Source of the DNA: an uncultured Mucispirillum sp.
GTDB taxonomy: Bacteria > Chrysiogenota > Deferribacteres > Deferribacterales > Mucispirillaceae
Assembly: GCA_944326705.1 (NCBI GenBank)
Contig: CALVEY010000001.1
Location: forward strand, 1-64,000
DNA length: 64,000 nucleotides
Direction: 5' to 3'
Shown here: positions 1-64,000 of the stretch, one piece after another
Numbering within the stretch: the first letter of the stretch is position 1
Layout of the letters: each line of letters opens with the position of its first letter
Position numbers and translations under genes: made by a program
Notes under the pieces: generated by a model
Databases searched by the model: none
Told to the model about the DNA's origin: nothing
Seen by the model: the letters and a program-made list of their open reading frames with translations, nothing else

Positions 1-2
1 AA

Positions 3-59
3 AGCCTTACTATTGAGGACTTTTTACCAAAAGATAAGGAGAATTTGATATGGGTGTAA
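3..59 (+). CDS. 3' end of an upstream gene, product unknown
   Basis: One frame is open from the window edge to a TAA at 57-59 and ends in ...KDKENLIWV. Only about 18 residues are visible, so no family can be named. It has the same direction as the following operon but lies upstream of the promoter at 90-118. The other two forward frames close earlier. It could also be chance coding. Confidence 0.35.
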   Translation, partial: SLTIEDFLPKDKENLIWV

Positions 60-89
60 AAAATGGGGTACCACCAGATAAACTTTAAA

Positions 90-118
90 TTGATTTAATA
101 CTATTTTATCTGTATAAT
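90..118 (+). promoter_or_regulatory. sigma-70 type promoter of the nnr-valS-rsmI operon
   Basis: TTGATT at 90-95, a 17-base spacer and a perfect TATAAT at 113-118. Transcription would start near 125, about 20 bases before the first start codon. No other good promoter is seen before 7492, so the eight genes from 146 to 7492 are probably one transcription unit. Confidence 0.7.
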
Positions 119-145
119 GGAAAAATATATATGAGGTATCACTTT

Positions 146-331
146 ATGATAGATAAAGAACTTTTAGATATATTAATATGCCCTAAATGCAAGGGTGATA
201 TTAAACTGCATAATAATGAAAAATATATTATATGCGAAAAATGCGGTTTAGCATACTATATTGATGAAAATATGCCTATTATGCTTATAGATAAAGCAGT
301 GACCATAGAAGAAGCTAATAAGGATAAATAA
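146..331 (+). CDS. Trm112/YcaR family zinc-binding small protein
   Basis: This 61-residue protein opens MIDKELLDILICPKCKGD and carries two C-x2-C pairs (CPKC and CEKC), the layout of the Trm112/YcaR family. In eukaryotes and archaea Trm112 activates methyltransferases; the bacterial role is not established. The start at 146 is preferred over the ATG at 131 because GAGGT lies a few bases upstream of it and because family members begin this way. It ends three bases before nnr, in the same operon. Confidence 0.8.
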   Translation: MIDKELLDILICPKCKGDIKLHNNEKYIICEKCGLAYYIDENMPIMLIDKAVTIEEANKDK

Positions 332-334
332 TAT

Positions 335-1819
335 ATGTATATATTAAGCTGTAAAGATGTATATAAAATGGAATCAGATGCTCAGAATAATTATAATATT
401 TCTGAAACAATACTTATGGAAAATGCTGGTTCTGCTCTTTTTCATTTTATAAAAAATACAGCTGATAAAAACAGTAAAATCATTATTTTAGCAGGTCCTG
501 GCAATAATGGTGGCGATGGTTTTGTTTTAATGCGTCACCTTATTACTAATGGATATAATGCAGACTTATACTACCCTGTGCAGAATAATAAATACGGTAA
601 AGCTGCTGAATTAAACTTAAATATCTTAAATAACCTAAACATTCATATTTATGATTTATCCACACTTAATAATTTAGATAAATATGATATTATTATTGAC
701 GCTCTTTTTGGAATTGGGCTTACCAGAAATATAAGTGGAATATATAAAGATATAATAGAAAAGGCAAATAATACAAATGCTTTAAAAATTGCAGTAGATA
801 TTGCATCAGGATTAATAAGTGACAGCTCAGAAGTGCCAGAATGTGTTTTTAAGGCTGATTATACAATTACTTTTTCTACATTAAAATACTGCCATACATT
901 ATACCCTGCAAAAACATATTCAGGAAAAGTTATTGCTGCAAATATTACTATCCCTGATAATATTATATCACAGTATAAGCATAATATATTTATAGATGAA
1001 TATAATAAACCAATATTAAAAAACAGACCGCAGGACAGCCACAAAGGCACTTATGGAAAGGTGGCAGTTATTGGCGGCAGTATAGAAATGGCTGGGGCAG
1101 TAAAAATTGCTGCTGCTTCTGCCCTGCACTCTGGATGCGGACTTATTACATTATGCCACCCTAACACACTTGATAGAAACTTTATTTCAGATATTCCAGA
1201 AATTATGACAAAATCATTTGATTATAATGAACCAGCATTAATATGCGACTATATAAATAACTCAGCAACTGTTTATACTATCGGCAATGGTATGGGCAGG
1301 CAGGAAAATGTAAAAGATTTTATACTTTACATTCTGCAGAATACTTTAAAACCAGTTATAATAGATGCTGATGCAATAAATGCACTTTCCCTTAATGATT
1401 TAAATAATATTCAGTCAGACGTGATTATGACACCACATTTAGCAGAATTTGCAAGGCTTCTTAATAAAGATATTAATGAAATAAAAAAAGACAAAGTCTC
1501 ACTTGCAAAAAATTTTGCAGATAATTACAGCATACATTTAATATTAAAATCAGCTGAAACTATTATTGCTGTACCAAATGATAAAGTATATATATTAAAC
1601 ACTGGTAATACTGCCCTTTCAAAAGGCGGAAGCGGCGATGCCTTATGCGGTCTTACTGCTTCCCTTTTAGCTCAAGGGTATTCTTTAAAAGATACCTGTA
1701 TCTTAGCAGCATATATATTAGGAAAAAGTGCAGAAAAAGCAGTAGAAAAAAATAACCCTGCATGTTTAAGTATTACCCAGATTATTAATTATTACAATGA
1801 GGTATTTAATGAATTCTGA
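335..1819 (+). CDS. nnr: bifunctional NAD(P)H-hydrate epimerase/dehydratase
   Basis: Repairs hydrated NADH and NADPH (NADHX and NADPHX) in the cytoplasm. The N-terminal half is the YjeF_N epimerase domain with AGPGNNGGDGFVLMRHL at about residues 50-66. The C-terminal half is the ADP-dependent (S)-NAD(P)H-hydrate dehydratase, with TPHLAEFARLL and the ribokinase-like GGSGDALCGL near residue 435. At 494 residues it matches the length of the usual fused enzyme. It overlaps tsaE, a gene often found next to it in bacteria. Confidence 0.93.
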   Translation: MYILSCKDVYKMESDAQNNYNISETILMENAGSALFHFIKNTADKNSKIIILAGPGNNGGDGFVLMRHLITNGYNADLYYPVQNNKYGKAAELNLNILNNLNIHIYDLSTLNNLDKYDIIIDALFGIGLTRNISGIYKDIIEKANNTNALKIAVDIASGLISDSSEVPECVFKADYTITFSTLKYCHTLYPAKTYSGKVIAANITIPDNIISQYKHNIFIDEYNKPILKNRPQDSHKGTYGKVAVIGGSIEMAGAVKIAAASALHSGCGLITLCHPNTLDRNFISDIPEIMTKSFDYNEPALICDYINNSATVYTIGNGMGRQENVKDFILYILQNTLKPVIIDADAINALSLNDLNNIQSDVIMTPHLAEFARLLNKDINEIKKDKVSLAKNFADNYSIHLILKSAETIIAVPNDKVYILNTGNTALSKGGSGDALCGLTASLLAQGYSLKDTCILAAYILGKSAEKAVEKNNPACLSITQIINYYNEVFNEF

Positions 1820-2225
1820 ATACATTTTAAAATGTGAAGAAGGTACTAAAAATATGGCAAAAGATATTGCACCTTTTATAAAAAACAATATAATTTTCCT
1901 AAATGGTGAAATAGGTGCAGGAAAAACTACTTTTACAAAGTATTTAGTAGAAATTTACGGACTTGCAGATGAAGTATGCAGCCCTACTTTTGCCCTTGAA
2001 AATAGATATGAAACAAAAAGTGGTCTTATCATTCATTTTGACTTATACAGAATAAAAAGTGAAGAAGAGCTTGATATGATAGGCTTTTATGACACATTAA
2101 AAGAAGAAGCTACTATATTAATTGAATGGGCAGATAAATTTAATATTGAAAAATATATAAAAAACTATAAAATTATTTCTTTCAAAATACTTGATAATAA
2201 TATAAGGTCAGTAACAATAAAATAA
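1809..2225 (+). CDS. tsaE: tRNA t6A37 biosynthesis ATPase TsaE
   Basis: P-loop ATPase partner of TsaB/TsaD in threonylcarbamoyladenosine formation on tRNA position 37. A Walker A motif GEIGAGKTT lies near residue 36, followed by the family signatures SPTFALENRY, HFDLYRI and IEWADKF. At 138 residues it has normal length. The ATG at 1809 is chosen over 1797 because GAGG at 1799-1802 lies six bases upstream of it. Its start overlaps the end of nnr by 11 bases, suggesting translational coupling. Confidence 0.9.
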   Translation: MNSEYILKCEEGTKNMAKDIAPFIKNNIIFLNGEIGAGKTTFTKYLVEIYGLADEVCSPTFALENRYETKSGLIIHFDLYRIKSEEELDMIGFYDTLKEEATILIEWADKFNIEKYIKNYKIISFKILDNNIRSVTIK

Positions 2226-2236
2226 AGGTTATAACT

Positions 2237-2497
2237 ATGGACTATAAAGAAATGTATAATATGCTGCAGGATATAGCTCAGGCTGATAAAATAAAAAATT
2301 CACTTGAAGATTTATACCTGTATTTACATGAAATAGAAAATATGATGCAAAATAGCGAAGAAAATATAGAAGCAACTGATAATCACGATGAATTTCGCTA
2401 TAAACTGCAGATTATGGAGCAGCAGATTACTGAAATTGATGAATTTTTACAGGAAGAAAACGATAACGATATAAACTATGATGAATATTTATCATAA
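2237..2497 (+). CDS. small acidic coiled-coil protein, unknown
   Basis: An 86-residue, acidic, strongly helical protein without cysteine or membrane segments. Heptad-like stretches such as YLYLHEIENMMQ and LQIMEQQITEIDEFL suggest a short coiled coil. AAAGGT lies upstream of the start and the gene sits between tsaE and valS in the same direction, so it is probably expressed with them. I do not recognise the family. Confidence 0.6.
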   Translation: MDYKEMYNMLQDIAQADKIKNSLEDLYLYLHEIENMMQNSEENIEATDNHDEFRYKLQIMEQQITEIDEFLQEENDNDINYDEYLS

Positions 2498-2534
2498 TTA
2501 AACTGAATAATAATAATATATAATGGAGATAAAA

Positions 2535-5162
2535 ATGGCAAAAGAATTGTCCAGCAGAATAAATCCTGCTGAATATGAAAAAAGTATTTATAAATTTTGG
2601 CTTGATAAAAAGCTTTTTCATGCAGATGAATACTCTAAAAAACCTGCATACTCAATAGTTATACCACCACCAAATGTTACAGGCTCACTTCACATGGGCC
2701 ATGCACTTGATGAAACTATACAGGATATTTTAGCCCGCTTTAAAAGAATGAAAGGCTATGAAGTTTTATGGATGCCTGGAACTGACCATGCAGGGATTGC
2801 CACTCAAAATGTTGTAGAAAAAATATTAGCTGCAGAAGGTAAATCTCGTTACGATTTAGGCAGAGAAGCATTTATAGAAAGAGTATGGCAGCAAAAAAGA
2901 GAATCTGGCGGCACTATTATCAGCCAGTTGAAAGCTCTCGGCTCCAGCTGTGACTGGGACAGGGAACGCTTTACAATGGACGAAGGCTTATCACGCGCTG
3001 TAAGAGAAGTATTTTATACTCTTTATAAAGAAGGCTTAATCTACCGCTCTAACTATATGGTAAACTGGTGCGCAAGATGCCACACAGCATTAAGCGATAT
3101 TGAAGTAGAATTTAAAGAAAAAGATGATTTTCTTTATCACTTAAAATACCCTATTGAAAACAGTAATGAATATCTTGAAATTGCTACTACTCGCCCAGAA
3201 ACTTATCTTGGCGATACTGCTGTTGCTGTGCACCCAGATGATGAAAGGTATAAACATTTAGTAGGAAAATATGTTGTTCTTCCACTTATTAACAGGAAAA
3301 TACCTATAATTGCAGATGAGTTTGTTGAAACTGAATTTGGTACAGGCTGCGTAAAAATAACTCCAGCCCATGACCAAAATGACTTTGCAGCAGGCAAACG
3401 CCATAATTTAGAAGAAATTGTATGTATTGATGAAAATAATAAAATATGCGGCAACTTCTACCCTGAATTTGAAGGAATGGATATAATTACTGCAAGAAAA
3501 GCAGTTATTGAAAAATTTAAAGAGCTTGACTTAGCTGTAAAAATTGAGCCGTTAAAACACAATGTTGGCTGCTGCTACAGATGTGAATCTGTAATTGAGC
3601 CGCGGGTTTCTATGCAGTGGTTTGTAAAAACTAAACCTCTTGCTGAAAAAGCTATAGAAGCTGTAGAAACTGGTAAAATAAAACTTATTCCAAAACAATG
3701 GGAAAATACATTTTATGAATGGATGAATAATATTCGTGACTGGTGTATTTCTCGTCAAATTTGGTGGGGACATAGAATACCTGCATGGCACTGTGCAGAC
3801 TGCTCTCACACTACAGTTGCAAAAACAGACCCAGATAAATGCGAAAAATGCGGCTCTACAAATATTCATCAAGATGAAGATGTGCTTGATACTTGGTTTT
3901 CTTCTTCTTTATGGCCGTTTTCTACAATGGGATACCCTGAAAAAACTGATTTATTAAAAAAATTCTACCCTACTTCTACCCTTGTAACTGGTTTTGATAT
4001 TTTATTCTTCTGGGTTGCAAGAATGATGATGATGGGACTTAAATTTATGGACGATGTTCCATTTAAAGATGTTTATCTTCATGCCCTTGTTCGTGATGAA
4101 AAGGGGCAGAAAATGAGTAAATCAAAAGGAAATGTTATTGACCCGCTTATTATGATTGATAAATACGGTGCAGATGCTTTCCGTTTTACTCTTGCAATAT
4201 TTGCTGCTCAGGGCAGAGATATTAAAATGAATGTGGATAGAGTTGAAGGATATAGAAACTTTATTAATAAAATATGGAACGCTTCTAGATTTATTTTAAT
4301 GAACTTAGGCGATGAAATACCAAAAATTGATGAAAACAGCCTTGAAAGTGTTGATAAATGGATATTAATGAAATTACAGCATGCAGCTAAAAAAGCATCA
4401 AAAGCAATAGATACATACAGCATAAATGATGCTGCAAATGAGCTTTATCAATTTTTCTGGATGACTTTCTGTGACTGGTATCTTGAGCTTATAAAAGATA
4501 GAATGTTTAAAGGAAGTGACAAAGAAAAAGAACAGGCGCTTGCAACAGCTGCTTTTGTATTAGAAAAATCATTAATTGCACTGCACCCATATATTCCTTT
4601 TGTTACAGAGCATATTTTCCAAACATTAACTGGAAAAGACACTATTATGTATGAAGAATATCCTGATAACTTAAACTATAATTTTGAACAGGAAGAAAAA
4701 GGAATAGATAAAGTTATAGAAGCAGTAAGCTTAATTAGAAATATTCGCGGAGAATATAATATTACACCTGCTGCTCAGCTTGAAATATTCATTAATACTG
4801 ATGATAATAATGCTCTTAATCTTTTTCAGGCAGAAATACCATTAATTATGAAAATGGGTAAAGCAAAATCTGTGCAATTTAATGAAAAAACACCAGAAAA
4901 CTGTGCAAAAAGTGTTGGCAACGGCTTTGAAATAATGGTTTCATTAGAAGGCACTATTAATATAGAAGAAGAAATTGCAAGACTTGAAAAAGAGAAAAAA
5001 GCTGTAGAAAAAGATGTTAACCTTTACGGCGGTAAACTGCAAAATCAAGGCTATCTTGCAAAAGCTCCTGCTCAGGTTATAGAAAAAGATAAGAAAACTT
5101 ATGAAGAAGCAAAAGCAAGGCTTGATAAAATAAATGAAGCATTAGCAGGTCTTAAAAAATAA
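2535..5162 (+). CDS. valS: valyl-tRNA synthetase
   Basis: Class I aminoacyl-tRNA synthetase charging tRNA-Val. HMGH (the HIGH signature) is at residues 53-56 and KMSKSKGN at about residue 526. GTDHAGIATQ, the editing-domain segment TTRPETYLGDTAVAVHP and WFSSSLWPFSTMGYP are also present. The C-terminal 70 residues form the tRNA-binding coiled coil typical of ValS. Length is 875 residues, as expected. The ATG at 2535 is chosen over 2523 because GGAG at 2525-2528 lies just upstream. The stop shares one base with the next start. Confidence 0.97.
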   Translation: MAKELSSRINPAEYEKSIYKFWLDKKLFHADEYSKKPAYSIVIPPPNVTGSLHMGHALDETIQDILARFKRMKGYEVLWMPGTDHAGIATQNVVEKILAAEGKSRYDLGREAFIERVWQQKRESGGTIISQLKALGSSCDWDRERFTMDEGLSRAVREVFYTLYKEGLIYRSNYMVNWCARCHTALSDIEVEFKEKDDFLYHLKYPIENSNEYLEIATTRPETYLGDTAVAVHPDDERYKHLVGKYVVLPLINRKIPIIADEFVETEFGTGCVKITPAHDQNDFAAGKRHNLEEIVCIDENNKICGNFYPEFEGMDIITARKAVIEKFKELDLAVKIEPLKHNVGCCYRCESVIEPRVSMQWFVKTKPLAEKAIEAVETGKIKLIPKQWENTFYEWMNNIRDWCISRQIWWGHRIPAWHCADCSHTTVAKTDPDKCEKCGSTNIHQDEDVLDTWFSSSLWPFSTMGYPEKTDLLKKFYPTSTLVTGFDILFFWVARMMMMGLKFMDDVPFKDVYLHALVRDEKGQKMSKSKGNVIDPLIMIDKYGADAFRFTLAIFAAQGRDIKMNVDRVEGYRNFINKIWNASRFILMNLGDEIPKIDENSLESVDKWILMKLQHAAKKASKAIDTYSINDAANELYQFFWMTFCDWYLELIKDRMFKGSDKEKEQALATAAFVLEKSLIALHPYIPFVTEHIFQTLTGKDTIMYEEYPDNLNYNFEQEEKGIDKVIEAVSLIRNIRGEYNITPAAQLEIFINTDDNNALNLFQAEIPLIMKMGKAKSVQFNEKTPENCAKSVGNGFEIMVSLEGTINIEEEIARLEKEKKAVEKDVNLYGGKLQNQGYLAKAPAQVIEKDKKTYEEAKARLDKINEALAGLKK

Positions 5163-5719
5163 TGGCAAGAGATAAAAACAAGCCGCCATATTTAAAGCGT
5201 ATATTTGCAGGTAAAAATGTATATATATTTGCTATGGTGGCTCTTGCCTTTGCATTTTTAAATATATACAGGCTTAATAACCCATTGAAAGTAGGCTCTA
5301 CAGCTCCAGAACTGGTATTAACTGCATCTAATGGGGAAAGCTTTACAATGAATGAAATATTAAGCCCTAAAGTAGTTATTTTTTATAAAAAACATACTTA
5401 TTTTTCTAACTATATTATTAATACAACTTATAAACGGGCACTGCCTGCATTTAAAATATTACAGGATAAAGGGCTTGCTCAGGTTATAGTTATTGCTCAA
5501 GGTTATGATAATATTGAAGAATTGAATAATCTTTTGGGGGAAGATGATTATTCAAATTATAAAAATATAATATTTGCAACAGATACGAAAGCAGCAGGCA
5601 GAAAATATGGGATAAGAAGCTGGCCTCATTTGTATGTAATCAGCTCTGATAACAGAGTGATTTATGAAACAAAAATAGGCAGTGCTGATAAAGTGCAGCA
5701 GATATTATGGAGGGATTAA
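5162..5719 (+). CDS. membrane-anchored thioredoxin-fold protein lacking catalytic cysteines
   Basis: A 185-residue protein with one N-terminal membrane segment (about residues 18-36) followed by an AhpC/TlpA-like domain: VGSTAPELVLTASNGESF at the start and the cis-proline segment GIRSWPHLYVIS near the C terminus. Where TlpA-like proteins carry C-x2-C, this one reads YKKHTYFSNYI; I find no cysteine in the protein. It therefore cannot do ordinary thiol redox chemistry. It overlaps valS and trxB by one base each, so it is tightly coupled to thioredoxin reductase. Confidence 0.72.
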   Translation: MARDKNKPPYLKRIFAGKNVYIFAMVALAFAFLNIYRLNNPLKVGSTAPELVLTASNGESFTMNEILSPKVVIFYKKHTYFSNYIINTTYKRALPAFKILQDKGLAQVIVIAQGYDNIEELNNLLGEDDYSNYKNIIFATDTKAAGRKYGIRSWPHLYVISSDNRVIYETKIGSADKVQQILWRD

Positions 5720-6675
5720 TGGAAAACTTTTTTAACAAAGACTTAAAAGAAAGCTATGATGTGATTATTCTAGGTGCAGGACCTGCTGGCTGTGCTGCAG
5801 GAATGTATGCTGCACGCGATGCACTTTCTGTGCTTATTTTAGAAAAAAACTTCCCCGGTGGTAATATGGCTATCACTGAGCATATTGAAAACTATCCAGG
5901 ATTTACAGAACCTGTATTAGGCCATGAAATAACTGATAAATTTGTTAAACATGCACAAAAATTTGGTGCAGTAATCAGACAGGGAAACTGTGTAGAAGTT
6001 ATTAATGAAGGTGTATGGAAAACAGTTATACTTGAAGACGGCAGAAAAATAAAATGTAAAGCATTAATTATTGCTACAGGCTCTAAACCTAAAAAAACTG
6101 GTGCAAAAAATGAAGTAAACTTTATAGGCAGAGGCATTTCTTTTTGTGCTACATGTGATGGCGGCTTTTTTAGAAATAAAGAAGTTATTGTTATTGGCGG
6201 TGGTGATTCTGCCCTTGAAGAAGGAATGTATCTTACAAAATTTGCTTCAAAAGTAACAATAGTCCATAGAAGAAATGAATTTAGGGCAGCAAAAATTATT
6301 CAAAGCCGTGCAAAAGAAAATGAAAAAATCCATTTTATGACTCCTTATGTAGTAGATGAAATACTTGGAGAAAATGTAGTAACTGGCGTTAAATTAAAAA
6401 ACACACAAACAGAAGAAATTATAGAATATAAATGTGACGGTATATTTGAGTTTATAGGCTGGGATGCAAATACTGATATTTTTACCGACCTTTTAGAACT
6501 TACAAATGGCGGATTTATTAGAGCATCAGAAGATACTGCAACTAATATACCAGGTATTTTTGCTGCTGGTGATGTTCGTAAAAAAGGACTTATGCAGGTT
6601 GTAACTGCTGCTTCTGACGGCGCAGTAGCTGCAAAAATGGCAGAAAAATATATTAATGAAGAGTTAAAACATTAA
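5719..6675 (+). CDS. trxB: thioredoxin reductase
   Basis: FAD/NADPH enzyme that reduces thioredoxin. GAGPAGCAAGMYAARD near residue 17 is the FAD-binding motif, CATC at residues 143-146 is the redox-active disulfide, and GGGDSALEE is the NADPH-binding region. The C-terminal FAAGDVRKKGLMQV is the second FAD contact. Length is 318 residues. The start at 5719 is chosen over 5707 because GGAGG at 5710-5714 precedes it; it overlaps the upstream stop by one base. Confidence 0.94.
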   Translation: MENFFNKDLKESYDVIILGAGPAGCAAGMYAARDALSVLILEKNFPGGNMAITEHIENYPGFTEPVLGHEITDKFVKHAQKFGAVIRQGNCVEVINEGVWKTVILEDGRKIKCKALIIATGSKPKKTGAKNEVNFIGRGISFCATCDGGFFRNKEVIVIGGGDSALEEGMYLTKFASKVTIVHRRNEFRAAKIIQSRAKENEKIHFMTPYVVDEILGENVVTGVKLKNTQTEEIIEYKCDGIFEFIGWDANTDIFTDLLELTNGGFIRASEDTATNIPGIFAAGDVRKKGLMQVVTAASDGAVAAKMAEKYINEELKH

Positions 6676-6676
6676 T

Positions 6677-7492
6677 ATGCTTTATGTTATAGGCACACCT
6701 ATCGGAAATCTTTCTGATTTATCTAAAAGGGCAGTAGAAACACTTGCTTCTGTTGATATTGTATTTGCAGAAGATACGCGCACTGCCCTTAGCCTTTTAA
6801 ACAGTCAGGGAATAAAAAAGCCCTGCAAATCTTACTATAAAGATAATGAAAAAACAGCCAGCGAAAGTGTTATACAGTGCCTTTTAAATGGGGATAATGT
6901 AGCACTAATCAGCGAAGCAGGAATGCCATGCGTTTCTGACCCTGGAGCTTATGCTATTAAAGAAGTAATTGAAAAAGGACTGCCTTTTGAGATTATTCAA
7001 GGACCTACAGCATTAATACATGGGTTAATAGCATCAGGCTTTGCTGGCGGCAGTTTTTATTTTCATGGTTTTTTACCACATAAAGAAAAAGATAAAATAA
7101 AAGAAATTCAAAATCTGCTGCATATAAAAGCACCTGTTATTTTTTATGAATCACCATACAGGGTAAAAGAAACTTTAAATATACTGCTTGATTACTTCCC
7201 TGCCCCAATAGCTGCTACAAGAGAAGCTACAAAAGTATATGAAGAAACTCTCTTTATATACTCTAAAAAAGATATAGAAAATATAACTGTTAAAGGCGAG
7301 TTTGTTATTACAGTAAATAACAAAACAGAAGAAATACAGGAAGAAAGCAGCAGTGTATCTTTAAATTATGAGCAGATAATAAAAGAATTATTAAATGAAA
7401 ATATTTCATCTAAAGATATATTAAAAATGATGAAAGCATTAGGTATGAAAAGGAATGAAGCCTATAATTTAATTAATAAATTACAGGCTTAG
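6677..7492 (+). CDS. rsmI: 16S rRNA (cytidine1402-2'-O)-methyltransferase RsmI
   Basis: SAM-dependent methyltransferase modifying C1402 in the ribosomal P site. The opening MLYVIGTPIGNLSDLSKRA and the motifs EDTRTAL, ALISEAGMPCVSDPGA and FYESPYRV are diagnostic of this tetrapyrrole-methylase-fold family. Length is 271 residues, as expected. It starts one base after the trxB stop and is the last rightward gene of the operon; the genes after it are on the other strand. Confidence 0.93.
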   Translation: MLYVIGTPIGNLSDLSKRAVETLASVDIVFAEDTRTALSLLNSQGIKKPCKSYYKDNEKTASESVIQCLLNGDNVALISEAGMPCVSDPGAYAIKEVIEKGLPFEIIQGPTALIHGLIASGFAGGSFYFHGFLPHKEKDKIKEIQNLLHIKAPVIFYESPYRVKETLNILLDYFPAPIAATREATKVYEETLFIYSKKDIENITVKGEFVITVNNKTEEIQEESSSVSLNYEQIIKELLNENISSKDILKMMKALGMKRNEAYNLINKLQA

Positions 7493-7496
7493 TATA

Positions 7497-8009
7497 TTAA
7501 ATTAAATGGTAGCTTGTAATAATACCGTATATTAAAAGAGCCACAATTAATGTCATTACAAAAGCATATATTATATACTTTCTTTTTAATGATGCAGGTG
7601 TTATTATATCAAATGCTTTCCTTTCATCTTCTGTAATCTTTTCAGAAACAAGGTTTACAAGCTCAGAAAAGCCATCAGATAATGATGATACCATTACAGA
7701 ACGATTACCATCATGTATAATTAAAACATACCTTCCCATAGCAGAAAGTGCATATCCATAGCTGATATTTTTAATATCAAGCTCTGTTTTTTTCAGCAGA
7801 TTGCGCACTATTATTTTATCATCAGTAATAGTCAGGCTTTTTACAAGCGATGATAAAAGCATAAAAAATGATATTACAACCATAGCTGAAAGTAAAAGCA
7901 CATTTAGCTGTGTCTGCCTGTTTTCTGTATTTAATGCAAATACAATAAGCAGTATAAAAATAATAATATGCAGTGCTATAAATGTTTTGTTTGTTTTAAA
8001 ACTTTTCAA
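7497..8009 (-). CDS. membrane protein with PH-like domain, unknown
   Basis: A 170-residue protein with two N-terminal hydrophobic helices (about residues 10-26 and 38-56), a soluble beta-rich middle resembling the bacterial PH domain of YdbS/YvbH-type proteins, and one C-terminal helix (about 147-168). The start is a TTG with AGAGGT upstream. It overlaps the end of the TPR lipoprotein gene by 14 bases, so the two are translated from one message. The function is unknown. Confidence 0.6.
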   Translation of the reverse strand: MKSFKTNKTFIALHIIIFILLIVFALNTENRQTQLNVLLLSAMVVISFFMLLSSLVKSLTITDDKIIVRNLLKKTELDIKNISYGYALSAMGRYVLIIHDGNRSVMVSSLSDGFSELVNLVSEKITEDERKAFDIITPASLKRKYIIYAFVMTLIVALLIYGIITSYHLI

Positions 8010-10746
8010 AATTAACCTCTATAAACATTTTATCAAATAAATATGGGTCTTGTGCTAAAAGACGCCTTACAATGCTGTCAAAAGTGCTTACATTTTTTGT
8101 ATATAAGTTCATCATAGCTGTTACTATGTCATATTTATAATCTGCGCCGTATGCATCATTATATGATTTTAAGTAATTATTTAACCTTGTTTCATTAAAA
8201 TTAACAAGGAAATATAAAAGCATATAGAAAAAAGATGTCTGGTCATTATAGCCCATTCTGTCAAGTGAGCCATAAGATGCTTCGGCGTTCACAAAATCTC
8301 TAATCCATGTAAAATAGTATAAAGATACTTTATAAAGCTCAGAATATCTAAAATCCATATCAGATAAAGTTTGTAAATATTTAAGCCCAGACTGTTTGTC
8401 CTGCCTGTATACAGATACATATACCATATCTTTTAAATATACTTTATCGCGGGCAAATCTTTTATTAAACATTACTGCATCTGCTGCTCCACGCTGCAGC
8501 ATTGCAAATTTATAAGCAAGGGTGTAATACCTGTCTGCATCATCAATATCTTTAAACTGCTCTATTGGTGTATGCCTTAAAGCAAGCAGATTTCTCACTC
8601 TTGATACTCTAAATATTGGAGAATCTTTAAGCTCGTCTAATTTATCTATATCATAATCGTCAAAATAATCCATTAATAAAGCACATGATACTGTAAACCC
8701 ATTATCATTTGATTTATATATACTTTCTGCTTCACTTCTTCTTGATGGTCTGTCACTTGAAAGCACTGATAAATATAAAAGCATAATATCTTCATCTTCA
8801 GGTGTTTCAAGCTCACCTATTTTTTTAGAAGCATAAAGTTTTGCCTGGTCAAAATCAAGCTTAGCATCAGGATAGTTACCTTTTCTGTAATTTAAAAGCC
8901 CTGAAATTAAGTGGATAAACCCGTCATTTTTATCTATAACAAATGCTTTATCTATAATTTCTTTTGCTTTATCATTCTCACCTAAATTAAAATAAGTAAG
9001 TGCAAGGTTATAAAGCACTATAGTATTATTCGTTAAATAACCAGCAGCTTTTTCAAACTTCTGTTTTGCACTTTCAAAATTAAAAGCTGCAAAATCATCA
9101 ATAGCTGCATTATTCATTTTAATGCCTTCAAGTTTGTTTGTAACACTGTCCCTGTCTCTTTCTTTTAAAGCACTTCTGCCAGTAATTAAAAACTGAGTTG
9201 TTTCATCTGGCTTCATAAATACAGGGTAAGCAAGCATAGAAGCAGCATCTATACTTTTATCATCAAACCTGTATGTAAAACTCATATCATCAAGCACAGG
9301 GCGGATATTAAATTCAAATGTGGGCGGTCTGATAGATATTAATGAGCTGTTTCTATATTCTTCTCCTAATGCTAAGACAGTTTGAGGCTCTTTTAAGTTC
9401 CATGCAATTACAAGTTTATACCAAAAAGTATCATACTGCAGTAAATCAAGATTAGCAGCAAATGATGCAGCTTTAGCAAAATCCCTGTTTTTAATATTTA
9501 AAAATGTATTATAAGCAAAATAATCATGACCGTTTTCAGCACCTGCTGATTTTAAATATGTTTCTGCATCTTTATATCTGCCCTGTTTTAATGCATAAAC
9601 AGTTTTTGCAAGTGACATCCAGCCGTTATTTCTGTTTGTCTGAATATATGGTCTTATCTCATTCTGTGTTTTATTAAAATAACATACATGTTTTGCATAA
9701 TAAGAAAGAACTTTATCTGTTTTTAAATCTGCATAAAGGGATTTAATATATTCACCTGCTTTTGCAGTATCTACATAAACCATTACATTATATTTTAAAA
9801 GGCTCAACTCTTCATCTTTAGGATATTCTTTTAATAATAAATCAATTTCATCAATAGCTTTATCATTTTGAGCAAGAGAAAGATATGCTTTAATTAAGCG
9901 GACTCTGTAATCTCTTTCATCATTTCCACTGATTAATATACGAAGAGTCTGTGCTTCATCAGAATATTTTTTTAATTTATTAAAAAGCTGCGCCAGTTTA
10001 TCATATCCAGTTTCGCTTGCTCCATCTGAATAAAGAGCCTCTTGAGCATTATTAAATGCGCTTTCCTTATTTCCAAGTGCAAAATATGCATTTGCAAGGT
10101 TATAATGAATAATAAAATTTCTATTTGGAAGTGATTCTAATAAATCAATGCCATCTTCATATTCTCCAATGCTTATTAAAAGATTAGCATAATTTTCTAA
10201 TACTATAGGTGAAGCTGCATCTTTTTCTAATGCTTTTTTATAATAATACATAGCTTTTGCTGTATCATTAACACTTAAATATACATTAGCAATACCACTG
10301 TATGCATCAGCAGAATGGTTGGCACTGTTTATATATTTTTCTACATAACTTTCAGCTTCTTTGGCTTTTTCTCCACCCTGCTCTGCTAAAACTGCAATTA
10401 AGTTCATCACAGCTTCTGGAAAATCAGGGTCTGCTTTAACTGCTTCTCTGAAATTTAATTCAGCCATAGGGGTGTTATTTAATAAGTAATAGCTTACACC
10501 AATATTATAAAATGCAGTTGCTTTGTTTGTTTTGGAAGCTTTTTCATATAATTTAATAGCTTCATTAAAATCCCCTGCTGAAAACTTTTCATTTCCTTCT
10601 AATATATCAGTATTTTTTGACTGAGCAACAGAATTAATATTTAAATTAGCAGTAGCATTATCCTGCACTATTGTTCTTTTCTCACTGCAGCTGGAAATAA
10701 ATATTATAATAAACAGTAAAACAAATACTCTTAGTTTTAAAGCCAA
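7996..10746 (-). CDS. large TPR-repeat lipoprotein, unknown function
   Basis: A 916-residue protein with a lipoprotein signal (hydrophobic segment ending ISSC at about residue 20). TPR-type helical pairs follow through much of the chain, clearest at about residues 55-330 and 560-660, with repeated patterns such as AFYNIGVSYYLLNN and VLYNLALTYFNLGENDKAK. TPR lipoproteins are usually scaffolds at the outer or inner membrane. The start is TTG, supported by TAGGAG six bases upstream. It is followed by the overlapping PH-like membrane protein gene. Confidence 0.75.
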   Translation of the reverse strand: MALKLRVFVLLFIIIFISSCSEKRTIVQDNATANLNINSVAQSKNTDILEGNEKFSAGDFNEAIKLYEKASKTNKATAFYNIGVSYYLLNNTPMAELNFREAVKADPDFPEAVMNLIAVLAEQGGEKAKEAESYVEKYINSANHSADAYSGIANVYLSVNDTAKAMYYYKKALEKDAASPIVLENYANLLISIGEYEDGIDLLESLPNRNFIIHYNLANAYFALGNKESAFNNAQEALYSDGASETGYDKLAQLFNKLKKYSDEAQTLRILISGNDERDYRVRLIKAYLSLAQNDKAIDEIDLLLKEYPKDEELSLLKYNVMVYVDTAKAGEYIKSLYADLKTDKVLSYYAKHVCYFNKTQNEIRPYIQTNRNNGWMSLAKTVYALKQGRYKDAETYLKSAGAENGHDYFAYNTFLNIKNRDFAKAASFAANLDLLQYDTFWYKLVIAWNLKEPQTVLALGEEYRNSSLISIRPPTFEFNIRPVLDDMSFTYRFDDKSIDAASMLAYPVFMKPDETTQFLITGRSALKERDRDSVTNKLEGIKMNNAAIDDFAAFNFESAKQKFEKAAGYLTNNTIVLYNLALTYFNLGENDKAKEIIDKAFVIDKNDGFIHLISGLLNYRKGNYPDAKLDFDQAKLYASKKIGELETPEDEDIMLLYLSVLSSDRPSRRSEAESIYKSNDNGFTVSCALLMDYFDDYDIDKLDELKDSPIFRVSRVRNLLALRHTPIEQFKDIDDADRYYTLAYKFAMLQRGAADAVMFNKRFARDKVYLKDMVYVSVYRQDKQSGLKYLQTLSDMDFRYSELYKVSLYYFTWIRDFVNAEASYGSLDRMGYNDQTSFFYMLLYFLVNFNETRLNNYLKSYNDAYGADYKYDIVTAMMNLYTKNVSTFDSIVRRLLAQDPYLFDKMFIEVNFEKF

Positions 10747-10782
10747 AATAAGCTCCTAAATTATTAATGTATTTATGCTGAA

Positions 10783-10838
10783 AATAAAAAAAGCATACTT
10801 TATTATGACTATATTTTCGTCATAAATCAAGTATGCTT
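10783..10838 (-). terminator. intrinsic terminator after the zinc-ribbon gene
   Basis: A long hairpin: AAGCATACTT (10791-10800) pairs with AAGTATGCTT (10829-10838), and inside it TTATGAC pairs with GTCATAA. On the minus strand it is followed by a T-rich run (10783-10790). It separates the zinc-ribbon gene from the TPR lipoprotein gene downstream. Confidence 0.75.
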
Positions 10839-10870
10839 TATAAAAAAATTAAAATTATTTTAAATACAGC

Positions 10871-11602
10871 CTATTTTTTTGCTTCATCTGCTGGTTTTGG
10901 TGGTATATAATAAAGTATTCTTTGGCAGTGAGGGCATGTATGCACCTCTAAATCTTTTTTAACTTCAACATAAAGCTGTGGTGGAATATGCATATAGCAG
11001 CCATTGCAGACTTCATCTTTTACTGAAGCTATACCAATATTATGACGGTGAGCTCTTACTCTATCATATTTCATAAGTGTGCTTTTTTTGATTTTAGAAG
11101 CCTTTTCTTCTCTTTCCTGCATAAGTTTAGCAAGTTCATCATGCATTTCTTTATCTTCATCTGCTTTAGATGTGCTTACTTCTTCAAGTTCTTTTTCTAA
11201 ACTTTCTTTTAGTTCTACCATTTTGCTAAGCTCTGATTCATATTTAAAATCTAGGTTCATCATTTCTTTAAGTTTAGATTCATCTTCTGCAACTGATTTT
11301 TTAAGAGTATCAAGTTCGCGGATAACAGATTCATATTCTTTTGTGTTTTGAACAGAAGAAAGTTTAGATTGAGAATTTAAAAGATTATTTTTTTTCTCAT
11401 TCAGGTCTGCTTCTAAAGCAAGGTATGTTTTTTTGTTTTCATCAAGTGCTGCTTTAATACTATCATAACCTGTTATAGCTTTTTCGTATTTTTCCTGCAC
11501 TGCTTTAATTTGTGATGGAGTATTTTTTATCACTCCTTCAATAGATGCGATTTTAGAATCAATTTTTTGAAGTTCAATAAGCTGCTCTAATATTTCTTGC
11601 AT
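10871..11602 (-). CDS. C4-type zinc-ribbon coiled-coil protein (CdsZ/DUF164 type)
   Basis: A 243-residue protein: residues 1-180 are long antiparallel coiled coil, and the C terminus carries a zinc ribbon CNGCYMHIPP ... CPHCQRIL. This is the family known as C4-type zinc ribbon domain proteins, with members such as HP0958 (FlgZ/CdsZ) acting in RNA or translation control. The GGGGAGG ribosome binding site lies inside the end of the Nif3 gene, whose stop overlaps this start by one base. This pairing with Nif3 is common in bacteria. Confidence 0.85.
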   Translation of the reverse strand: MQEILEQLIELQKIDSKIASIEGVIKNTPSQIKAVQEKYEKAITGYDSIKAALDENKKTYLALEADLNEKKNNLLNSQSKLSSVQNTKEYESVIRELDTLKKSVAEDESKLKEMMNLDFKYESELSKMVELKESLEKELEEVSTSKADEDKEMHDELAKLMQEREEKASKIKKSTLMKYDRVRAHRHNIGIASVKDEVCNGCYMHIPPQLYVEVKKDLEVHTCPHCQRILYYIPPKPADEAKK

Positions 11603-12717
11603 TAATTATTACCTCCCCAGCATATTAGTTGTTGTTCCTGTTTTAACACTATCACTTCTATATTAAATTGTTTTTTTATAATTTCTGATAACCTGTGCAT
11701 ATATATTTCTTCTGTTGCCTGATGAGTTGCATCAATTATACATACACCTGCTTCATAAGCGTCAAGAGCATCATGATATTTTAAATCACCAGTTAAAAGC
11801 ACATTTATCCCTTTATTAAGAGCGTCTTTCCATAAAGAAGCACCAGAGCCTGTACATACTCCAAAACGGCTAAAAGGTTTAATATCTTTCATATTAGTAA
11901 CAATATGTTTTATATGTAGTTTCTCTTGAATTAATTTAATAAATTCCTGTAATGAATATTCTTTATCTAAATTTCCAATTCTTCCAAAGCCGTAATCAAG
12001 CTTATTATGCAGCTCTATAATATCATAAGCTGCTTCTTCATAAGGATGAGCTTCAAGCATAGCTTTTATAACTTTATGGAGATGTTTTTTCAGAACTACA
12101 GTTTCTATTTTAACTTCATCTACTATCTGTGGCTCATTTGCACTGCCTATAAATGGCTTAGCTTCATCATTAGGTGTAAAAAGCCCTGCACCTTCTGCAA
12201 TAAACCCACACGAAGAATAGTTACCGTATATTGAACCTGCCCCATTTGATGTCATAGCATTAAAAACTTCATCTTTATAGTCATAAGGAACAAATACTGA
12301 TAACTTATATAAAGGCTGGCTGCCTTCATAACTTAAAAAGCCTTTATCCATTTCTGCATTTAAAAGCTCGCATATATAGTCATTTAAACCATCACATGCC
12401 ATATCTAAATTTGTATGGTAGCTTAATATATCAAGCCCGCCTTTTATAGCTTTTATAACTTTCCTGTCAACTGGTTTATTAATATTTATGCCTTTACTTT
12501 CATGAAAAAAAATGGGGTGATGAGTAATAAGTAACTCACACCCCTCTTTTATTGCTTTTTCAATTATATCTTCTTTTGCATCAAGACTTAAAGCTATTTT
12601 AGATATTTCTTTATCACCTGTATAAACTTGTTTTCCAGAAAAATCCCATTTTGATTGAGCAGAAATATCTGTAAATGAATACTCTAAATAATTAATAATA
12701 TCGCTAATTTTAATCAT
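11602..12717 (-). CDS. Nif3-like dinuclear metal center protein (YqfO type)
   Basis: A 371-residue NIF3 family protein. The metal ligands are seen in LLITHHPIFFH near residue 65, LTGDLKYHDALDA and IDATHQATEEIY in the C-terminal half. A central insert (about residues 130-235) matches the PII-like domain of the longer YqfO type. It is often annotated as GTP cyclohydrolase I type 2, but the physiological reaction is uncertain. It forms an operon with the zinc-ribbon gene. Confidence 0.88.
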   Translation of the reverse strand: MIKISDIINYLEYSFTDISAQSKWDFSGKQVYTGDKEISKIALSLDAKEDIIEKAIKEGCELLITHHPIFFHESKGININKPVDRKVIKAIKGGLDILSYHTNLDMACDGLNDYICELLNAEMDKGFLSYEGSQPLYKLSVFVPYDYKDEVFNAMTSNGAGSIYGNYSSCGFIAEGAGLFTPNDEAKPFIGSANEPQIVDEVKIETVVLKKHLHKVIKAMLEAHPYEEAAYDIIELHNKLDYGFGRIGNLDKEYSLQEFIKLIQEKLHIKHIVTNMKDIKPFSRFGVCTGSGASLWKDALNKGINVLLTGDLKYHDALDAYEAGVCIIDATHQATEEIYMHRLSEIIKKQFNIEVIVLKQEQQLICWGGNN

Positions 12718-12748
12718 ATAAAAGCTGCTTACCTTAACTTGACCTTCT

Positions 12749-12786
12749 ATAAAAAAAGAAAATAAAAAGGGGAGTATACACTCCCC
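12749..12786 (-). terminator. intrinsic terminator of the tRNA gene
   Basis: GGGGAGT (12769-12775) pairs with ACTCCCC (12780-12786) around a four-base loop. On the minus strand it is followed by a T-rich stretch (12749-12768). It lies five bases after the 3' end of the tRNA gene. Confidence 0.8.
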
Positions 12787-12791
12787 TACAA

Positions 12792-12866
12792 TGGGCCAAC
12801 TAGGACTTGAACCTAGGACCTACCGGTTATGAGCCGGTGGCTCTAACCAAACTGAGCTATTGGCCC
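12792..12866 (-). tRNA. tRNA with CAU anticodon (Ile2 or elongator Met)
   Basis: A full cloverleaf reads on the minus strand: seven perfect acceptor pairs (GGGCCAA with TTGGCCC), a D arm with AGCTCAG and TTAGAGC, an anticodon stem ACCGG/CCGGT around the loop CTCATAA, and a T arm with GGTTCAAGTCC. The 3' CCA is not encoded. CAU is shared by elongator Met and by Ile2, whose C34 is converted to lysidine by TilS. The GGCTCATAACC context resembles Ile2 tRNAs such as that of Bacillus, so I lean to Ile2. Confidence 0.92.
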
Positions 12867-12885
12867 GTATCCTTAACAGGAAGTA

Positions 12886-12915
12886 TTTTATTCCATATTT
12901 TAAAGAATTTGTCAA
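12886..12915 (-). promoter_or_regulatory. promoter of the tRNA gene
   Basis: On the minus strand TTGACA (12910-12915) is followed after 17 bases by AATAAA (12887-12892), or after 18 by ATAAAA. This lies about 20 bases upstream of the mature tRNA 5' end. Confidence 0.6.
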
Positions 12916-12972
12916 GCACTTTTTTTAAAAAAATTTTAAAAAATATTTTTTATATTAAAATACAATCATCTA

Positions 12973-13001
12973 TTGTAAAAATAATAAAAAAATATTATGA
13001 T
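12973..13001 (+). promoter_or_regulatory. promoter of the first TorD-type chaperone gene
   Basis: TTGTAA (12973-12978), a 17-base spacer and TATGAT (12996-13001), 30 bases upstream of the start codon at 13031. Confidence 0.5.
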
Positions 13002-13030
13002 TGCTTAACTTATTCTACAAGAGGGATTAT

Positions 13031-13744
13031 ATGTCATTTAATCAAGAATTACAAGAAGATTTAATCAATTCTTCAATTTTACGCAGCGCTTTTTTCAATT
13101 ATTTCTTTAGAGTATTTAATAATATAGCAGATGAAAACTTTATAGGTGTTTCCGAAAAATATTTAACTTATTTTAATGATTTAAAAGATTATGTAGAAAG
13201 TAATGAATACAATAATGCCTGCCAAATGTTTGAAGAATATATTAATAACGAGAAAAATGCAGTAAATATACAAGACTTTCTCCAAAGGCTTAATATTGAA
13301 TTTACATCGTTATTTTTAAGCGGTATGGGAAATATTCCTGCATCAGCTTCCTCTTACCTTTCTAGTGATGGCTTATTAAAAGGCGAAGAATGGGAAAAAG
13401 TTGTAAAAGTATATAAAATGAGAGATTTCCAAATGCCTGACTCTATTAAAGCACCAGAAGATTATATTAGTGTAGAAATGCTTTATATGCAAAAACTTAG
13501 TGATTTAATTGGCAGACTGGCAGAAGATGGAGATATGAATCTGCTTAAAGCTACAATAGATGACCAGATAAATTTTTCATCAAACCATATACTTGTGTGG
13601 ATTGATATGTTTGCAGATGCTGTATACAGTAAATCTATTACACTTAATTCAAAATTATATGCTTCTGTTGCTGTTATTATGAAACATTATATTAAATATG
13701 ATATAGAGCTTTTAAAAGAGTTTGCAGAAGAATTAAATAAATAA
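13031..13744 (+). CDS. TorD/DmsD-type molybdoenzyme chaperone
   Basis: A 237-residue all-helical protein. IPASASSYLSSDGLLKGEEW and PEDYISVEMLYMQKLSD match the conserved P-x-S-x-Y and EDHI...E...M regions of TorD/DmsD/NarJ chaperones, which bind the Tat signal of molybdoenzymes and hold them for cofactor insertion. The start at 13031 is chosen over 13001 because GAGGGAT precedes it. It lies about 2 kb from the Tat-dependent molybdoenzyme gene at 15741, its likely client, and resembles the protein at 24353. Confidence 0.8.
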   Translation: MSFNQELQEDLINSSILRSAFFNYFFRVFNNIADENFIGVSEKYLTYFNDLKDYVESNEYNNACQMFEEYINNEKNAVNIQDFLQRLNIEFTSLFLSGMGNIPASASSYLSSDGLLKGEEWEKVVKVYKMRDFQMPDSIKAPEDYISVEMLYMQKLSDLIGRLAEDGDMNLLKATIDDQINFSSNHILVWIDMFADAVYSKSITLNSKLYASVAVIMKHYIKYDIELLKEFAEELNK

Positions 13745-13791
13745 CATTTATTTCAAATAATATTTACTTATATTTAAAAATAAATATAAAA

Positions 13792-13823
13792 AAAGAGTGT
13801 CCGCATAATCGCAGGCACTCTTT
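13792..13823. terminator. bidirectional intrinsic terminator between convergent genes
   Basis: AAAGAGTG (13792-13799) pairs with CACTCTTT (13816-13823), flanked by A-rich sequence on the left and eight Ts on the right. It can end both the rightward chaperone gene and the leftward rhodanese gene. Confidence 0.75.
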
Positions 13824-13846
13824 TTTTTATGTGGTAAAGTAAATAA

Positions 13847-15382
13847 CTATTTACCTTGATATGCTTTATCTTCTTTATTGATTTCTTTAGCATCTCCAGC
13901 ATATAAGCTGTCTATATTCGGATTAGTTAATGGATAGAAATATACTTCTTCATCTTCATAGTATGACTCTACACCTAATGTAGCAAAATCAGTATATTTT
14001 GTAACATCCCATTTTTCTATAAATATTTTAAGGTTTTCATATTCTAATTCTGGCTCAGTTTTATTATCTGACATAACAAATTTATCACCATTCCAGAAAA
14101 TATAATCAGTATTTTGTTTGTCATAAGTGTTAGGGTCATCTTCACCTATAAGCACTCTTGCATAAGCAGCATCTGCTGCATCAACAGGATAATATACAGA
14201 ATATGAGCTCCACTCCTGCCATGAGCCGTCATAGATAGCAGCATTTTGATAACCTAAAATTTCTCTGAATATAAACCAGTGCGGTGCAGTAGTTCTTCCT
14301 GTATAGCAGTGGAAAAGTATTCTTTTATTTGGGTTTTTATCAATATTTTCTAAAAATGAAGCATTTTTAGTAGTTTTACCGTTATTTTCAGTAAAACCTT
14401 TTACCATTGCCCTAATCTGCTCTGGTGTTTTGAATGTACCTTTACCGCCTGTAATAGTAAATTTGCCATCATTAGAAAGCTGAGCATCAAGATATAAAGC
14501 CCAGTGATTAGCATAGCCGCCATTTTTTACAGGTTCATAAGCAAGCTGAGTAGCACCTTTTATTCTTCCGTCAATAGCATTATTATCATATATAGTATAT
14601 GTAACAACCTGACCATTTGATTTAACTGGTTTTTTAGCATCAATAGTAGAAATTACTGCCACTTCACCAGAAGCATCAGAATTCATTTTACCTGCTTTTG
14701 CATATTCAATAATTTCACCAAATGGCGCACGAACTGAATCAATATAGTTGCCTGGTAAATCTTTTACTGAGAAAGTAGACGGAGTAATTTTTGAAATATC
14801 AGCAGGAGCTGCTTTATATGAAGCAGCATCAATATTATTTGCTTTTGCATATTCGCCAAAGAAATAATAGTTAGCGCCATTTAATACTTTTAAAGCTTTA
14901 TTAGAAAAGCCCCAGTATTTTAATGCCCAGAAAGCCCTGTATATCATTTGGTTAGTTAAGTCATGGCTTGTAAGAACGATTAATGTATTGCCATCTATGC
15001 CGTATTTTGATAAAAATTTATCAACTTTAGCACCGCTTGCAACCATAGCACCATTTGGAGCAACACCATCACTTCTTTTTTCCATTAAATATTCTTCCTG
15101 ACTAAAAGAATATGCACCTTTAATAGTTGACTCTGGCACTGTTCCATTTTGAAGAGTTACATGTAAAATAACTACTTTTTTTCCATCATCTGTTTTATAG
15201 CCATTATCAATATATTTTTTTAACTCTGCAGGTTCAATTAAAGCAGAGCCAGCAGTGCTGTCTATTGAATAATAACTGTCAACAGTCTGCTTTTTGCATG
15301 CTGCTAATGCTGTTACTATTAACATACTTAATAACACCAGTTTTAGCAGCATAAATGATTTGGTATAAAATTTTGCTACCAT
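13847..15382 (-). CDS. rhodanese-domain lipoprotein (sulfurtransferase)
   Basis: A 511-residue protein with a lipoprotein signal (ALAAC near residue 28) that should place it outside the cytoplasm. It has at least two rhodanese domains. The C-terminal one carries the active-site loop HCYTGRTTAPHW with its cysteine and the signature AAIYDGSWQEW. In the first (about residues 60-180) the equivalent loop reads LTSHDLTNQ, without cysteine, so it is probably inactive. GGAGGG precedes the start. It is divergent from the molybdoenzyme operon, which suggests it supplies sulfane sulfur, thiosulfate or polysulfide to that enzyme. Confidence 0.82.
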   Translation of the reverse strand: MVAKFYTKSFMLLKLVLLSMLIVTALAACKKQTVDSYYSIDSTAGSALIEPAELKKYIDNGYKTDDGKKVVILHVTLQNGTVPESTIKGAYSFSQEEYLMEKRSDGVAPNGAMVASGAKVDKFLSKYGIDGNTLIVLTSHDLTNQMIYRAFWALKYWGFSNKALKVLNGANYYFFGEYAKANNIDAASYKAAPADISKITPSTFSVKDLPGNYIDSVRAPFGEIIEYAKAGKMNSDASGEVAVISTIDAKKPVKSNGQVVTYTIYDNNAIDGRIKGATQLAYEPVKNGGYANHWALYLDAQLSNDGKFTITGGKGTFKTPEQIRAMVKGFTENNGKTTKNASFLENIDKNPNKRILFHCYTGRTTAPHWFIFREILGYQNAAIYDGSWQEWSSYSVYYPVDAADAAYARVLIGEDDPNTYDKQNTDYIFWNGDKFVMSDNKTEPELEYENLKIFIEKWDVTKYTDFATLGVESYYEDEEVYFYPLTNPNIDSLYAGDAKEINKEDKAYQGK

Positions 15383-15740
15383 AATCCCTCCAATATTAAT
15401 AAAATACTTTGCATAGCATATACATCAAAATAATCACCCTCAAAAGATACTCTACCACCTTTTATAAAAAATGCAAGAGTTATTTTATTGTTTTTTATCT
15501 TAATTTTATAACATTATTATATTTGAATAATTTCTGTATTTTTACTAGGAATTTCATCAATTATATTTAATATTAATACTACCTTTTTACTATGATAATA
15601 CTACATATAAACACTCATACAGACAAAATATTTTTTAAATAATTATAAAAATAAAACAGCATATATTTTTTTACTTGCAAAAAATAATTTTATGGTATAA
15701 AGATAGTTTAATAGCATATTGCAAAAATGAGGAGGGAAAG
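15383..15740. promoter_or_regulatory. divergent regulatory region of the rhodanese and molybdoenzyme genes
   Basis: 358 AT-rich bases without a gene. A possible rightward promoter is TTGCAA (from 15675) followed after 15 bases by an extended -10, TGG-TATAAA (15696-15701), about 40 bases before the start at 15741. The leftward promoter is not clear to me. I see no obvious palindromic operator. Confidence 0.35.
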
Positions 15741-18257
15741 ATGAAGCTAACTCGAAGAAATTTTATTAAAACTTCAGTAGCTGGTCTTGCAGGGGCTGCT
15801 GTTGCAACAGGAGTTCCTTTAAAAGCTGAAGCAAGGGAAATCACATCAGCAGATTATGGTGTAGAAAACAAAGTGTTTCTTACCTGCCGTATGTGTGCAC
15901 AAAACTGCCCTATGGTTGCCTATATAAGAGATGGCAGATTAGTAAGGCTTGATGCAAACCCAAATACACCATATCCATCTATATGTGGCAGAGGTAGAGC
16001 AGCAGCTGCTGCATTATACGACCCACAAAGGATTAAAACACCACTTATTAGAACAGGAAAAAGAGGCAGTGGCGAATTTCGCAGTGCATCTTGGAATGAA
16101 GCATTAGACTTAATTGGTAATAAAATGCTCCAGTTAAGAGATGAAGGCGAACCACACGCTGTAGCATATTTTCCAAGGTTTAATACTGCATCTCTTTTAG
16201 ACGATACAATATTTAATCTTTATGGAACAGACAATGTATTCAGCTATGGTGATACATGTTTTGGTTCTACTAACCAGTTAGGTCTTGGTTCAGTATTTGG
16301 CGGCGGTGAAGAACCTCGTCAAGGTAACTCTTCTGTTATGGGCGATTATGAAAATGCTAAAATCGCTGTATTAATAGGCAGAAACCCAGTTGGCGGCCTT
16401 GTTGCATTCCCTTGGGGCGGTATGTTCGGAAGAGGAAGAAAAAATGGTATGAAAACAGTTCTTGTTGACCCTAAAAAATCATTAGGTGTTGGTGAAACTG
16501 ATACAGACTGGCTCCCAGTTATTCCTGGTGGAGATATTCCATTCTTAATTGGTCTTGCTGGTGAATTATTTAAAAATAATTACTATGATGAAGCCTTTTT
16601 AAGAGAATATACAAATGCTGATATTCTTATAAACACAGAAACACTTCTTCCTGTATATCTTGACAGCGAATTAGAAGAACCAGACTATATGGTATATGAT
16701 GAAGTGGCTAAGGCTCCTGTTATGAAATCAGAAGCAGAACGCCCTGCTATTTTTGGCAGCTGTGAAGTTGACGGCGTTCAAGCTAAAACTGCATTACAGC
16801 TTTTAAAAGAATCCTGCGAAAAATTTACTCTTGAACAGGCTTCTGAAAAAAGTGGTATTCCAGCAGAACAAATCATTAAACTTGCTAAAGATTTAAATGA
16901 TGTAAAACCTGCATGCTTCCTTGAAAGAGGCTATCGTTCTACAAGATATTTTAACTCTTTACATGAAAAATATCTTATATCATCTATTAATGGTCTTTTA
17001 GGTGTATATGGAAGAAAAGGTGGTTTAATATATGGCAGAAATGCATATTTAGACACTCCATTCTCATATAATGATTCAAATGAAATATCAGTAAATATGT
17101 GGTTTAAAGATAATGTAGAAGGCTTTGAGCTTTGCGACCCATATAACATGCGTAGAACATTCCCACTTGCTGTGGAAAGAGAAGAACCTTACAAACTCCG
17201 TATGGCATTCTTAAACGGACAAAACCCAGTTGGCGGTAGTGTTGGCGGTTATAAAATAGCTCAAGCATTAGAAAAAATGGAAATGGTAGCTGCTATTTCT
17301 CCATTCTGGAATGAATCACTTTTATTTGCTGATGTAATTTTACCAGATACTACATTTTTAGAAAGAGCAGAGCCTCTTTTTGCTACATATAAAGCAACAT
17401 TCCCTGTTATTACAGTTCATGACCAGGTTGTTGAACCTATGTTTGATACAAGAAATGGTTACTGGATTATGCTTGCTCTTGCAAAAAGAATATTTAGTGA
17501 AGATGAATATTATGATAACTTTAATGATTTTGAGCAAGGCGGTATCAAATACATAGTAGACTATCAAATTGAAAATTTATATCTTAATGATGAAGATGCT
17601 GCAACATTCTCTCGCAGAAAATTAATTGAAGATGGTGTATGGTGCGGTGCTCCTGCTCCTGTTAAACCAATGAATAAACCTACTCCATCAGGTAAACTTG
17701 AAGTTTATTCATTATTTATGGCTAACTGGTATAACAGACTTATGGAAGAAGACAGAGCACAGGAAGCTCAATATTACAGCCCATTATATGATTATCCACC
17801 TACTTACTATCAAACTAAAAAAGAAAAACTGGATAATGATGAATTTATACCGATAACAGGTTTCTCACCATTAAGCTCCTTTACTGGTGCACAGACTCGT
17901 AACAACATATTACTTAAAAATGTTGGACAAAACCTTAACTACTCTGCAGTATTTATTAATACAAAAAGAGGTCAGGACTTAGGCTTAAAAAGCGGTGATA
18001 TTATTGAAATCTTCAATATTGAAGAACCAAGCATGGTTATTAAATCAGAAGTTCAGTTAACAGAAACTGTTGAGCCACATGCATTATTTTCATTCTATGG
18101 TGTAGGCACAGGCTTATATACAAAACTTTCTGAAAAATTAAGTGTTGCATGCCCAATAGGCTTTAACCCTAACCACATTGGTAATTTAACATTTATGCCT
18201 GTTGAAGCATCTGCACCATCACAAGATTTTATTGTTAAAATAAGGAGGGCAAAATGA
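15741..18257 (+). CDS. Tat-exported molybdopterin oxidoreductase, catalytic subunit (PhsA/PsrA-like)
   Basis: An 838-residue DMSO-reductase-family enzyme. A Tat signal (TRRNFIK, then a hydrophobic stretch) sends it to the periplasm. The FeS cluster motif is C49-x2-C52-x3-C56-x25-C82. The likely molybdenum ligand is C173 in YGDTCFGSTNQ; a cysteine here fits thiosulfate, polysulfide and arsenate reductases rather than serine-ligated DMSO/TMAO reductases. The start at 15741 follows GGAGG and begins at the Tat signal. The next two genes encode its FeS and cytochrome b subunits, and a rhodanese gene is divergent, so reduction of thiosulfate or polysulfide is my best guess; the substrate is not proven. 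Confidence 0.85.
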   Translation: MKLTRRNFIKTSVAGLAGAAVATGVPLKAEAREITSADYGVENKVFLTCRMCAQNCPMVAYIRDGRLVRLDANPNTPYPSICGRGRAAAAALYDPQRIKTPLIRTGKRGSGEFRSASWNEALDLIGNKMLQLRDEGEPHAVAYFPRFNTASLLDDTIFNLYGTDNVFSYGDTCFGSTNQLGLGSVFGGGEEPRQGNSSVMGDYENAKIAVLIGRNPVGGLVAFPWGGMFGRGRKNGMKTVLVDPKKSLGVGETDTDWLPVIPGGDIPFLIGLAGELFKNNYYDEAFLREYTNADILINTETLLPVYLDSELEEPDYMVYDEVAKAPVMKSEAERPAIFGSCEVDGVQAKTALQLLKESCEKFTLEQASEKSGIPAEQIIKLAKDLNDVKPACFLERGYRSTRYFNSLHEKYLISSINGLLGVYGRKGGLIYGRNAYLDTPFSYNDSNEISVNMWFKDNVEGFELCDPYNMRRTFPLAVEREEPYKLRMAFLNGQNPVGGSVGGYKIAQALEKMEMVAAISPFWNESLLFADVILPDTTFLERAEPLFATYKATFPVITVHDQVVEPMFDTRNGYWIMLALAKRIFSEDEYYDNFNDFEQGGIKYIVDYQIENLYLNDEDAATFSRRKLIEDGVWCGAPAPVKPMNKPTPSGKLEVYSLFMANWYNRLMEEDRAQEAQYYSPLYDYPPTYYQTKKEKLDNDEFIPITGFSPLSSFTGAQTRNNILLKNVGQNLNYSAVFINTKRGQDLGLKSGDIIEIFNIEEPSMVIKSEVQLTETVEPHALFSFYGVGTGLYTKLSEKLSVACPIGFNPNHIGNLTFMPVEASAPSQDFIVKIRRAK

Positions 18258-19066
18258 GTTATCAAAAAATGGCAGTATGCTATGACACTCAATCATGTAT
18301 AAAATGCTTTGCCTGTATTGTAAGCTGTTCCACAGAAAATAGAATGAGATTACAAAGGGATTATAACTACTCTGTTGAAAAATCAATGGTTGAACAGCAT
18401 CCTCATTTAAACTATTTAAGAGTAGAATGTAATGAAAAAGGAACATTTCCTAATGTTACACAAATTGCTGCATTTAAACACTGCCAGCATTGTGAAAACC
18501 CTAAATGTATGGATATATGCCCTACTCTTGCAATCAGTAAAAAAGATACAGGTGCTGTTGTTATTGATGCAGATAAATGTGTAGGCTGTCAATCTTGTAA
18601 AGACGCATGCCCATACGATATACCTGTTTTCTCACAAGCTACTGGCAAAACATATAAATGCACAATGTGCCATGATAGATTAACTGCTGGTCTTCCTACA
18701 GCATGCTCTGCTGCATGTCCTTCTGTTGCAATATTCTCTGGCCCTGCTGAAGAAGTTATTGCAGAAGCAAGAAAAAGAGCTGAGCATTACAGCAAAGTAT
18801 TTAATAAAGAATATTTTGTTTATGGTGCAGATAAAGTTAATAATACTGTTGGAACATTATCTTATATGACTATTGCTCCTTTAGAAAACAGAGATGATTA
18901 TTTACTTCCTGCTGACCCATCTAATGGTGTGGCTGCAAGTAGAGAAGTTGCAAAAGTTATTGGTGCAGCTGCTATGATTGGTACTGCTGCCGCTGTTGCA
19001 GGACATGCAGTATTTACAGCTGCTAAATATGACGATAAACACCACAAGGAGAATGAAAATGAGTAA
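18254..19066 (+). CDS. four-cluster ferredoxin subunit with C-terminal membrane anchor
   Basis: A 270-residue electron-transfer subunit. Four groups of cysteines (CIKCFACIVSC, CQHCENPKCMDIC, CVGCQSCKDAC, CTMCHDRL...CSAAC) can bind four [4Fe-4S] clusters. A hydrophobic helix near residues 230-250 may anchor it to the membrane as in formate dehydrogenase-N beta (FdnH), unlike shorter PhsB/PsrB proteins. The ATG overlaps the stop of the catalytic gene by four bases, so the two are coupled. It would pass electrons between the cytochrome b subunit and the molybdenum subunit. Confidence 0.87.
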   Translation: MSYQKMAVCYDTQSCIKCFACIVSCSTENRMRLQRDYNYSVEKSMVEQHPHLNYLRVECNEKGTFPNVTQIAAFKHCQHCENPKCMDICPTLAISKKDTGAVVIDADKCVGCQSCKDACPYDIPVFSQATGKTYKCTMCHDRLTAGLPTACSAACPSVAIFSGPAEEVIAEARKRAEHYSKVFNKEYFVYGADKVNNTVGTLSYMTIAPLENRDDYLLPADPSNGVAASREVAKVIGAAAMIGTAAAVAGHAVFTAAKYDDKHHKENENE

Positions 19067-19748
19067 CTCAAATGAAAAAATTACATTATTCTCAAATATG
19101 CAGATGTGGTATCATAAACATATCATTCATTTTATGATGATATTTATTCTGACAGGGCTTCCATTAATTTCCCATACTTTTTCATGGGTAGCTTATATTA
19201 TTGGTGTGCCTGTATCAGTATTTTATTCAAATGGTGACCCATTATATGTAGGAATTCAAGTTTGCAGAGTAATACATAGAATTACTGCTGTATTATGGAT
19301 AGTAACAAGCATACCATTTGTTTTAACTATGCTTTTTACCAAATGGGAGCTTGCTTTAAGAAAAAGAAAAGATGAATCCTGGGGAACTTATGTAAAAGAA
19401 GAATTACAGGATATGAAAACTATGTATATAGATTTCAACTATCCAAAAAGAGCTGGAAAATATAACTTAGGTCAAATCTCTGCAGGACTTGCAGTTATTG
19501 TATTTGGCATAATTATGATTGTAACTGGCTTAATCTTATGGTTTAGAGTTGATTTTTCTTCTACAACTGTAAGTATTATGAGATTATTCCACAGCATTGG
19601 ATTTTTAGTGTTTGTGTTATTCCTTATTATACATATTTACCTTGCAGTTCACCCTGTAAATAAAGCAGGATATAATGCAATGTTTAGAGATGGTAAAGAT
19701 GATTTATCACATGCTAAGAAAAAACATCCAGGAATGTTTGTAAAATAA
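19059..19748 (+). CDS. cytochrome b membrane subunit (FdnI/PhsC-like)
   Basis: A 229-residue protein with four hydrophobic helices. Histidines placed for two hemes b are seen in MWYHKHIIHFM near the N terminus, CRVIHRITAV, and the last helices FHSIGFLVF and IIHIYLAVHP. This matches the di-heme gamma subunit of formate dehydrogenase-N and PhsC of thiosulfate reductase, which exchange electrons with menaquinol. AAGGAG precedes the start at 19059, which overlaps the ferredoxin gene by eight bases. Confidence 0.82.
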   Translation: MSNSNEKITLFSNMQMWYHKHIIHFMMIFILTGLPLISHTFSWVAYIIGVPVSVFYSNGDPLYVGIQVCRVIHRITAVLWIVTSIPFVLTMLFTKWELALRKRKDESWGTYVKEELQDMKTMYIDFNYPKRAGKYNLGQISAGLAVIVFGIIMIVTGLILWFRVDFSSTTVSIMRLFHSIGFLVFVLFLIIHIYLAVHPVNKAGYNAMFRDGKDDLSHAKKKHPGMFVK

Positions 19749-20137
19749 TGCAGGTATTTCTATCAAAAATTAAAAGGCGTAATCTATTAAAACTTTTATG
19801 GCTTGCGCCTTTTATACCACTTTATAAATACTTGACACCAAAAGTAAAAAAAGATAATTTTATATCTGTCCCCCTTGCATCTCTGCCTTTCAAGGGGGCT
19901 TATCTTATTAATGATAAACATACAGGTATTATAAAAAATAATGAAGGTATAAAAGTTTTCAGTATATCATGCACTCACTTAGGATGTGTATTAAATGTAG
20001 AAAACGATAAATTTATATGTCCATGTCATGGCAGTATATTTGATTTAGAAGGCAACGTTTTAAAAGGTCCTGCACTAAAACCTTTAAAACAGCTTGAATA
20101 TAAAATTGAAAATGAAAATATTATAGTGTATATATAA
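19748..20137 (+). CDS. Rieske [2Fe-2S] protein
   Basis: A 129-residue protein with an N-terminal RR-containing membrane or Tat segment (KRRNLLKLLWLAP). The Rieske cluster ligands are in CTHLGC and CPCHGS, including the two extra cysteines that form the disulfide in bc-type Rieske proteins. It is short for a bc1 Rieske protein. It starts at the stop of the cytochrome b subunit and is followed by split cytochrome b genes, so it belongs to a quinol-oxidising bc-type complex. Confidence 0.88.
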   Translation: MQVFLSKIKRRNLLKLLWLAPFIPLYKYLTPKVKKDNFISVPLASLPFKGAYLINDKHTGIIKNNEGIKVFSISCTHLGCVLNVENDKFICPCHGSIFDLEGNVLKGPALKPLKQLEYKIENENIIVYI

Positions 20138-20139
20138 TT

Positions 20140-20757
20140 ATGTTTAAAGAATTTATAAAACACTTGTTTCCCCGTGTTACACTTAAAAAAAATCTGCGTT
20201 TTACTTATACTTTATGTTTAGGCGGTCTTTCTTTTACTGCATTTATTATGCTTGTAATATCTGGTGTGCTGCTTGCCATTTACTATATTCCAGAACCAAA
20301 CCAGGCTTATGATTCCATTATTTTTATAGAAGAAAATGTTACAGGAGGCAAATATATTAGAAATCTGCACAGGTTTTCAAGCAATGCTTTTTTAATACTT
20401 ATGTTTCTGCATATTCTCCGTGTTATATTAACTGGAGCATTTTTAAGTAGAAAATATAACTGGGTTATTGGGCTTTTTCTACTGTTTTTAAGTATTTTTA
20501 CAGGCTATACAGGTTATCTTCTGCCAATGGACCAGCTTTCATACTGGGCAACTCAGACAGGTGCAGAATTAATTAAAATACTGCCTTTTGGAGATTATAT
20601 TTATAATATTATAATACCAGATACAATTGGCGGAAGGCTTAGTTTAATTAGATTTTATGCTCTGCATATTATTATACTTCCTTTTTTAATTTCCACCCTT
20701 TCCTTTATACATTTTTTTATAGTAAGGCGTGATAAAGGGGTGCTGCCATATCTATGA
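20140..20757 (+). CDS. cytochrome b6-like N-terminal half of a bc complex
   Basis: A 205-residue protein with four membrane helices. Two histidine pairs 14 residues apart, in LHRFSSNAFLILMFLHILR and LHIIILPFLISTLSFIHFF, are the axial ligands of hemes bL and bH. It has the length of cytochrome b6, meaning cytochrome b is split here. No clear ribosome binding site is seen, so it is probably translated by coupling with the Rieske gene three bases upstream. Confidence 0.87.
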   Translation: MFKEFIKHLFPRVTLKKNLRFTYTLCLGGLSFTAFIMLVISGVLLAIYYIPEPNQAYDSIIFIEENVTGGKYIRNLHRFSSNAFLILMFLHILRVILTGAFLSRKYNWVIGLFLLFLSIFTGYTGYLLPMDQLSYWATQTGAELIKILPFGDYIYNIIIPDTIGGRLSLIRFYALHIIILPFLISTLSFIHFFIVRRDKGVLPYL

Positions 20758-21179
20758 TAAACGAAAAAAATAAAAAAGACTTATATATAAAATCAAATCC
20801 GTATTTTTTTAAAATTATAGGTATATCTTCTGTTATACTTATAATTTTCATACTTGTTGGCTCAATATTTTTTGATGCTCCACTAGAAGAAAAAGCTGAG
20901 CCTTATAACGCTCCAAACCCTTCTAAATCTGCATGGTTTTTATTATGGACTCAGGAGCTTGCTTCCTATGGCAGCTATTATGTATATATTATAATATTTT
21001 TCTTTATTTTTTATATGATACTGCCATTTATGATTAAAAAAACACCAAAACATGCAGTATGGTTTCATTCTGCTTATAAATGGATAAATATAATATCAGT
21101 TATCGTTTTTCTTGCTATTATTACTTTAACAATAATTGCATATTTTTTTAGGAAAGAATATTGGCTGCTAGGATTTTAA
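20754..21179 (+). CDS. cytochrome b C-terminal half (subunit IV-like)
   Basis: A 141-residue protein with three hydrophobic helices. NPSKSAWFLLWTQELASY corresponds to the quinol-oxidation region of split cytochrome b, where the classical PEWY is replaced, here by SAWF. It overlaps the preceding gene by four bases (ATGA). With the Rieske protein, the N-terminal half and the following cytochrome c it makes up a complete bc-type complex. Confidence 0.8.
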   Translation: MINEKNKKDLYIKSNPYFFKIIGISSVILIIFILVGSIFFDAPLEEKAEPYNAPNPSKSAWFLLWTQELASYGSYYVYIIIFFFIFYMILPFMIKKTPKHAVWFHSAYKWINIISVIVFLAIITLTIIAYFFRKEYWLLGF

Positions 21180-21922
21180 TAATATTACTTTTAAGCTGTA
21201 GTTTTTTATATGCTGCTGATAATAAATGTATATCATGCCATGAAAATGTGTGCGTAAATAAACCAAATAACTGCATATCCTGCCACAGGGGCGACAGCTC
21301 TACTTCAAGAAAAGATATTGCTCATTATAAACTGATTAAAGGAAAATATGCATCATATACTGATAAATCAAACCCAAAAACACAAAAAGGTATAAAAATA
21401 ATAGAAAAAGCAGCCTGCACAAGATGCCATAATATTGGTAAAAGCGGTGCTACCCTTGCTTCTGATTTAAATTCTGCAGTTAAAAGGCTTACAACTGATG
21501 AAATAATAAAATCTATAAAAGAACCTGTTATTAATATGCCCCTTTTTCAATTTAATGATGAAGATATGGAAGCGTTAATTACAGGTATTTATTATTATAC
21601 AATACCAGAAGACAGTAAATCTATAACACAGATAGTTCACTTTCAAGATAAAGCAGCAGGTAATGATATATTTCAAAAAAAATGCGGCACATGCCACAAA
21701 GCATTAACAAGTGCCGGCGCATTTGGTACATCAGAAGATGCACCAAACCTAAGCGGCTTATCAAAAATATATCCAGATTATCTAAATGGAAAACACTGGG
21801 ATAAAGATTTACTTGATAAATGGCTTACTAACCCTAGAAGTTTGAAAAAAAATGCTGTTATGCCAATAATAGAATTAACTGATGAAGAAAAAAAAGCTGT
21901 TATTAATACATTAATAGAGTAA
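21161..21922 (+). CDS. tetraheme cytochrome c of the bc-type complex
   Basis: A 253-residue exported protein with a signal peptide (AARILIILLLSCSFLYAA) and four heme c motifs: CISCH twice near the N terminus, CTRCH in the middle and CGTCH in a C-terminal class I-like domain with MPIIELTDEEKKAVI. It starts at a TTG with AGGAAAG upstream and overlaps the cytochrome b gene by 19 bases. It probably takes the place of cytochrome c1 and accepts electrons from the Rieske protein. It is the last gene of the operon. Confidence 0.83.
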   Translation: MAARILIILLLSCSFLYAADNKCISCHENVCVNKPNNCISCHRGDSSTSRKDIAHYKLIKGKYASYTDKSNPKTQKGIKIIEKAACTRCHNIGKSGATLASDLNSAVKRLTTDEIIKSIKEPVINMPLFQFNDEDMEALITGIYYYTIPEDSKSITQIVHFQDKAAGNDIFQKKCGTCHKALTSAGAFGTSEDAPNLSGLSKIYPDYLNGKHWDKDLLDKWLTNPRSLKKNAVMPIIELTDEEKKAVINTLIE

Positions 21923-21957
21923 ATATATAAACAAAAAGCATGCAGTTTAAAATCTTA

Positions 21958-21985
21958 TTGCAATTTCTTATCTTATATCTATAAT
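21958..21985 (+). promoter_or_regulatory. promoter of the OppD-like ATPase gene
   Basis: TTGCAA (21958-21963), a 16-base spacer and TATAAT (21980-21985), followed 26 bases later by the start codon at 22012. Confidence 0.6.
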
Positions 21986-22011
21986 AATATCTATAAAATT
22001 AAAGGTATTAT

Positions 22012-22950
22012 ATGTTACAGGCTGAAAATCTAACTATTGAACTAAAATCAGAAAAAGATGAATTTTTTATTCTGCGGGATTTTTCTATTCATTTAAATAA
22101 AGGCGAAATATTAGGGCTTGCTGGCGAATCAGGCTCTGGTAAAAGCGTATTTGCAAAAAGTGTGCTTGGTTTAAATACTGCTCCTATATATAAAACAGGT
22201 GGAAATATCTTAGTTGAGAATAAGCTGCTGGAAGATGATGCAGATTATAAATCTATTAGAGGCAAAAAAATATCTATGATATTTCAAAACCCGCAAAGCT
22301 CTCTTAACCCTGTTATGACTATTGGAAGGCAGCTTATAGAAACTATTATGCTGCATAATAAATCACTTAATAAAAAACAGGCAAAGGAAATGGCTGTAAA
22401 GCTTTTGCAGGATGTGGAAATAGATTTAGCAGAAAGCAGGCTTGAAAGTTTCCCGCACCAGTTATCTGGTGGAATGAACCAAAGAGTAATGATAGCAATA
22501 GCTCTTGCCAGCAACCCAGATATTTTAATAGCTGATGAGCCTACTACTGCTCTTGATGTAACAATACAAGCTCAGATTATTAAATTAATAAAAAAATTAA
22601 ATACTGAAAAAAAATTATCCATTTTATTTATTTCCCATGACCTTGCCCTGCTTGCTGCAATATGTGACAGAATAGCAGTGCTTTATTCTGGAGAATTAAT
22701 GGAAATAGTTGAACCTGCATTATTAATTAATAATCAGGAAAAACACCCATATACTCATGCTTTAAAGCTGTGTATCCCGCAAATTGGCTCTAAAAATGAG
22801 CTGACAGCTATAAAAGGATTTATTGAAAAAAATAACTTTTTATATAATGAAAAATGTATTTTTGCCGATAGATGCAGTAACAGTATAGATATGTGCTTTA
22901 ATAATAAACCTGTATTTAATAATAACTGCAAATGCCACAATCCACTGTAA
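22012..22950 (+). CDS. oligopeptide/dipeptide ABC transporter ATP-binding protein (OppD/DppD-like)
   Basis: A 312-residue ABC ATPase with Walker A GESGSGKSV, Q-loop IFQNPQSSLNP, signature LSGGMNQR and Walker B ILIADEPTTAL. The C-terminal HPYTHAL and CIFADRCSNSIDMC form the oligopeptide-family tail, whose cysteines can hold an FeS cluster. No permease, second ATPase or binding-protein gene adjoins it, so its transporter must be encoded elsewhere, or it is a remnant of an opp/nik-type operon. It is followed after 18 bases by the SspB-like gene. Confidence 0.85.
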   Translation: MLQAENLTIELKSEKDEFFILRDFSIHLNKGEILGLAGESGSGKSVFAKSVLGLNTAPIYKTGGNILVENKLLEDDADYKSIRGKKISMIFQNPQSSLNPVMTIGRQLIETIMLHNKSLNKKQAKEMAVKLLQDVEIDLAESRLESFPHQLSGGMNQRVMIAIALASNPDILIADEPTTALDVTIQAQIIKLIKKLNTEKKLSILFISHDLALLAAICDRIAVLYSGELMEIVEPALLINNQEKHPYTHALKLCIPQIGSKNELTAIKGFIEKNNFLYNEKCIFADRCSNSIDMCFNNKPVFNNNCKCHNPL

Positions 22951-22968
22951 ATTTTAAATGGTGCAAGT

Positions 22969-23388
22969 ATGAATAAATTAAAAAAAATAACAATTAATGC
23001 TGCTATGGAAGAATTTGATAAAATATATATACATGCTCTGCCCCACCCTAAACTTATAGTTGGAGAACGTGGTCTTATTAATGCAGAAAAAAATAATGGT
23101 ATAGTGCTGGCAATCGGCTCTTCATCCTGCTCAGAATTTAAAATGGAAGATGATTTTATATTTGCAAAACTGCGCTTTAATGGAATATGGGAAAATGTCT
23201 TTATTCCTTATGAAGCAGTAGATGCTGTATTAAATGATTTACATAAACCGCTCTGCATTTTTAATTTTCCATACTATGAAGAAAGCAGTGAAAATGTGCT
23301 GCGAATAAATAAATATCCTTCTATGCCTGGCAAACAGACAGAAAAAAAACAGGCTGTTATAGTTAAGCCTGATTTTACGAAAAAATAA
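22969..23388 (+). CDS. SspB-like ClpXP specificity adaptor
   Basis: A 139-residue protein whose core HALPHPKLIVGERG ... FIFAKLRFNGIWENVFIPYEAVDAV follows the SspB fold pattern: a beta strand pair, the L-R-F-x-G segment and IP-x-EAV. The flexible basic C terminus (about residues 110-139) fits the ClpX-binding tail. SspB delivers ssrA-tagged peptides from stalled ribosomes to ClpXP. The similarity is to divergent delta-type SspB proteins and rests on motif recognition only. Confidence 0.55.
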   Translation: MNKLKKITINAAMEEFDKIYIHALPHPKLIVGERGLINAEKNNGIVLAIGSSSCSEFKMEDDFIFAKLRFNGIWENVFIPYEAVDAVLNDLHKPLCIFNFPYYEESSENVLRINKYPSMPGKQTEKKQAVIVKPDFTKK

Positions 23389-23390
23389 TA

Positions 23391-24182
23391 TTATTTAATA
23401 AATGCAGCTTCTATATAGTCTGCTCCATTATCTTCTGTTTCCCCTATTTCATAAGCCAGCTTGTAAAAAAGAGAAAGCCCTTTTTTATGCTCATCTGTTA
23501 TATCATATTTAATAGTATCCCAGTAATCTGCAAGCTGCTCTAAAGTATATCCCCTTTCTAAATATTTTGGCGAAAGCACTGCAATATCCTTTGGAAAAAG
23601 AGAGGCATAATATGTAATATTATCTTTTAATGTATTAAAATATTCATCATTTAAAGCGTTTTTATTAATAGTCCATAATGCAAAAACAAATGGAAGTTTT
23701 GTAAACTTATACCATTCTTCCCCTAAATCTATAATGTATCTGCTGTCAGAATTATAATATGCAAATAAAGCCTTATCTCCTATTAATAATTTTGCATCTG
23801 CTGCATTTTCATCATCTACATATACAGGCTTTACATTATAAAATTTTTCTAAAACTATTCTGCAAAGCACTGTTGATGTATTTGATTCTTTTGTAAAATA
23901 TATTTTTTTGCCGTCTAAATCTTCAGCTTTATAATTACTGTAAATATTAACACTTTTTACTGCCCCAATAGATGAAACACATACTTTATTATGCACCACA
24001 TAAAGATTATGTCTGCGGGCAAATTCTATACTTGATACTGGCGATAAGTCGATTTCACCAGTTCTCATTAATTTATTTAAATCAGCAGGAAATCCCTTTA
24101 CAAATTCTAAATTACTATCCTGCAGTAAGTAGTGGAAAATAGGATATACATTTGCATAATCCATAAAACCTATCTTTAACAT
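23391..24182 (-). CDS. mqnA: chorismate dehydratase MqnA (futalosine pathway)
   Basis: First enzyme of the futalosine route to menaquinone, dehydrating chorismate to 3-enolpyruvylbenzoate. The opening MLKIGFMDYANVYPIFHYL, the strand GEIDLSPVSSIEFARR and TKESNTSTVLCRIVLEKF match the MqnA/MqnD periplasmic-binding-like fold. Length is 263 residues, as expected. CAGGTG precedes the start. It fits the menaquinol-dependent respiratory enzymes in this window. No other mqn gene is present. Confidence 0.83.
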   Translation of the reverse strand: MLKIGFMDYANVYPIFHYLLQDSNLEFVKGFPADLNKLMRTGEIDLSPVSSIEFARRHNLYVVHNKVCVSSIGAVKSVNIYSNYKAEDLDGKKIYFTKESNTSTVLCRIVLEKFYNVKPVYVDDENAADAKLLIGDKALFAYYNSDSRYIIDLGEEWYKFTKLPFVFALWTINKNALNDEYFNTLKDNITYYASLFPKDIAVLSPKYLERGYTLEQLADYWDTIKYDITDEHKKGLSLFYKLAYEIGETEDNGADYIEAAFIK

Positions 24183-24352
24183 TTTACACCTGAAAAAAGT
24201 TTTTTATATACTATACCTGAAAGATAAATAACACAATAAAAAGATGATTTTATCATAAATATTTATAAATTCCACATTAAAATATTAAAAAAAGCTAGAT
24301 AAATATAAATTATTTGCTATAATAAAGTAAGTATTGATTTTAGAGGTGATAC

Positions 24353-25078
24353 ATGGATTATATCGGTAAAACTTTAAAAGATAATATGCATTCAGCAGGT
24401 ATTATAAAAACAAATTTTTATAACTACTTCTATAAAGTATTTTATTCATATCCAGAAACCAGCTTTATTGGCATTACAAGCCGTCTTATACCTTATTTTG
24501 ATGAACTTAAAAAACATATAATGAATAATGATTACAGCACTTCTATAAATGTATTAAAAAATTACAGCACCTATGAACAAAGTTTAAAAGAAGACCAGAT
24601 AGAAGATTTGCTTGAGCTTTTACAGGATATATACCACGAATTATTTTTAGATTCAGTTTATTCTATTCCATGTACTGCTTCTGGATATATTGCAAGCAGC
24701 GATATGCAGATTAGAGAAAGAGAAAAAGTTAAAAATATATACGAAATTAATAACTTCTTACCACCAGAAGAAAATACATACCCAGTAGACCATATAAGCA
24801 TAGAAATGCTTTATATGCAGCAAATAAATGCTCTTTTTACTAAATTTTTAGAAGAAGAAAATAAAGATAAGCTTTTAAATATTCTTCAAGAGCAGTATAA
24901 CTTTTTACAGGCACATATTCTTACATGGATAAATGAATTTACAATATATTTAAAAGAGCAAATCACTCAGCCTGAAAGCAACCTGTATTATGCAGTTGCA
25001 GGTATAATGAATGAGTTTGTAAAATACGATAAAAAACTTACTGAAGAATTTTTAAAAGCTCTTAAATCACTGGAATAA
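24353..25078 (+). CDS. TorD/DmsD-type molybdoenzyme chaperone, second copy
   Basis: A 241-residue helical protein resembling the chaperone at 13031 along its length: TNFYNYFYKVF against AFFNYFFRVF, CTASGYIASSDMQIRERE against SASSYLSSDGLL, and DHISIEMLYMQQINALF against DYISVEMLYMQKLSDL. A likely extended -10 (TGC-TATAAT) lies about 35 bases upstream, and AGAGGTGA precedes the start. No molybdoenzyme gene is next to it, so the client is unknown. It converges on the aldolase gene with a 17-base overlap. Confidence 0.75.
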   Translation: MDYIGKTLKDNMHSAGIIKTNFYNYFYKVFYSYPETSFIGITSRLIPYFDELKKHIMNNDYSTSINVLKNYSTYEQSLKEDQIEDLLELLQDIYHELFLDSVYSIPCTASGYIASSDMQIREREKVKNIYEINNFLPPEENTYPVDHISIEMLYMQQINALFTKFLEEENKDKLLNILQEQYNFLQAHILTWINEFTIYLKEQITQPESNLYYAVAGIMNEFVKYDKKLTEEFLKALKSLE

Positions 25079-25649
25079 TGTTTGGAGTGCCTATTCTTTC
25101 TGCCAGTATAGATGTTTTGCAGTAAAACTCTAACTGTTCCATAAGATAATAGGCACTATACACATCTTTTGCCCAGGATACTGCACCATGGTTTGCAAGC
25201 AGGCATCCGTTACATGTTCTAACAAATGGCTCTATTGATTTTGCAAGCTCTTCTGTGCCAGGGCGTGCATATTTTGCAACTGGAAAATATCCTAATGACA
25301 TAAAAGCTTCCGGCATATAGCTCATATCTACAGCTCTGCCTACAATTGCAAAAGCTGAAACTGTTACAGGGTGAGCATGCACTACTGCATTTACATCATC
25401 ACGCATTTTATATACTGTTGTATGCAGCAGATATTCTGATGATGGTTTTTTACTGCCTTCTATAACATTGCCGTCTAAATCTATCATTATAATATCTTCT
25501 TCTTTCATAAAACCTTTACTTGTAAGAGTAGGAGTAATAAGCACTTTATTTTTATCTATTCTTATAGAAATATTACCATCATTTGAAGCCACAAGCTCCC
25601 TTTGGTACATTCTTCTGCCAATTTCACATATATCTGAAGCATAATTCAT
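25062..25649 (-). CDS. class II aldolase (Ald2/fuculose-1-phosphate aldolase-like)
   Basis: A 195-residue zinc-dependent class II aldolase. NDGNISIRI near residue 23, the zinc ligands in VVHAHPVTVSAF (H-x-H) and LLANHGAVSW, and the catalytic-type glutamate region SSEYLLHTTVY are visible. It starts two bases before the stop of mtnA, so the two form an operon. Beside mtnA the likely substrate is 5-(methylthio)ribulose-1-phosphate or 5-deoxyribulose-1-phosphate, split to DHAP and an aldehyde. A plain fuculose-1-phosphate aldolase is the alternative. Confidence 0.82.
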   Translation of the reverse strand: MNYASDICEIGRRMYQRELVASNDGNISIRIDKNKVLITPTLTSKGFMKEEDIIMIDLDGNVIEGSKKPSSEYLLHTTVYKMRDDVNAVVHAHPVTVSAFAIVGRAVDMSYMPEAFMSLGYFPVAKYARPGTEELAKSIEPFVRTCNGCLLANHGAVSWAKDVYSAYYLMEQLEFYCKTSILAERIGTPNIIPVI

Positions 25650-25651
25650 AA

Positions 25652-26713
25652 TTATTTCCTGCCTTTATGTAGTATATTTTCAAGATTAATAATATAAGGC
25701 GGCTTAATAATGCCATATTCTGTAATAAAACCAGTAATCAGCTCATTTGGTGTTACATCAAAAGCAGGGTTTAATACTTTCATATTATCAGGTGCTGTCT
25801 GCACTCCGCCAAAATGAGTTACTTCCCTGCTGTCTCTTTGCTCTATAACTATATCTTTTCCAGTTAATGTCATATTATCAAAAGTAGATGAAGGGCATGC
25901 AACATAAAAAGGAATTTTAAAATAATTTGCTAAAACTGCCACATTCATTGTGCCTATTTTATTTGCAGTATCTCCATTGGCTGCTACCCTGTCACATCCT
26001 ACTATTACTATATCTATCATACCTTTACTCATAGCATAGGCTGCCATATTATCGCATATTAATGTTACATCAACACCTGCTGCCTGCAATTCATAACTTG
26101 TAAGCCTTGCCCCCTGTAAAAGCGGCCTTGTTTCATCTGCATATACTTTGAAAATTTTACCATTATTTAATGCTGTATATACTGGTGCAAGTGCTGTGCC
26201 TAACTCTGACACTGCTAATGCCCCAGCATTACAGTGAGTAAGCACGCCAAAATTATCATAAATTAACTCAGCACCATACTTTCCTATATTTGCACAGATT
26301 TCTTTATCTTCATTATAAATATTTTCTGCTTCCTTCTCAAGTTCAAGCCATAATTCATTACTTGAATTACAGCTGCAGTTTTCTGCCTTTTTTATTATAC
26401 GGTTAACTGCCCATGATAAATTTACAGCAGTAGGACGAGATGAATTAAGATATTCACCTGTATTTTTTAACTCAATAAGAAATTTATCAACAGGTTCATT
26501 AATATATTTTTTCACAGATACAACTAATCCATAAGCTCCAGCAATACCAATAGCAGGGGCACCACGAACTTTAAGCATTTTTATACTATCATATATCTGC
26601 TCGCATGTTTGCTGTTCTTCATATATTACCTGTAATGGCAGTTTTGTCTGGTCTAAAAAAGAAAGTATGCCGTCTTTATATACTACTGCTTTTGGAAGTT
26701 TATCTGTTACCAT
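25652..26713 (-). CDS. mtnA: methylthioribose-1-phosphate isomerase
   Basis: Isomerises the aldose phosphate of methylthioribose, or of 5-deoxyribose, to the ketose phosphate. RGAPAIGIAGAYGL near residue 50, THCNAGALA, DETRPLLQGARLTSYELQ and GCDRVAANGDTANKIGT are MtnA signatures separating it from eIF2B-type relatives. Length is 353 residues. AGGAG precedes the start. None of the later methionine-salvage genes (mtnB, mtnC, mtnD) adjoin; the partner is an aldolase instead. Confidence 0.92.
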   Translation of the reverse strand: MVTDKLPKAVVYKDGILSFLDQTKLPLQVIYEEQQTCEQIYDSIKMLKVRGAPAIGIAGAYGLVVSVKKYINEPVDKFLIELKNTGEYLNSSRPTAVNLSWAVNRIIKKAENCSCNSSNELWLELEKEAENIYNEDKEICANIGKYGAELIYDNFGVLTHCNAGALAVSELGTALAPVYTALNNGKIFKVYADETRPLLQGARLTSYELQAAGVDVTLICDNMAAYAMSKGMIDIVIVGCDRVAANGDTANKIGTMNVAVLANYFKIPFYVACPSSTFDNMTLTGKDIVIEQRDSREVTHFGGVQTAPDNMKVLNPAFDVTPNELITGFITEYGIIKPPYIINLENILHKGRK

Positions 26714-26787
26714 AAATTCTCCTGTAAAAATTTTTATACATTATACATAAAATTCTTTATAAAAAACAAGATGATTTATTTAAAAAC

Positions 26788-26816
26788 TTGATTTTCAATA
26801 ATATATTATCTAATAT
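26788..26816 (+). promoter_or_regulatory. promoter of the TAXI receptor gene
   Basis: TTGATT (26788-26793), 17-base spacer, TAATAT (26811-26816), 30 bases before the start codon at 26847. The surrounding sequence is almost pure A/T. Confidence 0.5.
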
Positions 26817-26846
26817 ATTATATATTTATATTATTCTGGTGAATAT

Positions 26847-27821
26847 ATGAAAAAATTTATTTTATTATTTACAGCTTTATTACTGTTTTTTTCAAACTTA
26901 GTTTATGCTCAGCAAAGGCAGATAAAACCTGTGCAGCTTACAATAGGCACTGGAGATAGAAACGGTGGATTATATCCTATTGGAGTATCTGTTGGCAAAA
27001 TATTAAATATTAACTCTAAAATACACAAACTTAACCCTGATGTTATGGCAACAGAAGGGGCAGTTTATAACATAGATAAAGTAATAAGCGGCGAATTAAT
27101 GCTTGGTATTGTAGAAAATGATGTGCAGTATAGAGCATATAAAGGATTAGGTGAATGGGAAGGCTCACCCCAGTATGATTTACGCTCTATTATAAGCCTT
27201 GCACCAGAAATTATGCAGTTAATAGTAAGTGAAAGTTCTAAAATAAAAACACTAATGGACTTGCAGAATAAAAATATAAATATCGGTATGATTGGAGAAA
27301 ACACATATTATAACAGCCAGTTAATTTTAAGCTCTTATGGGCTTGATAATTATACTGTAAATTATGATAACCAAAGCACAAGCTTAAAAGAAACTATTAC
27401 AATGCTGCAGGACGGCAGATTAGACGGCTTTTTTCTAAACTCTGTTATCCCTTTAAATATAATAAAACAGCTTTCAGAAACTACTAAAATACGCTTTGTA
27501 GATATTACTGGAGTAAATAAATTATTAATACAATACCCAGACTATAAAATTACAGATATTAGTAAATCAGTTTATCCAAAAGCTAATAACCCTAACAGCA
27601 CAAAAACATTAAGTGTTATGACATCTATTGTTACATCAAGCAAAACATCAAACTATGCAGCTTATATTATAGCAAAAGAAATTGTTGAAAACCTGCATAT
27701 ATTAAAAACACTGCATCCATCATTAAGAAACTTAAATATTAAAGAAATGCTTAAATACAACACAGCTCCAATTCATCCTGGAGCTATGCGGTATTATGTA
27801 GATAATGGATTATTAAATTAA
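26847..27821 (+). CDS. TAXI-family TRAP transporter solute receptor
   Basis: A 324-residue periplasmic binding protein with a signal peptide cut near VYAQQ (residue 21). LTIGTGDRNGGLYPIGVSVG is the typical start of the mature TAXI receptor. No DctQM-type TRAP permease gene is adjacent, so it is an orphan here. Substrates of TAXI receptors include dicarboxylates and amino acids; nothing here fixes which. Its last four bases overlap the convergent chaperone gene. Confidence 0.8.
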   Translation: MKKFILLFTALLLFFSNLVYAQQRQIKPVQLTIGTGDRNGGLYPIGVSVGKILNINSKIHKLNPDVMATEGAVYNIDKVISGELMLGIVENDVQYRAYKGLGEWEGSPQYDLRSIISLAPEIMQLIVSESSKIKTLMDLQNKNINIGMIGENTYYNSQLILSSYGLDNYTVNYDNQSTSLKETITMLQDGRLDGFFLNSVIPLNIIKQLSETTKIRFVDITGVNKLLIQYPDYKITDISKSVYPKANNPNSTKTLSVMTSIVTSSKTSNYAAYIIAKEIVENLHILKTLHPSLRNLNIKEMLKYNTAPIHPGAMRYYVDNGLLN

Positions 27822-28438
27822 AAATATTTTAATGTTGGCTCATCAAGCATAAGGAAACCGTGTAGAATAACTGCTATATACTGAAATATACCATAATTTG
27901 GCACTGCTTCATATAATGCTTCACAAAAGCCTGATACATAAGGCATAATATATGTATCTAAAAATAAAAGCTGAGCTTTTGCATATTCTGAAACTGCCTC
28001 ATGGTTATCCTGCTTAGCTGTTTCTATTGCCATATGACTTAAAAATGAAAGCATTTCATTTAATCCGCCGCTTTTAAATTCAGGCTTATAACCATATTTA
28101 TTATAAACTTCATCAATATTTTCAGTATTTGGGAAAATAATGCCAATAGAGCCTGCTGGATTTTTAAAAACTGATATAAACTCTTCTTTTAGTTTTGCTT
28201 CAACCCAGCCTTTTTCTGCTTTTTGTGCATTTTGATACCATAATGCAAGCCCTTTAAAGCCCTGCATAATTTCTTCCTGCTCATCTATTACTTCCACAGA
28301 TTCTGTTAAATCATATAAATATTTACACAGGTTATAAATCATTTCCATATCTGCTGGTGCTGTAAAAATATCAGCTAAAAGCCCGTAAACACCTGCTCTG
28401 CCTGCCATTAAAAGTTTTATACTTTGAATATCTATCAT
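27818..28438 (-). CDS. TorD/NarJ-type chaperone, third and divergent copy
   Basis: A 206-residue helical protein. The segment LKEEFISVFKNPAGSIGIIFPN and the later FLSHMAIETAKQDNHEAVSEYAKAQLLFLDTYI match the TorD/NarJ pattern (E-F-x-x-L/V-F ... P, then E-x-x-F-L-x-x-H). It is more divergent from the copies at 13031 and 24353 than they are from each other. AAGGAG precedes the start. No molybdoenzyme is adjacent. Confidence 0.68.
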   Translation of the reverse strand: MIDIQSIKLLMAGRAGVYGLLADIFTAPADMEMIYNLCKYLYDLTESVEVIDEQEEIMQGFKGLALWYQNAQKAEKGWVEAKLKEEFISVFKNPAGSIGIIFPNTENIDEVYNKYGYKPEFKSGGLNEMLSFLSHMAIETAKQDNHEAVSEYAKAQLLFLDTYIMPYVSGFCEALYEAVPNYGIFQYIAVILHGFLMLDEPTLKYF

Positions 28439-28636
28439 ATTAACTCCTTATTTAGAGTTTTATATCAAATTAAAATTTATAAGACAATAGTTTTACATAG
28501 TATTATACATTTTTTCTTTATAAAATAAGATATATAAATTATTTTTCATCAAATATATGTAATTATTCATTGCTTTTTTTATACATTATGGTAAAGTGTT
28601 TTTTTACTAGTTATTATTTTTATTTAAAGGTGAGAG

Positions 28637-29428
28637 ATGAAAAAATTACTTATTTTAACATTAATTGCTGTATCTGTGCTTGCAGCAGGATGCAAAAAAG
28701 ATACAAATTCAGCACAACAATCTGCAGAAAACGCAAATACTGCAAATCTTTTTATTATGGGGCTTGATGACAGCTTTCCACCAATGGGTTTTCGTGATGA
28801 TAATAATGAAATAGTTGGTTTTGATGTTGATATGGCAAAAGAAGTTACTAAAAGATTAGGTATGGAGCTGAAATTACAGCCTATTGACTGGGCCTCTAAA
28901 GAGCTTGAATTAAGCACAGGCAAAATCACTTGTATTTGGAATGGTCTTAGTGTAAGCCCTGCAAGAGAAGAAGCTATGACTTTATCTAAACCATATCTTG
29001 CAAATAGAATGATAATTATTACTAATCAGGACTCACCACTTACTTCAAAAGCTGATTTAGAAGGCAAAAAAGTAGGGCTTCAAACTGGCTCAACAGCTGT
29101 TGCAGCTTTAGAAAAAGACCCTATCTCTAAAAAACTTACTCAAGTTACTTATGAAAACAATGTTCTTGCTTTAACTGATTTAAATATAGGCAGAATAGAT
29201 GCTGTTGTTATGGATGAAGTTGTAGCAAGATATATGATTGCAAAAAGCGCAAACTTATATAAAGTATTAAATGACTCTTTTGATGAAGAGTTTTATGCAA
29301 TAGCATTTAAAAAAGGTAATACAGAGTTAAAAGATAAAGTAGAAAAAGTATTAGCAGAGATGGCAGCAGATGGCACATCTGCAGAAATATCTAAAAAATG
29401 GTTTGGCGAAGATATAGTGCTTAAATAA
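28637..29428 (+). CDS. amino acid ABC transporter substrate-binding lipoprotein
   Basis: A 263-residue family 3 solute-binding protein with a lipobox LAAGC near residue 20, so it is tethered to the membrane. FPPMGFRDDNNEIVGFDVDM, ELSTGKITCIWNGLS and GKKVGLQTGSTAV are the conserved regions of polar amino acid receptors. AAGGTGAGAG precedes the start. It is followed by the permease and ATPase genes of the same transporter. Confidence 0.9.
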   Translation: MKKLLILTLIAVSVLAAGCKKDTNSAQQSAENANTANLFIMGLDDSFPPMGFRDDNNEIVGFDVDMAKEVTKRLGMELKLQPIDWASKELELSTGKITCIWNGLSVSPAREEAMTLSKPYLANRMIIITNQDSPLTSKADLEGKKVGLQTGSTAVAALEKDPISKKLTQVTYENNVLALTDLNIGRIDAVVMDEVVARYMIAKSANLYKVLNDSFDEEFYAIAFKKGNTELKDKVEKVLAEMAADGTSAEISKKWFGEDIVLK

Positions 29429-29459
29429 TAATCAAAACACAAGGGTAAGAGGTTTTTTA

Positions 29460-30131
29460 GTGGACAGCAATTACATTTTAAATATTACATCAACTATGCT
29501 GCAGGGAGCTAAAATAACAGTTTTAGTTTTCTTTATAGTTATTATAGCCTCTATACCCCTTGGATTTTTTATTACACTGCTTGGCAGGTCAAAATTTAGA
29601 CCTATTGGCTGGATTGTTAATATTTATATTACAATAATGCGTGGAACGCCATTAATATTACAGCTATTCTTTGTATATTTTGCCCTGCCCTATATTCCTT
29701 TAATTGGTCCATACATTACAATGGAAAGGCTTCCTGCTGCATTAATAGCCTTTATATTAAACTATGCAGCATATTTTGCAGAAATATTCAGAGGCGGCTT
29801 AATGGCAATAGATAAAGGTCAGAATGAAGCTGCAAAAGTTTTAGGCTTTAATAAAATACAAACATTTATCCATATTATTATACCACAGATGATACGAGTA
29901 ACCCTTCCAGCATTAAGTAATGAGTCTATTACATTAGTAAAAGATACATCACTTCTTACTGTTATAAGTATTGCAGAAATAAGCTATGTAGCAAAAACAG
30001 CTGTTACAAGAGATGCATCTGTTTTTCCACTTGTTATTGCTGGTGCATTGTATCTTTTACTAATACTAATACTTACTATAATTTTAAGATTAATAGAAAA
30101 AAAATTCAGCTATACGAGTAAATCACTATGA
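29460..30131 (+). CDS. polar amino acid ABC transporter permease (HisM family)
   Basis: A 223-residue inner-membrane protein with about five helices. The EAA loop [24 protein letters not shown] and [18 protein letters not shown] identify the HisMQ permease type. The start is GTG at 29460 with AAGAGG upstream. A single permease gene implies a homodimer. It overlaps the ATPase gene by four bases. Confidence 0.9.
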
Positions 30132-30871
30132 GCATAATAGAAGTATCTCATTTAAAAAAATCATTTGGCAGCCTTAATGTTTTAAAAGATATATCTTTTA
30201 CTGTTGAAAAAGGCGATGTTATAGCTATATTAGGCTCATCTGGAAGTGGTAAAAGCACCCTTTTACGCTGCCTGATTGATTTAGAAAAAATAGATGATGG
30301 CACAATTACTGTAGATGGCGATACATTTGTACAAAACGGTATATATATGCCAAACAAAATAGTAAAAGATGCCACTATGAAAATGGGAATGGTATTTCAG
30401 CATTTTAATCTTTTCCCACATATGACAGTTATGAAAAATTTAGAAAAACCTGCTAAAATTGTTAAAAAATTAGACAGTAAAACTATACAGAAAAAAAGTA
30501 AAATATTACTTAATAAAGTTGGCCTTTTAGATAAAGCAGATGTTTACCCAGACCAGCTGTCTGGCGGCCAAAAGCAACGTGTAGCAATAGTTAGAGCATT
30601 AATGATGAACCCAGAAATTATGCTTTTTGATGAACCTACATCATCACTTGACCCAGAAATAACAAAAGAAGTGCTGCACACTATGAAACAATTAGCAGAA
30701 GAAAAAATGACTATGCTTATTGTAACCCATGAAATAGGCTTTGCAAAAGAAGTTGCCAGTAAAATATTATTTATGTCAAATGGTGAAATCCTTGAAAGCG
30801 GAACACCAGATGAAATATTTAATAACCCAAAACATGAACGCACTAAACTATTTTTAAATAACAGTTTTTAA
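30128..30871 (+). CDS. polar amino acid ABC transporter ATP-binding protein
   Basis: A 247-residue ABC ATPase of the GlnQ/HisP type: Walker [10 protein letters not shown] near residue 35, Q-loop [13 protein letters not shown], signature LSGGQKQR, Walker [14 protein letters not shown] and the switch histidine in [11 protein letters not shown]. Third gene of the transporter operon, coupled to the permease by an ATGA overlap and followed two bases later by ybaK. Confidence 0.92.
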
Positions 30872-30873
30872 TT

Positions 30874-31353
30874 ATGAAAGATAAAGTACCATCTACCAAC
30901 GCTATAAGATATTTAAATGAAAAAAAAGTCCCATATACACCTATGTTTTATAAATATATAGAACATGGCGGCACAAAAGTTTCTGCAAAGGAATTAGGAG
31001 TTGATGAGCATAAAGTTATTAAAACTCTTATTATGGAAAATGACAGGAAAGAATATTTTATAATCCTTATGCATGGAGATAAAGAAGTATCCCTTAAAAA
31101 TATGGCAAGGTTTATGGATACAAAAACTGTGCAGCCATGTAAGCCGGAAGTAGCAAACAGACATTCTGGCTATCTTGTAGGTGGCACCTCCCCTTTTGGT
31201 ACACGCACAAAAATGAAAGTTTATATTGAAAAAACTATCCTTGATTTAGATAAAATATATATAAATGGCGGCAGAAAAGGAATGCTTGTAGAAATAGACC
31301 CAAAAGTTCTGCCGGAAATTCTTGACAGCCAAATTGTAGAAGTTGGTATATAA
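30874..31353 (+). CDS. ybaK: Cys-tRNA(Pro) deacylase YbaK/EbsC
   Basis: A 159-residue trans-editing enzyme that clears Cys-tRNA-Pro formed by prolyl-tRNA synthetase. STNAIRYLNEKKVPYT near the start, KVIKTLIMEN, and the pocket GYLVGGTSPFGTRTKMKVYI are the YbaK signatures. The gene is in the amino acid transporter operon, two bases after the ATPase stop, probably as a passenger. Confidence 0.87.
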   Translation: MKDKVPSTNAIRYLNEKKVPYTPMFYKYIEHGGTKVSAKELGVDEHKVIKTLIMENDRKEYFIILMHGDKEVSLKNMARFMDTKTVQPCKPEVANRHSGYLVGGTSPFGTRTKMKVYIEKTILDLDKIYINGGRKGMLVEIDPKVLPEILDSQIVEVGI

Positions 31354-31412
31354 TATATTTTATAATATTGTTTTATTTTCTAAAATTTTCTTAATCTAAT
31401 CTTAAAAAAATA

Positions 31413-31441
31413 TTGACTTATAAAAAAAATAAGCATATCTT
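31413..31441 (+). promoter_or_regulatory. promoter of the fumarate reductase gene
   Basis: TTGACT (31413-31418), 17-base spacer, TATCTT (31436-31441), 28 bases before the start codon at 31470. Confidence 0.55.
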
Positions 31442-31469
31442 ATTTCTATGATATGTTGAGGAGAGGATT

Positions 31470-33413
31470 ATGCTTAAAAAAATCTTAATTTTACTATCCA
31501 TCTGTTTCATTGCATTCACTGCCTGCAAAAAACAGCAGACAACTGAACCAGCTGAAAATAAAACAGATGTTTCAACAACTGCACCTGCTACCACTGCTGC
31601 AGAGCCAGCACAAGCAGAAGTTGTTACTACTCCAGTAGTAAATGAGTTAATTACAATTAATGTTTTAGAAAAACAAAATGATGCTCAATATACTACTGGT
31701 GAAAAAGCTAAATTTTTAGCAGGCAGCCACATGACTGATAAAAATATTGCTATTTCATGTGTAGACTGCCACGGTGAAAATGGATTACTTGATGATGCGG
31801 AAACACAAGTAAACGAAACTTGTATTTCATGCCATGGTGATTTAAAAGCAATGGCTGCAATCACTAATAAAACAGAAATTAATCCACATGAATCACACTT
31901 AGATAAAATTAACTGTACAGCATGCCATGGTGGTCATGAGCCTTCTGCAATTTATTGTAATAACTGCCACTCTTTTGATAACCAGATAAGCCATGCTGGT
32001 GTTAAACCACTTCCTAGAAAATTAGATATTGCATCTTACAATAATGCTTCATCTGATATTGTAGAAAATACTGATGTACTTGTTATTGGTGCAGGTGGTT
32101 CTGGTTTTATTTCTGCATTAACTGCTCAAGAAAAAGGTGCAAAAGTTATTTTAGTTGAAAAAATGCCTATTCCTGGCGGTAACTCTCAGCTTGCAGCTGG
32201 TGGTATGAATGCTGCTGGCACAACTTACCAAAAAGAACAAAATATTCAAGATGATGCAGAAACTATGTTCCAAGACACTATGAAAGGCGGCAAAAACCTT
32301 TCTAACCCAGATTTAGTTCATGTTCTTGCAAATAATTCTGCAGATTCTATGGCTTGGCTTACTTCTATAGGCGCTAAATTAAGTGCAGTAAACTTCGGCG
32401 GTGGTGCTACTAATAAAAGGTTCCATGCTCCAGCAGGTGGTGCTGCAGTTGGAAGCTATCTTGTAAATATTTATAAAGATACAGCAGATAAAACCAATCT
32501 TGATGTAAGAGTTAACTCTCCTGCTGTTAGACTTTTAGTTGATGATAAAGGCTCTGTTTATGGCGCTGTTATTGATGGTAAACATAAAGGTTTATATGAA
32601 ATCCATGCAAAATCAGTTATCTTAACTTCTGGCGGTTTCTCTGCTAATGCTGACAGAGTTGTTTCTTACAAACCTAACTATAAAGGTATGACCACATCTA
32701 ACCAGCCAGGTGCTACTGGTGACGGTCTTGATTTAGCAAAAGAAGCTAATGCTTCATTTGTTGATATGGACCAAATCCAAATCCACCCTTCTATCGCTGT
32801 AGGCAGCAGCACACTTATAACTGAAGCAGTTAGAGGTGTTGGTGCTATTATGGTTAACCATGAAGGTAACAGATTCTTTGATGAACTTTCTACTCGTGAT
32901 AAAGTTTCAGCTGCTATATTAGAGCAAAAAGGTCAAACAGCTTACTTAGTATTAGATGATAATATCCGTAAAAGCTTAAAACAAATTGAAGGATATTTCC
33001 ATTTAAATCTTGCAAAAGAAGCTGCTACATTAGATGAGCTTGCTAAACTTATCAATGTTCCTGCTGAAAACTTAAAAAGAACAGTTGAAGAATACAATAA
33101 AGCAGTTGATACAAAACAAGATAAATATGGCAAAAAACCAGATACATTAGAGAAAAAAGTGTTAACTGGTCCATTTGTTGCAATTGAAATCGCCCCAGGT
33201 ATCCACTATACTATGGGTGGTGTTCAAATCAACACTAATGCACAAGTAATAGATATTAACGGCAAACCAATACCTAACTTCTATGCTGCTGGTGAAGTAA
33301 CTGGTGGTGTTCATGGAGCTAACAGGCTTGGCGGTAACTCTATTTCTGAAACAGTAACATTCGGCAGAATTGCAGGTGCACAAGCTGCTGCAAATGCTGC
33401 TGCTTCAAAATAA
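31470..33413 (+). CDS. tetraheme flavocytochrome c fumarate reductase, lipoprotein form
   Basis: A 647-residue protein. A lipobox FTAC near residue 19 precedes a T/A-rich linker, four heme motifs (CVDCH, CISCH, CTACH, CNNCH at about residues 97-170) and an FAD domain from about 195 with VIGAGGSGFISALTAQEKGA. The Shewanella Fcc3 active-site residues all have counterparts: H in QIQIHPS, T-E in LITEAVRG, the proton-transfer R in STRDKV, H in GIHYTMGG and R in GANRLGGNS. This favours fumarate, or a close analogue such as methacrylate, over urocanate. GAGGAG precedes the start; a strong terminator follows. Confidence 0.87.
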   Translation: MLKKILILLSICFIAFTACKKQQTTEPAENKTDVSTTAPATTAAEPAQAEVVTTPVVNELITINVLEKQNDAQYTTGEKAKFLAGSHMTDKNIAISCVDCHGENGLLDDAETQVNETCISCHGDLKAMAAITNKTEINPHESHLDKINCTACHGGHEPSAIYCNNCHSFDNQISHAGVKPLPRKLDIASYNNASSDIVENTDVLVIGAGGSGFISALTAQEKGAKVILVEKMPIPGGNSQLAAGGMNAAGTTYQKEQNIQDDAETMFQDTMKGGKNLSNPDLVHVLANNSADSMAWLTSIGAKLSAVNFGGGATNKRFHAPAGGAAVGSYLVNIYKDTADKTNLDVRVNSPAVRLLVDDKGSVYGAVIDGKHKGLYEIHAKSVILTSGGFSANADRVVSYKPNYKGMTTSNQPGATGDGLDLAKEANASFVDMDQIQIHPSIAVGSSTLITEAVRGVGAIMVNHEGNRFFDELSTRDKVSAAILEQKGQTAYLVLDDNIRKSLKQIEGYFHLNLAKEAATLDELAKLINVPAENLKRTVEEYNKAVDTKQDKYGKKPDTLEKKVLTGPFVAIEIAPGIHYTMGGVQINTNAQVIDINGKPIPNFYAAGEVTGGVHGANRLGGNSISETVTFGRIAGAQAAANAAASK

Positions 33414-33446
33414 GTTAAACAAATATCTTAACCATATCATAATTTT

Positions 33447-33477
33447 GCCCCTGAAAAAATTTCAGGGGCTTTTTTTA
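33447..33477 (+). terminator. intrinsic terminator after fumarate reductase
   Basis: GCCCCTGAA (33447-33455) pairs perfectly with TTCAGGGGC (33461-33469), followed by eight Ts (33470-33477). Confidence 0.9.
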
Positions 33478-33533
33478 TCTCTTGTAAAACAAAAATATTA
33501 GTATTATAAGCATATAGTATTTATGAGGAATAT

Positions 33534-33585
33534 ATGAATAAAGAACTAACTGGCCACTTAATAGCATTTGGAACTGTATTTATAT
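33534..33585 (+). pseudogene. 5' fragment of a DMT/EamA transporter gene cut by the prophage
   Basis: ATG at 33534 after GAGGAAT opens a frame reading MNKELTGHLIAFGTVFI, the usual start of EamA/DMT drug-metabolite exporters (which continue WGTTFIS). After the isoleucine codon at 33582-33584 the sequence turns to unrelated DNA and stops at 33636. The remainder should lie beyond the right prophage end, outside this window. The family call rests on 17 residues. Confidence 0.6.
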
Positions 33586-33682
33586 CGGGGCGAGATAATT
33601 TTTACCTAAATGATGAGATAAGCAGTTTTTTATAATCGCTCAAAAAGTTAAAATCGTTTTAATTTGTGTAATATAAAAATTT

Positions 33683-33702
33683 GGGAGTAGTTATCTACTC
33701 CC
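33683..33702. terminator. hairpin terminator at the end of the late operon
   Basis: GGGAGTAG (33683-33690) pairs with CTACTCCC (33695-33702). The leftward late transcript continues into AAATTTTTATA; the plus strand continues into TTTTGTTTTTTT. It lies 11 bases after the last late gene, between it and the host junction. A second small palindrome, TTAAAATCGTTTTAA, is at about 33650. Confidence 0.65.
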
Positions 33703-33712
33703 TTTTGTTTTT

Positions 33713-34153
33713 TTATAATGTTGGATAAGTTACAACGTTTGGAAAATTTGGCTGCTCTGGTAAATCTCTTAATGATTGAATGTATCTTAAAAGATTCATA
33801 TACTCATCATCAGATAATGTTGTTGCAAGCCCTAAAATTTTTTCATGCTCATGTCTTTCTACTTTCCAGAGCTCTGCATTTAAAAGAGCATCTCTTTTTT
33901 GTCTATGATAAGCAGCTTTTTCTTCATAATTCATTTTTGCAAGCATTTCTTCTTCTGTCATAAAAATAGCTTCAACATAATTTGATATTTCATCTGAATG
34001 CCGCTCTGCATAAGCAGATATAAACTTAAATTCATCATAAAATTCATCTTTATCTGTTATATGATAAGGAATTCCATTTTTTTTTACAACAAAAGAGCCA
34101 TCATTTTTCTTTTTAATATCACGGTAATCATTTATATTAAACTTATCAGTCAT
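33713..34153 (-). CDS. tail fibre assembly protein (Tfa/DUF4376-like)
   Basis: A 146-residue protein. The C-terminal half KRDALLNAEL ... LLRYIQSLRDLPEQPNFP ends in a PTL tail, matching the R-x-x-LRD-x-P-x-Q-x-x-FP pattern of caudoviral tail fibre assembly chaperones. It is the last gene of the leftward late region, after the fibre gene, where Mu-type phages also place it. Confidence 0.72.
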   Translation of the reverse strand: MTDKFNINDYRDIKKKNDGSFVVKKNGIPYHITDKDEFYDEFKFISAYAERHSDEISNYVEAIFMTEEEMLAKMNYEEKAAYHRQKRDALLNAELWKVERHEHEKILGLATTLSDDEYMNLLRYIQSLRDLPEQPNFPNVVTYPTL

Positions 34154-34177
34154 TTTTTATCTCCTAAAAAATTACAA

Positions 34178-35197
34178 TTATTGTATTCTCCATGCAAACC
34201 CTGTTATTTTAATTCCAGAACCACTAAATGACACCAAGTTTGCACCACCTTCAGAAATACCGCTCTGAGGCTGGGTATAAGGGACTATTGAATTATTTAA
34301 TGAATTTTTTAAAATAATAAACCATGCCCAACTTCCTCCACTAGGCAGTCTATAAGTAGTATTTAACTCTTCATCTATTACTAACCAATATCCTATTTGG
34401 TTGACATATTCATCTTGTGGTTTAGGTGGCACAGCAGGCTTATCTGTCAAGTCTGCATAAGCTCCTGAGGTAGCAACTTTTGCAAGATTCAATACTTTCG
34501 AAGCATCAAGTGATTGTATTGCACTGCCAGGAATCGAATTATTTGTAAAACGCTCAGTAGGTATTGAACCATCGGGTTTTCTTACCTCCGTCCAAGGCGT
34601 TAAGCCGAAATCAGGAAGTATTCTTCTTTCACTTTGGGCGAAAGAAAATAAATCATATGCAGTCATTACACAAGTATTATTTGTCAACTTAATAATCTTA
34701 AGATAGCCATTGCCATAAGGGAAATCAGACATAAACTGTTTTCCGCCAACCATATTAAGAAATAAAGCTGTTTCATTACTTGATATAAATGCATTCATAA
34801 ACTGTTGTGATGTTCCGCCTCTGCTAAAGCCAGAGCCTACATGAGCTAAAATAGTATCTTGAGTAAAGCAATTTTTAAACAAATATCCGTCATTACTTTT
34901 TGTACCACCATGAACAACATCAAGTACATTTATTGCTTTTGTCATATCTATAGGAAAACCTGCTGAAACTGCTAAATCTTGCAGCTCTTTTACAGCTGCA
35001 TAAATTTTGAAAAATATACCATTAAGTATTTGTCGTTCAAAATATTCTCCACCCTCTGGAATTTCTAGTTCATACTTAACACCTAAACCATCAGTGTTGT
35101 TTACTAATCCATCGGGACTGGTATCTGGAATATTATCTTTATCACCATTGTTTGCAAATGGTATATTGATTTTATATTGTAAATCTAAATTTGCCAT
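34178..35197 (-). CDS. tail fibre protein
   Basis: A 339-residue protein with an N-terminal attachment region and a beta-rich, S/G/T/N-rich remainder. LNLAKVATSGAYADLTDKP near residue 240 is a motif common in phage tail fibres, and the C terminus (GSGIKITGFAWRIQ) looks like a receptor-binding tip. It is encoded between the DUF2612 baseplate protein and the fibre assembly protein. Its start overlaps the preceding stop by one base. Confidence 0.7.
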   Translation of the reverse strand: MANLDLQYKINIPFANNGDKDNIPDTSPDGLVNNTDGLGVKYELEIPEGGEYFERQILNGIFFKIYAAVKELQDLAVSAGFPIDMTKAINVLDVVHGGTKSNDGYLFKNCFTQDTILAHVGSGFSRGGTSQQFMNAFISSNETALFLNMVGGKQFMSDFPYGNGYLKIIKLTNNTCVMTAYDLFSFAQSERRILPDFGLTPWTEVRKPDGSIPTERFTNNSIPGSAIQSLDASKVLNLAKVATSGAYADLTDKPAVPPKPQDEYVNQIGYWLVIDEELNTTYRLPSGGSWAWFIILKNSLNNSIVPYTQPQSGISEGGANLVSFSGSGIKITGFAWRIQ

Positions 35198-35781
35198 TAT
35201 TTATTACCTCCTTCTTCTCTTTTATGAAATATTGAACGATATAAGTTGTTCGATAAATTTTGACCTTTGAAACCAAAAATTTGAGCAAATGCCTCTCTAT
35301 ATCTAGTTCCAACTGCCATTGGGTGCGGCAGTAAGTCATAGTTATTAAATGCTTGTTTGAGATAATCAGGAATTTCCCATAAAAATACGAAGTTTACGTA
35401 AGTCATATCTTGATTATCTACTGTATAAGCTCTTGCATTGTAGAATGCAAATAACTCTTTTAATGTTTTATTAATGCCTGGCACGCTCATTTTTGTATAT
35501 AGTTTTAAAGTTACTATCTGTAATATTAATCTATACTCATCATCTTGCAATGTTACAGCTGATTCCTTTCCAGTTATTTCATCTATATATTTAATGGTTC
35601 GTGGAAAGTTTAATCTTTCGCCCCACAAATCAAGTCCTATATTAACAGCTGTATCTAAATTATATATGTTTTCATAAAACTCCTGTATAGGCTGAGTAAT
35701 GAGCTTATCATACAGCTCTGTTAAAGCATTAATAAGAGTTTCAATATTTGTATTTTTATACTGGTATTGTATTTTATTCAT
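35197..35781 (-). CDS. baseplate-to-fibre protein (DUF2612-like)
   Basis: A 194-residue protein. NLDTAVNIGLDLWGERLNFP and the segment DDEYRLILQIVTLKLYTKMS match DUF2612, a family that follows baseplate J proteins and links baseplate to fibres (Mu gp48-like position). The ATG at 35781 overlaps the J gene by eight bases and is preferred to the upstream ATG at 35823, which would lie well inside J. Confidence 0.65.
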   Translation of the reverse strand: MNKIQYQYKNTNIETLINALTELYDKLITQPIQEFYENIYNLDTAVNIGLDLWGERLNFPRTIKYIDEITGKESAVTLQDDEYRLILQIVTLKLYTKMSVPGINKTLKELFAFYNARAYTVDNQDMTYVNFVFLWEIPDYLKQAFNNYDLLPHPMAVGTRYREAFAQIFGFKGQNLSNNLYRSIFHKREEGGNK

Positions 35782-36931
35782 AAGTAGACACCACAATATT
35801 TGCTGGCGATATAGTAGCTTCATCTGTAAAATTTAACTGTATAGGGTTATATGTAGCAGTTGCAGAAACAAGCCCCATTTTAAAGTCTACTAATTTTACA
35901 TTCATTAATGATAAACTTGATGCAACTTGAAATGGTATTATTTCATCATTAATATCATAAGCATCAATAATACTTATAATTTGATTTTTTAGTTGCTCAG
36001 CATAATCTTGAGTAGTTAAGTTATTTATAGCCACTTGCAGCTCTGCTTTTAAAGCAACTTGGGTAGGGCGATATATTCTCATTGTTGATGTCTGTTTACT
36101 AATTTCTTCATAAACATTAATATCTATGTCGCCCATCACATCCGCACCAACAGTTTTATTTTCAAGCATAACTTTACCGATTGCTTGTAAATCGCCACCT
36201 TTTACTACTACTGCAATACTGTTTGGCTCTAACATAATACCTTTATAAGAAACACTATTTTTAGTATTATTTTCATAACCTGCAATTTTTGATACGCCAG
36301 AAAGCTGTAAAATCTGAGCAAGCATCCCATCAAAAATAGATGTTGCTCTATATGTAAGACTGTTTTTAGCTCTTAATCTTAATTCATTATCTGTTTCAGT
36401 ATCGCTTCCAGATACGCTTTCATAAGGGTTTGTAATACGTTCTACTCCTGGCACTGGTGTAATAATAGTTGTTAATGTATCAACATTCACACTAAAGTCG
36501 CCATCATCTTTTGCAAATAACTCTGCATAAACATTACCGCCAGAAGCAATTATATATTCAGATATTGTTTCAAACTCATAATCACCAGATTTAGCTGTAA
36601 ATCCTGCGGGAATTATTGTTCCTATGGTGCCAGAAATAAGAGCTGTTACAGAGCCCTTTGATGCTGTTTTTCTAATAATGCCGTAATAAGTTTTACAATA
36701 TGCATCAAGCCAAATTCCTGTGCCACCATTTAAAATTACATTAGCAAACTCTAATACATCGGTTTGTGCCTTTGTAAAAAGCTCTGTAATAAATGTTATT
36801 ATCTGTCCTTGCGGTGTTGATGGTTCTATATTCAAATTTGGGAACGCTTGTAAAAATACGTTCTGCACTTGTTCTAAAATAGAAGAAGTATCACTTATTT
36901 TTAACCCATTATCACTTTTAATCCAGCTCAA
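35774..36931 (-). CDS. baseplate J family protein
   Basis: A 385-residue baseplate wedge protein. The N-terminal QVFLQAFPNLNIEPSTPQGQ type region (LEQVQNVFLQAFPNL), the middle NGGTGIWLDAYCKTYYGIIR, and TDNELRLRAKNSL are hallmarks of the Mu gp47/P2 J family. I choose the TTG at 36931 because GAGGAGG lies five bases upstream; a GTG at 36949 is the alternative. It overlaps the gp25-like gene by 14 bases. Confidence 0.85.
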   Translation of the reverse strand: MSWIKSDNGLKISDTSSILEQVQNVFLQAFPNLNIEPSTPQGQIITFITELFTKAQTDVLEFANVILNGGTGIWLDAYCKTYYGIIRKTASKGSVTALISGTIGTIIPAGFTAKSGDYEFETISEYIIASGGNVYAELFAKDDGDFSVNVDTLTTIITPVPGVERITNPYESVSGSDTETDNELRLRAKNSLTYRATSIFDGMLAQILQLSGVSKIAGYENNTKNSVSYKGIMLEPNSIAVVVKGGDLQAIGKVMLENKTVGADVMGDIDINVYEEISKQTSTMRIYRPTQVALKAELQVAINNLTTQDYAEQLKNQIISIIDAYDINDEIIPFQVASSLSLMNVKLVDFKMGLVSATATYNPIQLNFTDEATISPANIVVSTYE

Positions 36932-37250
36932 ACGACACCTCCTCGCCACCTGTAATAGTTAAAACAATTTTAAGATTGTTACTTTCTTTTGAAGTTTCAA
37001 ATGTTACATTGGAAACCCTTGAATCTTCTAATATTCTTGATTGAATAGCAGCTAATAATCCTTGCTCGTTATTATCTCTCATATAACCTATATAATCTAT
37101 GCCTTGATTTTTATTATAAGGATATTCACCCTTATACATATAAAGTCGAGTTTTTATATCCTGCACTAATGCTGCTTTATCTGATATAAAAATAAAATTG
37201 CTGTTATGCACAATATTATTCTTACTATCTAATTGAAATGATAAACTCAT
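36918..37250 (-). CDS. gp25-like baseplate wedge protein (DUF2634-like)
   Basis: A 110-residue protein. ALVQDIKTRLYMYKGEYPYN and QGLLAAIQSRILEDSRVSNV match the W/gp25 lysozyme-like wedge family. The ATG at 37250 follows AGGAAAAAT and overlaps the upstream stop by four bases. It stands directly before baseplate J, as in P2, Mu and related phages. Confidence 0.78.
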   Translation of the reverse strand: MSLSFQLDSKNNIVHNSNFIFISDKAALVQDIKTRLYMYKGEYPYNKNQGIDYIGYMRDNNEQGLLAAIQSRILEDSRVSNVTFETSKESNNLKIVLTITGGEEVSFELD

Positions 37251-37480
37251 GATATTTTTCCTATTCCTGTTCCTGCGATAGGTCCCGTAGAACATGTTCC
37301 TGTAACTTTAGTCTGCACCTGAGCATTTGCTATTATATGATTTATAACTGCTTTTGCTAAACCATCACATAACTTATCTAAGTAAGCACTACTATCACCG
37401 TTTTCATAAGCAGATACTGCTTGTTGAAAAGCAGCTTTCATTAAACTTTTTAAGGCAGCATCACTTCCTGCGAGTGGCAT
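37247..37480 (-). CDS. small baseplate-region protein, unknown
   Basis: A 77-residue protein: an amphipathic N-terminal helix region with DAALKSLMKAAFQQAVSAYENG, then a glycine-rich end TGTCSTGPIAGTGIGKI. It sits between the spike and the gp25-like gene and is coupled to the latter by an ATGA overlap. Many Mu-type phages have a small uncharacterised gene here. I cannot name it. Confidence 0.55.
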   Translation of the reverse strand: MPLAGSDAALKSLMKAAFQQAVSAYENGDSSAYLDKLCDGLAKAVINHIIANAQVQTKVTGTCSTGPIAGTGIGKIS

Positions 37481-37491
37481 ATTCTCCTCCT

Positions 37492-38349
37492 TTATATTCC
37501 TGGTGCAAAAACTTTACTTGAACCTTTGCTGTGTGTGCCTGTTAAAGGGCATGGGCTTCCAACTGCAACAGCACCTTGAGCAGCAGTTGCACCGCAAAAA
37601 GCTACAGTTGCACCTTCTACCGTTACATTTCCAGTGGCTTTAATCTTTGCATTTGCTTGTGTTTCAATGCTTGCATTATTGCAAGCAATATCTACATCTT
37701 GTTTCGCTTCAATACTTGCATTATTACATGTAATATTTACATCTTTTTTTGTATCAATAGATATATCACTTTCACATGTAACAGTAACTCCACCATCTTT
37801 ATCTATTAGAATAGTTGCTTTGCTATTATTTATTTCTACTTCATTATCTTTATTAAAATTAATAGTAAATGTTCCACTGTCTTTTTCATTTGTAAATAAT
37901 ACCTCATTATCAGCATTTATTATTAATTTCATTTTTTCATTAGATATAATAATATCATCACTTATTGCAGGCTGTTTAAATAAAGCAAACGGCACAAATA
38001 CTCCATTGTTTTGTGAGTAAGGCGAAAGGGAATCCCCGCTAAATTCACCAGTTGATTTATAATTACTAATCTCATATTTTGTAAAGAATACTATGCCTGT
38101 ATCATCTTTTTTTATTGGTAATGATATAGTCCATCCATTAAAACTGCTGGCACAAAGTGGCACATTTATAATTTTATCACCATTTAAAAGCTCTAAATCT
38201 ACAGTATTTTCATTCACTGCTGTAACACGAGCAATAGATGATGTATTTACCATATTCTCAATACCTTGTCTTATAGCTGCATTAATAATATCATCAGGTG
38301 TTGCAGCTTCAGCCCAACCAAAACTTGAATAATCTTTTTTATCTTCCAT
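37492..38349 (-). CDS. baseplate spike protein (Gp138/gpV-like) with beta-helix needle
   Basis: A 285-residue protein. The N-terminal OB-like region includes IARVTAVNENTVDLELLNG and FNGWTISLPIKKDDTGIVFF, as in Gp138/gpV spikes. From about residue 160 it shows short beta repeats (SIDTKKDVNITCNNASIEAK, DVDIACNNASIE) of a needle, and it ends GSPCPLTGTHSKGSS, a PAAR-like tip. The ATG at 38349 follows AGGATG and is preferred over a frame opening at 38442 inside the hub gene. Confidence 0.77.
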   Translation of the reverse strand: MEDKKDYSSFGWAEAATPDDIINAAIRQGIENMVNTSSIARVTAVNENTVDLELLNGDKIINVPLCASSFNGWTISLPIKKDDTGIVFFTKYEISNYKSTGEFSGDSLSPYSQNNGVFVPFALFKQPAISDDIIISNEKMKLIINADNEVLFTNEKDSGTFTINFNKDNEVEINNSKATILIDKDGGVTVTCESDISIDTKKDVNITCNNASIEAKQDVDIACNNASIETQANAKIKATGNVTVEGATVAFCGATAAQGAVAVGSPCPLTGTHSKGSSKVFAPGI

Positions 38350-38353
38350 TCTT

Positions 38354-39217
38354 TTACATCCTAATTGCAAACACATTGCAAAAATAAGGGTTACTTCTAT
38401 TTCCACCCTGCATTTGCAATGTTTGTATTTTATAAAGTCCATTTAATAATGGCAGTTTACGGCTTTGTATCTGCACCATACCGCCAACTTTTAATCCTGG
38501 CATCAACAAGCATTTAAAATTAATACCCTGCATCGATGCTTGTGGTGTTCCAATTAGTCCGCTATCACCAGAGATTAAAATAACATCGCTGCCAGGAATC
38601 GCTGTATCTTCTACATTTAATATATTATCGCTGTAATATATTCTTTTTGTATACGGCACTGTCCTTTGTAGATTATTTAAAAGCTGGAACACTGTGCCTT
38701 TAAAGTTAAACTCACTATAATTTTTATCTTCTGCCGTAAAGTTTAGCGGTGCTTCTAATACCGCTGCTGCTTTTTGGCAAATACTCATAAGTGTAGCTGG
38801 CTTTTCATTTATTTCTATATTAGTTATTCTTGATGCATCATATCCCGGCTTCACATCAAGAGTTACACTCATATCTGGAGTATCTAAATTAGATGATACT
38901 TTAAATACTCCACCAGTAAAAATAACTCCATAGTCTGATTTATAACCAGCCATCAGCTGCACATAGTTCCGCAGAGGTTTTTCTTTTCCTATATTCATCA
39001 TGCAGGTGGACAATGCACCAGCATCTTCAAGCGGCAGCCCTGTTATAGTTATTGAGCCTCTATCACCAAGACCACCCATTGTTTTCGTGATATTAAAATC
39101 TATTTTTAAGTTAAAATTATCTACAAGTGCATCAGAGTATGTTTTTATAACATTATTAACTTGCAAACTAAGAGATACTTTTCTTTTAAATAAAGCTGCA
39201 TAACTTAAATTAATCAT
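38354..39217 (-). CDS. baseplate hub protein
   Basis: A 287-residue protein with YSDALVDNFNLKIDFNITKT and GSITITGLPLEDAGALS near the start, a repeated hub-fold pattern (YDASRITNIEINEKPATLMS), and GTPQASMQGINFKCLLMPGL before the C terminus. This arrangement is typical of the hub protein located between the baseplate plug and the spike in DUF3383-sheath phages. The family recognition is by context and motif. Confidence 0.65.
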   Translation of the reverse strand: MINLSYAALFKRKVSLSLQVNNVIKTYSDALVDNFNLKIDFNITKTMGGLGDRGSITITGLPLEDAGALSTCMMNIGKEKPLRNYVQLMAGYKSDYGVIFTGGVFKVSSNLDTPDMSVTLDVKPGYDASRITNIEINEKPATLMSICQKAAAVLEAPLNFTAEDKNYSEFNFKGTVFQLLNNLQRTVPYTKRIYYSDNILNVEDTAIPGSDVILISGDSGLIGTPQASMQGINFKCLLMPGLKVGGMVQIQSRKLPLLNGLYKIQTLQMQGGNRSNPYFCNVFAIRM

Positions 39218-39222
39218 CTTAT

Positions 39223-39525
39223 TTACTCTGCTAACACATAATAAAGCTTATAGTCACTGCCAAAGCCTGTATAGTAGACATCTGCTGCACTCTCTGTATC
39301 AAACACTAAATTACCTTTTACGCCTTTATATTTATAGCATTCAGTCATGTTTACATTTGCATCGCATCGTAACCCTTGGAAGATAACATTATTATTTACT
39401 GTTAAATCCATATAAGTTTTACTATTTAAAGAGCGTATTTTTATTCTTAAATTTTCATCAGCAATAACTGTAGTTATTTCAAAGTTTGGTGTATTCTCTG
39501 GTAAAGATATTTCATAAATAGTCAT
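39223..39525 (-). CDS. baseplate plug protein (DUF6983-like)
   Basis: A 100-residue beta-rich protein. RIKIRSLNSKTYMDLTVNN and YTGFGSDYKLYYV resemble the baseplate plug family, where a short two-part beta fold ends in LYYV. It starts on the last base of the upstream stop and precedes the hub gene by five bases. Confidence 0.62.
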   Translation of the reverse strand: MTIYEISLPENTPNFEITTVIADENLRIKIRSLNSKTYMDLTVNNNVIFQGLRCDANVNMTECYKYKGVKGNLVFDTESAADVYYTGFGSDYKLYYVLAE

Positions 39526-40100
39526 TAGAATATACCACCCAAGAAATCACTAAACCCAACACCTTTTTCACGTAAACTATATGCGATTGATGTATCTGAT
39601 TTCTTTTGCGACTGTGTCTGTCCTAAAAGAGTTGTTTCTGCATCCTGCACTTCACGCACCTGCTCAGCAGTAATTACTGTAGTTAATGGCATAACAAATG
39701 GTATCTGCTGCATTTCTATTTGTATTTTATAGCTTGTAGCATTATCAGAAGCAGCAGTTTTTGAAAGTGATACAAACTCCATATTTTGATAAACTCCACC
39801 CATATAATAGATAGTCCAAAGTTGATTAGCTTTTAATGCTGCATCTATCATTTGTAAAATAAGTGGATACTTCATTATTCCCACATAGCCATCAAGAGAC
39901 AAACGGGCAGGGGTAGACCATACAGTATCACTTATTTTCATGTTGCTATCTACTGGGTGCTGCGGCACTTCCCAAGAACAGTCTTCTTTATCAGATATAA
40001 AAATAACAGGTAATATTACACCAGCTGAGTTTACTATTCTTATTGCTCTTTTTATATCCATTATTGATTGCAGTGAAAATCGTGGTAGAGTAAACGCCAT
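39525..40100 (-). CDS. Dit-like baseplate/tail protein
   Basis: A 191-residue protein between the tape measure and plug genes. SWEVPQHPVDSNMKISDTVW and ARLSLDGYVG form the distal-tail (Dit/DUF6046-like) N-terminal domain that surrounds the tail tube in this phage class. The C terminus is low-complexity and less conserved in appearance. Confidence 0.58.
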   Translation of the reverse strand: MAFTLPRFSLQSIMDIKRAIRIVNSAGVILPVIFISDKEDCSWEVPQHPVDSNMKISDTVWSTPARLSLDGYVGIMKYPLILQMIDAALKANQLWTIYYMGGVYQNMEFVSLSKTAASDNATSYKIQIEMQQIPFVMPLTTVITAEQVREVQDAETTLLGQTQSQKKSDTSIAYSLREKGVGFSDFLGGIF

Positions 40101-40107
40101 ATATTAC

Positions 40108-41577
40108 CTACCTAGCATTATTCAGCAATAAAGCAGGGCTTATATAATTTGAATCAAACCCTTTTTCAACAGCTTTTGTGATATCCTGCAGGCTGTCTCC
40201 AGAACCTGCTACTGTTACATTTACTGTATTATTTTGATTAATAGTGCTGTTATTCTGATTATTTGCTCTTTCTGTTGCTCCTCTATCTATTACTTCAAAG
40301 AAGTTAGGCAGGTCTTTCATTTCATATCTAGGTAACTGCAAGCCATTTTCAAATCCCAAAAAATCTGTAAATTTTTTAGGAAGTTTAGCTAGTATATCAT
40401 TAATTCCATCAATTATAGGATTAAGTATTATTGCACCTATATTGCTTCCAATAGCTTTCAGAGTTTCCCAAACCCAAGCTAGAGCATCACCAAAAGCATC
40501 TTTTAAACCTTTGGCAAAACTTAAAAGCCCATCAAATAGTTTATCAAACGAAAAATTATTTATTAAGTCTTTAATCCAGGCAAAAGCATTTTGAATATCT
40601 GCTATTACTTTTTTCACTCTTTCATTTTCTAATATTTCTCCAAATATAGACTTTTTCCCTTGTGTCCATGAGTAAATATCTTCAACTATCAAAAAAAGTA
40701 ATGTTAAAGCAGCAGTAAGTGCCACTAGTGGCAGATTAGCTCTCCAAAAATTTTTAGTAAAAAATGTGGCTATTTGAGTAAAATTTTTCACAGCATACCC
40801 AAGCACCCCAAATGAACCCGCAAGCACTATCGTATATGTATCTAAGCTTCGCACCCAGTCTACTGCCTTGCTAAGCTGTTTTACAAAATTAAGTATAGGT
40901 GGCATAATATCAACTGCAATACTTCTACCAAGCGAACCTAACGACTGCTTTAATTTAGTCCATTCTATGCTGAATTTTTTTGCTTCAAGAGCTTGCTGGG
41001 CATTCATTGCACCCATTTTCTGTTGTTCTTCGAGCAATGCTTTTATGTTTGCTTTTCCCTGCTGCAATAATAATATTGTGCTTTCATCAAGCCCTAATTG
41101 ACTGCCCAGTGTGAACTGTTGAGCTTTTGTTAAATGCTGAAAATCATCAGCAAGCCCCATTAAAAGCTGTTGTGCATTTTTAAGTGAGCCGTCCTGGTTA
41201 TAGAGTTCTACACCATAAAGTGCAGCAGTTTCTAATAACTGTCCCTGACCCCATTCTGCAAGAGATAACCCTTGCTGTAATGCCTGTAATGAGCTTTTAG
41301 CACTATCAACATTTCCACCAAACTGCTCTAATGCTCCACCAAGAGCTGTTATATCCTGTTCTGCAATACCTGTAAGAGATGAAAAATTACTGATATCTGT
41401 GCCTGTATCTATAAACTTTTTAAAAGCCATACCAAGCGAGCCTGCACCAAGCATGATGCCCATTTGGGACACAAAAGTTTTCAACTGTCCGCCCATATTT
41501 TTAAGCCCAGCAGTAAAGTTATTATCTCTAATACCTACGCCTACAACATAGTTTTTTAAAGTATCACCTAATGCCAC
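40108..41577 (-). CDS. tail tape measure protein
   Basis: A 489-residue helical protein with the usual tape-measure start (VGVGIRDNNFTAGLKNMGG), alanine/glutamine-rich helices to about 200, a hydrophobic central segment near residue 275-300 (LPLVALTAALTLLFLIVEDI) and a C terminus QNNSTINQNNTVNVTVAGSG seen in Mu-type tape measures. It is rather short, implying a short contractile tail. AAGGAGC precedes the start; a late promoter lies about 30 bases upstream. Confidence 0.82.
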   Translation of the reverse strand: MALGDTLKNYVVGVGIRDNNFTAGLKNMGGQLKTFVSQMGIMLGAGSLGMAFKKFIDTGTDISNFSSLTGIAEQDITALGGALEQFGGNVDSAKSSLQALQQGLSLAEWGQGQLLETAALYGVELYNQDGSLKNAQQLLMGLADDFQHLTKAQQFTLGSQLGLDESTILLLQQGKANIKALLEEQQKMGAMNAQQALEAKKFSIEWTKLKQSLGSLGRSIAVDIMPPILNFVKQLSKAVDWVRSLDTYTIVLAGSFGVLGYAVKNFTQIATFFTKNFWRANLPLVALTAALTLLFLIVEDIYSWTQGKKSIFGEILENERVKKVIADIQNAFAWIKDLINNFSFDKLFDGLLSFAKGLKDAFGDALAWVWETLKAIGSNIGAIILNPIIDGINDILAKLPKKFTDFLGFENGLQLPRYEMKDLPNFFEVIDRGATERANNQNNSTINQNNTVNVTVAGSGDSLQDITKAVEKGFDSNYISPALLLNNAR

Positions 41578-41609
41578 AATAAGCTCCTTATTTCATTATT
41601 TATATTGTA

Positions 41610-41667
41610 ATTATATGTAATAATGACAGATAGATACAGAAAAGATATATTATTAATTTTTATTATA
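41610..41667 (-). promoter_or_regulatory. phage late promoter A, upstream of the tape measure gene
   Basis: On the minus strand: upstream box TATAATAAAAATTAATAA (41667 leftward), then TTTTCTGTA (41635-41643), exactly 19 bases, then TATAAT (41610-41615). There is no consensus -35; the conserved box stands in its place, suggesting an activator. Three other copies have identical spacing. Confidence 0.7.
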
Positions 41668-41678
41668 GAGTGGATACA

Positions 41679-41766
41679 GGCTTTTAGGACAAAAGCCCTT
41701 TAGTAAATGCGGGAGCATTCACTGCGACCAAATGCCTAAACAAAAAAACACGGATGTTTTTTTGTT
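41679..41766. repeat. three-hairpin element, copy 1 (CGGA-loop family)
   Basis: Three hairpins: GGCTTTT/AAAAGCC (41679-41697), AGTAAATGC/GCATTCACT (41702-41723) and a perfect 12-bp stem with CGGA loop (41739-41766). The same three-hairpin order with changed but still paired stems recurs at 46597-46685. Both copies lie directly upstream of a late promoter. Confidence 0.75.
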
Positions 41767-41880
41767 ATTGTTTAATAAGATGTAGAAATAATTTAAAAGT
41801 TATGATATAAGAAAAGTGCAGTGTAAACTTAAGGCGGTAAAGCTCGCATCCTTTATTTTATAAGAAAGGGGGTGAGATAT

Positions 41881-41961
41881 GTGCTTATTGAAAGCTACAC
41901 TACCTACTTTATGATATTTCTTGTAATATTTGTAGTAGTAGCAGTAATGAAGCATAAATAA
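41881..41961 (+). CDS. 26-residue holin-like membrane toxin (type I toxin candidate)
   Basis: The GTG at 41881, preceded by AAAGGGGGTGAGATAT, opens a frame reading LIESYTTYFMIFLVIF, then VVVAVMKHK: a single membrane helix with a basic end. The leader, the GGGGGTGAG ribosome binding site and the terminator after it resemble the putative holin-like toxin (Hol_Tox/TxpA-like) loci of Firmicutes. It is on the strand opposite the late genes. An overlapping ATG at 41879 gives only 11 residues and is less likely. Confidence 0.6.
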   Translation: MLIESYTTYFMIFLVIFVVVAVMKHK

Positions 41962-41966
41962 GCATA

Positions 41967-42000
41967 AACCCGCCTGCATGTTGGAGATGGGCGGGTTTTT
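41967..42000 (+). terminator. terminator of the toxin-like gene
   Basis: AACCCGCC (41967-41974) pairs with GGCGGGTT (41990-41997), followed by a T run to 42000. It is the most GC-rich hairpin in this part of the window. Confidence 0.85.
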
Positions 42001-42092
42001 CGCTTAAAACCATATATGCGAGCTTTTGCTCATAAGTTTACCTGCACTTAATATAAACTACTTTCATATAACATTCAAGTAAAAAGTTAAAA

Positions 42093-42613
42093 TCATTTTA
42101 ACTTTTCATGCTTTTTTTCAAATTCTATATTGCTCAATGCTACTGTAATATATGTATATACAGCACTTTCAAAACTCATATTCATTATTTTATCATAGTC
42201 ACCAAACCCATTTAAAATAAGAGTAGTGACTATTGCGTTACATGGATAATTTATTTTTGAAGAGCTTGAGCTTGTAACTCCATAATTTTGCTTTTGGAAA
42301 TGTTCAAGCTCTCTAAATAGGGGGCTATATAGTTCTCAAACTCTTCCGCAATCTTTATGCTCATAAATGGGTTATCAAATATAGCATCCAGCTCAGCCAA
42401 ACTTTTAATATGCTGCTCTGTTCCAGTTCCTGGAATAACTAACACAAGATATTTAACTGCAATATTTACAAACTTATTAACAGCTGTTTCTTCCTGACGA
42501 GCCATACCATCAGCAGTTGATATAATTTTTAACCCATCCTCCATAGTCACTTTTTTAAAATATGCTTGACGAGTAGTTTTGCCATCTGTTAATTCAAATA
42601 CTTTCTTTTCCAT
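42093..42613 (-). CDS. tail assembly chaperone, -1 frameshift product
   Basis: The short chaperone (42613-42251) ends CTT CAA AAA TAA. The -1 frame across this point is open for 53 further codons to a TGA at 42095-42093, reading INYPCNAIVTTLILNGFGDY ... YTYITVALSNIEFEKKHEKL. Slippage of tRNA-Lys from AAA back one base to AAA, with the stop in the A site, would give a 173-residue fusion. Such gpG/gpGT pairs are almost universal between tail tube and tape measure genes, exactly this position. Confidence 0.72.
42251..42613 (-). CDS. tail assembly chaperone, short form
   Basis: A 120-residue protein encoded between tail tube and tape measure. KVFELTDGKTTRQAYFKKVTMEDGLKI at its start and a helical remainder fit a tail assembly chaperone (gpG-like) that coats the tape measure before tube polymerisation. 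The gene order is the strongest evidence; the open -1 frame after its stop supports it. It lies nine bases after the tail tube stop. Confidence 0.7.
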   Translation of the reverse strand: MEKKVFELTDGKTTRQAYFKKVTMEDGLKIISTADGMARQEETAVNKFVNIAVKYLVLVIPGTGTEQHIKSLAELDAIFDNPFMSIKIAEEFENYIAPYLESLNISKSKIMELQAQALQK

Positions 42614-42622
42614 CTTTTTCTC

Positions 42623-43081
42623 CTACTTGAGCGGTCCTGTTGTAACAAAAGAGCCAAATTTAAAACTATACTGCTTATTTCCAAGCCTATCTTGCTGCAC
42701 TTTCATACCAAGCTCGCCATTATTTATAATACCGTCAGAGTAAGTATCAACCTGCCCAGTATGTGCATGAGTGACGACTACTGTTACTTGGAAAGGCTCT
42801 GGACCAACACCCACATAGCTTTGCTGGGCAGCAACAGCAGCATCTAAAATCACCGCAATAGGGCTTGCAGGAGCAATAGTTAATGTTCTTTCTATTATTG
42901 CATTTTTTGTCCAGGCATAAGTATGACCATCAGGCGTCTTTACCATATCAGCAGTTTCTACCGCACCACCAGTCCATACATCACTGCCGTCTGCAAAATG
43001 GTCAACAGTTCCTGCTGGATATAACGGCAGAATAGATATAGCTATTGTTACAGCATTAGTGCCTATGAAATTTTGTGACAT
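42623..43081 (-). CDS. tail tube protein (DUF3277-like)
   Basis: A 152-residue beta-rich protein. The segments GSDVWTGGAVETADMVKTPDGHTYAW and GELGMKVQQDRLGNKQYSFKFG follow the tube family that accompanies DUF3383 sheaths. It lies directly after the sheath gene, as expected for a contractile tail. AAGGAG precedes its start, and a 120-nt structured leader element ends a few bases before that site. Confidence 0.75.
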   Translation of the reverse strand: MSQNFIGTNAVTIAISILPLYPAGTVDHFADGSDVWTGGAVETADMVKTPDGHTYAWTKNAIIERTLTIAPASPIAVILDAAVAAQQSYVGVGPEPFQVTVVVTHAHTGQVDTYSDGIINNGELGMKVQQDRLGNKQYSFKFGSFVTTGPLK

Positions 43082-43096
43082 ATAATATCTCCTTAT

Positions 43097-43216
43097 GGTT
43101 ATATCTTTTTCCTTTCTGCTGTGTTGGATAAATTTTTCCGTCGGTCATTTACCTATCTTGTAAACTCCCTAGAAAAAATTTATTTCCGCCTTGCATAAAG
43201 AAAAAATCTTATAACC
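43097..43216 (-). repeat. 120-nt leader element, copy 1 (tail tube gene)
   Basis: Read on the minus strand it starts GGTTATAAGATTTTTT and ends AAAAAGATATAACC, so its ends are inverted repeats. Inside, ATAAATTTTTTC pairs with GGAAAAATTTAT around GGGAGTTTACAAG...AAATGACCGA. It ends about four bases before the AAGGAG of the tail tube gene. Two other copies (58001-58120 and 58314-58433) are also exactly 120 nt and also abut a ribosome binding site. TTAAAATGATTTTAA, a separate palindrome, lies just upstream. Confidence 0.75.
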
Positions 43217-43267
43217 TATCATTTTTTATTTATTTTTTTTAAAATCATTTTAAGTTTACTTTCCTTC

Positions 43268-43357
43268 ATTAATACCAGTTATAAAAATCAACCGATTTAC
43301 TCGGGGATTTTTATCCCTTATAATAATTAAAACGGTGAGTTTTAATTATTAGCAAAT
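43268..43357. repeat. CGGTGAG double-hairpin element, copy 1
   Basis: A perfect 12-bp stem TAATAATTAAAA/TTTTAATTATTA (43321-43332, 43340-43351) around CGGTGAG, followed on the left by a second hairpin ATAAAAATC...CCGA/TCGG...GATTTTTAT. It lies between the sheath and tube genes. Copies 2 and 3 are at 48521 and 51522. Confidence 0.75.
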
Positions 43358-43404
43358 AAGGGGGATATATTAAGGGGGAACGAAGATTTTCCCCCTTAAT
43401 CTGT

Positions 43405-45267
43405 TTATATTACAATATTTTGAACTACTAATCTGTTCAGTGGCACATTTTTAGTATAAATAAACTGCACTCTCATCTGTTCGTTAGCAATATCATCAGC
43501 TGTAAGTGGCAGCACATTTATATAATACCCATTGCTCTCTATTAAGTTTACTGCATTAGCATTACCTGTAACAGATACTATTTTAGCTTTTTCTACTGCT
43601 AATAATCCATCAGTGCCAACAGTTACAATAATATCTGATGCTTTAGCTAAAGCTATTATCTCTTGTAAGCTTGCTAAAATTAATGATTGTCCTTTGCCGC
43701 CACGAAGAGCAATAAAGCCTTGTGAAATCATAAGGTTAGCACCAGCAATTTCCATTTTTGCTTTTATCCAGGAGTTACCAATATAGTTTGCTATATTATT
43801 AAAGTTTGTGCCAAATATCTTGCCTTCACCAAAAAGTGGCTGGCTTTGACCATAGCCACCCATTATGTAACAGCAGTTAGCTCTATTTGCATTTATGCCG
43901 TCTAGCTCCTCACTGGTGCCAATAGAATCATTTAAAAATTCAGGTGTTTCTATAAAATTAAAATTAGTCATTCCGCCAGGCACTGAAAAATCAACAGATG
44001 CAATAGCTGCTTGCATAAATGCCAGCATATTAATATTGCTGCCATAAATTAAAATAAATCCATCGTTACCAAAAAGATTTTCATATACAATCTGGTTTGT
44101 AGATTTTAACCTGGCATCATCACTTATCACTATAAAAGCATATCTGCCGCCACTGGCATTTACCCATGTGGCAATCTGCTCGTAATCAGTTGTATTTATT
44201 TTATTAATAGATGCAATAGATACATAATCGCCATTAATAAGCCCAATGTTATTTAGCATTTCTGATAAATTTTCACCATTTGAGCCAGATGTTACATATC
44301 CGCCGTCAGTTTCAGAAAGTCCTAAAACAGAAGCCATATCACCAGTTGCAAAGCTAATAGTTTGGCTGGCAGATGCAAGAGCTCCTTGAATAATAAACCC
44401 TTCGGTTTGAATAGAATAAGTACAATTACCCAAATCTTTTGCAGGCACTTCTGGTGAACCAGTTTGAGTTGTCACTTTATCAAGTCCAAGTTTTACTTGT
44501 ATATCTGATTCTGATATAAATATCTTAACAGGTATTGTATTAGATGCTGATGAATAATTTATCTGGCTTAATTTTAATACACCACCATCATTACTCCAAA
44601 CAAGGTTTGCACTACTTAACTCTTCAGTATTTAATTTAGTTACAATATTATCAATATTATCTGATGTTTCAAATGTAATGCTTGATGTGTATGTAAATAT
44701 TGCTTCACTTTGATTGTCCTGGATAACAAGTTCTGAGGCATCAATAGTTGCCGCTGCAGTAATCGGCAGTGAAGGTGTTATGCCTTCAAGACTATATGGC
44801 ACTGCATCTATTTTTGGCTGTTTTAAATTATCATTAATAATATTTGCAGCATCAGTAAACGATGAAATATTTTCTAAATTAATATCAAAATCATAACTGT
44901 TGCCATTTATTTTTAATGATAGTGAACCTTGCTGCTTAATCTCATCAAGTATTGCAATAGCTGCACCAACAAGAGATGCTTTCTGAGCTTCTGGGTAACT
45001 GTTATAAAATGTTAGCTTTTGTGCTTTTGTTGCATTTTTTGAAGTATATCCAAAAAACTCTTCTGCATAGCTGTATTCTTGGCTTACAGCACCATATAAT
45101 TTTGCAACAGCTTCTAAACTTCCAGCTTCAACAGTTGCTGGCATTGGTATAAGTGGGGTAGTGATTGCTAATGCATTAAGTCTGTTAAATGTAAATGTAT
45201 CACTAACGCCAGATGTTGTAATATTAATAAACTTTGAAAAGGGTATTACTGTGTTCGGTTTAGCCAT
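43405..45267 (-). CDS. contractile tail sheath protein (DUF3383)
   Basis: A 620-residue sheath subunit. The start KPNTVIPFSKFINITTSGV, followed by NALAITTPLIPM and LEAVAKLYGAVSQEYSYAEEFFGYTS, is the DUF3383 sheath pattern, and MINEQMRVQFIYTKNVPLNR-like text near the end (DIANEQMRVQFIYTKNVP) matches its C-terminal domain. The middle region (about 100-330) is the variable protruding part. It makes the phage a myovirus. Confidence 0.85.
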   Translation of the reverse strand: MAKPNTVIPFSKFINITTSGVSDTFTFNRLNALAITTPLIPMPATVEAGSLEAVAKLYGAVSQEYSYAEEFFGYTSKNATKAQKLTFYNSYPEAQKASLVGAAIAILDEIKQQGSLSLKINGNSYDFDINLENISSFTDAANIINDNLKQPKIDAVPYSLEGITPSLPITAAATIDASELVIQDNQSEAIFTYTSSITFETSDNIDNIVTKLNTEELSSANLVWSNDGGVLKLSQINYSSASNTIPVKIFISESDIQVKLGLDKVTTQTGSPEVPAKDLGNCTYSIQTEGFIIQGALASASQTISFATGDMASVLGLSETDGGYVTSGSNGENLSEMLNNIGLINGDYVSIASINKINTTDYEQIATWVNASGGRYAFIVISDDARLKSTNQIVYENLFGNDGFILIYGSNINMLAFMQAAIASVDFSVPGGMTNFNFIETPEFLNDSIGTSEELDGINANRANCCYIMGGYGQSQPLFGEGKIFGTNFNNIANYIGNSWIKAKMEIAGANLMISQGFIALRGGKGQSLILASLQEIIALAKASDIIVTVGTDGLLAVEKAKIVSVTGNANAVNLIESNGYYINVLPLTADDIANEQMRVQFIYTKNVPLNRLVVQNIVI

Positions 45268-45282
45268 ATATATCTCCTTATT

Positions 45283-45948
45283 TTAATTTGTTTTTAAAAA
45301 TCTATCTGCAAATGTGGTGTATGCAGGGTTAGTTTTTAAAGTGCCTACCTCATTAACTTCAACTATTACTTTATTTAATGCAGTATCACTTAATTCCACT
45401 TTGCTCATTTTTGTTACAAACATCTCAAACTGTGCAATCTGCACCCATTTTTTATAAGTATTAAAATCTGCTTGAAATGTTATATCTGCCCAAATTGGCA
45501 TAAGTTCATACTTATAATTATTATAAAATTTATCTCTTGCTTGTGAGCTTTTTAAATATGTTTGTAACTTTTCAGCCATGTCAAAAGCAGACATATTATC
45601 AGTGTTCCACTCTATAGTTTTATAAATATCTACTTCAAAACATACTTCAGTTACTGCATCTACTATCAACACATTATCTGCTTGTAATTCTTCTCTAGCT
45701 AAAGCACAGGATGTGCTGTCGCTTGCGTAAGGGTTGAGGGGTTTCCCCGAAAACCCGCTTTTTACTAAATCCACGGATGGATTTAGTAATCTTTCACTAG
45801 CTAAAGTTAAATTTTTTATTTTTGTCGGTGCAAACGTTACCACACCGCCATCCACATCAGCTTCTATGTCTTGGTATGGATATATAGTTTTAAACGGCTG
45901 CACAATATCACTAACAGCATTGTATATTGATGCAATCATTCCTCTCAT
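45283..45948 (-). CDS. tail terminator/neck protein, LIC_12616-like, with in-frame repeat
   Basis: A 221-residue protein located before the sheath gene, where tail terminators lie. KTIYPYQDIEADVDGGVVTF and MPIWADITFQADFNTYKKWV fit that family. Residues about 54-82 (LLNPSVDLVKSGF ... ASDSTSCALA) are encoded by the hairpin element at 45703-45789, so this stretch is probably an inserted peptide. GAGAGG lies upstream of the first ATG at 45948. Confidence 0.6.
   Translation of the reverse strand: MRGMIASIYNAVSDIVQPFKTIYPYQDIEADVDGGVVTFAPTKIKNLTLASERLLNPSVDLVKSGFSGKPLNPYASDSTSCALAREELQADNVLIVDAVTEVCFEVDIYKTIEWNTDNMSAFDMAEKLQTYLKSSQARDKFYNNYKYELMPIWADITFQADFNTYKKWVQIAQFEMFVTKMSKVELSDTALNKVIVEVNEVGTLKTNPAYTTFADRFLKTN
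45703..45789. repeat. CGGA-loop composite element lying in frame inside a coding sequence
   Basis: AGCACA-GGA-TGTGCT (45703-45717), then GTCGCTTGCG, a GGGTTT/AAACCC hairpin and a perfect 12-bp stem around CGGA (45762-45789). An inverted relative lies at 45981-46068. The whole element is read in frame by the tail-terminator-like gene. Confidence 0.7.
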
Positions 45949-45980
45949 AAAGGCATTACCTCTCTTTTTAAACTTTTATT

Positions 45981-46068
45981 AAAAAATCTATCCGTAGATT
46001 TTTTAAATCTACGCTCTGACGAAATAAATCCGTCTATCGCTTCCGCAAGCGACGGCACATCCTGTGCC
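45981..46068. repeat. inverted copy of the CGGA-loop composite element
   Basis: AAAAAATCTA-TCCG-TAGATTTTTT (45981-46004), TCGCTTCCGCAAGCGA and GGCACA-TCC-TGTGCC (46054-46068). Its reverse complement matches 45703-45789 at AAGGCACAGGATGTGCC then GTCGCTTGCG, with the outer pair of the small stem changed on both sides. It fills most of the gap between the genes at 45948 and 46091. Confidence 0.7.
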
Positions 46069-46088
46069 TTATTTCATCTGCTCGCCAG

Positions 46089-46118
46089 TGTCATTCTGAG
46101 CCTTCAGGCGAAGAATCT
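46089..46118 (+). repeat. GTCATTCTGA palindromic element R1
   Basis: TGTCATTCTGAG, stem GCCT-tc-AGGC, GAAGAATCT. Read leftward it supplies the last codons (RDSSPEGSE) and the TGA stop of the gene starting at 46495. Confidence 0.85.
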
Positions 46119-46495
46119 CTTTTGTTTGTTAAATTTTTTATTCCATAGACTTTTATCCAGGAATCATTTTGCCATTCTATTTTTCCATAAATTGAGTATT
46201 CGTCATTATCCCAAATAATTATAGAGTTTGAAGCATCTTGATTTTTAAAAAAATCAACTATTTCTGCTTTGTCTCCCATAATATAAAATTTTAAAAGGGT
46301 AGATGATTTTTCTAAGGTTTGAAATGTCTCCAGCTCTTTCATTGTTAATGGTTGAGCATGCACTCTTGCTTGAATATTAGTTATATTATAACTTGCTATA
46401 CCATCATTAATAACTGAAACTTTATTATAGATTGTTGTTGTCACAGTTTTTTGTAAGCTTGAAACAGCAGATAATGCAGCATTTAATAAATTCAT
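46091..46495 (-). CDS. phage neck/head-tail protein, unknown
   Basis: A 134-residue protein in the connector region between the morphogenesis protein and the tail terminator. It has no motif I can name; VHAQPLTMKELETFQTLE and SIIIWDNDEYSIYGKIEWQ look like a small connector fold. The ATG at 46495 follows AAGGTGA. The last nine residues and stop come from repeat R1, so the original C terminus was probably different. Late promoter B lies just upstream. Confidence 0.55.
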   Translation of the reverse strand: MNLLNAALSAVSSLQKTVTTTIYNKVSVINDGIASYNITNIQARVHAQPLTMKELETFQTLEKSSTLLKFYIMGDKAEIVDFFKNQDASNSIIIWDNDEYSIYGKIEWQNDSWIKVYGIKNLTNKRDSSPEGSE

Positions 46496-46515
46496 ATGTT
46501 TCACCTTATGAATTT

Positions 46516-46573
46516 ATTATATTGATATTTAGTGGATAGATACAGATAAGGTATATTATTAATATTTATTATA
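46516..46573 (-). promoter_or_regulatory. phage late promoter B
   Basis: Minus strand: box ending at 46573 (TATAATAAATATTAATAA), CTTATCTGTA to 46541, 19 bases, TATAAT at 46516-46521. Transcription would start about 14 bases before the ATG at 46495. Confidence 0.7.
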
Positions 46574-46596
46574 TAGTGGTAATATTATTTTAGATA

Positions 46597-46685
46597 AGTT
46601 TTTAGGATAAAAACTCTTTAGTAAGTGCGGGAGTATTTACTACGACCAAACGCTAAATAAAAAATACACGGATGTATTTTTTATT
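46597..46685. repeat. three-hairpin element, copy 2 (CGGA-loop family)
   Basis: AGTTTTT/AAAAACT (46597-46615), AGTAAGTGC/GTATTTACT (46620-46641, two G-U pairs) and a perfect 13-bp stem around CGGA (46656-46685). Compared with copy 1 the stems differ but remain paired, while AGGA, GGGA, CGGA loops and the CGACCAAA segment are kept. It overlaps the stop of the next gene upstream. Confidence 0.75.
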
Positions 46686-47142
46686 ATTGTTTTGGAGGTC
46701 TTAATTTCCATTTTACAGATTTTCTCATATCACCACTGTCTATTAATGGATTTGAAGAGCCTTTTTTTAGTATTGTAGACTCTGCGTTAGGTGGTTCTTT
46801 TAAATTAGTTATTTCTTTTTGAATAAATCCAACAAAAAGTTCACCAGCTTTTGATAATGCCTGCTGTTCGTCCATTCCACCAACAATGCTGTGGACTGTA
46901 ATATTTATAGTTTTGTTAGCTGCTTTATTTCCTGCTGGTATCATAAAAGGTCGCTCAGGTATTCTTTTTGTGCCTTTATCATTATCACGAGCAACTTCTG
47001 TAACATCTTTACCATTAGGGTAAGTATGTGTGCCTTTAAAAAAGCCCACATCCACAGTGCCAAATTGCAGTTTAAGTTTTTGCAGCACTGCATCTAATAA
47101 ATCATTTTTATTTACTTTTGGAGTGTTTGCTTTGATATCCAT
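46684..47142 (-). CDS. virion morphogenesis/tail completion protein (Mu gpG-like)
   Basis: A 152-residue protein. DVGFFKGTHTYPNGKDVTEVARDND, IPERPFMIPAGNKAANKTI and the end PLIDSGDMRKSVKWKL match the phage tail completion (HK97 gp10/Mu G-type) pattern, in which R-P-F-M and L-x-D-x-G-x-M/L-x-x-S are conserved. It sits between head connector and tail genes. Its stop lies in the stem of the hairpin at 46656-46685. Confidence 0.68.
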   Translation of the reverse strand: MDIKANTPKVNKNDLLDAVLQKLKLQFGTVDVGFFKGTHTYPNGKDVTEVARDNDKGTKRIPERPFMIPAGNKAANKTINITVHSIVGGMDEQQALSKAGELFVGFIQKEITNLKEPPNAESTILKKGSSNPLIDSGDMRKSVKWKLRPPKQ

Positions 47143-47170
47143 AAATTTAAAACCTTTTTAAATATAAAAA

Positions 47171-47196
47171 GAAAGCCTTTCAAAAGAAAGGCTTTT
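47171..47196 (-). terminator. hairpin terminator after the SPFH-tail-like gene
   Basis: AAAGCCTTTC (47172-47181) pairs with GAAAGGCTTT (47186-47195). The minus strand continues CTTTTTATATTT. It stands between the membrane protein gene and the morphogenesis gene. Confidence 0.65.
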
Positions 47197-47208
47197 ATAA
47201 TAAATTAT

Positions 47209-47601
47209 TTATTCTCGTTTCTCTCGTTTGCCAGCTTCAAGTATTGGTAATCCTGCCTCTGTTGGTATATAAATCACATCATTACTTGTTTCTTTCATAT
47301 TACTTATCCAAAGCCACCGCAGGTATGATTCATTATTTTTTAACGAGTTACCAATTATCTTATTTGCTTCTGCTACACCTTTTGCCCTGGTTACTTCAAC
47401 TTCTGCTAAAAGAGCAGCACTTTCTTTTTGTGCTTCAGCTTCTAATATAATAATTTTACGATTAGATTCAGCTTCTTTTAATTGTGCTTGACCAGCTAAA
47501 TCACTCTTATAAACTTGATATTTTGGATACCCATACATGCACCCACCAATACAAAATACTACAATTAATATTGCTAGTATAATACTTAAGATACTATCCA
47601 T
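47209..47601 (-). CDS. phage membrane protein with SPFH-type helical tail
   Basis: A 130-residue protein with one N-terminal membrane helix (about residues 4-24) and a long alanine/glutamate helix: ESNRKIIILEAEAQKESAAL, AEVEVTRAKGVAEANKII. This repeats the helical part of SPFH/stomatin proteins but lacks the SPFH core. It ends VIYIPTEAGLPILEAGKR. It lies among head-to-tail genes, though a structural role for a membrane protein there is unlikely; a role in lysis or exclusion is possible. Confidence 0.6.
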   Translation of the reverse strand: MDSILSIILAILIVVFCIGGCMYGYPKYQVYKSDLAGQAQLKEAESNRKIIILEAEAQKESAALLAEVEVTRAKGVAEANKIIGNSLKNNESYLRWLWISNMKETSNDVIYIPTEAGLPILEAGKREKRE

Positions 47602-47616
47602 ATTTTTCTCCTTTTT

Positions 47617-47997
47617 TTAATTTATCAAGGTAATACCACCAACGCTGGCAAGCCATGCTAAAAAGTCTCTTCCATATACAGTTGAAGCCATAAAATCTTC
47701 AAACATATCATTTATAGGCTTTGCCTGCATACCAACAGATACATCACCCACAGATGCAGAGTTGATTATACCACCACCATTGCCGCTGCTGCCTGCAGTA
47801 GCATCTTCTGGCATCTCATAAACTACTAAATAATGAGCTACTGCTAAACATGCAGCATCAGTATTATAACAGTTATCTATTTTCAATACTGGAAATCTGC
47901 ATAATGATTGATTATAATATGTATCAATTTTATCCTGCACTATTTCAAACTTTGGAAACCTTTTTAAAAAATATATTTTAAATTCTTCGCTTGTCAT
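47617..47997 (-). CDS. head-tail connector protein (DUF4054)
   Basis: A 126-residue protein. FLKRFPKFEIVQDKIDTYYN, DAACLAVAHYLVV, SASVGDVSVGMQAKPINDMF and the end GRDFLAWLASVGGITL are the DUF4054 signatures of the small head-completion protein following the capsid genes in Mu-like and related phages. Confidence 0.77.
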   Translation of the reverse strand: MTSEEFKIYFLKRFPKFEIVQDKIDTYYNQSLCRFPVLKIDNCYNTDAACLAVAHYLVVYEMPEDATAGSSGNGGGIINSASVGDVSVGMQAKPINDMFEDFMASTVYGRDFLAWLASVGGITLIN

Positions 47998-48021
47998 CTT
48001 AGTGTATTTACCTTGTTATAG

Positions 48022-48465
48022 TTATTTCTTTTTACCACTTTTTTCTTCTGTTTGTGGTTGTTCCTGCTGCTGTTGTTCAGCTGGTTGTGCCGCTTGCTGC
48101 TCTGCTGGTGCTGCTTCGCCTTGCTGGCTTGTCACAGTAATGCTTGCTGCTTCTTTTTTTATTTTTTCAGCTTCTTCATAAGCTGCATCAATAATTTCTT
48201 TTGCCTGCTTTTCAGCATCTTTTAATTTTTGTTCAGTTTGTTTTTCCTGCATTAAAAGACCATCGGCTTTAACATTATCTTCTTTCTCATTGATTGTTAA
48301 AAAGCCTTTTTGAACCCACACATCAAATTCTGGATTGCATTGTTTTAAATCTTTTAAAGTTGCTTCATCTATAATATTGATTTCATAGTTACCTTTTAAT
48401 AAAAATTTCCCTTTGTCTGTTGTTTTTAAGTAGCAGCTTGGTGCTTTAAATATAATTGCTGGCAT
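48022..48465 (-). CDS. head-region protein with low-complexity Q/E/A tail, unknown
   Basis: A 147-residue protein. The first 70 residues look folded (YLKTTDKGKFLLKGNYEINI), the middle is coiled coil (KLKDAEKQAKEIIDAAYEEA) and the end is a Q/A/E-rich tail finishing KKK. It follows the capsid gene. AAGGAG precedes the start, itself preceded by a perfect hairpin TAGCTAAAAAT/ATTTTTAGCTA. I do not recognise the family. Confidence 0.5.
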   Translation of the reverse strand: MPAIIFKAPSCYLKTTDKGKFLLKGNYEINIIDEATLKDLKQCNPEFDVWVQKGFLTINEKEDNVKADGLLMQEKQTEQKLKDAEKQAKEIIDAAYEEAEKIKKEAASITVTSQQGEAAPAEQQAAQPAEQQQQEQPQTEEKSGKKK

Positions 48466-48520
48466 AAAATTCTCCTTTAGCTAAAAATATCATTTTTAGC
48501 TAGTTATATGTATAAAAAAT

Positions 48521-48604
48521 TTTATATAAAAACTATCCGATTTATTCGGGAGTTTTTATTCTGTATGATAAGTGCAGGCGGTGAGCCTGCATTTATCAGC
48601 ATTA
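48521..48604. repeat. CGGTGAG double-hairpin element, copy 2
   Basis: GATAAGTGCAGG/CCTGCATTTATC (48567-48578, 48586-48597; 11 of 12 pairs plus G-U) around CGGTGAG, with the second hairpin AAAAACT...CCGA/TCGG...AGTTTTT to its left. It lies between the capsid gene and the gene at 48465. Confidence 0.75.
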
Positions 48605-48650
48605 CTAATAGTGATAATACCATCCGTATAGTCAAAAATGCCATTTTTGA

Positions 48651-49703
48651 TTAACTTGCAAAGTATCTTCTTGCAAACATAAATGGTCTTGACACAATAG
48701 CACCAACTGTGCCTGATGACATTGTTTGTGATGTATAGTTTGAATGAGTTTCAATAGCACCAGCTCTCGCAAGCTCAGAAAAACCAAGTATTGCACTGTC
48801 AACAAGAGTATCTGCCTGCAAGCCTTCTTCTTTCACTCTTGTTTCATCTAAACTTTCAGCTCTTAAATACATTACATCAAGCCCGCCAGTATATGCTCCA
48901 TCAAGTTCTGGGGATAATACCCATTTTAAATTAGGGTAGCTTTCAGCAATAGCTGCTTTAACTGTTTTATTACCTATTTGATTTAATAATGACAATAACC
49001 CAGCTCGTTTATTAGATAATGCAAGCACCATTCTACTGTCAGGTGTTACATGTCCCATGGACTGGGCAATTACATCATTAATAAGATTTACTACATCTTT
49101 ATAAAATGTTTCAAAGCTGGCATTAGCAGTAGTTGTATCAGCTGCTTGATATGCTGGCAGGTCTGGATTATTTAATATACCATAAATTGGATATTTAGAG
49201 CCTTCTGGTATTCCTGGCACGCCATTAAATGCAATATTATTAAATGATATTGCAAGTTTTTCAAGAGCCGTGCTCATATTATATGCTTCGCCGTTTATTC
49301 TTGATTGTGCCAGCTGTGCATTTTTCAGCCTGCCATTTACTACATCTATTGATATTCTTTGATGACCTGCATAAATATATGTTGGGTTCATGCTGGCTGT
49401 TGGTGGGTTACCAAAATCTGAATAGTTAGCAGTTTCGCCTTTTTGTTCTACAATCGGCATAAGTAAATCTTCCTGCTCCCAGTCAAGCACTTTCATTCTT
49501 CTACCAACCACTTCATCAGCTGTTCTTTTTCTTGTGATAATAGATACTATGTATGGTGATATTTTTGTAAGAATACCTGCTGGCATATTTACATTAGGGG
49601 TAGTAAGTCCACCAAAACCACCATCCATTGTTTTTACACTGTTAAATAATCCTGCCTGTTGATACTGTTTTAACTCATCTTGTGTAATAATTGATTTACT
49701 CAT
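48651..49703 (-). CDS. major capsid protein (DUF2184, HK97 fold)
   Basis: A 350-residue protein. SPYIVSIITRKRTADEVVGRRMK, YAGHQRISIDVVNGRLKNAQ, the long helix region EAYNMSTALEKLAISFNNIAFNG and the C-terminal GTVGAIVSRPFMFARRYF follow the DUF2184 capsid family. It comes after the decoration-like protein and protease/scaffold genes, the expected order. Confidence 0.83.
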   Translation of the reverse strand: MSKSIITQDELKQYQQAGLFNSVKTMDGGFGGLTTPNVNMPAGILTKISPYIVSIITRKRTADEVVGRRMKVLDWEQEDLLMPIVEQKGETANYSDFGNPPTASMNPTYIYAGHQRISIDVVNGRLKNAQLAQSRINGEAYNMSTALEKLAISFNNIAFNGVPGIPEGSKYPIYGILNNPDLPAYQAADTTTANASFETFYKDVVNLINDVIAQSMGHVTPDSRMVLALSNKRAGLLSLLNQIGNKTVKAAIAESYPNLKWVLSPELDGAYTGGLDVMYLRAESLDETRVKEEGLQADTLVDSAILGFSELARAGAIETHSNYTSQTMSSGTVGAIVSRPFMFARRYFAS

Positions 49704-49715
49704 ATTCTTTTACTC

Positions 49716-50177
49716 CTATCTAACCACAAAAGCAATTTCGCCTTTTTGGCAGCCCTGTTTAACTTTCCAATGTGTTTTTGTTGCTCCATCAGCACTACCA
49801 GTGCTGTTAAATATTAATGTGCCGTCACTTTCTTTTACATACACATCGTCCATAAATGTAGCTGATGCACTATATGTGTTTGTTACTGCAATCACTCCAA
49901 ACACTGCTACACTTACAGGTGTTCCTTGTGGCAGGGTAACGCCTTCATTTGAACCATCATAAAATTTATCATTTACTATAATCCCTATTACTTCATTACT
50001 GCCTGCTGCATTTACACACCCAGTAGCAGTTGTACCAGTCCGCACAAATCCGCCTACCTGGCACTTATCATCTTCTGTTATCATCTGTTGTAATAATAAA
50101 TGTGAGCCATGAGCTTCTACTATATCGCCAGGATTGGCTACACCCATATCTGCTCGTACTTCTCTTTGAAATCCCAT
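49716..50177 (-). CDS. capsid decoration/cement-like protein
   Basis: A 153-residue beta-rich, glycine-rich protein located between scaffold and capsid genes. VGGFVRTGTTATGCVNAAGS and PQGTPVSVAVFGVIAVTNT resemble the structural cement proteins that stud the capsid of Mu-like and other HK97-fold phages. AAGGAG precedes the start. The family call depends mainly on position and composition. Confidence 0.6.
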   Translation of the reverse strand: MGFQREVRADMGVANPGDIVEAHGSHLLLQQMITEDDKCQVGGFVRTGTTATGCVNAAGSNEVIGIIVNDKFYDGSNEGVTLPQGTPVSVAVFGVIAVTNTYSASATFMDDVYVKESDGTLIFNSTGSADGATKTHWKVKQGCQKGEIAFVVR

Positions 50178-50188
50178 AATTTTTCTCC

Positions 50189-50959
50189 TTATTTTACAAA
50201 ATTACTTAAATTATCTTTCACAACACTTGAAAACTGTGCAGCATCATAAGTAGGTTGTGATTTCTGGACCGCTTTCATATACGCTTTAAAACTAGGCTTT
50301 GCATCACTAACACGAACTTTTTCCCCAGTCAGCACTTCATAAGCATACTGATAGATTTCACTTTCGCTCATTCCTGCCATATTAAATGAGCCAGTATATT
50401 TTTCTACATCTTGATATGCTGCTATTGCATCCTGCGTGCGTTTTCTTTCATTCAAAATCGCTTTATTGATTTCTACATCCATTGTCTTTTTACTAATAAT
50501 GCTGCCAACCTTGTCATTCTGAGCTGAAGGCGAAGAATCCCCTACCTGTTTTTTCTCTTCTTCCTGTTTTTCTTCCACTTTATCATCATCTTCGGTATGA
50601 GCGGGCTCTGTTTCTTCTTCACTTAAAAAATTATTAAAAAGTGAAGCAAAGCTGTTAAATGCTTCCTTCATTGCAGCTATATCGCTGTCTACCGTTTTTT
50701 CTTCTGGCACATCTTCATCATCTGTTTTTGATGTTTCTGATGGCTCATATCCAAGCTCCTCTGCCTTTTTTAAAATTGTTTTAAATTTTTCTTCTTCGCC
50801 ACCTTCAAAGTCAGTATCAGGTTTTACTGCAATGGCTACTATTTCCCTGATAAGCTCACGCTTATCTGTGTCATCTGTTTTGCTTGTAATACATTCATCA
50901 TATACTTTTTTTACATGTGATAATGCATTCAAACCGTTTCGCATAAATCCTTTTTTCAT
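50189..50959 (-). CDS. nested scaffold protein from an internal start
   Basis: The ATG for Met183 of the protease-scaffold gene (50959) is preceded by AAGGAGAAATAAAT, a strong ribosome binding site inside the coding sequence. Initiation there would give a 256-residue scaffold (MKKGFMRNGLNALSHVKKV...) sharing the C terminus of the full protein. Mu I/Z and lambda C/Nu3 are organised this way. Confidence 0.7.
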   Translation of the reverse strand: MKKGFMRNGLNALSHVKKVYDECITSKTDDTDKRELIREIVAIAVKPDTDFEGGEEEKFKTILKKAEELGYEPSETSKTDDEDVPEEKTVDSDIAAMKEAFNSFASLFNNFLSEEETEPAHTEDDDKVEEKQEEEKKQVGDSSPSAQNDKVGSIISKKTMDVEINKAILNERKRTQDAIAAYQDVEKYTGSFNMAGMSESEIYQYAYEVLTGEKVRVSDAKPSFKAYMKAVQKSQPTYDAAQFSSVVKDNLSNFVK

Positions 50960-51505
50960 ATTTATTTCTCCTTGTTTTATAGAGTTTTCATCATTAATTT
51001 TTACATCTTTTCCGCTTCTGCCATTTTCAACTATCGCTAAATGGTTATATTTAATATCTTGCTGCATAAAATCATATTGCTCACCAGCATACTCACCACT
51101 TTCGGCTGCATATTTAGCTGTGTAACCAGGTGAGAGCTCCACAATATTTCTTCCAGTTATTGCCTCTATTGCATCTTTGTCATATATTTTTATGTCTGCA
51201 ATCAAATAAGGCTCTTCCAATCTCACTTCACCAGAAATAGCTCCAACCTTCAAATCTCTCTTTGATGGCTCAACCCATTCATGCCCAAGTTTTACAGGCA
51301 TGCCTTCAAAGTCCTTTGCAGTCTTTTCAAGCTCTGCCCAAGGTCGGCACACTTTATATATTTCACTACCTTGCAGCTCATCGCTAATCTCTCTGCCTAA
51401 ATATTCAAACACTCCAGCCTTTGCAATTTTATTATCTTTAATTACTAAATATCCGTTCTCGTCAAAATAACGGTTGCTTTTGCTGTCCAATATTATTCTT
51501 TTCAT
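50189..51505 (-). CDS. prohead protease-scaffold (Mu I-like, DUF2213)
   Basis: A 438-residue protein. Its first 180 residues are a prohead protease: YKVCRPWAELEKTAKDFEGM, PVKLGHEWVEPSKRDLKVG (catalytic-type histidine) and NIVELSPGYTAKY (serine). The remainder is an acidic helical scaffold ending SVVKDNLSNFVK. A second start inside it (50959) allows a scaffold-only product. Residues GDSSPSAQNDKVGS near 325 are encoded by repeat R2, apparently tolerated in the flexible scaffold. Confidence 0.8.
   Translation of the reverse strand: MKRIILDSKSNRYFDENGYLVIKDNKIAKAGVFEYLGREISDELQGSEIYKVCRPWAELEKTAKDFEGMPVKLGHEWVEPSKRDLKVGAISGEVRLEEPYLIADIKIYDKDAIEAITGRNIVELSPGYTAKYAAESGEYAGEQYDFMQQDIKYNHLAIVENGRSGKDVKINDENSIKQGEINMKKGFMRNGLNALSHVKKVYDECITSKTDDTDKRELIREIVAIAVKPDTDFEGGEEEKFKTILKKAEELGYEPSETSKTDDEDVPEEKTVDSDIAAMKEAFNSFASLFNNFLSEEETEPAHTEDDDKVEEKQEEEKKQVGDSSPSAQNDKVGSIISKKTMDVEINKAILNERKRTQDAIAAYQDVEKYTGSFNMAGMSESEIYQYAYEVLTGEKVRVSDAKPSFKAYMKAVQKSQPTYDAAQFSSVVKDNLSNFVK
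50512..50540 (+). repeat. GTCATTCTGA palindromic element R2, in frame in the scaffold gene
   Basis: TGTCATTCTGAGCTGAAGG then CGAAGAATC. Read leftward it encodes DSSPSAQND within the scaffold. Confidence 0.8.
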
Positions 51506-51521
51506 ATATTACCTTCATCAA

Positions 51522-51607
51522 TACTTATTATAAAAATAACGAGCGTGTATCGGTATTTTTATTCCTTATGATATGTTTGCACGGTGAGTGCATACATATC
51601 GGCATTA
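51522..51607. repeat. CGGTGAG double-hairpin element, copy 3
   Basis: GATATGTTTGCA/TGCATACATATC (51570-51581, 51589-51600; 11 of 12 pairs) around CGGTGAG, plus AAAAATA.../TATTTTT as second hairpin. Its left end runs into the GAAGGT ribosome binding site of the protease gene. Confidence 0.75.
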
Positions 51608-51630
51608 GGGGGTAGGAAGAAGGGGGATGA

Positions 51631-52749
51631 TTAATCCCCTTTCTTAATAATTTTATACCCATACCCATCAGGGCTTTTTATAATTTTCTCATCTGTATCT
51701 AAAATCACACCCACTGCAATACACCTGCAATTTGGTCTATCCCCTGGTTTACCATAGTAAAAGCCACGCTTTGCACTGTGGCTAATGATTGCTTCATTGC
51801 TGCCATACTTAAATATGCGGTGGTTATTTTGAGCATGTCCCCCAAGCCCACTGGATACTCTTTCATCATCAGCAGTCAGCCATTCATAATATTCAATACC
51901 CAGTGCTACATTTTGAACTTGTTTAAAACTTTCAGCTGCTTTGTGCACCTGGTCACGAGCAATAAATACTGCCCTGTCTTTACTTACACCCTTTATTCTT
52001 TTTAGATTTTTTATTAACTCTTTTTGGTTACTTGAGATAATGCTTTGTGATAATGTTATCTGCATATCTTTTAAAATGTGTTCAGGTATGCTTTTTATTA
52101 ATGCTAGATTTTCACTTACTACTGCTTGCATTATTTTTTCATAATACTCTCCAGAAATAGACAGATTAGGGAACTCTTTTTTATAGCTGCCATATACATA
52201 TCTATATAAATTATTAAGTTCATTTTCTGAGAAGTTGCGAGCTAAAAGCTCAGCCCTGCCAGTATAATAATCAAAAAGGGAAGAAAGGCTGCTTGTATAA
52301 TCTACTATCTCTTTTTTCTTTTTAGGATATTTTGCTGCAATCTCTGATGTTATTATACCTAATAACTCTTTCCATGCTCTTTTGCTTTCATCTGGGCTTT
52401 TTCTTTTCTTTCTGCCATAAAGCTCTCTTTCTATGTTAGTTATATCCTGCTCATGCTCTTTGAAAAACTCGTCCCATTCGTCAAAAGAGCCTTCGTCCAT
52501 AACTCTCTCTCGTGTCATTCTGAACGCCTGCAAAGCAGGCAGTGAAGAATCTAAAACAGCTTTTTTTACACCTTCTTCAGTTAGTTCAAAGATAGCTTCT
52601 ACTAAACTGCTAAAATTTTCTACAACATCATCTGTAAAATCTTTTAACATTTTAGCGTATGCAGCAGCATAAGCTTCAGCTCTGATTTTTGGCACTCTAA
52701 CTTTTACATGCTTTTTGTTGAGCTTGTCTCGTAACTCTTCCAGTTTCAT
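51631..52749 (-). CDS. Mu F-like minor head protein
   Basis: A 372-residue head morphogenesis protein. The C-terminal part has the phage Mu F signature: KGVSKDRAVFIARDQVHKA, YYEWLTADDERVSSG, then HAQNNHRIF and PGDRPNCRCIAVGV. Residues encoded by repeat R3 (DSSLPALQAFRMTR) lie near residue 75. The ATG at 52749 coincides with the expected transcription start of late promoter C, so the message may be leaderless; a frame opening at 52794 would lie upstream of that promoter. Confidence 0.78.
   Translation of the reverse strand: MKLEELRDKLNKKHVKVRVPKIRAEAYAAAYAKMLKDFTDDVVENFSSLVEAIFELTEEGVKKAVLDSSLPALQAFRMTRERVMDEGSFDEWDEFFKEHEQDITNIERELYGRKKRKSPDESKRAWKELLGIITSEIAAKYPKKKKEIVDYTSSLSSLFDYYTGRAELLARNFSENELNNLYRYVYGSYKKEFPNLSISGEYYEKIMQAVVSENLALIKSIPEHILKDMQITLSQSIISSNQKELIKNLKRIKGVSKDRAVFIARDQVHKAAESFKQVQNVALGIEYYEWLTADDERVSSGLGGHAQNNHRIFKYGSNEAIISHSAKRGFYYGKPGDRPNCRCIAVGVILDTDEKIIKSPDGYGYKIIKKGD
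52513..52552 (+). repeat. GTCATTCTGA palindromic element R3, in frame in the F-like gene
   Basis: TGTCATTCTGAAC, stem GCCTGC-aaa-GCAGGC, AGTGAAGAATCT. Read leftward it encodes DSSLPALQAFRMT. Confidence 0.85.
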
Positions 52750-52755
52750 AAGCTG

Positions 52756-52813
52756 ATTATAGATAATTAAGGCAGGTAAATACAGATAAGACACATTATT
52801 AATTTTTATTATA
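52756..52813 (-). promoter_or_regulatory. phage late promoter C, upstream of the F-like gene
   Basis: Minus strand: box from 52813 (TATAATAAAAATTAATAA), CTTATCTGTA to 52781, 19 bases, TATAAT at 52756-52761, then CAGCTTATGAAA, a downstream sequence also found after promoter D. Confidence 0.7.
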
Positions 52814-53011
52814 TATTGATTGATATATTTTTATGATTTTTTATTTTTTCTAAATTTTGGCTTGTAAGGGGCTTTTTATATCTAATCTGATAAATTATAT
52901 ATGACAGTCCCAAATAATTAAAAATGAACGTTTATAAACAGTGATTTTGGGATATTATTAAATTTATGAGAAAAGCATTTTTAATTTAAAATACTTCTCT
53001 TATTATTTTAC
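52814..53011. other. noncoding stretch upstream of late promoter C
   Basis: No gene. It contains an imperfect large hairpin (CCCAAA near 52907 with TTTGGG near 52950) around the 10-bp palindrome GTTTATAAAC. I see no coding frame with a ribosome binding site here. It leads into the sRNA promoter at 53012. Confidence 0.45.
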
Positions 53012-53040
53012 TTGATTATTTTTTAATTAGTTAGTATATT
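53012..53040 (+). promoter_or_regulatory. promoter of the antisense-strand small RNA
   Basis: TTGATT (53012-53017), 17 bases, TATATT (53035-53040) on the plus strand, opposite to the late genes. Start expected near 53047. Confidence 0.65.
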
Positions 53041-53046
53041 ATACTC

Positions 53047-53135
53047 ATAAGCTAGCAGGTTCGGGGTGGATTGTTCTGACCCTGATTAAAATTGGTGAAT
53101 AGGGAAAAGACTTGCCAATGCCTGCTAGTTTTTTA
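53047..53135 (+). ncRNA. small RNA candidate with own promoter and terminator
   Basis: CTAGCAGG (53052-53059) pairs with CCTGCTAG (53121-53128), followed by six Ts, so the 5' and 3' ends form one closing stem that doubles as a terminator. Inside, ATTGG (53091) pairs with CCAAT (53115). There is no open frame of note. About 88 nt long. It ends at the stop codon of the portal gene and is antisense to any late read-through message. I do not recognise the RNA family. Confidence 0.6.
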
Positions 53136-55211
53136 TCTCCCATATTTTGCTTTTCTTTCTATGTTTGCTTTTTCTTTTAATTCTATTGCTTTTTTTTTCG
53201 TTTCTTCATCCATTTTTTTATAAAGCATATATTCTGTTAGTATCCAATTATTATTATCTGATTTTTCTATAATAAGCATACTATCGCCATAAGTAATTGT
53301 TTTCCTGTTATTAAAGCTATTTGCAACTTCGCCTTTTTCTATAATTTCAGGTAATCTTTTAATTAAAGCTGTTCCATCAAAGCCTTGTATTTCTCTTTCT
53401 TCTATAATATGTGCAAAGCCATAACCTTTTGTATTTTCTCCATAAGGCTCTCCCCATAGAAAATCTATATCTCCTATACCTTCTTTATATGCAGCTGCTG
53501 GCACATATCCATTTTTAACATCTAATAAGTGGTTTATTGCTTCATGTGGTTTACCTGAATACTGTTTATATGCTGTCCCGCACATTTCCTGATATGTTTT
53601 ATTTTTTTTAGATTTTGGCTCTTGTTGTTTGTTTTCACTTTGAGCTTGATTACTATCACTTCCACCACCATTACCTGTAAACTGTCCATTTTCTGGGTCA
53701 TGCTCCATGCCGTTTGCATCTTTTTTATCCATTACACAGGTATCCATCCACTGATTTAATATTTCTTTTTCAATCTCTGGATTTTCTGGTGAGTTGTAAT
53801 CTTCTAAATCTATCCAATCAAATTTAAAATTATCTTCACTAATAGCTCTTATTGCATCTTTACCTGTAATCACACCACTCATGATAAGTTTTGAAATATA
53901 ATCAGCTTTTAAATTGTTTATCTCTGCCTGCTCTTTTTGTTTTATTTGTTTTCTAGGGTTAAATGTATATTTTGGTTCATCCAGCACACCAGCTTTAAAG
54001 CATAATATATATTCTGCTACTTTCTCCATCGCTGGTATTACTACGCTGCTTGCATACCCATCTATAACATCATAAAAATTATTTTCATCATATTCACCAG
54101 TAGCATTAAAGCCACGAGGAGAAAGCCCTAATAATTTTGTTACAGGTATGCCACGAGTGGATGCTGTCATAAGTTCATACATTTGTGACAGCAGGTTATC
54201 CATACCAGAAAGGCTTGTTACTGTTTCTATCCATTCTTCATCTTTAGCAAGCAGCAGAGTAGCAAGGTTATTGCTTGTAGCATTCATATACTTTACTCTT
54301 GCCTGCGTCTGTGGGTCCGCTATTTTTTGAGCAGTGGTTTTAATAATTTTTGTTCTAAATCTTAAAACTAAATCACTTATGCTCTGCCTTACAGTATCTG
54401 CATTTGATACATAGTTTTTCATATAAAAGGAAAGTGGCAAGCCTAAATAGTTATATAATGGCTTTATTAAATCAGGCACAGAATAAAATACAATAGGTAT
54501 CAGTCTTGTTTTATGCACTGTGGTAGAAGCACCCAGCACCCACCATAAATCAGGCTCCATATAATTATTTTTTAAAGGGTTAAAGCTGTTTACCTGCACA
54601 GGTGCTGCCTGCCATGGCTCTATAACTGTTAAGCCTGTTATTTTATTTGTGCTGGCTGTTTTTTCATTAATATATAGTGGCAGGCTTAAATTTGTATCAT
54701 CTGTATTTATATAAATAAATGCTCCGCCGTATTCTAAAGCTCTTTGCACTGCTAAAGCTATTTTTTCATAAAAATCAAGAGAATTTAAAACCATTTCAAA
54801 ATTATCTATGTCAAGATGAGCAGCTTCCCATTTTCCGCCGCTTTTAAATATTTCTCTTACAATAACATCTATTGCTTTACTTATCATGCTGTCTGTTGCA
54901 AGGTTTGCACATTCTTGATAGCTTAGCCTGTTTAATATATGACTTGAATACTGCTGCAATGAGTTATTCATACCAACGGAAGCAGCATAATTCTGCCAGC
55001 TTGAAAAATTTCTATAAGCAATATTAGATAATTCAGCAGGCATATTATCAAAAGTTCTAATTGGTGCTATTTGTGATAAATTAATATTTTCGCTTTCATA
55101 AGCAGAACTATCAACATAATTAACACCACCGCTATTTGTCATTCTGAGGGTATCACCCGAAGAATCTGCTATCTTTCTTTTTTCACTTCTAAATATGTCT
55201 AATATGCTCAT
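53133..55211 (-). CDS. portal protein (DUF1073/Mu gp29-like) fused to a PBECR nuclease-like domain
   Basis: A 692-residue protein. Residues about 55-480 are the portal: MISKAIDVIVREIFKSGGKW, ALEYGGAFIYIN, LLGLSPRGFNATGEYDENNF. A linker MEHDPENGQFTGNGGGSDSN follows, then a C-terminal domain (about 565-670) with GKPHEAINHLLDVKNGYVPA and KGYGFAHIIEEREIQGFDG, which resembles the PBECR (phage Barnase-EndoU-colicin-RelE) nuclease class. AAAGGAG precedes the ATG at 55211. Repeat R4 encodes DSSGDTLRMT near the N terminus. Confidence 0.75.
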   Translation of the reverse strand: MSILDIFRSEKRKIADSSGDTLRMTNSGGVNYVDSSAYESENINLSQIAPIRTFDNMPAELSNIAYRNFSSWQNYAASVGMNNSLQQYSSHILNRLSYQECANLATDSMISKAIDVIVREIFKSGGKWEAAHLDIDNFEMVLNSLDFYEKIALAVQRALEYGGAFIYINTDDTNLSLPLYINEKTASTNKITGLTVIEPWQAAPVQVNSFNPLKNNYMEPDLWWVLGASTTVHKTRLIPIVFYSVPDLIKPLYNYLGLPLSFYMKNYVSNADTVRQSISDLVLRFRTKIIKTTAQKIADPQTQARVKYMNATSNNLATLLLAKDEEWIETVTSLSGMDNLLSQMYELMTASTRGIPVTKLLGLSPRGFNATGEYDENNFYDVIDGYASSVVIPAMEKVAEYILCFKAGVLDEPKYTFNPRKQIKQKEQAEINNLKADYISKLIMSGVITGKDAIRAISEDNFKFDWIDLEDYNSPENPEIEKEILNQWMDTCVMDKKDANGMEHDPENGQFTGNGGGSDSNQAQSENKQQEPKSKKNKTYQEMCGTAYKQYSGKPHEAINHLLDVKNGYVPAAAYKEGIGDIDFLWGEPYGENTKGYGFAHIIEEREIQGFDGTALIKRLPEIIEKGEVANSFNNRKTITYGDSMLIIEKSDNNNWILTEYMLYKKMDEETKKKAIELKEKANIERKAKYGR
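55137..55167 (+). repeat. GTCATTCTGA palindromic element R4, in frame in the portal gene
   Basis: TGTCATTCTGA, stem GGGT-atc-ACCC, GAAGAATCT. The stem differs from the GCC/GGC type of other copies but is still paired. Read leftward it encodes DSSGDTLRMT. Confidence 0.85.
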
Positions 55212-55349
55212 TGTTACTCCTTTCATATATTAATAATCCCTTTATCTGCTTATTAGGGGGTTTTAGCCAAAGGGGAACTCCCCTTTGACATTAAGGGGTG
55301 GCTGGGCGGGAATAGATAATCAATTAAAGGACAAAGTCCTTTTACATAT

Positions 55350-56906
55350 CTACAACTTCCAAGCATCAACTACTTTCTCATAATCTACCTGTTCAAACTG
55401 TCCCAACTCACCCCTAGCATATACTCCCAGCAAACATGCAATCACGCTGTCCCCATGTCTTTTTAAATGGCTGTCTTTTTCGTTTACTCTCTCAACAATC
55501 TTTGGTACACCTTTCACCAACTTTACACTTCTAAAATCTGCTAAAATATCTGCTGATTTTGGAAGAGTTATAGTTTTATCTTCTAATGCTGCTTTTAATT
55601 TTGGAAAAGCATTTAAATAAAAACTTTCACTTGCTTTAACTGATATTATCAAATCTTCGCCATACTTTTCTGTGCAGCTTTCAGCTAAATACTCACCATT
55701 GCCACGGGCATCAAATCCGCCTCCATTAAAGCGGGGCAGGCGGTCTATTATATAATGGGCAATCTGCTCCTGCACTTTATGTGGGGCATTTCTAAGTTCT
55801 ACAATAAAAGGTGTAGATAATGTTAAATCCTTATTTTCAGATAATATCCAAAACACAGAAAGGTCACTGCTGCGTGCAAAGTCTTCACCAATGAAGTGCC
55901 TGTTATTTATGTTTAGATTCTTTAATAACTCAGATATATTATCTTCTAAAAAGTCACTAACATAAGAAGAACGTCTTGCCTCATTCCATGATGTAAAATC
56001 TTCACTTGGCGGGTTAAATCTCACTATTGGTATATCTGCCTGCATGCAGCTTTCAACTAAGAATGATGTAAAATAAGCACCACCACTTTTTGATGGTATG
56101 CAGCGTAACTCTTCATCAGAGCTTTCGCCATAGTCTGCATATATTGAGGCTATCCATTCATCTTTCGGTGTATTCATTTTTGTTATTTCTTTAACTCTTT
56201 CATAAAGACCATCATTAATAGCATCATCAAAAGTAGTTCTATGTAATGAGTAGTTAAGTCTACCTTTTCTAATATCTTCTATATATTCATTAAAAATATT
56301 ATCTTCACCAAAATGGGTGCTTATAACTGCTACTTTGCCGCCCCATATCAAAAAGGCAAGAGCAGCTTTCATAGTTTCTTTTAAATCATCATGGAATGCT
56401 GCTTCATCTATTACTGCTTTCCCTTGCTTACCACGAAGGTTTGAAGGGCGTCCTGAAAGGGCAGTGATTTTAAAGCCTGAATGAAATGTTATGGAATATG
56501 ATAATATCTTTTTGTCTTCATCTACTAATTCATTATTATATATATTTGATACTGCTTGATTTAGTTTTTTTGCCCAGTCTGCACAAGTATCAATATATTC
56601 TTTTGCCATATCCTTATTATATCCAATATACCAAACATCCATTCCCTTGTTACTGCAAGCAGTAAGTACATTATCAAGTGCTTCTGCCCAGGTAATACCT
56701 ATCCGCCTTGATTTCTCATAAAATTTTACTGGCGATTTATCTGATACCCATTTTTTTTGATATGGCAAAAGAATACTGCCCAATTTGTTACTCTGACGAG
56801 CGTTTTTTGCGAGGACACTTTTTCCCGAGCGAGTAGCGACGGAATCAGAAAAAGTGGCTAGACCCGAAGCCGAAGAGTCTAAAACCGAAGAATCTATTTT
56901 ACTCAT
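55350..56906 (-). CDS. terminase large subunit (Mu gp28-like)
   Basis: A 518-residue DNA-packaging ATPase/nuclease. LLPYQKKWVSDKSPVKFYEK, the Walker A-like SRRIGITWAEAL near residue 68, AVIDEAAF (Walker B) and HFGEDNIF belong to the ATPase; EDFARSSDLSVFWIL and GGGFDARGNGEYLAE to the nuclease. The first 40 residues (KIDSSVLDSSASGLATFS...) are encoded by the expanded repeat R5 and are not part of the family. Confidence 0.85.
   Translation of the reverse strand: MSKIDSSVLDSSASGLATFSDSVATRSGKSVLAKNARQSNKLGSILLPYQKKWVSDKSPVKFYEKSRRIGITWAEALDNVLTACSNKGMDVWYIGYNKDMAKEYIDTCADWAKKLNQAVSNIYNNELVDEDKKILSYSITFHSGFKITALSGRPSNLRGKQGKAVIDEAAFHDDLKETMKAALAFLIWGGKVAVISTHFGEDNIFNEYIEDIRKGRLNYSLHRTTFDDAINDGLYERVKEITKMNTPKDEWIASIYADYGESSDEELRCIPSKSGGAYFTSFLVESCMQADIPIVRFNPPSEDFTSWNEARRSSYVSDFLEDNISELLKNLNINNRHFIGEDFARSSDLSVFWILSENKDLTLSTPFIVELRNAPHKVQEQIAHYIIDRLPRFNGGGFDARGNGEYLAESCTEKYGEDLIISVKASESFYLNAFPKLKAALEDKTITLPKSADILADFRSVKLVKGVPKIVERVNEKDSHLKRHGDSVIACLLGVYARGELGQFEQVDYEKVVDAWKL
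56786..56895 (+). repeat. expanded GTCATTCTGA element R5 at the terminase N terminus
   Basis: TGTTACTCTGACGAGCG at one end and GCCGAAGAGTCT then ACCGAAGAATCT at the other, with the inner palindrome ACTTTTTCCCGAGCG / GAATCAGAAAAAGT between. It looks like two or more elements nested together. All 110 bases stay open in the terminase frame. Confidence 0.65.
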
Positions 56907-57353
56907 CTATATTCCCAATATCTGCCTTTTTATTTCTTCCACATTTTCATTATTTAATCCAATGGCTTTTTTCTTATCTTTTGGATTTATTTTATTTCTT
57001 AGGTTTATTAATTTTTCGCACAACTGGTTATATACATACATTGCCTGATTATCCACTTTGCCTGCTGGCAGGTTATCAAAATATACATCATATCTTTCTT
57101 TTTGTTTCTGCAAGTCTTGAAGTAGAGTTTCTTCAAAAGATATAGTTGTATCTTGTGCAGCTTGCTTTTTTGCATCAATGTTAGATGCCCTGGTATTCCA
57201 ATCAAGCTTAACTCGCCATGTTGCAATAGTCGTGCGTGTGATATTATAGCCACGATTTTTCAAAAGACGCACAACTTCACTGTCATTTCTTGTATCATAC
57301 CAAAACAAAAATGCCTGTTCCCGTATCTCGTTAGAATATACTGTTTTTGACAT
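56907..57353 (-). CDS. small terminase-like protein (DUF1804, Mu gp27-like)
   Basis: A 148-residue protein. EIREQAFLFWYDTRNDSEVV followed by TRTTIATWRVKLDWNTRA is the DNA-binding helix-turn-helix region of DUF1804 proteins. The remainder is helical, with DNQAMYVYNQLCEKLINLRN. It precedes terminase directly, and the two stop/start codons abut. Confidence 0.78.
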   Translation of the reverse strand: MSKTVYSNEIREQAFLFWYDTRNDSEVVRLLKNRGYNITRTTIATWRVKLDWNTRASNIDAKKQAAQDTTISFEETLLQDLQKQKERYDVYFDNLPAGKVDNQAMYVYNQLCEKLINLRNKINPKDKKKAIGLNNENVEEIKRQILGI

Positions 57354-57354
57354 T

Positions 57355-57651
57355 TTATATTATTACTCCAATGTCTCTGATAGAGCCTTCCAGTAAATCT
57401 ATACCTTTTTTAGAAAGAGTTATCACAAGTATATAATTTTTAAAGTATGTAACTTTCACATACTCGCCGTCTTTTAAATACTCAATTAAACTTGCAAGCT
57501 CTCTTTTTGATAATGTATGCCCCTGTATCTCTAATGCTTTTTGCAAAACTACAAAATCCACTCCATCAGGGTATTTTTGTTTTAAGTTTTCTAATATAAG
57601 CCCACGCCTGCGGTTATTTTCAATATTTTCTATTACATCTTTATTCAGCAT
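57355..57651 (-). CDS. winged-helix phage protein (VpaChn25_0724/Mu gp26-like)
   Basis: A 98-residue protein. RRRGLILENLKQKYPDGVDF ... SKRELASLIEYLKDGEYVKV and ITLSKKGIDLLEGSIRDIGV give a winged-helix pattern matching the small conserved protein upstream of gp27 in Mu relatives. Its start overlaps the end of the upstream gene by 11 bases; AAGGAAAT precedes it. Confidence 0.7.
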   Translation of the reverse strand: MLNKDVIENIENNRRRGLILENLKQKYPDGVDFVVLQKALEIQGHTLSKRELASLIEYLKDGEYVKVTYFKNYILVITLSKKGIDLLEGSIRDIGVII

Positions 57652-57988
57652 TTTTATTTCCTTTTATTTTATTTTCTATTCTGATTTCTGTTATATCTTC
57701 ATTTATTTTTTTTAAGGTCATTTCTATTGCATCTAATCTTTTTGTTATTGTTACCGCATTTTCTTCGCTTTCATCTACTCGCTGGCTCATATTACTTAGC
57801 GTTTCACGCATTAATTTCACTTCACTTGTTAAGCCATTAAATGAGCTTATCAGCTGTGGTATATATTTATGTGCTATCAAAAATACACCTATCAGCACCA
57901 AAAGTCCAAACAGTGGTCCTGATGCTCTTAATAATATTTCTATTGTGTTTGGTGAATTAACTACTGCATTTATTACTTCTGCTTCCAT
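57641..57988 (-). CDS. membrane coiled-coil protein (DUF2730/Mu gp25-like)
   Basis: A 115-residue protein: one membrane helix at about residues 24-42 (LFGLLVLIGVFLIAHKYI), then a long coiled coil with SNMSQRVDESEENAVTITKR. Mu relatives carry a DUF2730 protein of this design directly upstream of the gp26-like gene. Its role is unknown; lysis or DNA packaging have both been considered for such proteins. A 120-nt leader element ends directly before its TAGGAG site. Confidence 0.66.
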   Translation of the reverse strand: MEAEVINAVVNSPNTIEILLRASGPLFGLLVLIGVFLIAHKYIPQLISSFNGLTSEVKLMRETLSNMSQRVDESEENAVTITKRLDAIEMTLKKINEDITEIRIENKIKGNKNAE

Positions 57989-58000
57989 TATATCTCCTAC

Positions 58001-58120
58001 GGTTATGTCTTTTTAATTTATACTGCGTTGCTTAAAAAATTAATTCAGTCATTTATTCCTATATAAACTCCTTTCATTAATTTTTTAATGCGTCTTGTCT
58101 AAATTAAAAACCCTATAACC
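58001..58120 (-). repeat. 120-nt leader element, copy 2 (gene at 57988)
   Basis: Minus strand: GGTTATAGGG at 58120, TTAAAAAATTAAT paired with ATTAATTTTTTAA, loop AAAGGAGTTTATATAGG then AATAAATGACTGA, end AAAAAGACATAACC at 58001. The ribosome binding site TAGGAG follows immediately. Confidence 0.75.
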
Positions 58121-58157
58121 TTTAATATTTTCATTTTCTTAAAATCATTTTAAAATT

Positions 58158-58184
58158 AACCTACCGAGAAAAACTCGGTAGGTT
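58158..58184. terminator. hairpin after the 32-residue membrane peptide gene
   Basis: AACCTACCGAG (58158-58168) pairs perfectly with CTCGGTAGGTT (58174-58184) around five A. The plus strand continues GTTTTT; the minus strand continues AATTTTAAAATG. It could end transcription in either direction. Confidence 0.6.
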
Positions 58185-58188
58185 GTTT

Positions 58189-58287
58189 TTACTGCTTGTT
58201 TTTAAAGTAGTTAAGCACCCTGCATCCAACAAAGCCCGCTACCAAACCAAAAAGCAGTGTTGCCGTCAACCAACCCCAAGTTGCCAT
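58189..58287 (-). CDS. 32-residue single-helix membrane peptide
   Basis: ATG at 58287 with AGGAGG upstream opens MATWGWLTATLLFGLVAGFV then GCRVLNYFKNKQ and a stop. One membrane helix and a basic C terminus. It lies in the lysis region between the spanins and the gp25-like gene, so a small holin or holin regulator is possible. A 120-nt leader element ends 9 bases before its ribosome binding site. Confidence 0.65.
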   Translation of the reverse strand: MATWGWLTATLLFGLVAGFVGCRVLNYFKNKQ

Positions 58288-58313
58288 AATATATACCTCC
58301 TGCGAGTTCAGTC

Positions 58314-58433
58314 GGTTATATCTTTTTTGTTTATACTTCGTTATCCATAAATTTTTATTCAGTCATTTATTGCTTTATAAACTCCTTCGTAAAAATTTAC
58401 GTCTGCCTTGTCTAATCAAAAAATCTTATAACC
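58314..58433 (-). repeat. 120-nt leader element, copy 3 (gene at 58287)
   Basis: Minus strand: GGTTATAAGATTTTTT at 58433, TAAATTTTT paired with AAAAATTTA around CGAAGGAGTTTATAAAGC then AATAAATGACTGA, end AAAAAAGATATAACC at 58314. Confidence 0.75.
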
Positions 58434-58477
58434 TATCTTTATTGTAATTTTATATATTTATATGTTAAAAAAATCCT

Positions 58478-58513
58478 TGTCATTCTGAGCCTGATTTATC
58501 AGGCGAAGAATCT
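58478..58513 (+). repeat. GTCATTCTGA palindromic element R6
   Basis: TGTCATTCTGA, stem GCCTGAT-tt-ATCAGGC, GAAGAATCT. Identical over 36 bases to R8. It supplies the end (DSSPDKSGSE) and stop of the o-spanin gene. Confidence 0.9.
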
Positions 58514-58758
58514 GTATAACATTTAATAGCTACTTCTAAACTCTTTATATATGCTACTAAATCCGCAATATTTAACATTAATATTGCTGTATTTTTTTCA
58601 CTGCCAATATGGCTTTTATTATCAAGTTGTTTTAACTCCACCCTTGCAGGCACAGCACACTGTTTATTTTTTACTATCACCCCGCTGTGTGAACTGCACC
58701 CAGTAATTATTAATAGCATTAACAGCATAATCACTTTTATTTTTACTAATAACTTCAT
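58480..58758 (-). CDS. Rz1-like outer-membrane spanin lipoprotein
   Basis: A 92-residue lipoprotein: signal MKLLVKIKVIMLLMLLIITG with the lipobox cysteine directly after it. Its 5' third lies inside the end of the Rz-like gene in another frame, the classical embedded Rz/Rz1 layout. Together they fuse inner and outer membrane at lysis. AAGGTGGG precedes the ATG at 58758. It is less proline-rich than coliphage Rz1. The last ten residues come from repeat R6. Confidence 0.75.
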   Translation of the reverse strand: MKLLVKIKVIMLLMLLIITGCSSHSGVIVKNKQCAVPARVELKQLDNKSHIGSEKNTAILMLNIADLVAYIKSLEVAIKCYTDSSPDKSGSE

Positions 58759-59197
58759 ATACACCCACCTTGTCACTCTGAGCCATAGGCGAAGAGTCTA
58801 TATTGTTTTTAGTCAGCTCTGTGGCAGGCGGTGCCACAGAGCCCTTTTTTGAGCCATTGTGCAAATTTATTTCGGAGGGAGTTTGTGGGAAAAATGTCCC
58901 ATTTTTACCAACATCATAAGCAGGCTCAATACTTAAAAATGTTAGTAAATTCTCTCTTGCTTTTAATCTTTCATTACATATACTTTCAGCTTCCAATACC
59001 TGTTGCTGCAATGCTGCAATATTTTTATCTATTTCAGTAATAGCAGCATCTCTTAACTCTACCATTTCAGAAAGTCTTATATTTTCTTTTGTAAGCTTAT
59101 TATTACTTGCTTTTTCAATACCTAAAAGCACAGATAAAACTATCAAAACTGTAAAAAGAAAAAGTATTATATATTTACTTAATGCATTTATATTCAT
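58664..59197 (-). CDS. Rz-like inner-membrane spanin
   Basis: A 177-residue protein with an N-terminal membrane helix (YIILFLFTVLIVLSVLLGI) and a periplasmic coiled coil (NKLTKENIRLSEMVELRDAA, LQQQVLEAESICNERLKA). That design, its place after the endolysin and the embedded Rz1-like gene identify it as the i-spanin. Met at 59197 is chosen; 59209 lies within repeat R8. Repeat R7 encodes DSSPMAQSDK near the C terminus. Confidence 0.72.
   Translation of the reverse strand: MNINALSKYIILFLFTVLIVLSVLLGIEKASNNKLTKENIRLSEMVELRDAAITEIDKNIAALQQQVLEAESICNERLKARENLLTFLSIEPAYDVGKNGTFFPQTPSEINLHNGSKKGSVAPPATELTKNNIDSSPMAQSDKVGVYEVISKNKSDYAVNAINNYWVQFTQRGDSKK
58771..58799 (+). repeat. GTCATTCTGA palindromic element R7, in frame in the Rz-like gene
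   Basis: TGTCACTCTGA, stem GCC-ata-GGC, GAAGAGTCT. Two matching changes from the consensus (C and G) keep the outer pairing. Read leftward it encodes DSSPMAQSD. Confidence 0.8.
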
Positions 59198-59208
59198 ATC
59201 ACATACCA

Positions 59209-59244
59209 TGTCATTCTGAGCCTGATTTATCAGGCGAAGAATCT
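59209..59244 (+). repeat. GTCATTCTGA palindromic element R8
   Basis: Identical to R6. Its right end (AGAATCTA on the plus strand) provides the TAG stop of the endolysin gene; its left end reaches the first possible start of the Rz-like gene. Confidence 0.9.
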
Positions 59245-59614
59245 ATTTATCTTCAGTAAGTTCAAAATGTGGATAATCTTTTAAATTTGTAAAATCTCTT
59301 CCCCAGCGTATGTTTATTCCCAGCTCTTTTGCTTTTGCCATAATTTTTTCACCCAGTTTTTCAAAAGCTGGAATATCTTCCCAATTTAAAGGCACTGGCA
59401 CAACATCTACTGCATGGCTGGGCTTGAAGTTATGTTTTGATTGTCCCCATTTTGCTTTACTTTTGCCTTCATAATATGCTTTTTCCTGCTCATATCTGCC
59501 ACGGAAGCCGCATATAACTGCACATTTCTCAGTCTCCGCTACAGCTTCTATTAGCTTTATTAAATCACTATGGCAGGTTTGTAATTTTTGTCTGCTTGTT
59601 TTTGATAATGGCAT
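59243..59614 (-). CDS. M15 peptidase endolysin
   Basis: A 123-residue peptidoglycan peptidase of the L-alanyl-D-glutamate/VanY type. Zinc-site residues are seen in SKHNFKPSHAVDVVP (H and D) and in DYPHFEL (H) near the end, with GFRGRYEQEKAYYEGKSKA upstream. No signal peptide is visible, so it would need a holin. AGGAG precedes the ATG; late promoter D lies about 80 bases upstream, making this the first gene of the lysis operon. Confidence 0.85.
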   Translation of the reverse strand: MPLSKTSRQKLQTCHSDLIKLIEAVAETEKCAVICGFRGRYEQEKAYYEGKSKAKWGQSKHNFKPSHAVDVVPVPLNWEDIPAFEKLGEKIMAKAKELGINIRWGRDFTNLKDYPHFELTEDK

Positions 59615-59630
59615 ATATAATCATCTCCTA

Positions 59631-59669
59631 TGTCATTCTGAATACCTGCTTGCAGGCAATGAAGAATCT
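59631..59669 (+). repeat. GTCATTCTGA palindromic element R9
   Basis: TGTCATTCTGAATA, stem CCTGC-tt-GCAGG, CAATGAAGAATCT. It lies in the leader between late promoter D and the endolysin start. Confidence 0.85.
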
Positions 59670-59691
59670 TTTTATCTCTTTTCATAAGCTG

Positions 59692-59749
59692 ATTATATAT
59701 GTTTAAATAGGGTAATTACAGATAAAGGGTATTATTAATATTTATTATA
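59692..59749 (-). promoter_or_regulatory. phage late promoter D, lysis operon
   Basis: Minus strand: box from 59749 (TATAATAAATATTAATAA), TTATCTGTA to 59717, 19 bases, TATAAT at 59692-59697, then CAGCTTATGAAA as after promoter C. Confidence 0.7.
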
Positions 59750-59839
59750 GACGAGCGTATTATGCGAGGACTGCCAAATTCCCGACTGAATAAGGAGGAA
59801 TCAGAATTTGCACAGGCTAGTAGGGTATATCAATATAAT

Positions 59840-59866
59840 AAAAGCCAGTATTTGCTACTGGCTTTT
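59840..59866. terminator. bidirectional terminator at the end of the ribbon-helix-helix gene
   Basis: AAAAGCCAGTA (59840-59850) pairs perfectly with TACTGGCTTTT (59856-59866). The stop codon of the leftward gene lies inside the hairpin. Confidence 0.8.
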
Positions 59867-60037
59867 CATTTCTTTTTTGATAAGCTGGCGAATATATGTT
59901 GCTATACTTCCAAGCTCTTTTTCTTCTACTTGATTTTTTACAAAATCATACATATCCTGCGACATCATTATTTTAATACCATAACTTTCACCTTTATCAT
60001 CAATAGGCTTCCTGCCCGGTTTCTTTTTTTCACTCAT
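59855..60037 (-). CDS. small ribbon-helix-helix-like DNA-binding protein
   Basis: A 60-residue protein. The basic start EKKKPGRKPIDDKGESYGIK resembles an AT-hook followed by the strand of a ribbon-helix-helix domain; MSQDMYDFVKNQVEEKELGS and IATYIRQLIKKEM give the two helices. It is a plausible late or antirepressor-type regulator upstream of the lysis operon. The target is unknown. Confidence 0.6.
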   Translation of the reverse strand: MSEKKKPGRKPIDDKGESYGIKIMMSQDMYDFVKNQVEEKELGSIATYIRQLIKKEMKSQ

Positions 60038-60125
60038 ACTGCACCCCTTATATTTTGTTTTATCATAATATAATACATAATTAAAATAATTTCAATACTT
60101 TTTTATATTTTATTACACTTTTTTA

Positions 60126-60154
60126 TTGACAAGGCTAAACAATTATAGTATATA
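60126..60154 (+). promoter_or_regulatory. strong promoter of the 28-residue peptide gene
   Basis: TTGACA (60126-60131), 17 bases, TATATA (60149-60154), with TATAAT overlapping just after. It faces right, opposite to its neighbours. The leader to the start codon is about 60 bases. Confidence 0.65.
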
Positions 60155-60218
60155 TAATTATCAGCTGAAAGGTAGTTACTTTTTAGTTTGATGCTTGAAA
60201 ATAAAATAGGAGGTGCAG

Positions 60219-60305
60219 ATGGGTAAAAAAGAAAAAATAGCTCTTTTAAACAAAATACTTGAAGCTGTTACAGCAGCTATCAAGCTATTAAAAGAGCTTA
60301 TTTAA
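60219..60305 (+). CDS. 28-residue amphipathic cationic peptide
   Basis: ATG at 60219 preceded by AGGAGGTGCAG, near-perfect complement to 16S rRNA, opens MGKKEKIALLNKILEAVTAA, then IKLLKELI and a stop. The peptide would form an amphipathic helix with lysines on one face, like small membrane-active peptides. It has its own promoter and is followed by TTAAAAAA-TC-TTTTTTAA. Toxin, leader peptide and small inhibitor are all possible. No homolog comes to mind. Confidence 0.55.
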   Translation: MGKKEKIALLNKILEAVTAAIKLLKELI

Positions 60306-60393
60306 AAAATCTTTTTTAAGGTGCAGGGTATGAAAGCCCTGTATCCCATACCCATAATATAAAGCCACTTTCCTATTTTGTCAAGCAAAAGAA

Positions 60394-60422
60394 AAGCCCT
60401 GCATAATCATAATGCAGGGCTT
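60394..60422. terminator. terminator downstream of the 85-residue membrane protein gene
   Basis: AAGCCCTGCAT (60394-60404) pairs with ATGCAGGGCTT (60412-60422), flanked by A- and T-containing sequence on both sides. Confidence 0.65.
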
Positions 60423-60464
60423 AAATGTTTTAAATATTAATTTGCTAGAGTAAAAAACAAATTC

Positions 60465-60722
60465 CTAATTGCTATCTTTTTCAAATAATATTAAATACCC
60501 TGCTCCAAAAGTCCATAAAAACAATGTACAAACAAGTATCAATAATTGCAGTATTATAATAGCATAGTTATTTGTACTGTGTGGTATAATCTCTTTACAT
60601 ACCCACCCATTAGCATTTTCTTTTTTTATTGCATTATTTAAAGCTCTTTTAGGGTTTGTAAGTAATGCACCCAAAATACCACCACTTAAAGCAATTCTTT
60701 CAACTTTGTTTTCTTTCATCAA
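60465..60722 (-). CDS. small membrane protein, unknown
   Basis: An 85-residue protein: a cytoplasmic part with LLTNPKRALNNAIKKENANG and one C-terminal membrane helix (about residues 53-78, IIILQLLILVCTLFLWTFGAGYL). AAGGAG precedes the start. It sits between the lysis module and the immunity region, has its own terminator, and may be expressed in the lysogen. The N-P-K-R-A-L-N-x-A region looks conserved, but I cannot name the family. Confidence 0.55.
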   Translation of the reverse strand: MMKENKVERIALSGGILGALLTNPKRALNNAIKKENANGWVCKEIIPHSTNNYAIIILQLLILVCTLFLWTFGAGYLILFEKDSN

Positions 60723-60856
60723 AATCTCCTTTTTCTTTTTATAGTTTCATAAGCACATGCTGCTTATAATTATTTTTCCCTTGCTATTCATATTTTTTCA
60801 TTATATATTCATAAAAATGATAAATTTTTATACATCATTTTAAATTTCTCTTAAAC

Positions 60857-60878
60857 ATACAGGGCGAAAGCCCTGTAT
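60857..60878. terminator. GNRA-capped hairpin after the repressor operon
   Basis: ATACAGGGC (60857-60865) pairs perfectly with GCCCTGTAT (60870-60878) around GAAA on the plus strand. It lies about 55 bases after the stop of the leftward gene at 60932. The T run is weak, so its activity as a terminator is uncertain. Confidence 0.5.
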
Positions 60879-60931
60879 AAAACAATCAACTCTTATTTCT
60901 TCTATACTGTGCTTGAGATTGCAGTCTACTT

Positions 60932-61795
60932 TTATAATAAGTTTCTTTCACGCAATTTTTTTTGCCAGTATCTACTTTTATTTAGACCTTTTCTATAAAT
61001 TTTATCGTAATTTAATTTTATATATAATTCTTTATTATATATTCCTTTCCATGATATAAAAGTCATTCTTATATGTGATACTTCTTCATCTTTTGCTATA
61101 TCTGCTGGCAAGTAAGGATGCTCATAAAAAATTTTTCTACAAATATGATCTATAACAAAACAACTATGTTCAAAAATATCATCAAAATCTGATGTTGCAT
61201 ATAGAATATTATTGAACCTATATTTTAATAATCTACTTGCAGGATTTTTTTTATTAAAATTAACATGGTCAGCCATTCGTGGTAAAAATCTTGTTAATAA
61301 ATTTTTTACTTCCCATATATCATTATTTACAGACATTATTAATATACCACAATTTGAAAGTAAAACTTCATTACCATTAATATAATTATTAACAATATCA
61401 TTATTTGTATCTAACAAGTTACTTTCATCTATTAAATAATATGTCCTATTTATTATTTTTTTATTAAACATTAGTACAAAATTAAATTCAAAAACTAAAT
61501 CTTTATATTCTTCACTTTCTGCATATTCTTTTGTTATATCAACCAAACTAAAATCATCTGCCAATACATCTAGGGTAAAGGTAAAATGGCTTAAAATATT
61601 ATCACTTTCTATAGATTCATTATTTATGCACACATATACCACATTATCATAATTAAATTTATCATTTTCAGGATTATCTATTGTAAAGTAAAAATCTTGG
61701 TTATTTATCTTTGATAATCTTTTATATAATTCCACATAAAAATCCTTATAAATTTCATTTTGATTAAATATCATAACTCCATATTTCATATCCAT
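60932..61795 (-). CDS. unknown protein coupled to the phage repressor
   Basis: A 287-residue soluble protein, acidic and rich in N, D, I and F, and very AT-rich. It contains VYVCINNESIESDNILSHFT, YLIDESNLLDTNNDIVNNY and a C-terminal WKGIYNKELYIKLNYDKIYR with a basic tail. No membrane helix or nuclease motif is seen. It starts five bases after the repressor stop and its GGGG site lies in the repressor's last codons, so both should be made in the lysogen. That position is typical of exclusion or anti-phage genes. Confidence 0.6.
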   Translation of the reverse strand: MDMKYGVMIFNQNEIYKDFYVELYKRLSKINNQDFYFTIDNPENDKFNYDNVVYVCINNESIESDNILSHFTFTLDVLADDFSLVDITKEYAESEEYKDLVFEFNFVLMFNKKIINRTYYLIDESNLLDTNNDIVNNYINGNEVLLSNCGILIMSVNNDIWEVKNLLTRFLPRMADHVNFNKKNPASRLLKYRFNNILYATSDFDDIFEHSCFVIDHICRKIFYEHPYLPADIAKDEEVSHIRMTFISWKGIYNKELYIKLNYDKIYRKGLNKSRYWQKKLRERNLL

Positions 61796-61800
61796 AATTT

Positions 61801-62151
61801 TTACCCCGCTTGGTTTATTTTATTATTTTTTTTATCAACCATTGCTTGTGTTGTTTTAATGATTTCAGCTAATTCTTCATCAGAAAAATCATCAAGCATT
61901 TTTAATAAAAAGTCATATCTACTAGATGATTTTAAAAACATTTCACCATTATCATAAAACAACCAATCTAAATTTACATTTAATGTATTTTTTATATGCT
62001 CTTTTGTTGTGTTATCAGGAACAGACCTGCCACGCTCCCAATTTTGTATAGTATTATATCTTTTACCTAATTTCTCACCAAATTCTGTCTGTGTTAAATT
62101 TAAATATTCTCTTAAATATTTGATATTTTTAATAAAAATTTTATTATCCAT
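61801..62151 (-). CDS. phage repressor, XRE-type helix-turn-helix
   Basis: A 116-residue protein. KNIKYLREYLNLTQTEFGEK and RYNTIQNWERGRSVPDN form the HTH_3 domain; the C-terminal half is helical and could dimerise. The ATG at 62151 is preferred; a frame opening at 62196 would run through the operators. Two palindromes containing CTCAATATTGA lie directly upstream, so it probably represses its own and the rightward early promoter. Confidence 0.78.
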   Translation of the reverse strand: MDNKIFIKNIKYLREYLNLTQTEFGEKLGKRYNTIQNWERGRSVPDNTTKEHIKNTLNVNLDWLFYDNGEMFLKSSSRYDFLLKMLDDFSDEELAEIIKTTQAMVDKKNNKINQAG

Positions 62152-62157
62152 AAAATT

Positions 62158-62206
62158 ACACTCAATATTGAATATTTTTTCTTGACTTATACTCAATATT
62201 GAGTAT
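62158..62206. promoter_or_regulatory. repressor operators OR/OL-like
   Basis: ATACTCAATATTGAGTAT at 62189-62206 is a perfect 18-bp palindrome; ACTCAATATTGAAT at about 62159-62172 is a near copy, 30 bases away. The first lies in the spacer of the early promoter, the second between the repressor promoter and start. Confidence 0.75.
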
Positions 62207-62209
62207 ATT
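62182..62209 (+). promoter_or_regulatory. rightward early promoter
   Basis: TTGACT (62182-62187), 16 bases, TATATT (62204-62209). The perfect operator palindrome fills the spacer, so repressor binding would exclude RNA polymerase. Confidence 0.65.
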
Positions 62210-62224
62210 TATATTATCAAGTTT

Positions 62225-62294
62225 AATAAAGCCTATCAGTTAGTAAATATTAAGGCTTATAAATAAGTCTTAATATACCACAAAAGGCTTTATT
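62225..62294 (+). ncRNA. nested-hairpin leader of the early transcript
   Basis: AATAAAGCCT (62225-62234) pairs with AGGCTTTATT (62285-62294). Inside, ATATTAAGGCTTAT (62247-62260) pairs with ATAAGTCTTAATAT (62263-62276) with one G-U. The structure lies entirely in the 5' leader, between the early promoter and the first early gene. Confidence 0.65.
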
Positions 62295-62331
62295 TTACAA
62301 GAAAAAACAATATTTTTTGGAGGTATTTTTT

Positions 62332-62553
62332 ATGAATTTAGAGCAAAAAAGTAAAATCATTCAAGCTCTAGTTTTAAAAGGCATTACTCAAAAAGCACTT
62401 GCTAGTGATATTGGTGTTTCTACCCAGTTTTTAGGGGAAGTCATCTCTGGCAAAAGCAGAAGCCACAGAGTAGAGCAAGAGATAACAAAAGTAACAGGGT
62501 ATCAGTTCCCAACACCACAAAGAGTGCCAAGAACATTAGCTGCTAATAATTAA
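62332..62553 (+). CDS. Ner/Cro-like transcriptional regulator
   Basis: A 73-residue protein with a helix-turn-helix GITQKALASDIGVSTQFLGE and SGKSRSHRVEQEITKVTGY. It is the first rightward early gene, divergent from the repressor, the position of Mu ner or lambda cro. GGAGG precedes the ATG at 62332, which is preferred over 62317. Confidence 0.72.
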   Translation: MNLEQKSKIIQALVLKGITQKALASDIGVSTQFLGEVISGKSRSHRVEQEITKVTGYQFPTPQRVPRTLAANN

Positions 62554-62567
62554 TTTTGGAGGACACT

Positions 62568-62765
62568 ATGGCATTAGTAATTGAAACAACAAAATACAGA
62601 CATAAACAGGATAAAAATTTAGTTATCACTGTGTTAGATTTAGATGCATGTGATGAAGATTATAGAGAGCCTGCATATATCTATAAAACAGATGATTTAT
62701 ATGCAGGCTGGCAGGTGTCTTTGAATCGCAAATTTTTAGATGATTATGAAATAGAGGAAATATAA
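62568..62765 (+). CDS. early phage protein, unknown
   Basis: A 65-residue acidic protein, beginning MALVIETTKYRHKQDKNLVI and rich in aromatic and acidic residues (YIYKTDDLYAGWQVSLNRKF). GGAGG precedes the ATG at 62568. It is co-transcribed with the Ner-like gene and overlaps the next start by one base. The family is not recognised. Confidence 0.5.
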   Translation: MALVIETTKYRHKQDKNLVITVLDLDACDEDYREPAYIYKTDDLYAGWQVSLNRKFLDDYEIEEI

Positions 62766-63022
62766 TGGGTAGTCTGGAGGTTAGAAATATTATTATATGC
62801 CCGCAATGTGGTCATACACAATTTACAGCGAAAACGGAATGTTCAGTATCCGTTAAATTTTATGAAGATAACAATATAATTTATCCCGAAACAAATGTGT
62901 TTGATACAGATGATGACACACTAATAGATATTGAATGTGCGTACTGTAACCACACTCTTGCAAGCTCTTTTAAAGATTTAATAATATTAATAAATACTAT
63001 AAGGAAGTGTTATGCCAAATAA
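62765..63022 (+). CDS. early zinc-ribbon protein, unknown
   Basis: An 85-residue protein with two C-x2-C knuckles, CPQC near residue 12 and CAYC near 58, forming a zinc ribbon. It is probably a small nucleic-acid or protein-binding accessory of the early operon. It starts on the last base of the upstream stop and overlaps the next gene by 11 bases. Confidence 0.55.
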   Translation: MGSLEVRNIIICPQCGHTQFTAKTECSVSVKFYEDNNIIYPETNVFDTDDDTLIDIECAYCNHTLASSFKDLIILINTIRKCYAK

Positions 63023-63224
63023 ATTTCAATACCTTTATTTTAACAAAATCATTGCAGTTATTCGCAGCTGTAAAGATGAAGCACAGCTTGATAATGCTCG
63101 TAAATGGTTTGATACTGTAACTTATATAAACAAACTGCCAGTAGAGCTCACAAATAAGATAGTAAGAGCTTATAAAGCAAAAAAGCAGCAAATCCAAAAT
63201 GGACTTGCCGCCAAATACAATTAA
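63012..63224 (+). CDS. early phage protein, helical, unknown
   Basis: A 70-residue basic helical protein: NKIIAVIRSCKDEAQLDNAR and LPVELTNKIVRAYKAKKQQI. AAGGAAG precedes its start within the zinc-ribbon gene. Small proteins of this type are common in transposable-phage early regions, but I cannot name it. Confidence 0.5.
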   Translation: MPNKFQYLYFNKIIAVIRSCKDEAQLDNARKWFDTVTYINKLPVELTNKIVRAYKAKKQQIQNGLAAKYN

Positions 63225-63238
63225 TCTGCAAGGGGTTT

Positions 63239-63332
63239 AGACTCTTTATGCCGCTTAAAATGACAATAATCTTTCCCCCATTGTCATTCTGAGCCTGCAG
63301 AGCAGGCGAAGAATCTAAACAGCGAAGAATCT
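63239..63332 (+). repeat. GTCATTCTGA palindromic element R10 with an inverted degenerate copy
   Basis: R10 at 63282-63316: TGTCATTCTGA, stem GCCTGC-aga-GCAGGC, GAAGAATCT, with an extra half copy GCGAAGAATCT ending at 63332. Just before it, 63239-63265 (AGACTCTTTATGCCG ... AAAATGACA) reads like a degraded copy in the opposite orientation. It is intergenic in the early operon. Confidence 0.8.
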
Positions 63333-63387
63333 TAAAACTTCCTAGATATAATTGTATTAAAATTTTTAAAAAATGCAAGAGGTAATT

Positions 63388-63693
63388 ATGGCTCAAACAT
63401 ACACAAAGATTAATGCATTAAGCAAAGGGCTTGCAATCTTAAATATAATAGGTTCTTCGCCAACTCCTATAATGGCTCGTGATATAGCTGAGCAGGCAGG
63501 CGTTACTTACTCTACAGCTATGAATAATATCATAACATTAGAAGATGCAGGGTTTATTGAAAAGCAAGGCTCAGGCTATATTGGCAGTTTTAAACTAGCT
63601 ACAATTTGGACTAATCGTATGAGCTACTTAAAAAGAAAAAAAGAGAAAGTGGCTGATGAAATAGAAGTATTAGAGCGTGGAGGAGCACAATGA
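63388..63693 (+). CDS. winged-helix regulator (IclR-type N-terminal domain only)
   Basis: A 101-residue protein. ALSKGLAILNIIGSSPTPIM, ARDIAEQAGVTYSTAMNNII and LEDAGFIEKQGSGYIGSFKL form a winged helix-turn-helix as in IclR regulators, without the effector domain; a basic helix (LKRKKEKVADEIEVLER) follows. AGAGGT precedes the ATG at 63388. It may control middle genes. It overlaps the next gene by four bases. Confidence 0.62.
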   Translation: MAQTYTKINALSKGLAILNIIGSSPTPIMARDIAEQAGVTYSTAMNNIITLEDAGFIEKQGSGYIGSFKLATIWTNRMSYLKRKKEKVADEIEVLERGGAQ

Positions 63694-63953
63694 AAGCAAC
63701 ATTTGATATTGATATAGAAAAACAAACAATTCGCACTACATGTGACGAAAATGTTACTGGTGAGCATTTAACTTTACTTATGCAAAAGCTTATCAATGAT
63801 ACTGTTTGTATGATGAAGGATGAAAATACATCTATTGAAGATGCTTTTTTAACAGCACATTCTTTTCTTTTTACAAGCTTAAATAAAGCTCTTAGAAAGC
63901 ACTATACACAACAGCCTCAAGATACATCTTTAAATAATAGCAATGTGAATTAG
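63690..63953 (+). CDS. early phage protein, unknown
   Basis: An 87-residue protein with a beta-rich start (KATFDIDIEKQTIRTTCDEN) and a helical middle (EHLTLLMQKLINDTVCMM). Coupled to the winged-helix gene by an ATGA overlap. The family is not recognised. Confidence 0.48.
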   Translation: MKATFDIDIEKQTIRTTCDENVTGEHLTLLMQKLINDTVCMMKDENTSIEDAFLTAHSFLFTSLNKALRKHYTQQPQDTSLNNSNVN

Positions 63954-63962
63954 GGGTGACAT

Positions 63963-64000
63963 ATGAGCAATAAAGAAATATTTAGCATGGTTGCTCTATA
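63963..64000 (+). CDS. 5' end of the next early gene
   Basis: ATG at 63963 after GGGGTGA opens MSNKEIFSMVAL and runs off the window. Too short to identify; part of the same early operon. Confidence 0.45.
   Translation, partial: MSNKEIFSMVAL

Follow-up and report, generated by a model that had tools for sequence, protein, structure and literature searches.

In Geobacter sulfurreducens the genes extHIJKLMNOPQS (GSU2940-2930) form a conserved 'bc complex' cluster (PMC5877670, PMC2825233) that has a role in selenite and tellurite reduction (PMC5877670); its bc complex was flagged in 2010 and the function has been open since (PMC2825233). SrrABCDEF of Bacillus selenitireducens is a respiratory selenite reductase whose operon also contains genes for rhodaneses (PMC12481199). 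No published link between ext and a molybdoenzyme was found in the open-access papers searched, and a search of the Mucispirillum schaedleri genome paper for a cytochrome bc complex found none mentioned (PMC5285517). Here we analyse a block of seven genes that joins a molybdoenzyme to an ExtOPQS-like module in a window of 64,000 nucleotides (the whole stretch of DNA analysed) from an uncultured Mucispirillum sp., a member of the Deferribacterota. The features to which we refer are as follows.

13001 to 13744, plus strand: TorD/NarJ-family chaperone-like gene (Pfam PF02613, 4.6e-18)
13847 to 15382, minus strand: ExtH-like rhodanese lipoprotein, divergent from the operon (NCBIfam ExtH)
15577 to 15595, plus strand: conserved 19-bp element TACTACCTTTTTACTATGA between the divergent extH and A genes, invariant in six species
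15741 to 18257, plus strand: A, MopB catalytic subunit of 838 aa (Pfam/NCBIfam; Tat signal, 4Fe-4S Cys, probable Mo-ligand Cys173)
18254 to 19066, plus strand: B, FdnH-like 4Fe-4S subunit with a C-terminal TM helix (NCBIfam, PDB)
19059 to 19748, plus strand: C, quinone-reactive cytochrome b of FdnI/cytochrome b561 type (TIGR01583, 7e-21)
19748 to 20137, plus strand: ExtO-like Rieske protein (Pfam PF00355; CTHLGC and CPCHGS motifs)
20140 to 20757, plus strand: ExtP-like b6-type cytochrome b (NCBIfam ExtP, 219 bits; cytochrome b6 in PDB)
20754 to 21179, plus strand: ExtQ-like subunit IV analogue (NCBIfam ExtQ, 135 bits; NPSKSAWF replacing PEWY)
21161 to 21922, start codon uncertain, plus strand: ExtS-like tetraheme cytochrome c, probable lipoprotein (NCBIfam ExtS; four CXXCH)
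24353 to 25078, plus strand: second TorD/NarJ-family chaperone-like gene (Pfam PF02613, 5.9e-15; syntenic in relatives)

Gene content of the block and its surroundings

Seven genes on the plus strand fill positions 15741 to 21922, in the order catalytic MopB, 4Fe-4S subunit, cytochrome b, Rieske protein, cytochrome b, subunit-IV-like protein and tetraheme cytochrome c, with overlaps of 1 to 8 nt at most junctions and gaps of no more than 2 nt. All seven open reading frames were recovered in our ORF check at the coordinates given by the first-pass annotation, which had omitted the divergent ExtH-like gene at 13847 to 15382. A ends at 18257 and B starts at 18254 (4-nt overlap), the ATG of C at 19059 gives an 8-nt overlap with B, and C, ending at 19748, shares one nucleotide with the Rieske ATG at that position (TAATG). 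A 2-nt gap separates the Rieske gene from the cytochrome b gene at 20140, which overlaps the subunit IV gene (start 20754) by 4 nt, and the tetraheme cytochrome c gene, starting at about 21161 and ending at 21922, overlaps the subunit IV gene in turn. Where C meets the Rieske gene, the sister genus and other Mucispirillum genomes likewise have an overlap, or a gap that does not exceed about 25 nt. Conservation of the block rules out an assembly error or an oddity of one genome as the source of the join. Because of the gene overlaps and the conservation, the seven genes very likely form one transcriptional unit, as had been claimed at first pass. A terminator that might have split the block at 19748 has no space there. 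In scans of the region neither promoter-like matches (49 versus 53 in shuffles) nor terminator-like matches (6 versus 5) exceeded chance, a result compatible with either the presence or the absence of an internal promoter.

Judged by their sequences, the last four genes are the ExtO-P-Q-S set of the Geobacter ext cluster and not an ordinary bc1 complex, and they lie contiguously in that order. The ExtS match (232 bits) is above the NCBIfam cut-off of 100, whereas those to ExtP and ExtQ are below their cut-offs of 290 and 150, as is that of the rhodanese to ExtH (168 bits, cut-off 200), although in each case this is still the best NCBIfam family. Ligands for the redox centres are complete, the Rieske ligands and the four heme-b His being present, with His 77, 91, 176 and 191 of the ExtP-like protein invariant, and the Rieske gene at 19748 is the sole Rieske gene in the genome. 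The initial description of a complete bc complex stands for the Rieske protein, the b6-type cytochrome b, subunit IV and a c-type cytochrome, but the set has neither a cytochrome c1 or f nor a PEWY motif; bc-type subunits had been recognised, while the ext affiliation of ExtH, ExtP, ExtQ and ExtS had been missed.

The best curated family for A is PhsA (NCBIfam, 272 bits, under the cut-off of 694) and its top PDB match is the Psr/thiosulfate reductase of T. thermophilus. A matches the Tat signal model, its four 4Fe-4S Cys are invariant among aligned homologues and Cys173 is invariant in 15 homologues; A and its homologues carry a TCFGS-type active-site motif, with the Mo-ligand Cys of A aligning one residue off the Psr position. 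An AlphaFold2 model of A (pLDDT 57) was too weak for use. Assignment of A as a formate dehydrogenase was ruled out, its active site having no Sec or Cys followed by His, as was a Mo-less subunit of the alternative complex III/Qrc type, Cys173 being kept and a Rieske protein present. FDH-beta is the best NCBIfam family for B and 1kqf_B its best PDB match, over nearly the full length, while C shares the YNxGQ motif and paired His with FdnI (1kqf_C); no heme or docking domain was found in A or B. The earlier label 'PhsABC-like' is apt for the Phs/Psr-like catalytic subunit but not for B and C, which resemble FdnH and FdnI of formate dehydrogenase-N. A-B-C also exists without OPQS: in g2 genomes, in g1 as second copies, and in three further families. 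These cases show that A-B-C is self-contained.

The TorD/NarJ-like gene at 13001, which is listed with a TTG start and has an in-frame ATG further on, keeps its synteny in most Mucispirillum loci and is possibly a maturation factor for A, and the similar gene at 24353 may be part of the respiratory system. In g3, as in every Mucispirillum locus, the ExtH-like gene adjoins A. The 19-bp element in the divergent intergenic region is a putative operator, and a variant of it sits upstream of a second operon, extH-extI-extM-extN. At 3 mismatches, chance sites across the genome are about equally frequent, and the element is therefore supported mainly by where it lies and by its conservation. The multiheme cytochromes ExtM and ExtN are encoded on contig 73 and the ExtI porin on contig 67 of the same genome, not adjacent to the block, and these partners were missing from the first account. 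All eight genomes of the family that carry OPQS have ExtM, and the four g2 genomes lack it.

Recurrence of the pairing and exchange of the molybdoenzyme

A MopB gene lies in the same cluster as OPQS in 23 of the 24 Deferribacterota loci that could be assessed. Of 52 fetched genome-contig loci with 9 kb or more of upstream sequence, mostly from Geobacterales and Acidobacteriota, 23 have a MopB gene in the cluster, against one placed elsewhere. Co-occurrence in related genomes is strongly positive, and the view of the first-pass annotation that operons of this kind do not normally include bc complexes is not supported, with ExtOPQS beside a Psr/Phs-type molybdoenzyme in nearly all of these Deferribacterota loci and in many from Geobacterales and Acidobacteriota. 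In our MopB tree, which included no named PhsA or SrrA reference, the ext-linked Psr MopBs form their own clade and Mucispirillum A falls outside it, apart from both ext-linked and non-ext Psr enzymes; a single clade of Mucispirillum A and the ext-linked Psr was rejected by the AU test (p 3e-64). Since A lies outside the ext-Psr clade while Mucispirillum ExtP groups in its tree with the Psr-linked ExtP of Deferribacterota, the trees indicate that the molybdoenzyme was swapped in Mucispirillum with the bc module retained and the pairing kept, a replacement that had previously escaped notice. In the rest of the order this place is taken by a different molybdoenzyme, of Psr/NrfD type.

Proposed function and alternative readings

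In the model that we propose, this variant ext locus encodes a single respiratory system with two menaquinol-linked branches, which probably serves to respire a chalcogen oxyanion or sulfur compound; we infer both direction and substrate, and give the model an even chance. The ext affiliation is argued from the ExtP, ExtQ, ExtS and ExtH family matches, and the single shared system from translational coupling, junction conservation, the recurrent MopB-OPQS pairing and its persistence through the exchange, together with an ExtM occurrence that follows OPQS in the family and a 19-bp element common to both loci. A-B-C and OPQS would be two menaquinol-oxidising branches of one anaerobic respiration, and the earlier suggestion that the two halves act together on the menaquinone pool is probably right. 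OPQ would oxidise menaquinol, with electrons passing via the Rieske centre to ExtS and then to the multiheme ExtM and ExtN encoded elsewhere, and A-B-C would draw menaquinol electrons through its own cytochrome b and reduce a chalcogen or sulfur compound in the periplasm, the candidate acceptors being selenite, tellurite, polysulfide, tetrathionate or thiosulfate; ExtH would deal with the product. As C is FdnI-like and its quinone site should lie towards the cytoplasm, A-B-C would have to spend proton-motive force on the reduction, and the OPQ branch would earn it. Reduction by Phs of Salmonella costs proton-motive force. Counting against this model are the resemblance of B and C to formate dehydrogenase-N, an enzyme that works oxidatively, the copies of A-B-C that work alone elsewhere and so do not need OPQS, the cbb3-type oxidase and other possible cytochrome c acceptors in the genome, and evidence that includes three Ext matches under their cut-offs and an element known mainly by place and conservation. 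It seems to us rather doubtful that the system is modular, a conserved ExtOPQS with interchangeable molybdoenzymes whose Rieske/ExtS branch feeds or drains the molybdoenzyme, with chalcogen-oxyanion respiration conserving energy at the bc site.

A-B-C could instead oxidise reduced sulfur, selenium or another periplasmic donor and reduce menaquinone electrogenically, like formate dehydrogenase-N, with OPQS oxidising the menaquinol and ExtS delivering electrons to ExtM/N, the cbb3 oxidase or other cytochrome c acceptors. The FdnH/FdnI-like B and C with their YNxGQ quinone motif, the natural outlet that a bc complex gives to quinol from a dehydrogenase, and the COX1 oxidase in the genome are consistent with this direction; we consider it somewhat unlikely, however, as A is closest to Phs/Psr, whose characterised members are reductases, the counterparts in other ext loci are of Psr/NrfD type, the ext system is linked to selenite and tellurite reduction (PMC5877670) and COX1, sought across the phylum as the sign of an oxidase partner, is not tracked by the Rieske gene or OPQS. 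The same lack of co-variation, and a pairing that recurs across phyla and survives molybdoenzyme replacement, make it quite unlikely that OPQS is a general menaquinol-cytochrome c reductase, placed behind A-B-C only for shared expression and serving the cbb3 oxidase, cytochrome c peroxidase or extracellular electron transfer, even though the genome has no other Rieske/bc complex, A-B-C is found elsewhere without OPQS and many Geobacterales ext clusters carry OPQS with no nearby MopB. Direct coupling in a supercomplex, with the Rieske protein or ExtS giving electrons to A or taking them and with quinol cycling or electron bifurcation, would suit a single translationally coupled operon and has a precedent in C. 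jejuni, where periplasmic Nap and Tor are fed via QcrABC (PMC6195509), but the quinone-reactive cytochrome b of A-B-C makes an extra feed unnecessary, no heme or domain for docking was found in A or B and standalone A-B-C units are known, so that we regard it as highly improbable.

The recurrent Psr-type pairing and the partner replacement in Mucispirillum point to a shared function of both modules, and one gene neighbourhood unites features of two separately studied selenite systems, the cytochromes of Ext and the molybdoenzyme with rhodanese of Srr. The pairing also suggests an unrecognised respiratory capacity in an inflammation-linked gut commensal.

Comparison with known systems

The block shares with the ext cluster of G. 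sulfurreducens the O-P-Q-S order (Rieske, cytochrome b, membrane protein, tetraheme cytochrome c) and an ExtH-like rhodanese, and ExtM, ExtN and ExtI are present in the Mucispirillum genome; it differs in having A-B-C before OPQS and ExtM, ExtN and ExtI at another locus. In the ext-PsrABC-NrfD clusters of other Deferribacterota, Geobacterales and Acidobacteriota a MopB protein, a 4Fe-4S subunit and an anchor are likewise encoded upstream of OPQS, and ExtH or ExtI is often included; there A is about 735 aa and of the Psr clade, B is about 190 aa and the anchor is NrfD or another 8-TM protein, whereas Mucispirillum has an A of 838 aa from another clade and FdnH/FdnI-like B and C. When compared by operon composition only, SrrABCDEF is similar in combining a CISM molybdoenzyme of the Psr/Phs/Srr lineage with rhodanese and chaperone, but has no described bc module and uses a 43-kDa protein as anchor (PMC12481199).

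The individual parts can be compared in the same way. A resembles PhsABC/PsrABC in its Tat signal, N-terminal 4Fe-4S site, conserved Cys at the Mo-ligand position or beside it, and best family (PhsA), and departs from them in its score relative to the family cut-off, in the FdnH-like B and in an operon that runs on into a bc-type module. B and C share architecture and sequence with formate dehydrogenase-N (FdnGHI), while A has no Sec/Cys-His pair and is closer to Phs/Psr than to the formate dehydrogenases. Finally, OPQS has the Rieske ligands, the four heme-b His with b6 spacing, the heme-ci Cys and the split cytochrome b/subunit IV of cytochrome b6f/bc1, but carries NPxK(S/A)AWF for PEWY, a tetraheme cytochrome for f/c1 and Phe for Tyr after CPCHGS.

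Composition of the seven-gene block

The first-pass annotation had proposed a single operon of seven genes, and all seven reading frames were recovered at the positions it gave. They share one strand, and neighbours either overlap or are separated by no more than 2 nt. Close relatives carry Mucispirillum names, which makes the host a gut member of the Deferribacterota of Mucispirillum type. Its gene set stopped short of the divergent upstream gene, which is ExtH-like.

13847-15382 (-): ExtH-like rhodanese lipoprotein gene, divergent from A
15577-15595: 19-bp element TWCTACCYTTTWACTATGA in the divergent extH/A region, putative operator
15741-21922 (+): block of A (catalytic MopB), B (4Fe-4S subunit), C (cytochrome b) and OPQS, that is ExtO (Rieske), ExtP (cytochrome b), ExtQ (subunit-IV-like) and ExtS (tetraheme cytochrome c)
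about 34178-57000 (-): gene run resembling, by eye from the ORF list, Mu-type phage head/tail genes

The label PhsABC-like proved only partly apt, since A, a MopB protein whose closest curated family is PhsA, scores far under the cut-off of that family, and B and C are FdnH/FdnI-like, C sharing the YNxGQ motif of FdnI. Cys173 of A, invariant among the 15 homologues compared and offset by one residue from the PsrA Cys in the alignment, is likely the Mo ligand. The same genome holds paralogous operons (L152, L153, L154, L156) for a large MopB, a 4Fe-4S protein, a TorD-like chaperone, a ~513-aa protein and a pentaheme cytochrome, the start of the last being near-identical among them.

A bc-type complex is indeed present, but it is not a generic bc1, as the best Pfam and NCBIfam families are ExtP for the cytochrome b, ExtQ for the subunit-IV-like protein and ExtS for the tetraheme cytochrome, the last matching far over the NCBIfam cut-off. 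These families were built from extHIJKLMNOPQS, a selenite/tellurite cluster of Geobacter whose Rieske protein is ExtO (PMC5877670) and which was singled out in 2010 as a conserved, then uncharacterised, bc-complex cluster (PMC2825233). The Rieske protein of the block, the only one found in a search of the genome, has intact ligand motifs (CTHLGC/CPCHGS). ExtP retains its His ligands with b6-type spacing and has a Cys at the heme-ci position of b6f. ExtQ carries NPSKSAWF where b6f has PEWY, a type of replacement kept in nearly all ExtQ examined. Aligned ExtP sequences of families f6 and f7 are without this Cys, and at f6 loci (including L030, L033 and L157) a single ORF of ~340 aa covers ExtP and ExtQ.

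Recurrence of the pairing and exchange of its partner

The single-operon reading was to be judged by co-occurrence in related genomes, and this check does not refute it, since the pairing recurs there. A MopB lies in the cluster at 23 of the 24 Deferribacterota OPQS loci with enough flank, the lone exception (G042) having psrA/psrB-like genes close by on the opposite strand. Among 80 named genome loci collected by ExtP match, the 52 with at least 9 kb upstream showed a same-strand MopB upstream of OPQS in 23 (six of Mucispirillum/g3 type, the remainder mainly Geobacterales and Acidobacteriota) and a MopB elsewhere in one. Two Geobacteraceae loci (L118:6316, L142:5938), where a divergent MopB immediately precedes OPQS and there is no ExtM/ExtN, are possibly a further independent pairing. 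At L041 (G005) and L042 (G001), one or two copies of a gene pair for 474-aa and 203-aa proteins, the latter with a twin-arginine-like start, are inserted between extS and an oppD-like gene.

Every Mucispirillum genome with the region assembled has the block with ExtH, as does the sister genus g3. Elsewhere in the order OPQS adjoins another molybdoenzyme, whose A is Psr-type, ~735 aa long and accompanied by PsrB and NrfD; ExtH, ExtI, ExtM and ExtN are often there too. In MopB trees a single clade unites the ext-linked Psr enzymes from Deferribacterota, Geobacterales and Acidobacteriota, and it is separate from the non-ext Psr enzymes sampled within the same phylum; Mucispirillum A falls outside it, and the ext-linked A copies of Mucispirillum and g3 form one clade (99*). 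A constraint joining all ext-linked MopBs was rejected (p-AU 3e-64, for a group chosen after the first tree was inspected). In the ExtP tree, by contrast, families f3 and f8, which are Psr-linked, group with Mucispirillum and g3 (98/85). A-B-C of the Mucispirillum type also occurs without OPQS, in the sister genus g2 and in three other families, and two Mucispirillum genomes have a second copy of this kind. The simplest history is that the molybdoenzyme was replaced once, in the ancestor shared by Mucispirillum and g3, at an ext locus already resident there. One g2 homologue of A (L055, G013 contig 11) is interrupted by internal stops (one TGA, two TAA), in a genome also without OPQS.

Dispersed ext genes and a shared 19-bp element

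ExtM and ExtN are encoded on a different contig of this genome; in relatives they cluster with a second ExtH and ExtI, and in g3 (L187) they remain adjacent to the locus. Within the family, ExtM is present in all 8 genomes that bear OPQS and absent from all 4 g2 genomes, which lack OPQS too.

L188:3638-3656; L180:12475; L181:10626; L186:3462; L182:6586: further sites of the 19-bp element

The element in the extH/A region is unchanged across six species. In four genomes a variant precedes the second extH by ~125-170 bp, and in a fifth one precedes extM by ~730 bp. We regard it as a putative operator common to the extH/A and second extH-extI-extM-extN regions. Four sites genome-wide, itself included, lie within 3 mismatches of it, and the reversed control pattern has about seven such sites, so the case rests on position and conservation, and the evidence is moderate.

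Direction of electron flow and known systems

The locus encodes a quinone-linked molybdoenzyme side by side with a quinol-oxidising bc-type module. A-B-C and OPQS would serve as two branches of one menaquinol-dependent respiration. We favour a reducing direction for A-B-C, because the catalytic subunit is closest to Phs, other ext loci have Psr-type enzymes in the equivalent place, selenite/tellurite reduction has been linked to the ext cluster (PMC5877670) and rhodanese proteins are also included in a known respiratory selenite reductase operon (PMC12481199). With its FdnI-like anchor C, A-B-C may nevertheless run in the oxidising direction. That the bc branch feeds the molybdoenzyme directly, for which C. 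jejuni offers a precedent (PMC6195509), is unlikely here. A general oxidase-linked role of OPQS is weakened, as Rieske and COX1 genes do not track each other across the phylum.

Neither the recurrent pairing of ExtOPQS with a molybdoenzyme nor the replaced partner was found described in the searchable literature, which covers few subscription papers; ExtOPQS and Psr/Phs-type molybdoenzymes are each of a kind already known.
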